A DNA stretch of 37,195 nucleotides from an uncultured Bacteroidota bacterium (lineage in GTDB: Bacteria > Bacteroidota > Bacteroidia > B-17B0 > Aurantibacillaceae). The notes beneath the pieces were generated by a model. That model was not told the origin of the DNA. It searched no databases and worked only from the letters and a program-made list of their open reading frames with translations. The stretch spans positions 1-37,195 of the forward strand of contig CAILKE010000039.1 in NCBI GenBank assembly GCA_903834765.1, given 5' to 3'. The position numbers were made by a program, and so were the translations under genes. Positions 1 through 37,195 of the stretch are shown piece after piece (the first letter of the stretch is position 1; every line of letters starts with the position of its first letter).

Positions 1-1453
1 TTAACATTATCAAACGTGTTCCTTCTTCTGCTAATTCATTCAATGGTTTTGGATAAACACCAAATGCAACAATTGCTGCACATACGATATATAATACCCA
101 TTTATCAGATGATGCTAAAGAGCCGAAGGCGATAGCTGAATCTTTTTTCTCACCTAACATGATGGTTTGATAACCTCGCAACATATATACTGCGCCCAAA
201 ATAACCGTTAATCCTGCGAAAGCAGCAAACCACGCGTTGTATTGATAAACACCGTTGATTAATAAAAACTCACCCACAAAACCATTCGTTAAGGGCAGTG
301 CAACTGAACCTAATAATACAATTAAAAATAATACGGCGAAATTTCCGTTCATGCTTCTAATACCGCCTAACTTTTCCATTTCGTTAGTGCCTGTATGACG
401 CATTAGAATATCTGCAATTAAAAACAAACCTACCACATTAACACCATGCGCTAACATTTGCATCACACCACCTTGTATGCCTTGTTGATTGGCTGCTAAA
501 ATACCTGCAGCAATTAAACCCACGTGAGCAATAGATGAATAAGCTATTAAGCGTTTGAAATCTTTTTGTGCGATGGCGATTAATGATGCGTAAATAATTC
601 CAAACACAGCTAAACCAATTGCTACGCTACCCCATTTTTCAAGGGCTAAGGGAGCCATAGGTAATAACCATTTAATTAAACCAAAAGTTCCCATTTTTAA
701 CATAATCCCTGAAAGCAACATCGTTCCTTGTGTTGGCGCATTAACATATGTATCAGGTTGCCACGTATGCAAAGGGAAGATTGGCATTTTAATTCCGAAT
801 GCCAAGAAGATAGACCAGAACACAAAGGATTGTTGATTAATCGTCATTGATTTACCAGCAACATATAAATCGGTTAAAGCCCATGATTTAATGCCTGTTT
901 CGAAGCCTGTGTGATTGTATAAATAAATTAAACCAACCAACATAAATAAGGAACCAAATAAGGTATATACAAAAAACTTGAAGGTGATTCGCGCTCTTCC
1001 TTCACCGCCCCATAATAAGCAAATAAAATAAATAGGAATTAATGCTAATTCCCAAAACACATAAAATAAAAATCCATCGTTAGCTACAAACACACCAACC
1101 AAAGCCATTTGCATCAATAAGATCAATCCGTAAAATGAATTTGGGTTTTTGTATTCAGTATTAAACGACGACAAAATAATCAAAGGTACTAAGCCTGTGG
1201 TTAAAAGCACCATTAATAAGGAAAGCGCATCAATACTCACCGCAAAGTGAATACCTAACGACTCTACCCAGGCACAATTTAATTGCAACTGGCTATTGTC
1301 CGGATTGTGTTTGTATTGCATGTAAACCACTAAGGCTAATACAAATTCTACGATTGATAATCCTAATGCAGCGGTACGGCTTGCTTTTCCTTTGGTAAGG
1401 AAAACCAATAGACTTGCAATAAGTGGTACGGTAATTAATAATCCAACTAACAT
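1..1453 (-). CDS. nuoM: NADH-quinone oxidoreductase subunit M (NuoM), 3' end cut by window edge
   Basis: Membrane proton-pumping subunit of respiratory complex I, of the Mrp-antiporter type. The frame opens at ATG 1453 (MLVGLLITVPLIASLLVF) and stays open for 484 codons to base 2 without a stop. The TTA at 1-3 looks like a stop but is in another frame. The translation is hydrophobic throughout and includes FYVFWELALIPIYFI, carrying the glutamate conserved in antiporter-like subunits, and KMPIFPLHTWQPDTYVNAP, the usual NuoM loop. NuoM is usually near 490-510 residues, so only a short tail is missing. It lies 38 bases after nuoL and is the last nuo gene visible; nuoN would be expected to the left. 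Confidence 0.95.
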   Translation of the reverse strand, partial: MLVGLLITVPLIASLLVFLTKGKASRTAALGLSIVEFVLALVVYMQYKHNPDNSQLQLNCAWVESLGIHFAVSIDALSLLMVLLTTGLVPLIILSSFNTEYKNPNSFYGLILLMQMALVGVFVANDGFLFYVFWELALIPIYFICLLWGGEGRARITFKFFVYTLFGSLFMLVGLIYLYNHTGFETGIKSWALTDLYVAGKSMTINQQSFVFWSIFLAFGIKMPIFPLHTWQPDTYVNAPTQGTMLLSGIMLKMGTFGLIKWLLPMAPLALEKWGSVAIGLAVFGIIYASLIAIAQKDFKRLIAYSSIAHVGLIAAGILAANQQGIQGGVMQMLAHGVNVVGLFLIADILMRHTGTNEMEKLGGIRSMNGNFAVLFLIVLLGSVALPLTNGFVGEFLLINGVYQYNAWFAAFAGLTVILGAVYMLRGYQTIMLGEKKDSAIAFGSLASSDKWVLYIVCAAIVAFGVYPKPLNELAEEGTRLIML

Positions 1454-1491
1454 ATATTTTTATTTGTGTTTTATAATTTATTTAAATGCTC

Positions 1492-3378
1492 TTATTTCAT
1501 GAATGTGAAAAACAAAATCAATACGATGCCCGCTACCATACTAAAAATGTAAAATCCAATGTGACCTGTTTGTAGTTTACGAACTAAAGAGCCAACGCCA
1601 CTTACAGCATCTCCTACCCCATTTACAAACACATCTAATACATGTTTATCAATGTAATTGAACAGATTCGCTTTCCAATCCATTGTTTTGCGAACAACTA
1701 CATCGTAAAATTCATCTACAAAATATTTGTTATAAACAACTTTTTGAAACCAAGGCATTTTAGCGCCTTCCGGTAATGGACGAATGTTTCGTTGCATATA
1801 AATAATATACGCTATATAAATAATAGCAACAGCTGATATAGAAGCTATTCCCATTAACATCCATTCTACCTCATGCGTTAAGATGCTTGGGTTTTTAATT
1901 TTAATAATTGGGTCTAAATATTCACCAATCCAATTCGTTTGGTGCCAAAATTCAGGTAAGCCTAATAACCCTGCTAATACAGCGCACACTGCCAATACTA
2001 TTAGAGGAATTGTCATTGTTTTAGGCGACTCATGTAAATGATGCTCTTGTTCGTGTGTTCCTCTGAATTTACCATAAAAGGTTAAGAAGAATAAACGGAA
2101 CATATAAAACGCTGTTAGCATAGATGTTACCATTCCGAAAAACCACAATACTGGTGAGTGCTCATAAGCGTGTGCTAAAATTTCATCTTTTGAAAAGAAT
2201 CCAGAGAATGGAGGAATACCACTAATAGCAATCGTTCCAATAGCCATTGTTAAAAATGTAATTGGTAATGCTTTTTTCAAGCCACCCATTTTACGCATAT
2301 CTTGTTCGCCACCCATAGCATGAATAACAGAACCTGCGCCTAAGAATAATAAGGCTTTAAAGAAAGCATGTGTTGTTACATGAAATACTGAAGAGCTATA
2401 AGCGCCAACGCCTAAACCCAAAAACATTAAGCCTAATTGAGATACGGTTGAGTACGCTAATACTTTTTTGATATCGTTTTGGAATAAACCAATCGTTGCT
2501 GCAAATAAAGCAGTTGTAACACCAACTACCGCAACTACTTCTGACGCTACATCAGACATCGCATAAAAAACATTTGAACGAACGATCATATAAATACCTG
2601 CTGTTACCATTGTTGCTGCATGGATTAAGGCTGAAACAGGCGTTGGTCCAGCCATCGCATCAGGCAACCACGTATATAATGGTAACTGTGCTGATTTACC
2701 CATTGCCCCTACAAATAATAATAAGGCTATTGCAGTTATTGTTCCTTGACTACCATTTGATGCGCTTGAAAACACATCGCCATAGGTAATGCTACCAAAG
2801 GTTACAAAAATTAAAATGATGCCTAATAAGAATCCTAAATCACCAATACGATTCATGATGAAGGCTTTTTTAGCGGCGTTATTATAAGCTGTGTTTTTAA
2901 ACCAAAAACCGATTAATAAGTATGAACATAATCCTACACCTTCCCAACCCACAAACATAATCAGGTAATTGTTTCCTAACACTAACAACAACATGAAGAA
3001 TACGAATAAATTCAAGTATGTGAAGAATCTTGAAAACCCTTCGTCGTCGTGCATATAGCCAATTGAGTATATGTGAATTAAAAAACCAATGCCAGTAATG
3101 ATTAATAAAAACCATGATGATAAAGGGTCAACTAAAAACTCGAAAGGAATTTTTAAGGTATCGGAGTTTATCCATGAGAAGATAGCAACCGTTTGAGAAC
3201 CTGTTTCGGGATGCTCTAACAAATTAAAGAAAATCAATAATGAAACAATGAACGACGCTAATATTGCTAAACTCGCAATGGTTCCCGATAGGCCTTTGCT
3301 GATTTTTTTACCAAAAAATCCATTTATTAAAAATCCTAGTAAAGGAAATAAAGGGATGAGTGCTACTAATTTTACCAT
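1492..3378 (-). CDS. nuoL: NADH-quinone oxidoreductase subunit L (NuoL)
   Basis: Largest antiporter-like proton-pumping subunit of complex I in the inner membrane. The 628 residues match the usual length (about 610-640). The core carries FVGWEGVGLCSYLLIGFW, with the conserved glutamate, and PLYTWLPDAMAGPTPVSALI, a signature loop of the family. Many hydrophobic helices follow, and the last third has the polar stretch (EGAKMPWFQKVVYNKYFVDEF) that precedes the long lateral helix and final anchor. It sits between nuoK (67 bases upstream) and nuoM (38 bases downstream) in the usual order. Confidence 0.97.
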   Translation of the reverse strand: MVKLVALIPLFPLLGFLINGFFGKKISKGLSGTIASLAILASFIVSLLIFFNLLEHPETGSQTVAIFSWINSDTLKIPFEFLVDPLSSWFLLIITGIGFLIHIYSIGYMHDDEGFSRFFTYLNLFVFFMLLLVLGNNYLIMFVGWEGVGLCSYLLIGFWFKNTAYNNAAKKAFIMNRIGDLGFLLGIILIFVTFGSITYGDVFSSASNGSQGTITAIALLLFVGAMGKSAQLPLYTWLPDAMAGPTPVSALIHAATMVTAGIYMIVRSNVFYAMSDVASEVVAVVGVTTALFAATIGLFQNDIKKVLAYSTVSQLGLMFLGLGVGAYSSSVFHVTTHAFFKALLFLGAGSVIHAMGGEQDMRKMGGLKKALPITFLTMAIGTIAISGIPPFSGFFSKDEILAHAYEHSPVLWFFGMVTSMLTAFYMFRLFFLTFYGKFRGTHEQEHHLHESPKTMTIPLIVLAVCAVLAGLLGLPEFWHQTNWIGEYLDPIIKIKNPSILTHEVEWMLMGIASISAVAIIYIAYIIYMQRNIRPLPEGAKMPWFQKVVYNKYFVDEFYDVVVRKTMDWKANLFNYIDKHVLDVFVNGVGDAVSGVGSLVRKLQTGHIGFYIFSMVAGIVLILFFTFMK

Positions 3379-3445
3379 ACTATACTATTTACAATGTTGT
3401 GTGTTACGATTTTAATAATCGCTTGTTTTACTTTTAGTTAATTCC

Positions 3446-3757
3446 TTATTCTTTTAATCTATTTAATACATCAATATCAACGGTTTTGAAATTACGATAC
3501 ACCATTGCTAAAATAGCCAAGCCTACTGCAACCTCTGCAGCAGCAACCGCCATAATAAAGAACACAAATACTTGTCCCGAAGCATCATTGTGCAATGTTG
3601 AAAATGCTACCAATAATAAGTTGACCGCATTAAGCATTAATTCAATACACATAAAAACAATGATCGCATTTCTACGAGCCATTACGCCAACTGCTCCAAT
3701 GATAAACAATACTGCGCTAAGCATAATATAATAATTGATAGGAATTCCGTTTAACAT
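3446..3757 (-). CDS. nuoK: NADH-quinone oxidoreductase subunit K (NuoK)
   Basis: Small membrane subunit of complex I involved in proton translocation. It has 103 residues, the standard length, and three predicted membrane helices. The second carries [16 protein letters not shown], with the conserved glutamate of the family, and the C-terminus has [16 protein letters not shown]. Its ATG lies 6 bases past the inner-operon inverted repeat at 3764-3793, so a four-helix-bundle gene separates it from nuoJ. In most genomes nuoJ and nuoK are directly adjacent. Its translation may therefore depend on what happens to the RNA of the inserted element. Confidence 0.96.
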
Positions 3758-3763
3758 ATTTAT

Positions 3764-3793
3764 TTAAGATTTAAGAAGTTAGATTTAAGATTT
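3764..3793. repeat. 30-bp inverted repeat arm, nuoK side
   Basis: Matches the reverse complement of 4163-4192 with one mismatch. It can be read as degenerate heptads (ttaa, gatttaa, gaagtta, gatttaa, gattt), the unit also found in tandem before nuoJ and nuoH. It includes the stop codon (3785-3787) of the four-helix-bundle gene. Confidence 0.85.
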
Positions 3794-4156
3794 TGCATTC
3801 TTTATATTATTACGAGCAGTCTTCAAAGAAGATGCGAAAATAGCCGTTAGTTCATTACTTTCATTTAAAAGTTTTTTAAGTTTATTTGCATCAATCGTTT
3901 CATTTGTATCCTGAATAATTTCATACCAAAAATTTGATTCGTCAGATTCTTCTAAGACAATATTTAATTTTGAAACAAATTCAGCAGTTGAACGACCCCT
4001 CAACGCTGCTCTATAATTAGCAGCTACAGAAGTCGACGATTTAATTATTTGATAAGAAATAACATCGTTTGCTTTTGATTTAGGCAATTCATTAATAAAG
4101 CGAATTGTATCAACTGCAAATTGTTTTGTTCTTATTTTTAAATCTATTTTGTCCAT
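3785..4156 (-). CDS. Four helix bundle protein (23S rRNA intervening-sequence family)
   Basis: A 123-residue soluble, mainly helical protein. The stretch SYQIIKSSTSVAANYRAA, followed by RGRSTAEFVSKLNIVLEESDESNFWYEI, is the signature of the four-helix-bundle / S23 family first seen as ORFs in intervening sequences of 23S rRNA. Members are common in Bacteroidota genomes and have no established biochemical role; the fold forms oligomers and may bind nucleic acid. Here it lies between nuoJ and nuoK, same strand, within 30-bp inverted repeats. It is not a complex I subunit. The ATG at 4156 follows the repeat arm by 6 bases and has no visible Shine-Dalgarno. Family assignment is firm; function is unknown. 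Confidence 0.93.
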   Translation of the reverse strand: MDKIDLKIRTKQFAVDTIRFINELPKSKANDVISYQIIKSSTSVAANYRAALRGRSTAEFVSKLNIVLEESDESNFWYEIIQDTNETIDANKLKKLLNESNELTAIFASSLKTARNNIKNAKS

Positions 4157-4162
4157 TTATTT

Positions 4163-4192
4163 AAATCTTAAATCTAACTTCTTAATTCTTAA
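4163..4192. repeat. 30-bp inverted repeat arm, nuoJ side
   Basis: Partner of 3764-3793 in opposite orientation, 29 of 30 positions matching. It overlaps the 3' end of nuoJ and includes its stop codon (4182-4184), so the repeat itself encodes the last residues of NuoJ. In the transcript the two arms could pair into a 30-bp stem closing a loop that holds the four-helix-bundle gene. Confidence 0.85.
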
Positions 4193-4700
4193 TTGGTTCT
4201 CGCTTTCCAATCATAATAGCGCCAACTAGAGCCGCTAATAATAAAATAGAAGCAACTTCAAATGGAAATAAGAATTCGTGAAATAACACATTTCCTAAAT
4301 TTTTTACTAAACCTATTTGAGAAGCACCGCTTTGTACTAAGTTTATTTGCTCTGCTCCTTTTAAAGCGCCCACCATTACAAATAATAACAAGCCACCTAT
4401 GACACCAGAAATGATGCGAGCAATAATATGTTTTTGTTGTTCAGTCTCTGTATTCAAATTCATAAGCATGATGATGAATAAGAACAACACCATAATAGCA
4501 CCAGCATATACAACGATATGAACGACTGCTAAAAATTGTGCGTTTAATAATAAATAATGTCCAGCTATACAAAAGAACGTTAATACTAAATACAAAACTG
4601 AATTTACGGGGCTACGAGTAAACACAACCATTAACGCAAACATAATTGCCATTAATGATAATATTCCAAAAAGCCATTGTGTGATTGTGAGTCCTAACAT
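4182..4700 (-). CDS. nuoJ: NADH-quinone oxidoreductase subunit J (NuoJ)
   Basis: Membrane subunit of complex I with five predicted helices. The 172 residues fit the usual length. The family stretch VVHIVVYAGAIMVLFLFIIML is present (given here in part only to show the conserved tyrosine-alanine-glycine-alanine-isoleucine run), preceded by FFCIAGHYLLLNAQFLA. The C-terminus (GKREPIKN) runs into the inverted repeat at 4163-4192, which supplies the final Lys-Asn and the stop. Insertion of the repeat element may thus have replaced the original end. Upstream, its leader holds a tandem heptad repeat 4 bases from the ATG. Confidence 0.96.
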   Translation of the reverse strand: MLGLTITQWLFGILSLMAIMFALMVVFTRSPVNSVLYLVLTFFCIAGHYLLLNAQFLAVVHIVVYAGAIMVLFLFIIMLMNLNTETEQQKHIIARIISGVIGGLLLFVMVGALKGAEQINLVQSGASQIGLVKNLGNVLFHEFLFPFEVASILLLAALVGAIMIGKREPIKN

Positions 4701-4704
4701 ATGT

Positions 4705-4737
4705 GATTTAAGATTTAAGATTTAAGATTTAAGATTT
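4705..4737 (-). repeat. Tandem heptad repeat in the nuoJ leader (4.7 units)
   Basis: Four full copies of gatttaa plus gattt on the plus strand (TTAAATC in the sense direction), ending 4 bases before the nuoJ ATG. The bases just upstream in sense (TAAGCGAAAAATC) are shared with the nuoH leader repeat at 6545-6584. Because 7 is not a multiple of 3, three units place TAA in all three frames of either strand. Confidence 0.9.
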
Positions 4738-4788
4738 TTCGCTTAGATCAAAATCTGTTTATTTATAATTAGTTTTTATTTTTTAAAA

Positions 4789-5394
4789 TTAATGGTGTTT
4801 CCCTTGATTTAATTTTTGAGCTTCAAATAATTCGTTATGTTTTAAGCCCAATGTTTTTTTAAATTCTAAAACAGCTGAGGTTTGTCGTTTAGTCACGTCT
4901 ATACGTTCATTCATTTTTTCAACCAACTTATCTTTACCGTACACAAAATCATTACGCTCAAATTCAACATCAACTAAACGGTCTGTTAAAAAGATAGCTT
5001 CTTTAGGACAAGCCTCTTCGCATAAACCACAGAAAATACAACGCAACATATTAATTTCATAAGTAGCTGCATATTTTTCTTCGCGGTATAAATGCTCTTC
5101 TCCTTTTTTTCGCTCACCACTTGTCATGGTAATTGCTTCAGCAGGACAAGCTACGGCACACATCCCACAAGACGTACAACGTTCTGCGCCGGCATCATCA
5201 CGTTTCAACACATGTTGGCCACGGTACACAGGAGCGATAGGTCGCTTTACATCAGGATAATTAATGGTAGGTGATTTTTTAAATAAGTGGCTTGCTGTAA
5301 TTACCATACCTTTCAAAATAGCAGGTAAATAGATGCGTTCAGCGAAGCTTTGCTCTTTAAATGAAACCTCTTTTTTTCTATTTGTTAATTGCAT
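4789..5394 (-). CDS. nuoI: NADH-quinone oxidoreductase subunit I (NuoI)
   Basis: Peripheral-arm subunit holding two [4Fe-4S] clusters (N6a, N6b) that pass electrons toward NuoB. It has 201 residues. Cluster ligands are visible as CTSCGMCAVACP (C73, C76, C79, C83) and CIFCGLCEEACP (C119, C122, C125, C129). The N-terminal 40 residues form the membrane-associated helix seen in the family, and the last 60 residues are a charged extension. It follows nuoH after an 89-base gap holding a direct repeat and precedes nuoJ by 88 bases holding a heptad array. Confidence 0.97.
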   Translation of the reverse strand: MQLTNRKKEVSFKEQSFAERIYLPAILKGMVITASHLFKKSPTINYPDVKRPIAPVYRGQHVLKRDDAGAERCTSCGMCAVACPAEAITMTSGERKKGEEHLYREEKYAATYEINMLRCIFCGLCEEACPKEAIFLTDRLVDVEFERNDFVYGKDKLVEKMNERIDVTKRQTSAVLEFKKTLGLKHNELFEAQKLNQGKHH

Positions 5395-5415
5395 TTTTTT
5401 AGTTTTTATTTTAAC

Positions 5416-5450
5416 CGCAGAGATTACTGAGTATTCGCAGAGATCGCTGA
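5416..5450. repeat. Direct repeat of a CGCAGAGAT-type 15-mer between nuoI and nuoH
   Basis: Two copies (5416-5430, 5436-5450) of cgcagagat-n-n-ctga in direct orientation, 20-base period, 13 of 15 identical. It is GC-richer than its surroundings. Similar CGCAGAG-containing dispersed repeats occur between genes in other Bacteroidota; linking this copy to them is from memory, not a search. Confidence 0.7.
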
Positions 5451-5483
5451 AGTATATTTTTTTATCCTAATTTATATTTTCTT

Positions 5484-6539
5484 TTATAATTTAATATTTC
5501 CTCTAAAATATTCTACTGCTACTGTGATAACTAAATTCAATAAGGATAATGGCAATAATGATTTCCAACCTAAATTCATTAATTGATCATAACGGAAACG
5601 AGGTAAGGTCCAACGAATCCACATAAACAAGCAAACGAACCCAAATATTTTAGTCATTAAAGCACCAAAGCCTATTACTGAGATCCAAACCGAACCATCT
5701 GCTAAGCCTAGTTTTTCATACAACTCGTGAGCAAACGGAAAGTTATAACCACCAAAATAAAGCGTTGCCATTACTGCCGAAGAAATAAACATGTTGATAT
5801 ATTCAGCAAACAAATACAATCCTAATTTCATAGAAGAATACTCTGTATGGTAACCGCCTACTAATTCAGTTTCACATTCTGGTAAATCGAAAGGTGCGCG
5901 ATTTGTTTCTGCTAAGGCACAGATAAAGAAAATTAAAAAGCCAAGTGGTTGCCAAACAATATTAGCAAAACCAGCATCTTGTCCTTCAACAATTTCTTTT
6001 AAGCTTAAGGATCCTCCTGATGAAATAATTAAAGCAATTAAAGCTATACCCATTGGGATTTCATAACTAATCATTTGTGACGATGCACGAACGGCACCTA
6101 ATAACGCGAACTTATTATTTGATGACCAACCACCAATCATAATACCATACACGCCAATAGAAGCAACACCTAACAAATAAATCACGCCAATGTTAATGTC
6201 TGTGATTTGCATATCGTACACTTGTCCGCCAATCATAACCGGCTTAGCCCAAGGAACAACAGAGCTTGTAATGACAGCTGTTATCATGAACAAACTTGGT
6301 CCTAGAATAAATAAAGAACGATTTGATACGTTAGGAATAATTTCTTCCTTCATAAACATTTTAACACCATCGGCTACCGGTTGTAAAATTCCACCCCAAC
6401 CAGCGCGACTCGGTCCTTTTCTGTCTTGCAAAAACGCTGCAAATTTTCTTTCCCATAATGTGGCATAAGCAGCTGCTGCTAAGCAAAGAAGGAAAACTCC
6501 TCCACACATAATTGCTTTGTATATTATAAATGCTGTCAT
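5484..6539 (-). CDS. nuoH: NADH-quinone oxidoreductase subunit H (NuoH)
   Basis: Membrane subunit at the junction of the membrane and peripheral arms, contributing to the quinone site. It has 351 residues and about eight to nine hydrophobic helices. Family landmarks are WERKFAAFLQDRKGPSRAGW near residues 29-48, which is the conserved quinone-site loop, and CALAETNRAPFDLPECETEL near 210, with the conserved acidic residues. The C-terminal FMWIRWTLPRFRYDQLMNLG is also typical. A heptad repeat begins 6 bases upstream of the ATG. Confidence 0.97.
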   Translation of the reverse strand: MTAFIIYKAIMCGGVFLLCLAAAAYATLWERKFAAFLQDRKGPSRAGWGGILQPVADGVKMFMKEEIIPNVSNRSLFILGPSLFMITAVITSSVVPWAKPVMIGGQVYDMQITDINIGVIYLLGVASIGVYGIMIGGWSSNNKFALLGAVRASSQMISYEIPMGIALIALIISSGGSLSLKEIVEGQDAGFANIVWQPLGFLIFFICALAETNRAPFDLPECETELVGGYHTEYSSMKLGLYLFAEYINMFISSAVMATLYFGGYNFPFAHELYEKLGLADGSVWISVIGFGALMTKIFGFVCLFMWIRWTLPRFRYDQLMNLGWKSLLPLSLLNLVITVAVEYFRGNIKL

Positions 6540-6544
6540 ATTTC

Positions 6545-6584
6545 GATTTAAGATTTAAGATTTAAGATTTAAGATTTAAGATTT
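6545..6584 (-). repeat. Tandem heptad repeat in the nuoH leader (5.7 units)
   Basis: Five full copies of gatttaa plus gattt, ending 6 bases before the nuoH ATG, in the same orientation as the nuoJ array. The two arrays share the sense-upstream flank TAAGCGAAAAATC, so they look like copies of one element and not independent slippage. One further lone unit (cttaagatttaag) lies just upstream of the nuoB ATG near 12277-12289. Confidence 0.9.
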
Positions 6585-6659
6585 TTCGCTTATATGTTAA
6601 ATCAAATTTCACTTTCTATTTTTATTCTTTAATTCAATTATTCCTATAATCAACAATCA

Positions 6660-7643
6660 CTATGGTCGTTTATTAATATCCATAAAACCAAGTGCTTTTT
6701 GTTGTTTCATCACTTGTAATTTTAATTCGTTTAAGTGTTCGTAATGATTTTGAGAAATCACACTTGTTCTAGCTATATGTGAAGGCCCTTCTATTTTCCA
6801 ATCACTTGTTTTCTTTTTCTCGAAACGACATTCGTTACAAATAAAATCTACTGCTTCTCCCCATTGGTCTTTACGAGCCGTTACGCGTAATACTTCATCA
6901 CCTTTCATCCATAAGCGCACTTTACCAGCACATTTTTTACAATCGCAATTAGCATCAACAGGTTTTGTAAACCACACACGTGATTTGAATCGGAAGGTTT
7001 TATCAGTTAATGCTCCTACAGGGCATACATCAATCACATTTCCAGACATTTCATTTTCGATCACGTTTTCAATGTATGTCGAAATCTCTGCAGCATCACC
7101 ACGGTGCATCACACCATGTACACGATTATCTGTTAATTGCTCGGCAACCTTTACGCAACGGAAACACATAATACAACGTGTCATGTGTAATTGAACATAC
7201 TTACCAATATCAATGCGTTCAAATTCGCGACGCGGAAATTCATAACGCGTTGTTGCAGCGCCATGACTATAACCTAAGTTTTGTAAATCACATTCGCCTG
7301 CTTGATCGCAAACAGGGCAATCTAAAGGGTGATTCATTAATAAAAATTCAACTACACCTTTACGAGCCTCTAAAACATCAGCGTTAATAGTGTTTTCTAC
7401 TACCATCCCTTCCATTACTTCTGTACGGCAACTTGCCACAGGTTTTGGCATGGGAGTGGGATTTGCAGCGCTACCTTGTGTTACCTTGACAATACAAGTA
7501 CGGCAATACCCACCACTGGTTTTTAATTTAGAGTGATAGCACATGGTAGGCGGAGCCACATCTGGCCCAATCATACGTGCTGCTTGCAAAATGGTAGTAC
7601 CCTTTGGTACATCAATTTCTATTCCGTCTATCGTTACTTTCAT
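6660..7643 (-). CDS. nuoG: NADH-quinone oxidoreductase subunit G, short form (NuoG)
   Basis: Iron-sulfur subunit that carries electrons from NuoF. Domain order: N-terminal [2Fe-2S] ferredoxin fold with C35, C47, C50, C72; then H105, C109, C112, C118 (His-ligated N3-type cluster); then C157, C160, C163, C207 (N4-type). A further set (C233, C235, C238, C269, C272) could hold one more cluster, where longer NuoG proteins have N7. At 327 residues it ends where other NuoG proteins enter the large molybdopterin-oxidoreductase domain, which is absent. Short NuoG is usual in Bacteroidota, so this is a clade feature and not a truncation. It lies downstream of nuoF after a 180-base gap with a T9SS relic. 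Confidence 0.95.
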   Translation of the reverse strand: MKVTIDGIEIDVPKGTTILQAARMIGPDVAPPTMCYHSKLKTSGGYCRTCIVKVTQGSAANPTPMPKPVASCRTEVMEGMVVENTINADVLEARKGVVEFLLMNHPLDCPVCDQAGECDLQNLGYSHGAATTRYEFPRREFERIDIGKYVQLHMTRCIMCFRCVKVAEQLTDNRVHGVMHRGDAAEISTYIENVIENEMSGNVIDVCPVGALTDKTFRFKSRVWFTKPVDANCDCKKCAGKVRLWMKGDEVLRVTARKDQWGEAVDFICNECRFEKKKTSDWKIEGPSHIARTSVISQNHYEHLNELKLQVMKQQKALGFMDINKRP

Positions 7644-7697
7644 TCTTTAATTAATTTGAACAATATTTTTTATTTTCTAAATCTATGTGTTAATCAA

Positions 7698-7823
7698 TTA
7701 TTTCTGTTCTGAATTATTGATGATAATTTTTTGTGTTGTTTGATTGTTTTCTAAATCTGTGCATTTTAAAAAATAGATACCACTAGGCAAATGACTAATA
7801 TCAATCATCATATTTGTGTTCAC
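7698..7823 (-). pseudogene. Relic of a T9SS C-terminal sorting domain between nuoF and nuoG
   Basis: Directly after the nuoF stop, and in the same frame, 41 codons run from GTG 7823 to a TAA at 7698. The translation contains IDISHLPSGIYFLK and, later, TTQKIIIN, which is the final strand pattern of the type A sorting domain that sends proteins through the type IX secretion system. The first half of such a domain and any cargo protein are missing. A partly repeated stretch (ttttctaaatct-n-tg at 7673-7687 and 7747-7761) suggests further rearrangement. It could be translated only by readthrough of nuoF or from ATG 7811. Most likely it is the debris of a T9SS gene once inserted here. Confidence 0.75.
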
Positions 7824-9164
7824 TTATGCTTTTACCAATTTGTTTAAACGATCGTAATGAGAAATATCTACAAATTTTTTCTTTTGTGCTATTTCTATGA
7901 ACTCATGTTTGAAATGACGAATAGCCGCAGCTACAGGCCAGGCGGCAGCTTCACCTAATGGACAAATTGTTTTACCTTCGATTTTACTTTGTATGTCCCA
8001 TAATAAATCTACATCGCTTTCGTTAGCCGTTCCATTCAAAAACTTTTGTAATATTTTTTCCATCCAACCTGTTCCTTCGCGGCAAGGCGAACATTGTCCA
8101 CAAGACTCGTGATGATAAAAACGAGAGAAGGTAAATAAATTCTTCACGATGCTGGTGTCCTCATCCATCGCAATAAAGCCACCAGAACCCAACATAGTAC
8201 CTGTTAAGAAACCACCATCCGATAAACTTTCGTAAGTCATTAAACGCGGTTCGCCTTTAGCAGTTGTTATTGCTAATGCTGCGGGTAAAATAGGAACAGA
8301 AGAACCTCCAGCTACAATCGCTTTTAATTTTTTGCCATTACGAATACCACCACAATATTCATCACTATAAATAAAATCTTCAACCGTTATTCCTAATTCA
8401 ATTTCGTAAACACCTGGTTTATTAATATGTCCGGAAGCAGAAATTAATTTAGTTCCTGTTGATTTTCCAACACCAATTTTTGCATACTCTTCGCCTCCCA
8501 TATTCACAATAGGAACAACAGCAGCAATCGTTTCTACATTATTAACTACAGTTGGGCAACCCCATAAACCTGCTACTGCAGGAAATGGCGGCTTAATGCG
8601 AGGATTTCCTCGTTTGCCTTCTAATGATTCTAATAATGCTGTTTCTTCTCCACAGATATAAGCGCCACCACCAACTTGTACATAACAATCATGAGAGAAA
8701 TCAGTACCTAAAATATTTTTTCCTAACCAGCCTGCGGCGTAAGCCTCAGCAATAGCGGCTTCTACAATGCGTGCTACATAAAAATATTCGCCACGAATAT
8801 AGATGTAAGATGTTTTTGCTCCTAATGCAAATGAAGAAGTAATCATTCCTTCGATTAATGCATGAGGGATTTTTTCCATTAAATAACGATCTTTGAATGT
8901 TCCTGGCTCAGATTCGTCAGCATTACAAACTAAGTAACGAGGAACGCCTTCTGGCTTTGCTAAAAAGCTCCACTTCATACCTGTTGGGAAACCCGCACCA
9001 CCACGGCCTCGTAAGCCCGATTTTTTTACTTCATCGGTTACTTGATCAGGTTGCATTGTTTTTAATGCTTTCTCTACAGAAGCATAACCACCGTTTGCAC
9101 GATATACTGCTAACGTGTGAATGTTAGGTATGTGATCGTTATGTATTAATAATTTTCGTCCCAT
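7824..9164 (-). CDS. nuoF: NADH-quinone oxidoreductase subunit F (NuoF)
   Basis: NADH-oxidising subunit with FMN and one [4Fe-4S] cluster (N3 in E. coli naming). The nucleotide motif [10 protein letters not shown] lies near residues 53-62, [19 protein letters not shown] near 165 binds FMN/NADH, and [15 protein letters not shown] plus the distant CPLGEAA supply the cluster cysteines. I start at ATG 9164 ([10 protein letters not shown], 446 residues); a TTG two codons upstream also extends the frame but has no support. It lies 46 bases downstream of nuoE, and the gap holds a palindromic repeat. Confidence 0.97.
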
Positions 9165-9178
9165 GTTCAATTTTTTTT

Positions 9179-9203
9179 ACTCTTCGACTACGCTCAGAGT
9201 GAC
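9179..9203. repeat. Imperfect palindromic repeat between nuoF and nuoE
   Basis: A GC-richer 25-base insert in AT-rich surroundings, with arms ACTCT and AGAGT around a core TCGACTACGCTC. Sequences of the form TTCGACT-n-CGCTCAG-n-GTGAC recur between genes in many Bacteroidota genomes. It looks like one copy of a dispersed REP-like palindrome. That statement relies on general knowledge; this window has only one copy. Confidence 0.65.
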
Positions 9204-9210
9204 AAATAAT

Positions 9211-9792
9211 TTATAGAGTGTTTTTATAATCTAAGTCTGTGTAACTTCTTAATTTACCTTCGGTTTTGTAGGTTTCTAAAATAGCATCTACTTTTTCGTA
9301 TGTTAAGTTTTCGTGGTATGATGCTCCGCATTGTAACATTGGAGATGTTCCGCAAGAACCTAAACATTCTGCTACTTTTAAAGAAAACATACCATCTTTT
9401 GTTGTTTCGCCAACTTTGATGTTTAATTTTTTCTCAATATATTTTACAATGTCTTCAGCACCGTTTAACCAACAAGAACTTGTTTGACAAACTTCTAAAA
9501 CACATTTACCCATAGGTTTTAAATTATACATCGTGTAAAACGACGCTACTTCAAAAACCTCAACAGGTCTGATTTTTAAAATAGATGCCACATAATCCAT
9601 TGTTTCTGGACTTAACCAACCGCCAAATTCAGCTTGTGCCAAATGTAATACAGGCAATAAGGCTGATTTAATTTTTTCTGGTGGATAATGTGAAATGATT
9701 GTTTGCACTGTTTTCATAGCATCTTCACTAAATACTGTTTCAGCTCGTTTTGCTTGATCAAATTTTTGTGCTCCGTGTACTTGACTACTCAT
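9211..9792 (-). CDS. nuoE: NADH-quinone oxidoreductase subunit E (NuoE)
   Basis: Partner of NuoF in the NADH dehydrogenase module, carrying a thioredoxin-like [2Fe-2S] cluster (N1a). The four ligands are visible: C102 and C107 in CQTSSC, C143 and C147 in CLGSC. The 193 residues exceed E. coli NuoE by about 25 because of an N-terminal extension (MSSQVHGAQKFDQAKRAETV) of low conservation. The helical region HYPPEKIKSALLPVLHLAQ and GWLSPETMDYVASIL are typical. It lies 115 bases after nuoD. Confidence 0.96.
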   Translation of the reverse strand: MSSQVHGAQKFDQAKRAETVFSEDAMKTVQTIISHYPPEKIKSALLPVLHLAQAEFGGWLSPETMDYVASILKIRPVEVFEVASFYTMYNLKPMGKCVLEVCQTSSCWLNGAEDIVKYIEKKLNIKVGETTKDGMFSLKVAECLGSCGTSPMLQCGASYHENLTYEKVDAILETYKTEGKLRSYTDLDYKNTL

Positions 9793-9814
9793 TCTTATTG
9801 AAATTTTAAATTTT

Positions 9815-9906
9815 AAATGATAAATGATAAATTTTAATTACCCTTTTTTCATCTAAAATGTTTTACTTTAATTAATTTAAAATTTATAATCTAACATTTA
9901 TCATTT
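9815..9906. repeat. Inverted repeat pair with a 43-base loop between nuoD and nuoE
   Basis: Arm 9815-9835 (aaatgataaatg-a-taaatttt) matches the reverse complement of arm 9879-9906, which has the same two ends (aaatgataaatg and taaatttt) but 7 extra bases between them. The 43 bases between the arms have no gene. The plan resembles the inverted repeats around the four-helix-bundle gene, without a gene inside. Low complexity makes some matching expected by chance. Confidence 0.5.
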
Positions 9907-9907
9907 C

Positions 9908-11113
9908 TTAAGCGTCTAATTCTCCTGCAATAACATTCATGCTACTCATCGTTAAGATAGCATCACTTAACATAATTCCTTTTACCATTTCGGGATATGC
10001 TTGGTAATAAATAAAGCATGGTCTTCTAAAATGTAAGCGGAATGGGGTTCTTCCACCATCACTGATTAAGTAAAAACCTAATTCTCCATTTCCACCTTCC
10101 ACACAGTGATACACTTCTCCTTTAGGAACATCAGTTTCTCCCATCACAATTTTAAAATGGTAAATCAATGCTTCCATATTGTTGTAAACTTGTTCTTTTG
10201 GAGGCATAAAGAAATCAGGTAAATCAGCATGCATTGGCCCGTCAGGCATTTTTTTAATCGCCTGTTTAATGATGCTTAGTGATTGCCACATTTCTTCTTG
10301 ACGAACCATAAAGCGATCGTATGTATCGCCACTTTTTCCTACTGGAATTTGAAAATCAAAATCTTCATAAGAACTGTATGGATTCATCACGCGTACATCA
10401 TAATCAATACCAGCCGCACGCAAGTTAGGTCCCGTGAAACTATAGCTCAAAGCCATTTCCGCAGTTATTGGTCCACAATTAATTGTGCGATCCATAAAAA
10501 TTTTATTGCGTTCTAATAAATTTGAAAACTCAGTTAAGCCTTTAGGATATTCTTCTAAAAATGTATTGATTAAATCCCACGTTTTTTTATTCCATTCTTG
10601 ATCAAATCCTCCGATACGTCCAATATTGGTAGTTAAACGAGCGCCACATATTTCTTCAAATATTTCGTAAATTTTTTCTCTCCATTGAAAAATATATAAG
10701 AAGCCCGTCATAGCTCCTGTATCAACACCAATTACGGAGTTACAAATAATATGATCTGCAATACGCGATAATTCCATAATGATTACTCTATGGTACTCAG
10801 CACGCTTAGGGATTTTAGCGCCTAATAGTTTTTCTACCGTCATGTACCAACCCATGTTGTTGATTGGTGATGAACAATAATTTAAACGATCGGTGATCGG
10901 TGTGATTTGTGCATATGGACGACGTTCTGCTAACTTTTCAAATGCGCGGTGAATATATCCAATCGTTGGTGTTGCCTCATGGATAATTTCTCCATCCATT
11001 TTCAACACATTCTGAAAAATACCGTGAGTAGCAGGATGCGTAGGGCCAAGGTTTAAAGTCGAGTATTCTTTCTCTTCGGTAACCGTTTGGTTTATGTCTA
11101 TTTTTTCTTTCAT
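9908..11113 (-). CDS. nuoD: NADH-quinone oxidoreductase subunit D (NuoD)
   Basis: The 49-kDa-type subunit that forms the quinone-binding cavity with NuoB. It has 401 residues. Landmarks: NLGPTHPATHGIFQ near residues 21-34, containing the paired histidines of the quinone site; RLNYCSSPINNMGW near 90; RIGGFDQEW near 167; and the C-terminal PSFIYYQ-like run FRRPCFIYYQAYPEMVKG ending SMNVIAGELDA. Loss of metal-binding cysteines relative to hydrogenases is normal for the family. NuoC and NuoD are separate genes here, unlike the fused form of enterobacteria; the gap is 28 bases. Confidence 0.97.
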   Translation of the reverse strand: MKEKIDINQTVTEEKEYSTLNLGPTHPATHGIFQNVLKMDGEIIHEATPTIGYIHRAFEKLAERRPYAQITPITDRLNYCSSPINNMGWYMTVEKLLGAKIPKRAEYHRVIIMELSRIADHIICNSVIGVDTGAMTGFLYIFQWREKIYEIFEEICGARLTTNIGRIGGFDQEWNKKTWDLINTFLEEYPKGLTEFSNLLERNKIFMDRTINCGPITAEMALSYSFTGPNLRAAGIDYDVRVMNPYSSYEDFDFQIPVGKSGDTYDRFMVRQEEMWQSLSIIKQAIKKMPDGPMHADLPDFFMPPKEQVYNNMEALIYHFKIVMGETDVPKGEVYHCVEGGNGELGFYLISDGGRTPFRLHFRRPCFIYYQAYPEMVKGIMLSDAILTMSSMNVIAGELDA

Positions 11114-11141
11114 TCTAAAATCTGATTTCTGAATTCAATTA

Positions 11142-11639
11142 TTATCTTCCAAACATGCTGTTATCCTTATCCGTACGCTCTTGATCTTCTAATGGATATT
11201 CTTTACGTAATGGAAAAATATCCATTTCATCCATGTTTAAAATACGTTTTAAATTAGGGTGTCCTTTGAATTTTATTCCAAAAAAGTCATACGTTTCACG
11301 CTCCATCCAATTAGCTGCAGGCCACAAATCAGTTGCCGTATGAACTTCAGGCTTTTCAATTGGCATAAATGTTTTCAAACGAATGCGATTGTTTTTTGGC
11401 ATATTATGCAAATGATAAATCACACCTAAATGCTTTTCATCAGGAGTTTGCATCCCAGTTAAATCTGTTAAAAAATGGAAGTTCAATGCTTCATCGTTTT
11501 TTAAAAACGTAAGTACCTCGTGTATTTTATCGTGTTTGATGGTAAACACTGGATAATCATACAACAACTCCGCCGACACAATGCTGTCTGCAAATTGCTC
11601 GTTTAATCGAGTGTTTACTGTATTTAATAATTCGTTCAT
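11142..11639 (-). CDS. nuoC: NADH-quinone oxidoreductase subunit C (NuoC)
   Basis: The 30-kDa-type structural subunit of the connecting part of complex I. It has 165 residues. The signature WPAANWMERETYDFFGIKF lies near residues 107-125, and it ends RKEYPLEDQERTDKDNSMFGR, with the usual LRKEYPLE motif. The N-terminal 60 residues are variable. It is preceded by nuoB with a 68-base gap that contains a small hairpin. Confidence 0.96.
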   Translation of the reverse strand: MNELLNTVNTRLNEQFADSIVSAELLYDYPVFTIKHDKIHEVLTFLKNDEALNFHFLTDLTGMQTPDEKHLGVIYHLHNMPKNNRIRLKTFMPIEKPEVHTATDLWPAANWMERETYDFFGIKFKGHPNLKRILNMDEMDIFPLRKEYPLEDQERTDKDNSMFGR

Positions 11640-11661
11640 TTTTAGTTTTTAGTTCTTAGAA

Positions 11662-11687
11662 TTTAGTTTTTGATATTAAAAACTAAA
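11662..11687. repeat. AT-rich hairpin between nuoB and nuoC
   Basis: Stem of 10 bp (tttagttttt with aaaaactaaa) around a 6-base loop gatatt. The neighbourhood also repeats ttagttttt and ttagttctta. In the transcript it would sit about 22 bases before the nuoC ATG. It might affect RNA stability; there is no T-tract, so it is not a terminator. Confidence 0.4.
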
Positions 11688-11707
11688 AATTCAACATTAA
11701 ACATTCT

Positions 11708-12271
11708 TTATTCTATTCCGTAGCTATTTAATAATTTTTTGTATTCTGGCGAATTTCTTCTTCTAAAAGATTCGTTTTGTGTTAACTCTTGTATTTTTAA
11801 AACACCTTCTAAAATCTGCTCTGGACGAGGGGGACAACCCGGCACATATACATCAACAGGAATAATTTTATCAATACCTTGTAATACAGAGTAAGTATCA
11901 AAAATACCGCCGCTACTTGCGCAAGCGCCTACCGATAATACCCAACGAGGCTCTGCCATTTGCTCATATACTTGACGCAACACTGGTCCCATTTTTTTAG
12001 AAATAGTTCCCATTACCATCAACATATCCGCTTGACGTGGAGAAAAACTTAAACGTTCTGAGCCGAAACGGCCCAAATCGTAGTGAGATGCCATGGTTGC
12101 CATAAACTCAATACCGCAACAAGAAGTTGCGAATGGCAAAGGCCATAACGAATTTTTGCGCGCTAAACCAACAGCATCTTCTAATTTCGTTGCAAAAAAA
12201 CCAGGCCCTTCAAGTCCTTCAGGACTTTTAGCGATTTCTAATTTTGTTCGTTTTATAATTTCTTTTGCCAT
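11708..12271 (-). CDS. nuoB: NADH-quinone oxidoreductase subunit B (NuoB)
   Basis: Subunit carrying cluster N2, the last electron carrier before quinone. It has 187 residues. Ligands are the adjacent cysteines C51-C52 in ATSCCGIEFMA, then C117 in VGACASSGG and C146 in VPGCPPRPEQ. GSERLSFSPRQADMLMVMGT is a further family stretch. The leader contains a single heptad unit (TTAAATC, sense) close to the ATG, so the operon's repeat family reaches here too. It follows nuoA by 56 bases. Confidence 0.97.
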   Translation of the reverse strand: MAKEIIKRTKLEIAKSPEGLEGPGFFATKLEDAVGLARKNSLWPLPFATSCCGIEFMATMASHYDLGRFGSERLSFSPRQADMLMVMGTISKKMGPVLRQVYEQMAEPRWVLSVGACASSGGIFDTYSVLQGIDKIIPVDVYVPGCPPRPEQILEGVLKIQELTQNESFRRRNSPEYKKLLNSYGIE

Positions 12272-12327
12272 TTTAACTTAAGATTTAAGATGTTGATGCC
12301 TTACTATTTAAATCAACCCTTTATTTA

Positions 12328-12702
12328 TTATTCTTCCCATTTTAATGCTTTTTTAGATAACATGTAGTAGAATCCTACTAACAATAAAGCAATAAAAGAA
12401 AACACTTCAATTACGCCAAGTAAGCCTAATTCTTTAAAATTAACTGCCCATGGATACATAAAAATAACTTCTATGTCAAACAGTACAAATAAAATTGCTA
12501 CTAAAAAGTATTTGATGGCAAATGGTAATCGGGCATTCCCTTCAGCTTCTACGCCACATTCAAATGAGTCAAGTTTTATTTTCGTTTTACGTTTTGGCCC
12601 TAACCAATGTGATGCAATCATTGTTGTGATTACAAACCCTAAGGCAACCAAAAACATTAATACAATAGGAAGGTAATTAATAGGTGATGAAGTGGTAATC
12701 AT
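12328..12702 (-). CDS. nuoA: NADH-quinone oxidoreductase subunit A (NuoA)
   Basis: Small membrane subunit with three predicted helices, at the quinone entry side. It has 124 residues. DSFECGVEAEGNARLPFAIKY (shortened here to its key residues Glu, Cys, Gly) near residues 45-65 is the family signature loop, followed by FLVAILFVLFDIEVIFMYPW. It is the first gene of the nuo operon; upstream is a promoter candidate and then the convergently placed terminator of the next gene to the right. Confidence 0.96.
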   Translation of the reverse strand: MITTSSPINYLPIVLMFLVALGFVITTMIASHWLGPKRKTKIKLDSFECGVEAEGNARLPFAIKYFLVAILFVLFDIEVIFMYPWAVNFKELGLLGVIEVFSFIALLLVGFYYMLSKKALKWEE

Positions 12703-12722
12703 AATAATCTATTTAGAGATGG

Positions 12723-12754
12723 TAAGATTAACGATTTTTGCTTAAAACATCAAA
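12723..12754 (-). promoter_or_regulatory. Candidate promoter of the nuo operon
   Basis: On the minus strand TTTG (12754-12751), 20 bases, TAATCTTA (12730-12723), compared with the Bacteroidota pattern TTTG-N17-23-TAnnTTTG. The -7 box is imperfect. The nuoA ATG is 21 bases downstream. This is the only suitable pair I see in the 100 bases before nuoA. Confidence 0.35.
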
Positions 12755-12802
12755 TAATCAGCCTATTTTTTTAAAGATTAGATTGTTTAAAAATAGCAGA
12801 AA

Positions 12803-12828
12803 AAAACCCTCAATTTCTTGAGGGTTTT
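12803..12828 (-). terminator. Rho-independent terminator after the secreted beta-propeller gene
   Basis: Perfect 11-bp stem (aaaaccctcaa / ttgagggtttt) with a 4-base loop, followed on the minus strand by a T-rich run. It lies 18 bases after the stop of the gene at 12846 and before the nuo promoter region, so it separates the two units. Confidence 0.85.
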
Positions 12829-12845
12829 AACTAATTATTTTAGTC

Positions 12846-15800
12846 TTATTCTTTAATAAACTTAATGCTTGACGAATGTTTGTCAGCAATGAATGTAATC
12901 TCGTAAATGCCTTTCACAAGTTCTGAAATCGAAATGGTTTCATTCCCTGAATTTAAAATCACATTGCCGCTTTTAACCAATTGTCCGTTTACTGCATAAA
13001 TAGTATAAGACAAACGTTTTTGCTCTTTCGTTGTTGAGTTTAAAAATAAGATGTCTTTAGCTGGATTTGGGCTAATTGCAACGCCATTTAAAAAGCTTAA
13101 TTCTTCTAATCCAACCGTAGAAATATAAACCGAATTTGAAGAGGATTGACAACCTAAACTACTAGTTACCCAAACAGAGTAATAACCATCTTGCGAAGTA
13201 GTGTATGTTTGGGCAGTAGCGCCAACAATTGGTGATCCATTTAAATACCACTGGTTTCCGGTTGATGAACTTGAATTAAGTACAGAGCCTATTTGAGTAA
13301 TTGTTGGGATTGGAGGAACAGATCCAACCGTTACGGTTGTTGTTTGAATAGAAGTACAAGCTCCAACATAACCCGTACAAGTATAAACTGATGTTACAGA
13401 TGGAGAAACGTTTAACGAGCTGCCGCTAGCGCCTGTTGACCAATTATACGTTGAAGCCCCGCTAGCAGTTAATACTGCTGATATTCCGCTGCAAACCGTT
13501 CCCGAAGTTACACTTATAGTAGGTTGTGAAACTACCGCGATTGTGTTTGTATAAACAATGCTTAATCCGTTTGCGTTTGAAGATGTTAACGAAACGGTAT
13601 AAATACCTATAGCGCCATAACTCACTGTTGGGTTTTTAACCGCCGAAATAGAAGGCGTTGCGCCCGTTAAAGTCCAACTCCAAGCGGTTGGGGTATTAGA
13701 CGACTGATCGTTTAAAACCGCAGCCGTGTTGATGCATAGAGAAGACGATGACGTTGAATAAAATGCATCTGGTGGCGCTAAAGGATTCGAATATAAATCC
13801 GTTTGCCAAACACCTCGGCCATAAGTTCCTGCACGAAGCTTGTTCGTTGGATAAAAAATTTCAAAATCATTTACAACAACGTTTGGTAAACCTGTCATAA
13901 AAGGAATGAACGATGCCATACTTCCATCTTTATAATATACTCCCACATCTGTTCCTACATAAATGGCATTATTAGAGTTTTTTTGATAAACCACGCAATT
14001 GACAGGTAAATTAGGTAATCCAGCGGAAATATTAGTCCAGCTTGTCCCTCCATTAGTAGAGGAAAATACTTTATTACCTGCAGAATACCCAGAAAATGTC
14101 ACAAATATATTATTCGCGTTTGTGTTGTCAACCGCTACTTGTGTTATTTGAGCAGACCCCGTTGGTAGTCCTGCTGAAATAGATCCCCAAGAAGTTCCAC
14201 CATTTGTTGTTTTAAACAAAGCGGAGCTTGATGAAGCATATAATACTAAGGAGTTTGATGGCGCTGCCGCTAAATACAAAAGCTGAGGACTTCCTGAAAT
14301 AGAACCCATTTGTGTCCAAGTCGTTCCTTTGTTTAGTGATTTATATACTTGTTGATAACCACAATAATAGGTTGTAGAAACATTAGGGTCTTGAATAATA
14401 GGCGCTACCCATGCCGCAGAGCCTGTTAATCCTGTAGAGATGCTTGTCCAACTAACACCCGAGTTTGAAGAACGTTGAAAATCTCCTTGAATATAAGACG
14501 CTACCAAATTAGCGTTGTTACTCCAGTCTACAAAACAATCAGCGCCATCACCACCGTATACACTTGACCAGGCACTTCCATTTAATAAATTAGTGCCGTT
14601 ATCTTGATGGCCAGAAATAACATAACTAGCCGTAGATGCAGATTGTCCAATTCGATATGATTGAGCAATATTCATTTGGCCATTAATGGTTGTCCAGGAT
14701 GAACCTGTATTTGAAGATACGGCTATTCCTCCATCAGTTCCCATAAATAATTTTGTTCCTGTTTGGTATTCAACTGCGTGCAAATCGGCATGAACATAAG
14801 GCGCGCCTCCACCATACCAGTGAGTTTGTAAAGTCCAACTTGTTCCACCATTTGTTGATTTCCAAGAGTTAACACCGCCACATACGACTTCATTTTTATT
14901 TGTTGGCGATACGCCACAGGCGATGTCATACCAACCTTGCCCCCCTGTATCAGAGCCATCCGTGCTCCATCCAAAAATATTTGGCGAAGTCGACATTGCT
15001 GTGAAACTGACGCCTGAATTTGTTGAACGATAAATTCCTCCAAAACTATTGTCAGATGCGCTACTTAAAATGTACACGTAATTTGGATCTGCAGGAGTGA
15101 CTGATACACACATTCGTGCACCACCTGTTGGTAATCCACTTGTAATGCTTACAAATGACGCGGATGTATTGCCGCCAGTCGTAGATTTTAAAAAGCCACT
15201 TGCAGTAACTGCGTATACGGTGCTTGTATCCCCTGGACGATATTCCATGTCTTTAAAAGTGCCTGTTCTAATTACATTCCAAGATGTTCCTCCATTATTT
15301 GTTCTATAAATTCCTGCACTAGTAGCGGCAAATAAAACATTAGGGTTCAATGGGTTTATTAATAAACGACCAATTGTTCTTTGTTGAGATACTAAAAATG
15401 TCAATCCTGTTGCGTTCCATGTTACACCACCATCCGTTGATTTTAAAACACCTGTGGCATGTGTGTCGCTAGCATCCACATCTCCAGTAGCTAAATACAT
15501 AATGTTAGGTGTTATAGGATTAATAGCTAAATCGGAGCATCCTAATACAGAAAGAGCGTTTGTGTTAGTTGACCAAGATGTTCCACCATTTGTAGAAACC
15601 CACAGGCCTCCAGCTCCTGTTCCTAAATATATGGTTGTAGAAATTGTTGGATGAAACCTAATAAAAGTTACGCGTCCCGCATCTCCGCCAATAGGTGAAC
15701 CAAATGGCCCAAGAGCTGTCCAATTTCCTGTTGATGTAGTTGCGTTTACCGAATTAATTCGTTGAGCCGCTGTTGGATTTGCATTTAAATATTTTTGAAA

Positions 15801-16064
15801 TTCCTCGTAAGCTTTTGAGCGAGATGCTAATTTTAAATCGCCTGTTGGATATACGCGAGGCTCCGTAAACCACTCCCAGCGCTTAAATGCCTTAAACCCC
15901 TTGCCTCTCTCATATGACTTTGTTTGCCAATAGGTCTTAAATTCTTGTTGCACAGAATAAAAGTTTTCGTTTGGGTTATGCATTTTATCAACCCATAATT
16001 GAGCTTGGAGATTAATTGCAAAAAACAGAAATGTTAAAATAGAAAGCGTAGTTTTTTTATACAT
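12846..16064 (-). CDS. Secreted beta-propeller (BNR/VPS10-like) protein with PKD/Ig-like domains and T9SS sorting domain
   Basis: A 1072-residue exported protein. Residues 1-21 are a signal peptide ending NLQAQ. About residues 110-780 hold roughly ten Asp-box-type repeats such as STDGGVTW, RTNNGGTSW, TTNGGTSW and STNGGTSW, spaced as in sialidase/sortilin beta-propellers. A PKD-like segment (SWTLTGATPSISAVKNPTVS) and an Ig-like module (TVCSGISAVLTASGASTYNW) follow. The last 85 residues (AISPNPAKDILFLNS ... ELVKGIYEITF ... IKFIKE) are a type A T9SS C-terminal domain. So it should cross the outer membrane and be surface-bound or released. No catalytic residues of a known hydrolase are obvious, so a binding role is as likely as an enzymatic one. 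The Ig-like module recurs in the protease at the right edge. Confidence 0.9.
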   Translation of the reverse strand: MYKKTTLSILTFLFFAINLQAQLWVDKMHNPNENFYSVQQEFKTYWQTKSYERGKGFKAFKRWEWFTEPRVYPTGDLKLASRSKAYEEFQKYLNANPTAAQRINSVNATTSTGNWTALGPFGSPIGGDAGRVTFIRFHPTISTTIYLGTGAGGLWVSTNGGTSWSTNTNALSVLGCSDLAINPITPNIMYLATGDVDASDTHATGVLKSTDGGVTWNATGLTFLVSQQRTIGRLLINPLNPNVLFAATSAGIYRTNNGGTSWNVIRTGTFKDMEYRPGDTSTVYAVTASGFLKSTTGGNTSASFVSITSGLPTGGARMCVSVTPADPNYVYILSSASDNSFGGIYRSTNSGVSFTAMSTSPNIFGWSTDGSDTGGQGWYDIACGVSPTNKNEVVCGGVNSWKSTNGGTSWTLQTHWYGGGAPYVHADLHAVEYQTGTKLFMGTDGGIAVSSNTGSSWTTINGQMNIAQSYRIGQSASTASYVISGHQDNGTNLLNGSAWSSVYGGDGADCFVDWSNNANLVASYIQGDFQRSSNSGVSWTSISTGLTGSAAWVAPIIQDPNVSTTYYCGYQQVYKSLNKGTTWTQMGSISGSPQLLYLAAAPSNSLVLYASSSSALFKTTNGGTSWGSISAGLPTGSAQITQVAVDNTNANNIFVTFSGYSAGNKVFSSTNGGTSWTNISAGLPNLPVNCVVYQKNSNNAIYVGTDVGVYYKDGSMASFIPFMTGLPNVVVNDFEIFYPTNKLRAGTYGRGVWQTDLYSNPLAPPDAFYSTSSSSLCINTAAVLNDQSSNTPTAWSWTLTGATPSISAVKNPTVSYGAIGIYTVSLTSSNANGLSIVYTNTIAVVSQPTISVTSGTVCSGISAVLTASGASTYNWSTGASGSSLNVSPSVTSVYTCTGYVGACTSIQTTTVTVGSVPPIPTITQIGSVLNSSSSTGNQWYLNGSPIVGATAQTYTTSQDGYYSVWVTSSLGCQSSSNSVYISTVGLEELSFLNGVAISPNPAKDILFLNSTTKEQKRLSYTIYAVNGQLVKSGNVILNSGNETISISELVKGIYEITFIADKHSSSIKFIKE

Positions 16065-16085
16065 GTTGGAATATTTAAGTTGTTA

Positions 16086-16117
16086 CTAAATTAAAGTTAA
16101 AACAACATATTAGCAAT
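16086..16117 (-). promoter_or_regulatory. Weak promoter candidate for the beta-propeller gene
   Basis: Minus strand ATTG, 20 bases, TAATTTAG (16093-16086), one mismatch in each box from TTTG and TAnnTTTG. The start codon is 21 bases downstream. The sequence is AT-rich and chance matches are easy. Confidence 0.25.
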
Positions 16118-16203
16118 TTTGTTCTGTTATATAAAAGCTTGTAAATGGTAGTCTTAACGAAATCTCATTGGAGTTTTTCTGGAGAAAACAATTAATATGA
16201 TTG

Positions 16204-16701
16204 TTAAGCAAGTCGTTTGCCCATAATTATCAATCCTCTTTCAGTATCAATCATATTAGCAATACGTGGTAAATGTGCCCATTTTTGAAACCCCATAACT
16301 TCAAATAATTTCAAACTTGGCTCGTTGTGATCAAAAATAAAACCCAACAACGTTTTAATATTTAATGCTTGACAAGCTTCAAACGCTTTGTTTAAACTAG
16401 CTTTCCCGAGCCCTTTTCCCCTCATGGTTTCTTCTAAATATATACTAACCTCAACCGTGGCGTCGTAGGCTGGTCTTCCATAAAATGAATTAAAACTCAT
16501 CCATCCAGCATACGCGCCGTCAACAAACACAAGCCATAACGGCCTTTTGTTTGGCGAATGTGCTTCGAACCAAGCTTGTTTAGATTGCGCTGTTACTGGC
16601 TCTAAATCAGCAGTCACTAGGCGCGAAGCAATCGTAGAATTATACGTAGCTACAATTTTTTGTAAATCGGTTTGTTTAGCGTAAGCAAATGATATTTCCA
16701 T
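16204..16701 (-). CDS. GNAT family N-acetyltransferase (phosphinothricin acetyltransferase-like)
   Basis: Acetyl-CoA-dependent N-acetyltransferase of 165 residues. The start (FAYAKQTDLQKIVATYNSTI) and the region GWMSFNSFYGRPAYDATVEVSIYL match the Pat/Bar-like subgroup, and RGKGLGKASL near residues 94-103 is the acetyl-CoA pyrophosphate loop. The substrate is not known; many chromosomal members act on amino acids or related amines. Its ATG directly follows the stop of the alpha/beta hydrolase (TAA-ATG), so the two are probably translated together. Confidence 0.88.
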   Translation of the reverse strand: MEISFAYAKQTDLQKIVATYNSTIASRLVTADLEPVTAQSKQAWFEAHSPNKRPLWLVFVDGAYAGWMSFNSFYGRPAYDATVEVSIYLEETMRGKGLGKASLNKAFEACQALNIKTLLGFIFDHNEPSLKLFEVMGFQKWAHLPRIANMIDTERGLIIMGKRLA

Positions 16702-17496
16702 TTAATAGCAAGCTCTTAAAAATTTTCGTAATGCTTTCGTGGTTAGTTTCGGACTTTCCAAAAACCCCATGTGACCATCGTGTTCTAAATATAACACTTG
16801 TTTGTTTTTAATCAACTGGGTTTGTTCCAGTAATTGGTCTTTAGGTAGCACATTATCTAATTCACCAATCACCATCATCACAGGATAATTCACCATACCC
16901 AATATCATATCGCGATTAGGCCTATCTTTCATACCTTCTAAAGCCGCTATGATAGAGCGTTTAGAAACCTTATTCGCTATTTTTTGGGCAAATGCAATTT
17001 CTGCTTTTAAATATTTAGCGTTTTTTGTTGCAAATAAGTTTTTAATTACCTCTGTCGTATAAATTTTGTGATTTGCTTTTACAACCCTAACAGAGCGGGT
17101 TCTGTCTCGTTTTTTTTCATCATTATCTGCATAAGCGGATGAATGAAATAAACATAATCCTTTTAAATTATCTGGGAACAAATCAGCAAATGCTAATCCT
17201 ACATATCCACCCATACTATGCCCAACGATTACATATTTTTTTAATCTCAAGCTATCCATAACCTCTTTTACACATTTCGCAAGCAAATCCATGGTATGAA
17301 CATATCCAAAACAATCCGTTGAGCCGTGGCCTGGCAAATCAATAGCGATGACGCGGTACGATTTAGATAATTCAAGAATTGTGTTTTCCCAAATTTGATG
17401 CGAGCCTAAAAAACCATGCAACAACACAACAACCCTACCCTTTCCTGTATCAGAAAAAGTAACGCTTCCTTTTTTAAATATAGTAGTTTTTAGCAT
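16702..17496 (-). CDS. Alpha/beta hydrolase
   Basis: A 264-residue cytoplasmic hydrolase of the alpha/beta fold. Oxyanion region LLHGFLGSHQIW near residues 25-36; nucleophile elbow GHSMGG with S94; probable acid D214 in GELDN; probable base H242 in DGHMGFLE. This is a full catalytic triad, as in esterases and haloperoxidase-like enzymes; a substrate cannot be told from sequence. It begins at the base after the J-protein stop and ends at the base before the GNAT start, in a zero-spacing operon. Confidence 0.9.
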   Translation of the reverse strand: MLKTTIFKKGSVTFSDTGKGRVVVLLHGFLGSHQIWENTILELSKSYRVIAIDLPGHGSTDCFGYVHTMDLLAKCVKEVMDSLRLKKYVIVGHSMGGYVGLAFADLFPDNLKGLCLFHSSAYADNDEKKRDRTRSVRVVKANHKIYTTEVIKNLFATKNAKYLKAEIAFAQKIANKVSKRSIIAALEGMKDRPNRDMILGMVNYPVMMVIGELDNVLPKDQLLEQTQLIKNKQVLYLEHDGHMGFLESPKLTTKALRKFLRACY

Positions 17497-18003
17497 TTAT
17501 TTTTTAATTGTATCCGTTTTTAATTGGCGCTGTTGTTTTGTTTGATTAGTTGTAGGGTCGTTTGTAAACATAGATACAATAAGCATTAACAACCCAACTG
17601 ATAATGGTGTGGCTAACAAAATATATTTGTAATCGCTATAGGTAGGTTTGGGCTTTGATTTAGTGGCTGTTTTTTCAGCATGCTTGTAATAATTTTTGTA
17701 ATAATCTCTTCTCTTTAAATCTTCATCCGTATTAGTCCATTGTTTTTGTGATTTACTTTTTGGTTGACGCATTGTGGTTGATTGCGCAACTGTTCCAAAG
17801 TATAAATCATCATAGCGCCTACGAGAATGTGGATTAATGAGTGTATTATAAGCTTTTAATATTTGCTGAAATACCGAGCTTGCATTAGGGTTATTTGGGT
17901 TTTTATCGGGATGGTAAATCTTAGCTAATTTCCGAAAGGCTGCTTTTATTTCGCTGTCTGATGCTGCTTTTGTAACACCTAATATTGTATAATAGTCCGC
18001 CAT
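17497..18003 (-). CDS. Membrane-anchored J-domain protein
   Basis: Co-chaperone-type protein of 168 residues. Residues 1-67 form a J domain with the HPD motif at 31-33 (IYHPDKNPNNP), the part that stimulates DnaK ATPase. A charged linker (about 75-120) leads to one membrane helix near 127-146 (YILLATPLSVGLLMLIVSMF), then a short polar tail. It lacks the Gly/Phe region, zinc fingers and C-terminal substrate domain of DnaJ, so it is a specialised J protein that probably recruits DnaK to the membrane. It lies 24 bases after the peptide-binding lipoprotein gene. Confidence 0.9.
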   Translation of the reverse strand: MADYYTILGVTKAASDSEIKAAFRKLAKIYHPDKNPNNPNASSVFQQILKAYNTLINPHSRRRYDDLYFGTVAQSTTMRQPKSKSQKQWTNTDEDLKRRDYYKNYYKHAEKTATKSKPKPTYSDYKYILLATPLSVGLLMLIVSMFTNDPTTNQTKQQRQLKTDTIKK

Positions 18004-18027
18004 CCAGAATTTGTATAAACAATACTC

Positions 18028-19719
18028 TTACTTAACTTTATACACTTTCGTTAAATTATAATAACGCATTGCATTTAAATTAAGATCTTTTACTCTATTC
18101 GAAAGCATACGGTAAGAACCTTCGTACCAAAGAGGAATAATAACGGCATCATTAATTAATAATTGTTCTGCTCTCATAAAATAGGCATAACTACTGTCCT
18201 TGATATTTGTATCTCTTCCTTTTTTGAAATATGCATCATATAATGGATTTTGATAACGCGAAGTGTTTGGGTAGCTTGTCGCATTATTATCTTTTGGAAC
18301 GCTTTCTCCAACAAATAGGTTCAAAAAAGTTTCTGGACTTGAATAATCGGCGACCCAAGCATCTCTAAAAATATCGCTTTTACCATGCATTTGTAACTCA
18401 TATTTTTGAACATTTGGCAACGATTCAAAACTAATATTGATGTTTAAATTTTCTTTTAGTTGTTTTTGTAACTCAATTACAATATTACTGTTGCGTGAAT
18501 TTCCCGAATTTATTAATACTCTTACCTCAGGAAAGCCAATGCCGCCTGGGTATCCAGCCTCCGCAAATATTTTTTTCGCTTTCGTTAAGTCAAATGTATA
18601 ACCTTTAATTTTCTTAACATCATACCCAACAAAAGTGTTAGGCGTAATGCCATAGTTAGCGGCGCCTATTGCTTGTCCTTGTAATACATTATCAACTAAT
18701 TTATCTTTATCGATCGCATAATTAATTGCTTGACGAACTTTAATATTATCGAACGGTTTTTGTTTAGTATTAAATACATAAAACTGGCTCAACATTTCTG
18801 CTTCATGTTGTAGTAAGGATTTTGGAGGATGGCTTACAAACTCCTGAATGTGTTTTTCCACAACCTCCTTCACTCTTAAAGAAGGCAAGGTATTTACTAA
18901 ATCTAATTTTTGATTTTCGTATAAGATTAAGCCATCTTCGATAGAGGGCAATATAAGAACAACAACAGAATCTAAATAAGGTAAAGAACAACCTGAGCTG
19001 TCTTTAGCATAATAGTTTGGGTTTTTCACTAATACGATCTTATCGCTTGTTGATGCCGAACTATACATAAATGGCCCTGCGCCTGTTTTTAAATTTGTTC
19101 CATACGCTTTAAAAGCCGTTTCATTAATAATTGCTGAGGCTGGATGAGCTAATAATTTTAAAAAACTACTGCTTGGATTTACTAGCTCTAAACTAAATGT
19201 ATAGTCGTCGATAATCTTAATACCAGTTAGAATGGTTGTTTTTTTATTATAATAATCATTTGCGCCCGCTAAGCGGTCTTTAAACAAAATTTCAAAATTC
19301 AAATTATTTGGCTCTTTATTACACATCAATTCATATGTGTACTTAACGTCTTTACTTGTAATTTCGGGCCCTATTCCATTATTGTAACACTTATCATGTT
19401 GAAAATGGGCACCCTTAGTCAAATAAAACGTTATTGTTTTTCCGTCAGCCGAAATTTTCCATTTTTGAGCTAATCCAGGAATAACCTCTAAAGATTTAGA
19501 GTCTAATTTCAATAAACTTTCGTGAATTTGCCCGGTAATTAATCCTTCTGGTTGGGCGGTAATTGCATATGGAAATAATGTTCCGATAGGAATGTTTTCA
19601 GCTAAAATAAGAGTTCCTCCGTTTTTCTCAGAAATTTTTCTATCTTCTTCTCCCTGATTTTTACAACCAATTGCTAAAAAAATAACAAAGAAGGAAATAA
19701 TTGAAATATTAAAATTCAT
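18028..19719 (-). CDS. ABC transporter substrate-binding lipoprotein, oligopeptide/dipeptide type (SBP_bac_5)
   Basis: Extracytoplasmic solute-binding protein of 563 residues. The N-terminus MNFNISIISFFVIFLAIGC is a lipoprotein signal with the lipobox cysteine at 19. The body has the family stretches GLAQKWKISADGKTITFYL, FDNIKVRQAINYAIDKDKL and DAWVADYSSPETFLNLFVG typical of DppA/OppA proteins. No permease or ATPase gene is nearby, so its transporter must be encoded elsewhere. It is the first gene of a run of four on this strand. The 322-base upstream gap has a strong hairpin 55-74 bases before the ATG. Confidence 0.92.
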   Translation of the reverse strand: MNFNISIISFFVIFLAIGCKNQGEEDRKISEKNGGTLILAENIPIGTLFPYAITAQPEGLITGQIHESLLKLDSKSLEVIPGLAQKWKISADGKTITFYLTKGAHFQHDKCYNNGIGPEITSKDVKYTYELMCNKEPNNLNFEILFKDRLAGANDYYNKKTTILTGIKIIDDYTFSLELVNPSSSFLKLLAHPASAIINETAFKAYGTNLKTGAGPFMYSSASTSDKIVLVKNPNYYAKDSSGCSLPYLDSVVVLILPSIEDGLILYENQKLDLVNTLPSLRVKEVVEKHIQEFVSHPPKSLLQHEAEMLSQFYVFNTKQKPFDNIKVRQAINYAIDKDKLVDNVLQGQAIGAANYGITPNTFVGYDVKKIKGYTFDLTKAKKIFAEAGYPGGIGFPEVRVLINSGNSRNSNIVIELQKQLKENLNINISFESLPNVQKYELQMHGKSDIFRDAWVADYSSPETFLNLFVGESVPKDNNATSYPNTSRYQNPLYDAYFKKGRDTNIKDSSYAYFMRAEQLLINDAVIIPLWYEGSYRMLSNRVKDLNLNAMRYYNLTKVYKVK

Positions 19720-19774
19720 ATGTAGATATTTATTGTTTTTTAATTGTCATATGGTTTAGCCAGTTAATCTTCTC

Positions 19775-19793
19775 CCGATAGCATAGCTATCGG
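19775..19793. repeat. Perfect hairpin CCGATAGC-ATA-GCTATCGG
   Basis: An 8-bp perfect stem with a 3-base loop, about 50% GC in a background near 20%. It would lie in the leader of the lipoprotein gene if that is transcribed from the box near 19868-19875. CCGATAGCTATCGG-type palindromes are common between genes in Bacteroidota, so it may be a dispersed repeat and not a specific regulator. Confidence 0.7.
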
Positions 19794-19973
19794 AATGTGT
19801 TTGTGTTTCGATAAAAATGGCTATTTCATAATATAAAATAGTTAAAACGAGTAATAATATTAAAAAACAAATATAATTATAAAGTTACAAGTAAAGTATA
19901 AAGTGGTTAAACTATAAAAACTATCGACAATCATTATTATTATTTAGACAATGATTAAAAAACAGTTTTTTAT

Positions 19974-20004
19974 TTTGTTTTTCAAAAATATCATGTTAAT
20001 ATTG
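19974..20004 (+). promoter_or_regulatory. Bacteroidota-type promoter of the secreted 269-residue protein
   Basis: TTTG (19974-19977), 19 bases, TAATATTG (19997-20004), one mismatch from TAnnTTTG. The ATG is 37 bases further on, giving a leader of about 30 bases. Confidence 0.6.
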
Positions 20005-20041
20005 CAAGACTTTTTGCAGACGTGCTAAAACAATCATAAAT

Positions 20042-20851
20042 ATGAAAAAGACTTTTTTATTTCTTATACTATGTGTAATCCTTATCACTAAAGGGTTTTC
20101 TCAAGGCGGTGTAATCATTTTAGAGGGCAACTACCAAGGTAAAAACCTATATGTTCAAAATCCATTTGGATCAGGGGGCGTTGGTTTTTGTGTAACTGAG
20201 GTATTAGTTAACGGAAATATAACAACAGACGAGGTTAACTCAAGCGCTTTTGAAATTGATTTTAAACCACACAAATTACAAATTGGGGAAAAAGTTGAAA
20301 TTAAAATAAAACATAAAGAAGATTGTAAACCAAAAGTGTTAAATCCAGAGGTTTTAAAGCCAAAGAGTACGTTTGAAGTTATTACAATGACAATCGATAA
20401 AGACGGTACTTTAAAATGGAGCACAAAATCAGAAACTGGAAAATTGGCTTTTGCTGTTGAACAATTTCGTTGGAACAAATGGGTAAAGGTTGGAGAAGTT
20501 GACGGTGTTGGAACTCCAACTACAAATAACTACACATTTAAAATTGCACCTCATTCAGGAAAAAACCAAGTGCGTGTTCGTCAAACAGATTATAGTGGGC
20601 AACCTCGTTTATCTAAGCCTGTAGACTTTATGTCTGATGCAAAAGAAGTTACTTTTGCTCCTGTAAAAGTATCATCAGCTATTAGTTTCGTTTCAGCTGA
20701 AAAGCCTGCTGAAACTATGTATGAAATTTATGATCAATACGGTAATGTTGTTAAAAGAGGCTTTGGTTCTTCAATTGATGCTACCAATTTAACAAAAGGT
20801 GGCTACTTCTTAAATTACGACAATAAAATGGCTGAGTTTATTAAAAAATAG
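20042..20851 (+). CDS. Secreted protein of unknown function with T9SS-tail-like C-terminus
   Basis: A 269-residue exported protein. Residues 1-20 form a signal peptide (LFLILCVILITKGFSQ). The middle is beta-rich and divided: about 21-110 with LYVQNPFGSGGVGFCVTEV and two cysteines (FCV, EDC), then a fibronectin-like stretch 110-200 (EQFRWNKWVKVGEVDGVG ... NQVRVRQTDYSG). The end (MYEIYDQYGNVVKRGFGSSI ... GGYFLNYDN ... EFIKK) resembles a sorting-domain or Ig-like tail. I do not recognise a named family. Its own promoter and terminator make it a single-gene unit. Confidence 0.8.
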   Translation: MKKTFLFLILCVILITKGFSQGGVIILEGNYQGKNLYVQNPFGSGGVGFCVTEVLVNGNITTDEVNSSAFEIDFKPHKLQIGEKVEIKIKHKEDCKPKVLNPEVLKPKSTFEVITMTIDKDGTLKWSTKSETGKLAFAVEQFRWNKWVKVGEVDGVGTPTTNNYTFKIAPHSGKNQVRVRQTDYSGQPRLSKPVDFMSDAKEVTFAPVKVSSAISFVSAEKPAETMYEIYDQYGNVVKRGFGSSIDATNLTKGGYFLNYDNKMAEFIKK

Positions 20852-20874
20852 ATTCACACAAAAACAATATTTGG

Positions 20875-20912
20875 AAACGCTTCACGAAAAATTGTGAGGC
20901 GTTTTTCTTTTT
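20875..20912 (+). terminator. Rho-independent terminator overlapping the next promoter
   Basis: Stem aaacgcttcac / gtgaggcgttt (11 pairs, one of them G-T) with an 8-base loop, then TTTCTTTTT. It ends the 269-residue gene. Its T-run ends inside the -33 box of the following promoter (20910-20913). Confidence 0.85.
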
Positions 20913-20941
20913 GCTAATAACTCCTTTTAATGTTATTTTTG
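20910..20941 (+). promoter_or_regulatory. Perfect Bacteroidota promoter placing the start point at the biotin-carrier ATG
   Basis: TTTG (20910-20913), 20 bases, TATTTTTG (20934-20941): both boxes fit TTTG-N17-23-TAnnTTTG exactly. The ATG begins only 5 bases after the -7 box, about where transcription should start, so the message would have little or no leader. Confidence 0.7.
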
Positions 20942-20945
20942 TTTT

Positions 20946-21458
20946 ATGTATACGATAAAAGTAAATTCATCAAAAGAGTTCAAAACAGAACTCAACAAAC
21001 AAACAAATAATGCGTTTTCGGGGGTTATTAACGGAAATGCGTTTTCGGCTGATATTATTAAAGTTAGGGAAGGTATTTATCATTTAATAAAAGATAGCCG
21101 CTCTTATAATTTAGAGCTAGTTAAGTTTGTTGCCGAAGAAAAAAAATTATTTGTAAAAATAAACAACACACCATATACACTTGACGTAAAAGACAAATAC
21201 GACGAGTTATTACACAGCTTAGGCTTAGATAGCTTAGCTACTAAAAAAGTGAATGACATCAAGGCTCCTATGCCAGGTATGGTATTAAACATATTAGTTA
21301 CAGAAGGGCAAGAAGTAAAAAAAGGAGATGCTTTAATTATATTAGAAGCAATGAAAATGGAAAATATTTTAAAATCGCCAACCGATGGTGTAATTAAAAA
21401 AATAGCCATTAATAACGGAGTTGCTGTAGAAAAAAACCAATTGCTAATACAATTTTAA
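20946..21458 (+). CDS. Biotin carboxyl carrier-type (biotin/lipoyl attachment) protein
   Basis: A 170-residue carrier that presents biotin to a carboxylase. The C-terminal 75 residues are the biotinyl domain: IKAPMPGMVLNILVTEGQEV, then EAMKMEN with the modified lysine K137. The N-terminal 95 residues (ADIIKVREGIYHLIKDSRSY ... YTLDVKDKYDELL) match the extra domain of propionyl-/acetyl-CoA carboxylase carrier subunits in Bacteroidota. No biotin carboxylase or carboxyltransferase gene is next to it, so its partners are elsewhere. There is no other Met start before residue 109, so ATG 20946 is the start. It is followed after 2 bases by the superoxide dismutase gene. Confidence 0.9.
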   Translation: MYTIKVNSSKEFKTELNKQTNNAFSGVINGNAFSADIIKVREGIYHLIKDSRSYNLELVKFVAEEKKLFVKINNTPYTLDVKDKYDELLHSLGLDSLATKKVNDIKAPMPGMVLNILVTEGQEVKKGDALIILEAMKMENILKSPTDGVIKKIAINNGVAVEKNQLLIQF

Positions 21459-21460
21459 TT

Positions 21461-22201
21461 ATGAGCAACAGAAGGGAGTTCTTTAAAAAGGCAGGATTAT
21501 TAGGATTAGCAGGTATAGCTACAAAATTAGTAAGCAACGAACAATTGCAAGCCCTTGAAGCAATAGGAAACTCCAGCTTAACAAACGAAGCATTTACATT
21601 ACCAAAATTACCTTATGCCTATAATGCTTTGGAGCCCTTTATCGATGCTCAAACTATGGAGATACATTACACCAAACATCACCAAGGTTATGTAAACAAA
21701 TTAAATGAAATAAAATCAACCAACATAGATTTTTCAAGCACTGATGCTGTAAAATGTAAACACATTGATGCGACCACGCTCCCGGCTATTCGTAATAATT
21801 TAGGAGGCCATTATAACCACTCGTTATTTTGGACTCTATTAAAGCCTAATCCGGAAGCTAAAGAAAATTTGCCAACAGGAAAATTAGCTGAAGCAATTGT
21901 TAAAAATTTCAAATCGGTTGAAGAATTTAAAAAACAATTTTCAGAAAAGTCGCTTAAAGTATTTGGCAGTGGCTGGTGTTGGTTGATTGAGCAAGACGGA
22001 AAATTAATAATTACAACAACACCTAATCAGGATAATCCTTTAATGCAAATAGCTGAACAAAAAGGAAAAATAGTTTTAGCGTTGGACGTTTGGGAACACG
22101 CCTATTACCTTAAACATCAAAACAAACGCGTTGATTATATATCCGCATGGTGGAATGTAGTTAACTGGGAAGCGGCAAATATAAATTATACAACAACTTA
22201 A
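21461..22201 (+). CDS. Fe/Mn superoxide dismutase with Tat signal
   Basis: Converts superoxide to hydrogen peroxide and oxygen. It has 246 residues, about 45 longer than cytoplasmic enzymes because of an N-terminal RREFFKKAGLLGLAGIA, a twin-arginine export signal. Metal ligands are visible: H69 in EIHYTKHHQGYV, H120 in GGHYNHSLFW, D209 and H213 in DVWEHAYYL. GSGWCWLIEQDGK and the end RVDYISAWWNVVNW are standard. It should act in the periplasm after folding with its metal inside the cell. Whether Fe or Mn is used I cannot tell. It shares a transcript with the biotin carrier gene and ends before a terminator. Confidence 0.94.
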   Translation: MSNRREFFKKAGLLGLAGIATKLVSNEQLQALEAIGNSSLTNEAFTLPKLPYAYNALEPFIDAQTMEIHYTKHHQGYVNKLNEIKSTNIDFSSTDAVKCKHIDATTLPAIRNNLGGHYNHSLFWTLLKPNPEAKENLPTGKLAEAIVKNFKSVEEFKKQFSEKSLKVFGSGWCWLIEQDGKLIITTTPNQDNPLMQIAEQKGKIVLALDVWEHAYYLKHQNKRVDYISAWWNVVNWEAANINYTTT

Positions 22202-22214
22202 TATCTTTCTTTTT

Positions 22215-22243
22215 AAAATCCTAAAAAAGTTTAAGGATTTTTT
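22215..22243 (+). terminator. Terminator after the superoxide dismutase gene
   Basis: Stem aaaatcct / aggatttt with an 11-base AT-rich loop that can pair further (aaa/ttt), then TTTTTT. It lies 13 bases after the stop codon. AT-rich, so weaker than the one at 20875. Confidence 0.6.
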
Positions 22244-22294
22244 GTTTCTGTATCTCTCTGTTTTTCTGTAAATTAGAGCCTTAAAATTTTATCT

Positions 22295-24067
22295 ATGTTA
22301 CGTACACACACTTGCGGAGAATTAACTATAAACGACATTAACAAAACAGTTACCCTATCGGGATGGGCGCAAATTAGCCGTAACCTTGGCGGAATGACGT
22401 TTATTGATTTACGCGATAGATATGGGATTACACAGCTTGCTTTTAATTTAGATTGGGATAAAAACCTTTGCGACCAAGCGCGTGCCGTTGGTCGCGAGTT
22501 TGTGTTACAAGCCACGGGTGAAGTCATTGAGCGCCAAAGTAAAAACAAAAATAATCCTACAGGTGATATAGAAATAAAAGTAACGATACTTACTGTGTTA
22601 AACGAATCCATTACGCCACCGTTTGTTATTGAAGATAATACTGATGTAAGTGATGAAATAAAATTAAAATACCGGTATTTAGATTTACGTAGAAATACTG
22701 TTCGTAAAAATTTAGAATTACGTCACCGCATGGCTATTGAAACGCGCAACTACCTAGATAAATTAAATTTTCTAGAAGTAGAAACGCCCGTATTAATTAA
22801 ATCAACTCCTGAAGGCGCTCGCGACTTTGTAGTGCCAAGCCGTATGAACCAAGGACAGTTTTATGCCTTACCACAATCCCCACAAACCTTTAAGCAATTA
22901 CTTATGGTAGCTGGTTTTGATAGATATTATCAAATTGTAAAATGCTTTAGAGATGAAGATTTACGCGCTGATCGTCAACCAGAGTTTACGCAAATAGATT
23001 GCGAAATGAGCTTTGTTGAACAAAAAGATATTTTAGAAACGTTTGAAGGTTTAGTGCGGCATTTATTCAAAGCTGTTAAAAACATTGATATGCCTCATGT
23101 TCCACACATGACATACGCCGATGCTATGAATTTTTATGGGAATGATAAACCCGATACACGTTTCGATATGAAGTTTGTAGCTATTACTGATATTGCAAAG
23201 GGTAAAGGATTTCCTGTGTTCGATGGTGCAGAATCTGTTATAGGAATTTGTGCAAAGGGCGCAGCAGAATATACGCGTAAACAATTAGATGAATTAACTG
23301 ATTTTGTTAAGCGCCCGCAAATTGGCGCCACTGGTTTAATTTACGCGAGACATAATTCAGACGGAACTATTAAATCGAGTGTAGATAAATTTTATAACGA
23401 AGACGATTTAAAACAATGGAGTAAAGCTTTTAATTCAGAGCCAGGCGATTTAATTTTAATACTTGCTGGCGCAACTGAAAAAACACAAAAGGCCTTAAGC
23501 GAATTGCGCTTAGAAATGGGTAGTCGTTTAGGTTTACGTGATAAAGATACTTTCTCTGCTTTGTGGGTTGTTGATTTTCCATTGTTGGAATGGAATGATG
23601 GAGACCCGAATTTATTAGCCTCCTTAGCTGGAAGATGGCACGCAAAACATCATCCATTTACTTCACCTAAGCCAGAAGACATGGCGTTACTAAAAACTGA
23701 TCCAGGTGCTGTAAGAGCAAATGCATACGATTTAGTAATTAATGGGGTGGAAGTTGGTGGCGGAAGCATTCGTATTCATGATAAAAGCATACAAGCGCAA
23801 ATGTTTGATTTATTAGGCTTTACAAATGATGAAGCGCAGAAGCAATTTGGTTTTTTAATGAACGCTTTTGAATTTGGTGCACCTCCGCATGGCGGACTAG
23901 CCTTTGGTTTTGACAGATTATGTTCTTTGTTTGGCGGGAGCGATAGCATCAGAGATTTTATCGCCTTTCCTAAAAATAATTCAGGACGCGATATGATGAT
24001 TGATAGTCCAAGCGAAATCAGTGAAGAGCAATTAAAAGAGTTGAGTATTTTATCTACGGTAAAATAA
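22295..24067 (+). CDS. aspS: Aspartate--tRNA ligase
   Basis: Charges tRNA-Asp. The 590 residues and domain order are those of the bacterial type: N-terminal anticodon-binding OB fold (1-110, e.g. [20 protein letters not shown]), class II catalytic core, and the inserted GAD domain (about 290-410). Motif 2 is seen as [19 protein letters not shown] near 216-234, motif 3 as [16 protein letters not shown] near 530. A possible promoter (TTTG at 22241, TAAATTAG at 22269, spacing 24) is poor. It leads a run of three plus-strand genes with small gaps (10 bases to the next). Confidence 0.97.
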
Positions 24068-24077
24068 AATCGACATA

Positions 24078-24887
24078 ATGACTACACTTGGCTTCATATT
24101 ATTTTTATGCATTGGTATAATCTTAGGGTTGATTGGCGGCGGGGGCTCTATATTGGGCGTTCCCGTATTAGTATATATTATGGGATATGGCGCTGATGAA
24201 GCAACAACTTATTCTTTATTTATCGTTGGTCTAACTTCTTTAATTGGTGCTATTGCTTATTTACGTAAGGGCGAAATCAGCGTAGAGGCAATGTTGAGGT
24301 TTTCAATTGCTTCTTTGATTACTGTGTTTTGTGTACGAAAATTTGTGATGCCAAATATTCCAGCTAATTTTCAATTACTTGGCTTTGATATGTCAAAACA
24401 TATTTTGATCATGGTAATATTTGCTATTCTTATTTTAGCATCATCTTATAATATGATTAAAAAACGAAAAACAGACCGTATCAATCAATTGAAATGGGAT
24501 GAGTTTTCAAAATCACCTTTAGGACTGCCATTTGTTATTTTATTAGGCATTGTTGTTGGCTTCATAACCGGCTTTGTTGGAGCAGGTGGAGGTTTTATTA
24601 TTGTTCCTGTATTAATTTTCTTCTTACGGTTAAGTTTTAAAAAAGCCATTGGTACATCACTTTGTATTATTGCTATTAATTCGTTAATAGGTTTTACTGG
24701 CAATATCGGACATCAAGAAATTGATTGGATGTTTTTAATATCTATATCTGCTATTTGCGGATTAGGTATTTTATTGGGTAGTCTATTATCCAATTATTTC
24801 TCTTCACAAAAACTAAAACCTGCATTTGGTTGGTTCACCTTATGTGTTGGAATAATTGTACTCATTAAAGAAACCATCTTACATTAG
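24078..24887 (+). CDS. TauE/SafE family membrane permease (sulfite exporter-type)
   Basis: A 269-residue inner-membrane protein with about eight helices made of two similar halves. Each half carries the glycine-rich family motif: GLIGGGGSILGVPVLVYIMG near residues 17-36 and GFVGAGGGFIIVPVLIFF near 165-182. Members move small anions such as sulfite, sulfoacetate or organosulfonates; the substrate here is unknown and there are no sulfur-metabolism genes nearby. It follows aspS by 10 bases and precedes mltG by 4. Confidence 0.9.
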   Translation: MTTLGFILFLCIGIILGLIGGGGSILGVPVLVYIMGYGADEATTYSLFIVGLTSLIGAIAYLRKGEISVEAMLRFSIASLITVFCVRKFVMPNIPANFQLLGFDMSKHILIMVIFAILILASSYNMIKKRKTDRINQLKWDEFSKSPLGLPFVILLGIVVGFITGFVGAGGGFIIVPVLIFFLRLSFKKAIGTSLCIIAINSLIGFTGNIGHQEIDWMFLISISAICGLGILLGSLLSNYFSSQKLKPAFGWFTLCVGIIVLIKETILH

Positions 24888-24891
24888 AAAA

Positions 24892-25944
24892 ATGGCGAAA
24901 TCAAAAGGCGGAACCATCAAAAAAATAATTTTTCTCCTAATCCTTTTCGCTTTTGTGTTTGTAGGGTATTGGGCCTATGAAAACATTTTTAAAAGTAATG
25001 TTCATCTTGATGGAAAAAAATTCACTTATATCTACGTTAAAACAGATGCAACTTTTGATGACGTGTTAGATGAATTATATTCTGAAAACATTATTGATGA
25101 TCATGCAAGTTTTGAATGGATAGCAAAAGAAATGAATTTAGCAGAACACATCAACCCTGGTAAATACAGAATAGAAGCGAGTATGAGCAACCGTTCTATT
25201 ATGAAAATGCTAATCAATGGAAAACAAGAAAAAGTAAAATTATATTTCAATTCGCAAATTAGAAACAAGGAACAATTTATTGCATACGTTTCTGATAAAC
25301 TAGAAATAAACGATTCTGAATTAGAAGATTTTTGTAGCAATGAAACCATTTTGGAAGAACACTTCGGATTAAATGCCAATAACCTCATGTGTTTAATTGT
25401 TCCAGAATCTTATGAAGTAAATTGGAACATTCATATTGACGATTTATTTGCGTTACTTAAAAAGTCTTTTACTACTATTTGGACAAAAGAGCGATTGGCC
25501 AAAGCGCAGGCGCTAGGTTACTCGCCATCTGAAATTATAACGATTGCATCGATTACCCAATCAGAAAGTGCGATTAAAACTGAGCAACAAAAAATCGCAG
25601 GTGTTTATATTAACCGTCTAAAACTAGATATGAAGCTACAAGCAGACCCCACAATAGTTTTCGCTAATCAAAATTTCGACGCACAACGCGTTTTATCTTC
25701 CGATAAAAATATCGATTCTCCTTACAATACCTATATGTATAAAGGTTTGCCGCCAGGCCCTATTTGTTTGGTAAATTCATCAACCATTGATGCCGTATTA
25801 AATTACACGAAAAGTAATTATACTTACTTTTGTGCAAAGCCTGATTTTAGTGGCTATTCGAGCTTTACCAATGATTATTCTGTGCATCAGAAAAACGCTA
25901 AGGCATATCAAGAAGCGTTAAATAAAAAGGGAATTAAGCGCTAA
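24892..25944 (+). CDS. mltG: Endolytic murein transglycosylase (MltG/YceG-like)
   Basis: Cleaves nascent glycan strands of peptidoglycan at the inner membrane. I start at ATG 24892 (MAKSKGGTIKK, 350 residues), 4 bases after the TauE stop; an in-frame ATG at 24856 would overlap TauE and adds only 12 residues. One membrane helix spans about residues 11-30, then a LysM-like fold. The catalytic region reads ASITQSESAIKTEQQKIAGV with the expected glutamate at E225, followed by MKLQADPTIVFAN and PYNTYMYKGLPPGPI as in MltG. The stop codon overlaps the stop of the convergent glycosyltransferase gene by 4 bases. Confidence 0.93.
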   Translation: MAKSKGGTIKKIIFLLILFAFVFVGYWAYENIFKSNVHLDGKKFTYIYVKTDATFDDVLDELYSENIIDDHASFEWIAKEMNLAEHINPGKYRIEASMSNRSIMKMLINGKQEKVKLYFNSQIRNKEQFIAYVSDKLEINDSELEDFCSNETILEEHFGLNANNLMCLIVPESYEVNWNIHIDDLFALLKKSFTTIWTKERLAKAQALGYSPSEIITIASITQSESAIKTEQQKIAGVYINRLKLDMKLQADPTIVFANQNFDAQRVLSSDKNIDSPYNTYMYKGLPPGPICLVNSSTIDAVLNYTKSNYTYFCAKPDFSGYSSFTNDYSVHQKNAKAYQEALNKKGIKR

Positions 25945-26969
25945 ATAAATAAAGCTATTTCTTCGTTATCAAATTTCTTTTTAGTTGGGTAAGTGTCAAA
26001 TAAAAACTGCAAGGTTTCATTAATATTATTCGCCTTAATTTTTGGATTTGTATTTTGTGAAGAATACCATTTTTCAATAATATCAGAAAAATCATCCTCT
26101 ACTTCTTCTAAAACAGTTACGCCCATTTGTTTCAATGCAGCTGCATTACATTGTTGTTCGTAATGATTTTTAATTGGAATGCTCATCAATTTCTTTTCTA
26201 AATACAAGGTTTCGGCTGGTGTTTCAAAACCGCCGCCTGTTATTAATCCATGACAGCTCAATAAACTTTGATTAAATAATTTTTGATTGATGGGATAATA
26301 ACAAATATTGTTTTCATGTCGAATAGACTCTATGCCAGCCAAAAACCAATGAAATTGGATGTGCTTCAATTTATTAAACGCTTCTAACAAGCAATGTTGT
26401 TGAAAGGATGGCAAATAAACCGTTACGTGTTTTAAATCCCGAGTATCTGCATTAATAAATTCTTCTTTGATTACTGGTGGTAAAATGAACGAATCATAAG
26501 ATTGAAAATGAAAGCCAATATGATTGGTTGCTTTTGCAAAATGTTTTAAAACAGTTTCTCCAACCACACTTTTTTTATCCGGTCGAGGTGTTGCGTCCGA
26601 CTGAAAACTGGCTTGGTGTCCTAATTGAACAGAAGGTAGTTTTTTTAGCTTACAAGCAAGTGATGTTACAATATCGAAATCATTAATAATTACATCATAC
26701 TTTTCTAACGGCAATGATGATGCGTCTTTCAGCATGGTAAATGGTTTAATGTTTTTAATGATATCTCCATAATTTAATCCGCCACATTTACTGTAATGCA
26801 AGCTACATCCTTCACTTCTGTATTTAATTGGTAATTTGAAATCCAGATTCGCATTATTTCCGCTGATAAAAAAATCAACATTTCCGAACTGTTTCAAGTA
26901 AGGATAAATTTGTTGAGCGCGACTGATATGTCCGTTTCCTGTAGCTTGTACTGCGTAAAAAATATTCAT
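25941..26969 (-). CDS. Glycosyltransferase of the MurG/GT28-like type
   Basis: A 342-residue probable nucleotide-sugar transferase. The N-terminus MNIFYAVQATGNGHISRAQQ has the glycine-histidine turn of GT-B enzymes, and the C-terminal half has GLITGGGFETPAETLYLEKK and SIPIKNHYEQQCNAAALKQM, the nucleotide-sugar-binding region of the GT28/UDP-glycosyltransferase group. The acceptor is unknown. It follows an LpxH-like phosphoesterase gene by 10 bases, and that pairing suggests a role in envelope glycolipid synthesis (inference). Confidence 0.82.
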   Translation of the reverse strand: MNIFYAVQATGNGHISRAQQIYPYLKQFGNVDFFISGNNANLDFKLPIKYRSEGCSLHYSKCGGLNYGDIIKNIKPFTMLKDASSLPLEKYDVIINDFDIVTSLACKLKKLPSVQLGHQASFQSDATPRPDKKSVVGETVLKHFAKATNHIGFHFQSYDSFILPPVIKEEFINADTRDLKHVTVYLPSFQQHCLLEAFNKLKHIQFHWFLAGIESIRHENNICYYPINQKLFNQSLLSCHGLITGGGFETPAETLYLEKKLMSIPIKNHYEQQCNAAALKQMGVTVLEEVEDDFSDIIEKWYSSQNTNPKIKANNINETLQFLFDTYPTKKKFDNEEIALFI

Positions 26970-26979
26970 CTTATTTTTA

Positions 26980-27798
26980 TTATGATGCTAAAATTTTTGA
27001 AACGATGTCTTCTTGTTCAAAATTATCGATGGGGTGAATTAAGTTTAAATAATCTTTATCATAATTGAATATATTCCAAGCGCCATCGTTATATTCTAAT
27101 GCCGTTAAGTTTTCAACCCAATCTCCACTATTTAAGTATGTAACACTTCCATTATCATTAGTTACTTCCTTTATTTGAGGCATGTGTATATGACCACACA
27201 CCACATAATCATATTTTTTTTCAATAGCAATTTCTGCGGCCGTACTCTCAAAATCATTGACGAAGGCAACCGCTTTTTTAACACCATCTTTTACTTTTTT
27301 AGAAAAACTCATTTTTTCTCTTCCAAATAATTGTAGCACACGGTTAATAAAACGATTAATAAGTATTAATAAATCATATCCCTTTCCGCCCAGTTTTGCT
27401 AATAATTTAGCATATCCCTTCGTGCTTGAATCAAATACATCTCCATGAAAAATCCATGCTTTTTTTCCATCTAAGTTTAACAACAGCTTATCTACAATTT
27501 CAAGATTACCTAATTGTAAATCAGTATATTTTCGTAACATTTCATCGTGATTACCTGTAATGTAATAAACACGCGTTCCCCGACTCGCCATTTTCATGAT
27601 ATGTCGCAATACATCCATGTGAGAAGAAGGAAAATAATTTTTGCTAAAATTCCACATATCAATAATGTCTCCATTAAGAACTAATGTTTGTGGATTAACA
27701 GTTTTGAGATAGTGCAATAATTCCTTAGCGTGACAGCCAAATGTACCAAGATGTACATCACTAATTACTAAAAGCTGTAATTCTCTTTTGCTATACAT
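26980..27798 (-). CDS. Calcineurin-like phosphoesterase, UDP-2,3-diacylglucosamine diphosphatase-like
   Basis: A 272-residue metallophosphoesterase with the full motif set: D14-x-H16 (SDVHLG), D44 (NGDIID), GNHDE with N83-H84-D85, H118-x-D120 (FHGD) and H203-x-H205 (CGHIHMPQ). Spacing and the stretch DGVKKAVAFVNDFESTAAEI fit the LpxH-like branch acting in lipid A synthesis, but related enzymes have other substrates. A Bacteroidota genome usually has a separate canonical LpxH, so the exact reaction is open. Upstream, TACATTTG (27818-27811) fits a -7 box, but no -33 box is seen. Confidence 0.85.
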   Translation of the reverse strand: MYSKRELQLLVISDVHLGTFGCHAKELLHYLKTVNPQTLVLNGDIIDMWNFSKNYFPSSHMDVLRHIMKMASRGTRVYYITGNHDEMLRKYTDLQLGNLEIVDKLLLNLDGKKAWIFHGDVFDSSTKGYAKLLAKLGGKGYDLLILINRFINRVLQLFGREKMSFSKKVKDGVKKAVAFVNDFESTAAEIAIEKKYDYVVCGHIHMPQIKEVTNDNGSVTYLNSGDWVENLTALEYNDGAWNIFNYDKDYLNLIHPIDNFEQEDIVSKILAS

Positions 27799-27830
27799 TA
27801 TAAGTTTTTACAAATGTATGTCTGATATAT

Positions 27831-27854
27831 TAATCTAATGTTTTGATTAGATTA
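27831..27854. repeat. Perfect palindrome upstream of the phosphoesterase gene
   Basis: Arms taatctaat and attagatta (9 bp) around a 6-base centre. It lies 33 bases before the phosphoesterase ATG, just upstream of a -7-like box, and 33 bases after the patatin stop. The absence of a T-run argues against a terminator; an operator is possible. Confidence 0.45.
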
Positions 27855-27886
27855 AGAAATAATCACCTTTTAATAATATACACTTC

Positions 27887-28657
27887 TTATTTTTTAAAGA
27901 CTTTCGTTAAGATTTTTTCTTTTAGTGATTGTGCATACGCATAACCATATTCGAAAATCTCATTTGATCTTTTAACATCAAATAGTCCGAATTGGCTCAT
28001 ATTTGTCGGTTCTATAAATACATCACAAGTGTTTATTTTTGATTTCACCGTGGTATTCATCGCTAAATGAAAACTTCGATCAATGATGTCTTTCATATTA
28101 ATTTCTCCAACTTCTGGCTTAATAGAATTTACATGGCTTCCGATAATAACATCACATTTACCAACGAGTGGTTCAACAGGAAAATTATTTAGCACGCCTC
28201 CGTCCACAAAATAGGAACCATTTAAATACAAAGGTTGAAACATAAAAGGAATGCAACACGACGCCATAAGTGGTTGAGCAAGATTTCCTGATGAAAAATA
28301 AACAAGCTCTCCTTTTGAAATATTTGTTGCTGCAATAACTAATGGGATTTGAAGATCACTAAATTGATTGTTTGGAAAATGGGTTTTATATAGTTTTTCA
28401 AAACCCTTCATAGCAAATAAACCCTGCTTATTAAGCAAGATACTTGTTAGATTAAAAAAATCGGCTTGTTCAATTATTTTTTTTATATCATCTATGGCAT
28501 AGCCTCCTGCATAAAAAGCGCCAGCAATGGCTCCAGCACTTGTGCCGGAAATGATTGAGGGCTTAATTCCTATTTCTTCCAATGCCTTTAAAACGCCTAA
28601 ATGCGCTATACCCCTAGCTCCACCACCCGATAAAACGATTCCAATTTTTTGTTCCAT
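27887..28657 (-). CDS. Patatin-like phospholipase
   Basis: A 256-residue serine acyl hydrolase. The oxyanion loop GGGARGIAHLG is at 11-21, the nucleophile S40 in GTSAGAIAG, and the catalytic aspartate D152 in VDGGVLNN, so the Ser-Asp dyad is complete. There is no signal peptide. The length fits the short RssA-type branch of cytoplasmic patatins. It follows the CoA-transferase gene by 29 bases on the same strand, so the two may share a message. Confidence 0.92.
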   Translation of the reverse strand: MEQKIGIVLSGGGARGIAHLGVLKALEEIGIKPSIISGTSAGAIAGAFYAGGYAIDDIKKIIEQADFFNLTSILLNKQGLFAMKGFEKLYKTHFPNNQFSDLQIPLVIAATNISKGELVYFSSGNLAQPLMASCCIPFMFQPLYLNGSYFVDGGVLNNFPVEPLVGKCDVIIGSHVNSIKPEVGEINMKDIIDRSFHLAMNTTVKSKINTCDVFIEPTNMSQFGLFDVKRSNEIFEYGYAYAQSLKEKILTKVFKK

Positions 28658-28686
28658 GCTCCGCTTTTTTTAGAATTAAAACACAA

Positions 28687-29964
28687 TTAATCAAATCGTT
28701 TAAAGGCTTCTTTTTCTAAACTTTCTCTATGATTTGGGTGTGCAATTTTAATCAACTCTTTTGCTCGTTGCTCCATATTCATTCCAAATAAATTAACAGC
28801 GCCATATTCTGTAACCACCCAATGTATATGACCACGGGTTGTTACCACGCCAGCTCCTTGTTTTAAAAACGGAACAATACGAGAAATTCCTTTTGAAGTT
28901 ATTGAAGGTATAGCAATAATTGGTTTTCCACCTTCTGAAAAAGCAGCGCCACGAATAAAATCCATTTGTCCTCCTATGCCCGAATACTGATACATGCCTA
29001 TAGAATCAGAACAAACTTGCCCGGTTAAATCAATTTCAATAGCACTATTAATGGCAGTTACTTTTGGATTTTGACTTAAAATACGTGGGTCGTTTATATA
29101 ATCAACAGCTAATGACTTGATGATAGGATTATCATCAGCAAAATCATATAATGCGCGTGTGCCCAATAAAAATGCAGTAGCGCAGTAGCCATTCACTTTT
29201 TTCTTTTTACTATTATTAATCGTTCCGTTTTTTATTAATGGAATTGCGCCGTCAGAAAACATTTCTGTATGCAGTCCTAAATTTTTATGGTTCGTTAAAT
29301 TTTTAAGAACCGAATCAGGAATAGTTCCTATTCCTAGTTGTAAGGTTGCTCCATCTTCTACTAATTCGGCAACAAGCTTCCCAATTTTTTCTGTGGTTTC
29401 ATTTATGCACTCTCTGTAATTTACTTCAGGTAATGGATCTTCTATCCATACAGCAGCATCAAATTTACTGAACGGAACAAAGCCGTCACCAGACACTCTT
29501 GGCATATTAGGATTTACTTGGGCAATCACAATTTTCGCAACATCAACTGCAGACCGCGCAATATCAACCGAGGTTCCTAAAGAACAGTAACCGTGTTTGT
29601 CTGGAGGAGAAACATGAACAATAGCAACATCAAGCGGTAAAATATTTCGAGTGAACAAAAGTGGAATTTCACTTAAAAAAACCGGGACATAATCTCCTCG
29701 ATTACTATTGACTGCTTCACGGTTAGATTTTGATACAAATAAAGAATTAATAAAAAAGTGACCTTCTAAATCAGGGCTATTTAAATCAATGCCTAGTTGT
29801 GTAATACTAACCAACTCTACGTTTTGAAGCCTGCTTTTTTGTTCAAGCAATTTATTAATGAGGTGTATTGGAGTAGCTGAGCTTCCGTGCAAAAAAACGC
29901 GCTGATTAGATTGAATTAATTGTAATGCTTCCTCGGCTGTTTTATAATTATATAGCGACGACAT
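28687..29964 (-). CDS. Acetyl-CoA hydrolase/CoA-transferase family protein
   Basis: A 425-residue enzyme of the family that includes succinyl-CoA:acetate, 4-hydroxybutyrate and related CoA transferases. Visible landmarks are the N-terminal RVFLHGSSATPIHLI, LQLGIGTIPDSVLKNL, GLHTEMFSDGAIPLI, with the glutamate expected to carry the CoA thioester, and GGQMDFIRGAAFSEGGKPII. The carboxylate acceptor cannot be read from sequence. The family can balance CoA pools in amino-acid and acid metabolism. It is the first gene of its strand run; no clear promoter was found. Confidence 0.9.
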   Translation of the reverse strand: MSSLYNYKTAEEALQLIQSNQRVFLHGSSATPIHLINKLLEQKSRLQNVELVSITQLGIDLNSPDLEGHFFINSLFVSKSNREAVNSNRGDYVPVFLSEIPLLFTRNILPLDVAIVHVSPPDKHGYCSLGTSVDIARSAVDVAKIVIAQVNPNMPRVSGDGFVPFSKFDAAVWIEDPLPEVNYRECINETTEKIGKLVAELVEDGATLQLGIGTIPDSVLKNLTNHKNLGLHTEMFSDGAIPLIKNGTINNSKKKKVNGYCATAFLLGTRALYDFADDNPIIKSLAVDYINDPRILSQNPKVTAINSAIEIDLTGQVCSDSIGMYQYSGIGGQMDFIRGAAFSEGGKPIIAIPSITSKGISRIVPFLKQGAGVVTTRGHIHWVVTEYGAVNLFGMNMEQRAKELIKIAHPNHRESLEKEAFKRFD

Positions 29965-30246
29965 TTTTATTGATAGATAAATTGTTAATGCAAGGTAACA
30001 ATAGCATATTACAATTTCACTATACTTTTTTTAGAATCTTGTTTTTTTAGAGCCTTCTAATTCTATTGTAAAAATTAATTAGTATATAATTGAATATTTG
30101 TCTTTAATTAATGATCATAATCATTGATTGTTTAAGTCAGATTTTTTAATCTGTTTAATAGAATTATTTAAAAAAAGATTAAAACAAATTTTTTATTGGT
30201 ATTACATAAAATCGATTGAAATTCAAAAATTTCTAATTATTGTTTT
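29965..30246. other. Intergenic region without a recognisable gene
   Basis: 282 bases of very AT-rich sequence downstream of DUF3050 and upstream of the CoA-transferase, all on the minus strand. It contains small dyads (aatgat-cata-atcatt near 30110-30125; gaaatt-caaa-aatttc at 30218-30233). The latter, 14 bases after the DUF3050 stop, has no T-run. I see no RNA gene or conserved ORF. Confidence 0.6.
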
Positions 30247-31041
30247 TTATTGCGACGAGTAAACCGTTTTTCTTTTCAAAATAGAAGCATAAGCGCCATC
30301 CCATAACGCTATGCGTTTTTTTAAAGATGTTATTGTTGCAACCTCTGCTTCTTGCCAATATTGTGTGTTTTCTCCACATAAATTAGAAGTCATTTGTAAT
30401 GCTAAATGACTATGATGATCTCCATCAACCTCTATATGTCTTTCAAGATAATATTTAAAAACAGAAATGCTATTTGGAAGGTTTTTATATATATCCTGAA
30501 TGATAGAATGAAACATGCCCGGAATAAGGTCTTCTCTACCAAAAGTGAAAATAGCGGCTTGTAAATAATCTTTATTACTACCTATGATGTCAAAGGTGAA
30601 ATTTACAAAATCTTGCGCGGCTACTGGTGTTGAAGCTTTTTCAAATGCTGTTTTAAAATTACCAGTTTCTTTCATTGTTTTAATAAATTGATGAATCTCA
30701 TTTACATTTGCACCGCATTGTTCCATCGCTTCAAGATATAACTCGAAATGACTTTTTCTGTTTCCATGAACGTCAACGTCACACTCTTCACCTAAAACAA
30801 TTTCATTGATCAAATGTCTAGTTTCTGCAGAGCCTTTGGGATACCAAGGAATAGTAGTACACGTTAAATTATTTTGTAATGATTTTAGTAGTGACATAAA
30901 ATCCCAAACAGCATATACGTGGTATTGCATGAAAACTTTAAGGTCATCTATATCTTTGATCACTGAATACACTTTGTGATTCATGATTTCTTGCCTCAAT
31001 GGCTCAATTGTTTTTCTTAAGTTTTGGATAGGCACGTCCAT
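30247..31041 (-). CDS. DUF3050 domain-containing protein, heme-oxygenase-like fold
   Basis: A 264-residue, mainly helical protein recognised as DUF3050. Function is not established. Conserved-looking acidic and histidine residues cluster as E80, E85-E86, H92, H98-x-E100 (NEIVLGEECDVDVHGNRKSH) and E200, E204, D206, D208, H209-H210, H212 (LERHIEVDGDHHSH). An E-x6-H and a D-x3-H are the sort of ligand sets used by heme-oxygenase-like diiron enzymes. That link is inference. It is divergent from a DUF3817 gene, with a promoter that matches consensus exactly and a palindrome between its boxes. Confidence 0.85.
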   Translation of the reverse strand: MDVPIQNLRKTIEPLRQEIMNHKVYSVIKDIDDLKVFMQYHVYAVWDFMSLLKSLQNNLTCTTIPWYPKGSAETRHLINEIVLGEECDVDVHGNRKSHFELYLEAMEQCGANVNEIHQFIKTMKETGNFKTAFEKASTPVAAQDFVNFTFDIIGSNKDYLQAAIFTFGREDLIPGMFHSIIQDIYKNLPNSISVFKYYLERHIEVDGDHHSHLALQMTSNLCGENTQYWQEAEVATITSLKKRIALWDGAYASILKRKTVYSSQ

Positions 31042-31083
31042 ATTTATTTGAAACTTTATGTTTGCAGTATTTTTTATAGTTTA

Positions 31084-31114
31084 CAAAAATACTTACTTTA
31101 TAAGTAAATACAAA
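31084..31114 (-). promoter_or_regulatory. Perfect promoter of the DUF3050 gene with a dyad in the spacer
   Basis: Minus strand TTTG (31114-31111), 19 bases, TATTTTTG (31091-31084): exact fit to TTTG-N17-23-TAnnTTTG. The ATG is 42 bases downstream. The spacer holds a 15-bp dyad TTACTT-TAT-AAGTAA (31093-31107), well placed for a repressor. Confidence 0.7.
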
Positions 31115-31117
31115 GTA

Positions 31118-31149
31118 TTTGAAGGTCTCTTAAAGGCAGATTATGTTAC
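31118..31149 (+). promoter_or_regulatory. Candidate divergent promoter of the DUF3817 gene
   Basis: TTTG (31118-31121), 20 bases, TATGTTAC (31142-31149), the -7 box having two mismatches. Its -33 box is 3 bases from the -33 box of the opposite promoter, together CAAA-GTA-TTTG. The start codon is 69 bases further on. Confidence 0.4.
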
Positions 31150-31194
31150 TGAAAACTTATCTGCTATTTTAGAAAATAACCGTTTATCTTTAAT

Positions 31195-31211
31195 CGTTAT
31201 TTTAAATAACG
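31195..31211. promoter_or_regulatory. 17-bp perfect palindrome just before the DUF3817 start
   Basis: CGTTATTT-T-AAATAACG, ending 7 bases before ATG 31219. It may act as an operator, or as an RNA hairpin over the ribosome-binding region. The decamer gaaaacttat follows it (31211-31220) and also occurs at 31151-31160. Confidence 0.5.
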
Positions 31212-31218
31212 AAAACTT

Positions 31219-31506
31219 ATGGAATCTTCCAATCAAACTATTATCAAATGGTTTTTATTAATTCGAAAAATAGAAGGCTACAGCTACTTGATTTTATTAG
31301 GTATAGCAATGCCTTTAAAATATGCTTTCAATAAACCGGTATTTATTCGCCCTTGCGGTACACTGCATGGTGTATTATTTGTGGCGTTTATGATGTTATT
31401 AGGATTAATGTTTTATAAAGTAAAATTATCTTTTAAAAATTCAGCTCTTGCTTTTTTACTATCATTAGTGCCTTTCGGAACATTTTTTTTGAAACGATTG
31501 GTATAG
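31219..31506 (+). CDS. DUF3817 domain-containing membrane protein
   Basis: A 95-residue membrane protein with about three helices, matching DUF3817 by IRKIEGYSYLILLGIAMPLK, the arginine in VFIRPCGTLHG, and HGVLFVAFMMLLG. The family's role is unknown; members are often small integral membrane proteins near transporters or regulators. The ATG at 31219 gives a start at the usual place. It is divergent from DUF3050 and has a palindrome at its ribosome-binding region. Confidence 0.88.
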   Translation: MESSNQTIIKWFLLIRKIEGYSYLILLGIAMPLKYAFNKPVFIRPCGTLHGVLFVAFMMLLGLMFYKVKLSFKNSALAFLLSLVPFGTFFLKRLV

Positions 31507-31547
31507 TATTTTAAAGTCTCTTTCAATTGCGATTAATAAACTGGATT

Positions 31548-31578
31548 TTTGAATTTCCGTTTTTATTCGTTAATTTTC
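31548..31578 (+). promoter_or_regulatory. Promoter of paaZ
   Basis: TTTG (31548-31551), 19 bases, TAATTTTC (31571-31578), one mismatch from TAnnTTTG. The ATG is 28 bases downstream. Confidence 0.55.
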
Positions 31579-31605
31579 AATCTTTAAAACAGCTTATACT
31601 TTTCT

Positions 31606-33654
31606 ATGAATAAACTACAAAACTACGCGCTTGGGCAATGGGCAGCTGGCGCAGATAAAGGACAAGAATTATTTAATGCTATTACTGGCGAAACAGTTGC
31701 TACAGTTAGCAGCAAAGGATTAGATTTTGGAGCGATGTGTCATTATGCGCGCACTGTTGGTGGACCAAAATTACGTGCGCTGACCTTTCAACAACGCGGG
31801 TTAATGTTGAAGGCATTAGCCCTCCATTTACAAAGCAAAAAAGAAGATTTTTATAAAATTAGTTGGGCAACGGGCGCAACCCGCACCGATAGTTGGGTTG
31901 ACATTGAAGGCGGTATTGGTAATTTATTTACTTACGCTTCTTTGCGACGTCAATTTCCCAATGAAACTTTTTGCTATGATGGCGATGTAGCCAAGCTTTC
32001 TAAAAACAACACATTTATCGGTCATCATATTTGCGTACCAAAAGAAGGTGTTGCAATTCACATCAACGCTTTTAATTTTCCTGTTTGGGGTATGTTAGAA
32101 AAAGTTGCGGTTAACTGGTTAGCGGGAGTGCCGGCAATTGTTAAGCCTGCTGCATTAACTTCTTTTTTAACAGAAGCTGTTGTACAAGAAATTATTGCTT
32201 CTAAAATTTTACCTGAAGGCGCCTTACAATTAATTTGTGGAAGCGCTAATGGCATTTTAGATCATGTAGAAAGTCAAGATGTAGTTACGTTTACGGGCTC
32301 TGCTTCTACAGGCAAGATGTTGAAAGCACATCCGCGTTTATTACAAGAGGCCGTTCATTTTAATATGGAAGCTGATTCGTTAAACTGCTGTGTATTAGGA
32401 ACAGATGTTACTCCGTCAATGCCTGAATTTGACATCTTCATAAAAGAAGTAGCAAGAGAAATTACAACTAAAGCAGGACAAAAATGTACAGCGGTTCGTC
32501 GCATCATCGTTCCTGAAAACATGGTAGAAGATGTTCAGATTGCTTTAGGAAAACGTTTAGCTCAAAATGTAATTGGCGACCCAAATGTAGAAGGAGTTCG
32601 CATGGGTTCATTAGCAGGACAATCGCAACTAATTGAGGTAAAAGAAAAAGTGGAATTACTTTCTAAAACTCAAAAAATAATTATTGGTAATTTCGAAAAC
32701 TTTGAAGTAAAAGGAGCTGATAAACATAAAGGAGCGTTTATGCCTCCAATTATATTCTTAAACGAGAAACCATTTACAAATACTGATTGCCACAACGTAG
32801 AAGCTTTTGGCCCTGTTAGTACAATAATGCCTTACAAAACAATTGATGAAGCTATTCAATTATCTAAAATGGGAATGGGTTCTTTAGTAAGTTCGATTAT
32901 CACTGCCGATAATAGTATTGCTCGTAAATACACTATTGGTGCGGCTTGTATGCATGGTCGTATTTTAGTGCTAAACGCAGAATGTGCTAAAGAAAGTACA
33001 GGTCACGGTTCGCCAATGCCTTTATTGGTGCATGGTGGTCCGGGAAGAGCGGGTGGTGGAGAAGAAATGGGCGGTAAACGTGGTGTGTTTCATTACTTGC
33101 AGCGTACTGCAATTCAAGGTTCGCCAACAACTATTACTGCTATTTTAAATCAGTATCAACAAGGCGCAGCGCAAATAGAAAAAGACATTCACCCGTTCCG
33201 TCAATATTTTGAAGATTTAGAAATTGGCGAAACATTAATTACAGCCAAACATACCATTACAGATGCCGATGTTGTAAACTTTGCAAATGTTAGTGGCGAT
33301 CATTTTTATGCACACGTAGACGCAACGTCATTAGAAGGCACTATTTTTACAGGACGTGTGGCTCATGGCTACTATATTTTAAGTAAAGCAGCTGGTTTAT
33401 TTGTAAATGCTAAAAAAGGCCCTGTGTTATTGAATTATGGTATTGACGAATGTCGTTTTACAAAACCTGTTTATATGGGAAGCACTATTGGTGTTCGTTT
33501 TACTTGTAAAGAAAAAATTGAACAAGAAAAAAAGAACGAAGAAGATATTGCTAAAGGAATTGTAAAGTGGTTAGTAGATGTTTATGACGAAACAGGTGAA
33601 ACGGTTGCTATTGCTACTATTTTAACCATGGTGAAAATGAGAAATCAGGATTAA
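31606..33654 (+). CDS. paaZ: Bifunctional PaaZ: oxepin-CoA hydrolase / 3-oxo-5,6-dehydrosuberyl-CoA semialdehyde dehydrogenase
   Basis: Opens and oxidises the ring product in aerobic phenylacetyl-CoA breakdown. It has 682 residues, the family length. Residues 1-520 are an aldehyde dehydrogenase with E255 (FNMEADSLNCC) and the nucleophile C294 (AGQKCTAVRR). Residues 530-682 are a MaoC-like hot-dog hydratase with D565 and H570 (NVSGDHFYAHVD) and GRVAHGYYILSKAAGLFV. Both active sites are complete. The other paa genes (paaABCDE, paaG, paaF) are not in the window, so the pathway is either encoded elsewhere or this is a lone member. It has its own promoter and no clear terminator. Confidence 0.94.
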   Translation: MNKLQNYALGQWAAGADKGQELFNAITGETVATVSSKGLDFGAMCHYARTVGGPKLRALTFQQRGLMLKALALHLQSKKEDFYKISWATGATRTDSWVDIEGGIGNLFTYASLRRQFPNETFCYDGDVAKLSKNNTFIGHHICVPKEGVAIHINAFNFPVWGMLEKVAVNWLAGVPAIVKPAALTSFLTEAVVQEIIASKILPEGALQLICGSANGILDHVESQDVVTFTGSASTGKMLKAHPRLLQEAVHFNMEADSLNCCVLGTDVTPSMPEFDIFIKEVAREITTKAGQKCTAVRRIIVPENMVEDVQIALGKRLAQNVIGDPNVEGVRMGSLAGQSQLIEVKEKVELLSKTQKIIIGNFENFEVKGADKHKGAFMPPIIFLNEKPFTNTDCHNVEAFGPVSTIMPYKTIDEAIQLSKMGMGSLVSSIITADNSIARKYTIGAACMHGRILVLNAECAKESTGHGSPMPLLVHGGPGRAGGGEEMGGKRGVFHYLQRTAIQGSPTTITAILNQYQQGAAQIEKDIHPFRQYFEDLEIGETLITAKHTITDADVVNFANVSGDHFYAHVDATSLEGTIFTGRVAHGYYILSKAAGLFVNAKKGPVLLNYGIDECRFTKPVYMGSTIGVRFTCKEKIEQEKKNEEDIAKGIVKWLVDVYDETGETVAIATILTMVKMRNQD

Positions 33655-33923
33655 ATATAAATGTGTTTTAAAAAGATTGGATAGTTTAAGAGGTGTTGTT
33701 TATGCAAAAAAATAATTTACAAAAAACTTTTCTCATGATTTTTTGTTTGGATGATGAAAAAGTAATTATTTTCCATTCTCCATAATGTCTACAAAATTAA
33801 ATTGTAAATTAGCTATCCTGATATTAATATCAAATAATTTGAACTTATTCATTTAAAATGAAAAGCGAAATAAAAAAGAGTAATTATTGGAAAACCTATA
33901 AAATTAACTAAACACAAAAAGCA
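33655..33923. other. Intergenic region before the secreted protease
   Basis: 269 bases, AT-rich. It contains a 14-bp perfect palindrome TGATATTAATATCA (33819-33832) about 90 bases before the protease start, possibly an operator. A 27-codon frame from ATG near 33702 (MQKNNLQKTFLMIFCLDDEK) has no recognisable match and no supporting signals. I see no good -33/-7 pair and no terminator for paaZ. Confidence 0.55.
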
Positions 33924-36900
33924 ATGAATAAACCTTACTTAAAAACAATTTTAACGCTGATTTCAGCTTTAATTATTACAAACACCTATGGTCAATCTTC
34001 AGCTGATGGCCTTTGGAATAAATCACGTTCAAAAGAAATTGAAGGCGAAAAAGTTAGAAGAAGTTCCTTTCCTGCTGACTTCCATTTATTTGAATTAAAT
34101 TTAAATTTATTAAAAACGAAATTATTAAATGCTCCGGTTTTATTTGCGAGTTCTAATCAATCAAATTTAGTTCTTGAATTTCCAAACTCAGATGGAAATT
34201 TTGAGAAATTTGCAGTTTATGAATCATCGATTATGGATCCTATTTTGGAAGCAAAATTTCCGATGATAAAAACGTATGCGGCTCAGGGTATTGATGACCC
34301 GACAGCAACAATGCGTTTTAGCGTTACTCAATTTGGACTACATACCATGTCGTTATCCGGTATAAAAAGCACAAACTTTATAGATCCATACACAACAGAT
34401 TTAGGAACATATATCGTATATAATCGTATTAGTTTAGGCGCAGATCCGCAAAGTTTCGAATGTTTAACAGATGAAAGTGTTGTATTGCCTTCGTTACAAA
34501 AAAATAATGGGAGCGGTAATCTAACAATTCAGAATATTAATGATCAAAAATTACGAACATATCGTTTGGCTCAATCTTGCACTGGCGAATATGGAGCTAT
34601 TTTTATGGGAACGGGAACCACTGCTCAGCAAAAAGCAAATGTTCAGGCTCAGATGGCAATTACTATGAATCGTGTTAATGGTGTTTATGAAAGAGACTTA
34701 GCTATACACATGAATTTTATTGCTAACAATGATTTATTAATTTACCTGGCAGCTGCAACTGATCCATGGACAACTGAATGGAATACGAAAACTGCTCAAA
34801 CAATTGATGCTGCTATTGGCGTTGCTAATTATGATATTGGCCATAACTTTAACACAACTGGTGGAGGTAATGCAGGATGTTTATCTTGTGTTTGTTTAAG
34901 TACCTCGCAAACTGCAACACACAAAGGAAGGGGTTATACGGGTCGTGCAAATCCAACTGGAGACGCGTTCGATATTGATTATGTGGCTCACGAAATGGGA
35001 CATCAATATGGTGGTTACCATGTTATGAATACATGCAGTAGAAGTGGGAGTGGGTCTACCGAAGTTGAACCTGCCAGTGGAAGTTCAATTATGGGTTATG
35101 CCGGAATTTGTACCTCTAATGTACAAAGTAATAGTGATGATGATTTTAATTATGTAAATGTGCGAGATATTAGCATAAACATTAAAACAGGTAACAGTAC
35201 TTGTGCTGCCATTACAACTTTAACAAATACGCCTCCTACAGCAAATGCAGGATTAGATTATGTTATTCCTAAATCAACTGCTTATATACTTGAAGGTACA
35301 GGAAGTGATATCGATGGTACGGCTTCTTTAACATATAATTGGAGTCAAAATGATCCAGCTCAATCACCTGGAAACGCATCTCCATTATCAACTTATGCAA
35401 CTGGACCGTTATACAGATCTATAAGCCCTACTATTTCTCCAAACAGATATATGCCTGCATTGGCAACTGTTATTAGTAATACATTAGCCTCAACTTGGGA
35501 AGTTACTCCTTCAGTGGCAAGAACAATGAATTTTTCATTTATTGTAAGAGATAACAATGTTGGTGGCGGACAAACAGCGTCCGATTTAATGTTAGTAACT
35601 GTAAATGGAACAGCGGGTCCATTTGTTATTACTTCGCAAGGAGCAGCAACAAGCTGGACAGCTGCCACAACACAAACTATTACCTGGAGTGTTGCTGGAA
35701 CTTCTGTTGCGCCTGTAAGTACACCAAGCGTAAATATTTTCTTTTCAACCGATGGCGGATATACATACCCTATTACGTTAGCAACAAATGTTTTAAATAA
35801 CGGAACAGCGGTTATTACAGTTCCTTCAACTATAACTACTACAGGTAGAGTAATGGTAAGAGGGGCAGGAAATATTTTTTATGATATTAATAATGCTAAT
35901 ATCACTATTGTAGCCGCTCCGGCCGCTACACCAGTTTCTAACTTTAGTGTAACGTCTTCCAACTTATGTACTACTTCAAGTATTCAATTAACCGATCAAT
36001 CGTTAAATGCTCCAACCTCATGGACATGGACAGCAACATCAGGTACGGGAGTTGCATTTTCAAATGCTAATGCTCAAAATCCAACTGTTACCTTTGCAAA
36101 TGCGGGAACGTATACTATTTCATTGATTGCAAAAAACACTTTAGGAAACAGTACCTCAACTAAAACAATTACAGTAAATGCAACTCCTGTTGTATCTGTA
36201 AATAGTTCAACAATTTGTTCAGGTAGCTCAGCAGCTTTAATTGCAACTGGTGCTAATACCTATAGTTGGAACACAGGAGCAACTACTTCAAGTATTTCGG
36301 TTTCACCAACAGCTAATGCAAACTATACAATTACAGGAATAAGCAACGGTTGTTCAAGTGTTCAGTTAACTAATGTAACGGTGAATGCGTTACCTATTTT
36401 AACTGTTAACTCAGCGACTATATGTGCAGGATCAACAGGAACCTTAAGCGCAGCTGGAGCAAATACTTATACATGGAATACTGGAGCTAGCGGATCTATT
36501 TTATCGGTGTCGCCAACAGTAAATACAAATTACACTGTAACAGGAACATCAATTGAAGGTTGTATTAAAACAAATACAGCTTCAGTATCGATTGGAAGCG
36601 CTCCTTCAATAGCAGTTAACTCATCATCGATTTGTGCAGGCTCTACAACAACTTTAAATGCAAGCGGTGTTACCACCTATACTTGGAGCACAGGTTCAAA
36701 TGCTGCTTCAGTTTCTGTTGCCCCAACTTCTACTTCGGTTTATACAGTAAGCGGTAACTTAGCAGGCTGTGCAACAACCGCTATTAATACTGTAACTGTT
36801 TCTGTTATTTCCAATCCTGTTGTATCTGTAAATAGTTCAACTATTTGTTCAGGCAATTCAGCAGCTTTAAATGCAACAGGTGCTACAACTTATAGTTGGA

Positions 36901-37195
36901 ATACAACTGCTACTACAAATAGTATTTCTGTGTCGCCAACATCAACTACAAATTATAGTGTAACAGGTACAACTAATGGTTGTGTAAATACTAAAGTAAC
37001 AACCGTTACAGTTAAAGCTACACCAACAGTTGCAGTAAATAGTTCAACTATTTGTTCAGGCAATTCAGCAGCTTTAATTGCATCAGGAGCTACAACTTAT
37101 AGTTGGAATACAACTGCTACTACAAATAGTATTTCTGTGTCGCCAACATCAACTACAAATTATAGTGTAACGGGTACAACTAATGGTTGTGTAAA
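33924..37195 (+). CDS. Secreted metzincin (reprolysin-like) metalloprotease with PKD and tandem Ig-like repeats, 3' end beyond window
   Basis: The frame is open from ATG 33924 to the window end, 1090 codons. Residues 1-23 are a signal peptide ending NTYGQ. Then comes a propeptide-like region and a peptidase domain with HEMGHQYGGYH at 356-366, the HExxHxxGxxH zinc motif of metzincins, and a Met-turn SIMGYAG with M390. After about 430 there are beta-rich domains: a PPTANAGLDY cadherin/PKD-type segment, FFSTDGGYTYPITLATN, a PKD domain near 675-750, then from residue 760 at least five Ig-like repeats of 69-71 residues. Such proteins normally end in a T9SS sorting domain, which would be past the edge. 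Likely surface protease or adhesin. Confidence 0.92.
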   Translation, partial: MNKPYLKTILTLISALIITNTYGQSSADGLWNKSRSKEIEGEKVRRSSFPADFHLFELNLNLLKTKLLNAPVLFASSNQSNLVLEFPNSDGNFEKFAVYESSIMDPILEAKFPMIKTYAAQGIDDPTATMRFSVTQFGLHTMSLSGIKSTNFIDPYTTDLGTYIVYNRISLGADPQSFECLTDESVVLPSLQKNNGSGNLTIQNINDQKLRTYRLAQSCTGEYGAIFMGTGTTAQQKANVQAQMAITMNRVNGVYERDLAIHMNFIANNDLLIYLAAATDPWTTEWNTKTAQTIDAAIGVANYDIGHNFNTTGGGNAGCLSCVCLSTSQTATHKGRGYTGRANPTGDAFDIDYVAHEMGHQYGGYHVMNTCSRSGSGSTEVEPASGSSIMGYAGICTSNVQSNSDDDFNYVNVRDISINIKTGNSTCAAITTLTNTPPTANAGLDYVIPKSTAYILEGTGSDIDGTASLTYNWSQNDPAQSPGNASPLSTYATGPLYRSISPTISPNRYMPALATVISNTLASTWEVTPSVARTMNFSFIVRDNNVGGGQTASDLMLVTVNGTAGPFVITSQGAATSWTAATTQTITWSVAGTSVAPVSTPSVNIFFSTDGGYTYPITLATNVLNNGTAVITVPSTITTTGRVMVRGAGNIFYDINNANITIVAAPAATPVSNFSVTSSNLCTTSSIQLTDQSLNAPTSWTWTATSGTGVAFSNANAQNPTVTFANAGTYTISLIAKNTLGNSTSTKTITVNATPVVSVNSSTICSGSSAALIATGANTYSWNTGATTSSISVSPTANANYTITGISNGCSSVQLTNVTVNALPILTVNSATICAGSTGTLSAAGANTYTWNTGASGSILSVSPTVNTNYTVTGTSIEGCIKTNTASVSIGSAPSIAVNSSSICAGSTTTLNASGVTTYTWSTGSNAASVSVAPTSTSVYTVSGNLAGCATTAINTVTVSVISNPVVSVNSSTICSGNSAALNATGATTYSWNTTATTNSISVSPTSTTNYSVTGTTNGCVNTKVTTVTVKATPTVAVNSSTICSGNSAALIASGATTYSWNTTATTNSISVSPTSTTNYSVTGTTNGCV
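36201..37195 (+). repeat. Tandem 207-213 bp repeats coding for Ig-like domains
   Basis: Repeat starts (the Asn codon of NSS/NSA) are at 36201, 36408, 36618, 36831 and 37038, giving periods of 207, 210, 213 and 207, all multiples of 3. Each repeat codes a stretch like NSSTICSGNSAALNATGATT, then YSWNT and a GC-containing strand. The last two are nearly identical at DNA level (154 of 158 bases compared), while earlier ones have diverged. The array continues past the window. Confidence 0.9.

What the first reader, a model, noticed from the sequence alone, without database searches (positions are those of the whole stretch)
3764..4192. IVS-like element inside the complex I operon: four-helix-bundle gene within 30-bp inverted repeats, between nuoJ and nuoK
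The arms match at 29 of 30 positions, sit exactly around one gene of the 23S rRNA intervening-sequence family, and include the stop codons of nuoJ and of the inner gene. In rRNA, such elements form a stem that RNase III cuts out. Here the same architecture lies in a protein-coding operon. If the stem forms in the nuo mRNA it could be processed, separating nuoA-J from nuoK-N messages and changing their balance, or the encoded protein could bind its own stem. It would be a selfish element tolerated inside an essential operon, or a regulator of it.
Basis: partly seen in the sequence, partly recalled or inferred. Interest (0 to 1): 0.85.

Follow-up and report, generated by a model that had tools for sequence, protein, structure and literature searches.

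The report
Repeat-armed element inside complex I operon
A small gene of the family known from split ribosomal RNA genes sits between two respiratory genes inside a pair of mirrored seven-letter repeats, and it turns out to be one of many such units, some without the gene, scattered through operons of many bacteria, which suggests a widespread and little-described kind of dispersed genetic element.

Summary
In detail: 29/30-nt inverted arms (3764-3793 / 4163-4192) enclose one PF05635/TIGR02436 gene between nuoJ and nuoK. It is no isolated oddity. Of 90 such genes in this genome and relatives, 54 have strongly matching arms; flanks exchanged between loci give 1.4%, within a genome 0 of 196. Arms have a 7-nt period with a repeated core, and the core follows the protein subfamily more than the site (GATT in the window's subfamily, across phyla). 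A same-strand gene lies upstream in 94 of 95 loci. Gene-less copies, arms plus a short loop, occur in other operon spacers. Two relatives, 94-98% identical around the junction, differ by the element; the gene is under purifying selection. A-C mismatches between arms are as common as G-U (131 vs 120), and gene-less hairpins avoid pairing at one variable position: the arms look like element ends or protein sites rather than stems kept for RNase III. Best reading: a dispersing element, with ribosomal IVSs perhaps one landing place. How it moves, and that its protein reads the heptads, is inferred.

The parts
4163..4192 (-). upstream arm of the element (5' on the nuo mRNA): TTAA GAATTAA GAAGTTA GATTTAA GATTT; contains the nuoJ stop codon
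   Evidence: inverted repeat, 29/30; same kind of unit as in other members of the IVP subfamily
3785..4156 (-). [quoted passage not shown]
   Evidence: PF05635 and TIGR02436; AlphaFold2 pLDDT 94 and Foldseek to 2RLD/2GSC; dN/dS 0.07-0.12 against three orthologues
3764..3793 (-). downstream arm (3' on the nuo mRNA), reverse complement of the upstream arm; contains the stop codon of the IVP gene
4182..4700 (-). nuoJ, 172 aa; most empty-site genomes of the genus have 176-180 aa (one, G008, also 172)
3446..3757 (-). nuoK
4705..4739 (-). gene-less tandem heptads (TTAAATC on the mRNA strand) before nuoJ
6545..6584 (-). gene-less tandem heptads (TTAAATC) before nuoH
9808..9906 (-). gene-less arm pair of GATAAAT type between nuoD and nuoE; by my reading the heptad type of the IVP element L008 of the same genome
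12278..12289 (-). short heptad stretch before nuoB

Best explanation
The segment is one copy of a dispersed genetic element: an IVP gene between two inverted arms made of subfamily-specific heptads, lying in sense orientation in operon spacers. Shown here: arms and gene form one unit that recurs at unrelated sites with the same heptads; gene-less units with the same arms exist; the unit is present or absent between near-identical flanks; the protein is under purifying selection. Inferred: the gene is read from the host operon's transcript (its promoter was not examined); the IVP protein (an assembly of five in its solved relatives) recognises the heptad cores of the arms, in DNA or in a single-stranded hairpin, and serves in trans for the spread of both kinds of copy together with an enzyme that it does not encode. 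Ribosomal IVSs would be copies of this kind of element that landed in rRNA genes. The mRNA stem of the nuoJ-nuoK copy may well form and be cut, but that would be a consequence and not what keeps the arms alike.
For: Arms: score >=15 in 54 of 90 relatives' loci, 48 of 68 GTDB-wide loci, 17 of 24 family loci, against 1.4%, 5.6% and 10.6% with flanks exchanged and 0 of 196 exchanges within one genome. Period 7 is the best period in 52 of 90 upstream and 49 of 90 downstream flanks, control 34 of 330. Heptads follow the protein: pairs of loci without related neighbours and >=70% IVP identity (n=23) have mean arm similarity 16.3 against 5.3 below 20%; GATT twice at 7 nt in 33 of 76 loci of the window's cluster (shuffled 0.4), 27 of its 58 GTDB-wide members, and 1 of 26, 0 of 12 and 0 of 9 loci of three other clusters. 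Sense orientation: upstream neighbour on the same strand in 94 of 95 loci, both in 84 of 95, baseline 74% and 55%. Gene-less copies: 18 of 20 regions read are intergenic, and no IVP ORF was found in any of these 3-kb regions. Presence/absence: G005 versus G019, 94-98% identical within about 400-550 nt of the junction. Purifying selection.
Against: No movement was observed; no target duplication could be read; no nuclease or transposase family was matched. Heptads also occur where no matching IVP was found: G029 and G101 have 16 matches each of one heptad pattern without a cognate hit at E <= 1e-20. Arms and gene travelling together by descent would also give the protein-heptad link at high identity; only the conservation of cores at about 45-55% identity speaks for recognition, and those loci are not independent of each other. 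Cluster 14 (5 of 9) also has the GATT core, and 43 of 76 loci of the window's cluster lack it in this strict form. Recurrence at nuoJ-nuoK in at least 14 of 87 genomes could also mean a useful resident gene with losses.
Confidence: 0.6

Rival explanations
1. mRNA intervening sequence: the arms are kept because they form a stem in the nuo transcript that RNase III cuts, separating nuoA-J from nuoK-N messages, as in 23S rRNA.
For: RNA fold z -6.24 with the 30-nt arms closed; in group A the arms fit their own partner better than those of orthologues (19.75 vs 16.25, 1 of 24 permutations) with two double compensatory changes between G000 and G005 (my reading); sense orientation in operons; rRNA IVSs with a 28-bp stem are cut by RNase III (PMC4990558, passages).
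Against: G-U 120 versus A-C 131 among arm mismatches, G-U share 0.41-0.54, whereas 13 tRNA stems gave 3 G-U and 0 A-C (small control, stem register chosen for most Watson-Crick pairs); no within-locus excess in groups B and C; gene-less hairpins avoid complementarity at the fourth position of the heptad (7 of 32 versus 16.6 expected).
Confidence: 0.15
2. Regulatory module: the IVP assembly binds the heptads (one subunit per heptad, as TRAP does on RNA, recalled) and controls its own operon and, through gene-less heptads, other genes. The element is a resident regulator and not a mobile one.
For: Repeated cores every 7 nt that differ between subfamilies; arms end close to the gene (median 32 nt before the conserved domain and 3 nt behind the stop); purifying selection about as strong as on nuoJ/K; several nuo spacers of one operon carry the same heptads. 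Heptamer repeats before start codons were proposed as translational control sites elsewhere (PMC4679880, abstract and passages).
Against: Patchy presence among close relatives and presence in unrelated operons; inverted pairing of two arms is not needed for a single-stranded RNA site; no link to one pathway was seen.
Confidence: 0.2
3. Coincidence: AT-rich low-complexity spacers that happen to match.
For: Background in this AT-rich genome is not zero: 50 of 359 genes reach score 12, and 10% of within-genome exchanges do.
Against: At score 15, 54 of 90 against 0 of 196 within-genome exchanges; G+C-bearing heptads such as AGTTGGC in other loci.
Confidence: 0.01

Closest known systems
23S rRNA intervening sequences (IVS) with S23/IVP ORF, e.g. 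Coxiella (PMC4990558, abstract and passages seen)
   Same: Size (428-444 nt there, 429 nt here), terminal inverted repeats (28-bp stem there, 30 nt here), one ORF of the same protein family
   Different: Lies in an mRNA operon, not in rRNA; heptad arms tied to the protein subfamily; gene-less copies; no sign of RNA-stem selection. Whether rRNA IVS ends have heptads was not tested
REP sequences with RAYT genes, and MITEs with their insertion sequences (recalled; of PMC3733652 only the search listing was seen)
   Same: Short dispersed imperfect inverted repeats, often between genes, plus a gene-bearing copy with the same ends
   Different: No transposase; the encoded protein is a four-helix bundle; ends are tandem heptads whose core differs between protein subfamilies
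Avd protein of diversity-generating retroelements (8UB7, 4DWL)
   Same: Fold similarity (TM 0.75-0.78 by target length, Foldseek E 0.02-0.16); relation to PF05635 stated in PMC10053308 (passages)
   Different: The genome's only RVT_1 hit is on another contig; template and variable repeats were not sought
TAACTGA heptamer direct repeats of Beggiatoaceae, cyanobacteria and some Bacteroidetes (PMC4679880, abstract, passages and section 12)
   Same: Seven-nt direct repeats in spacers just before start codons; one set reversed just behind a stop codon
   Different: The terms 23S, intervening, S23 and four helix do not occur in that paper; a link is untested
23S_rRNA_IVP genes inside cas loci (PMC3936711, passages)
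   Same: IVP gene between two operon genes (cmr3 and cmr2)
   Different: Listed there among functions associated with CRISPR; our data suggest that IVP genes enter operons of many kinds

Membership tests
PF05635 / TIGR02436 (IVP, four helix bundle) | Profile match over the curated cut-off | tested here: met
   49.1 bits vs 33.8; 73.9 vs 24
PF05635 / TIGR02436 (IVP, four helix bundle) | Four-helix-bundle fold as in 2RLD and 2GSC | tested here: met
   model pLDDT 94 with four helices, Foldseek E 7e-6 to 2RLD, TM 0.83 (target) to 2GSC
23S rRNA IVS | Inserted in a 23S rRNA helix | tested here: not met
   Lies between nuoJ and nuoK; own 23S, 2016 nt for model positions 15-2044, shows no insert of that size; the rest is cut off by the contig end
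23S rRNA IVS | Terminal inverted repeats that can form a long stem | tested here: met
23S rRNA IVS | Excision by RNase III without ligation | not testable with these tools
   needs RNA data; the indirect G-U test gives no support
MITE / insertion sequence | Gene-less copies share ends with gene-bearing copies | tested here: met
   ATTKACR arms around IVP genes and in gene-less hairpins
MITE / insertion sequence | Transposase in the gene-bearing copy | tested here: not met
   only PF05635 and TIGR02436 over their cut-offs
MITE / insertion sequence | Target-site duplication | tested here: inconclusive
   G005/G019 junction sequence is replaced, no clean duplication by eye
REP/RAYT | Y1 (HUH) RAYT protein with the repeats | tested here: not met
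   protein is a four-helix bundle
DGR Avd | Reverse transcriptase in the locus | tested here: not met
   only RVT_1 hit in the genome is at C4:189634, not in this contig
DGR Avd | Template and variable repeats | not tested
   not sought

The most novel reading that the evidence does not exclude
IVP genes are the protein component of a widespread, so far unnamed class of dispersed genetic elements in bacteria: heptad-armed units that carry no transposase, whose multimeric protein reads a subfamily-specific 7-nt code and drives, with a borrowed enzyme, the spread of gene-bearing and gene-less copies through operon spacers. Ribosomal IVSs, IVP genes in cas loci, heptamer repeats before start codons and Avd of retroelements would be parts of one story.
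Probability: 0.42. Interest if true: 0.93.

Novelty: new variant of a known kind. Interest (0 to 1): 0.82.

Why it matters
The function and origin of ribosomal intervening sequences are described in print as unclear (PMC4990558, passage). A large set of copies outside rRNA, with ends that can be defined, gene-less derivatives and a link between protein subfamily and end sequence, makes the question testable: bind the protein to its heptads and look for movement. It could also explain 7-nt repeats in bacterial operon spacers and the odd presence of this gene in operons of unrelated function, such as cas loci, where it has been listed as an associated function. For annotation, some 'four helix bundle protein' genes inside operons may be passengers and not operon components.

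Tried and rejected
Chance AT-rich match: rejected by exchange controls. Transposon with one fixed terminal repeat: rejected, arms differ between loci and subfamilies. Covariation as proof of an RNA stem: group A yes (1 of 24), group B the reverse (6 of 6), group C none (2164 of 5040). Control genes from the short loci gave only 7 usable genes, one of them scoring 28, and were replaced by 359 genes of the own genome. Counts of 4-mer runs by period showed a modest excess at period 7 (51 against 10, 15 and 7 at periods 5, 8 and 10; the codon periods 6 and 9 gave 54 and 56). A block test of core against variable columns was weak (contrast 0.195, null 0.176), and the in-register identity of variable columns in gene-bearing loci (76%, slid 38%) speaks for true copies but is biased because alignments were chosen for score. 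A first tRNA control was misaligned (12 G-U, 7 A-C, 25 other) and was redone. In the notebook I wrote 'tandem IVPs' for L145; that was a misreading and is withdrawn. The two arms of L306 enclose a tandem repeat and no IVP gene. The RT of the genome (L291, 338 aa) was found but not tied to the element. Of 80 GTDB-wide loci, 20 were scanned with Rfam: no 23S. Dropped rows: L013 and L102 had no IVP ORF; five duplicate loci were left out, which took ATG starts only, lost 5 of 95 relatives' loci, 5 of 29 family loci and 12 of 80 GTDB-wide loci. The 60 loci fetched by place were 59 in list order plus G033:C319, chosen because it lies in a nuo cluster; one search had more matches than it listed. Loci include orthologues and are not independent. 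The 20 pattern regions were chosen by hand from five genomes (G060, G029, G101, G074, G069), leaving out those around IVP genes; one (L292) is a nuo spacer already seen in L277. The cut of E <= 1e-38 for a 'strong' cognate hit was set after seeing the list. Neighbour relatedness was a blastp test on 600-nt flanks; by reading the neighbours of 12 loci, one pair counted as unrelated (L052/L123) lies in fatty-acid gene clusters about one gene apart. Promoters were not scanned. Paper searches showed no description of heptad-armed IVP elements in operons; subscription journals are mostly not in that library.

Full report
What is there. The window is one contig (C39) of a 3.6-Mb genome (G000) whose nuo operon runs on the minus strand. 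Between nuoJ and nuoK lies a 123-aa gene of the IVP family (PF05635, TIGR02436) enclosed by 30-nt arms that are complementary at 29 positions. The arms take in the stop codons of nuoJ and of the inner gene. On the mRNA strand the upstream arm reads TTAA GAATTAA GAAGTTA GATTTAA GATTT, so it is built of 7-nt units. The RNA would fold with the arms closed (z -6.24). The modelled protein is a four-helix bundle (pLDDT 94) that matches 2RLD and 2GSC, each with five chains, and more weakly (E 0.02-0.16) Avd of diversity-generating retroelements; 2GSC is described as an assembly of five four-helix bundles (title of a reference in PMC10053308).

It is one of many. The own genome has seven loci of the family over cut-off; their arm scores are 27.5 (window), 26.5, 21.5, 20.5, 14.0, 12.5 and 11.5. 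The score is a local alignment of the upstream flank with the reverse complement of the downstream flank (match 1, mismatch -1.5, gap -2.5). I measured it in 95 loci of the own genome and relatives and again, with ATG starts only, in 90 of these, in 24 loci of the same family and in 68 of 80 loci found GTDB-wide, the 80 bearing labels of Bacteroidota, Verrucomicrobia, Planctomycetes, Deltaproteobacteria, Acidobacteria and others. Score 15 or more: 54 of 90, 17 of 24, 48 of 68; with flanks exchanged between loci 1.4%, 10.6%, 5.6%; exchanged within one genome 0 of 196. At the weaker score 12 it is 75 of 90 against 4.7%, and 10% within a genome. Of 359 genes in 437 kb of the own genome, 6 reach 15, among them two IVP genes and nuoJ next to the window's element. 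In 20 of the 80 GTDB-wide loci scanned with Rfam no 23S rRNA was found; one IVP gene follows an SRP RNA gene.

Anatomy of the arms. The flanks have a period of 7 nt: 7 is the best period between 4 and 13 in 52 of 90 upstream and 49 of 90 downstream flanks of relatives and in 38 of 68 upstream and 28 of 68 downstream flanks GTDB-wide, but in 34 of 330 upstream regions of genes in the own genome. The upstream arm holds more G than C in 140 of 155 loci and fewer in 7. When IVP proteins are clustered, the larger clusters differ in the repeated core: GATT(T/G) in the window's cluster of 76 loci, GTTT-like in one of 26, GGCA in one of 9; a cluster of 12 shows no single clear core. GATT twice at a distance of 7 occurs in 33 of 76 loci of the window's cluster (shuffled 0.4) and in 27 of its 58 GTDB-wide members; it occurs in 1 of 26, 0 of 12 and 0 of 9 loci of three other clusters, but also in 5 of 9 of cluster 14. 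Among pairs of loci without related neighbours, arm similarity rises with protein identity: 5.3 below 20%, 6.7 at 40-50%, 7.9 at 50-70%, 16.3 above 70%. Two Saprospiraceae loci between an M23 peptidase gene and hflX, and two other Bacteroidota loci between lysS and ddl (gene names by my reading of the proteins), carry 76-80% identical IVPs and the same GGATTGA heptads. Thus arms and gene belong together and the site is secondary.

Gene-less copies. One search read the nuo spacers of 16 genomes. Several spacers hold two arms with only a short stretch between them, for example nuoB-C and nuoC-D of G005 and nuoB-C and nuoI-J of G060; other genomes (such as G003 and G016) show few or none. In the window the nuoD-E spacer (9808-9906) is such a copy of GATAAAT type, by my reading the type of the IVP element L008 elsewhere in the same genome; before nuoJ and nuoH stand mainly runs of the downstream-arm heptad. 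A pattern for one heptad type (ATTKACR) occurs in 33 of 87 family genomes, 160 matches against 8 for the reversed control (my sums). All 9 genomes with a strong hit to an approximate probe of the cognate IVP have it, against 24 of the other 78 (Fisher 8e-5; cut-off set afterwards, no correction for kinship); G029 and G101 have 16 matches each without a hit. Of 20 such regions that I chose and read, 18 are intergenic, and 15 of the 16 with both neighbours known lie between genes on the same strand; no IVP ORF was found in these 3-kb regions.

Orientation and history. The gene upstream of the IVP gene is on the same strand in 94 of 95 loci and both neighbours are in 84 of 95, against 74% and 55% of genes in the own genome (binomial 1e-11 and 3e-12). 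Of 20 genomes of the genus, 18 have a readable nuoJ-nuoK junction; 4 carry the element (G000, G005, G011, G015) and 14 do not. On a tree of nuoJ, K and L the four are interspersed. G005 and G019 are 94-97% identical over the last 550 nt before and 95-98% over the first 400 nt behind the junction, yet only G005 has the element. The nuoJ end of G019 (SKETTN) is close to that of G003 and G004, while G005, G011 and G015 share a shortened end, so G005 most likely gained the element, by insertion or by import. Short nuoJ ends are not confined to carriers: G008 has no IVP gene, a 172-aa nuoJ and downstream-arm-like heptads before nuoK, and may be a site that lost the gene. In the sister genus at least ten further genomes have an IVP gene at the same junction, three close to the window's (71-73%) and seven at 46-52% with ATTTACA-like heptads. 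The IVP genes evolve under purifying selection, dN/dS 0.02-0.12 in the window's group, against 0.05-0.13 for nuoJ and 0.02-0.08 for nuoK.

What the arms are for. If an RNA stem were the target of selection, G-U should outnumber A-C among imperfect pairs; in 155 loci there are 120 G-U and 131 A-C (G-U share 0.41-0.54), while 13 tRNA acceptor stems gave 3 G-U and 0 A-C (a small control). Orthologues give mixed signs: in the window's group arms fit their own partner best (1 of 24 permutations; two double compensatory changes), in the other two groups they do not. In 16 gene-less hairpins the fourth heptad position is complementary in 7 of 32 cases where 16.6 are expected (2 of 2000 shuffles); the seventh shows the same tendency, 13 of 32 against 17.9 (114 of 2000). 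Near-perfect palindromes with short loops are known to be unstable in bacteria (recalled), which may explain the avoidance; in any case pairing is not being preserved there. I conclude that the arms are more likely element ends or protein sites than a selected RNA stem. That the IVP protein reads the heptads is an inference from core conservation across phyla; how copies move is unknown.

Known and new. Size, terminal repeats and ORF agree closely with rRNA IVSs such as that of Coxiella (PMC4990558), whose origin is called unclear there, with a mobile element among the proposals. IVP ORFs are reported in 16S and 23S insertions of CPR bacteria (PMC11270868, passages) and in cas loci (PMC3936711, passages), and TAACTGA heptamers before start codons in other groups (PMC4679880). 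I saw no paper that joins IVP genes, heptad arms and gene-less copies (searches). I therefore rate it a new variant of a known kind, with a fair chance that it deserves a class of its own.

Noticed in passing
window 9808-9906: Gene-less inverted heptad pair of GATAAAT type between nuoD and nuoE, arms 39 nt apart; apparently the heptad type of the IVP element in another operon of the genome (L008).
   Followed up: partly
window 11640-11707: nuoB-nuoC spacer with GTTTTTA / AACTAAA heptads, resembling the arms of the IVP element L005 of the same genome.
   Followed up: partly
L030 (G008, nuoJ-nuoK spacer): No IVP gene, but a short nuoJ end and downstream-arm-like heptads before nuoK: perhaps a site that lost the gene.
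   Followed up: no
L023 (G001, nuoJ-nuoK spacer): At the same junction a close relative without the IVP gene has another, G+C-rich inverted repeat (CCCCAACCCCTCC ... GGGGTTGGGGG).
   Followed up: no
L010, about G000:C4:152962-153352: An IVP gene of the same genome that is broken by a frameshift but still lies in moderately matching arms.
   Followed up: partly
window 36164-37195: Five direct repeats of 195 nt, spacing 207-213 nt, 61-90% alike, at the contig end.
   Followed up: no
L291 (G000:C4:189478-190491): The only RVT_1 hit of the genome, a 338-aa reverse transcriptase, retron-like by my reading.
   Followed up: no
L306 (G029:C34): Two ATTKACR arms about 300 nt apart enclose three copies of an unrelated tandem repeat of roughly 90 nt instead of an IVP gene.
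   Followed up: partly
L211: An IVP gene of a planctomycete MAG begins about 50 nt behind a small SRP RNA gene on the same strand.
   Followed up: no
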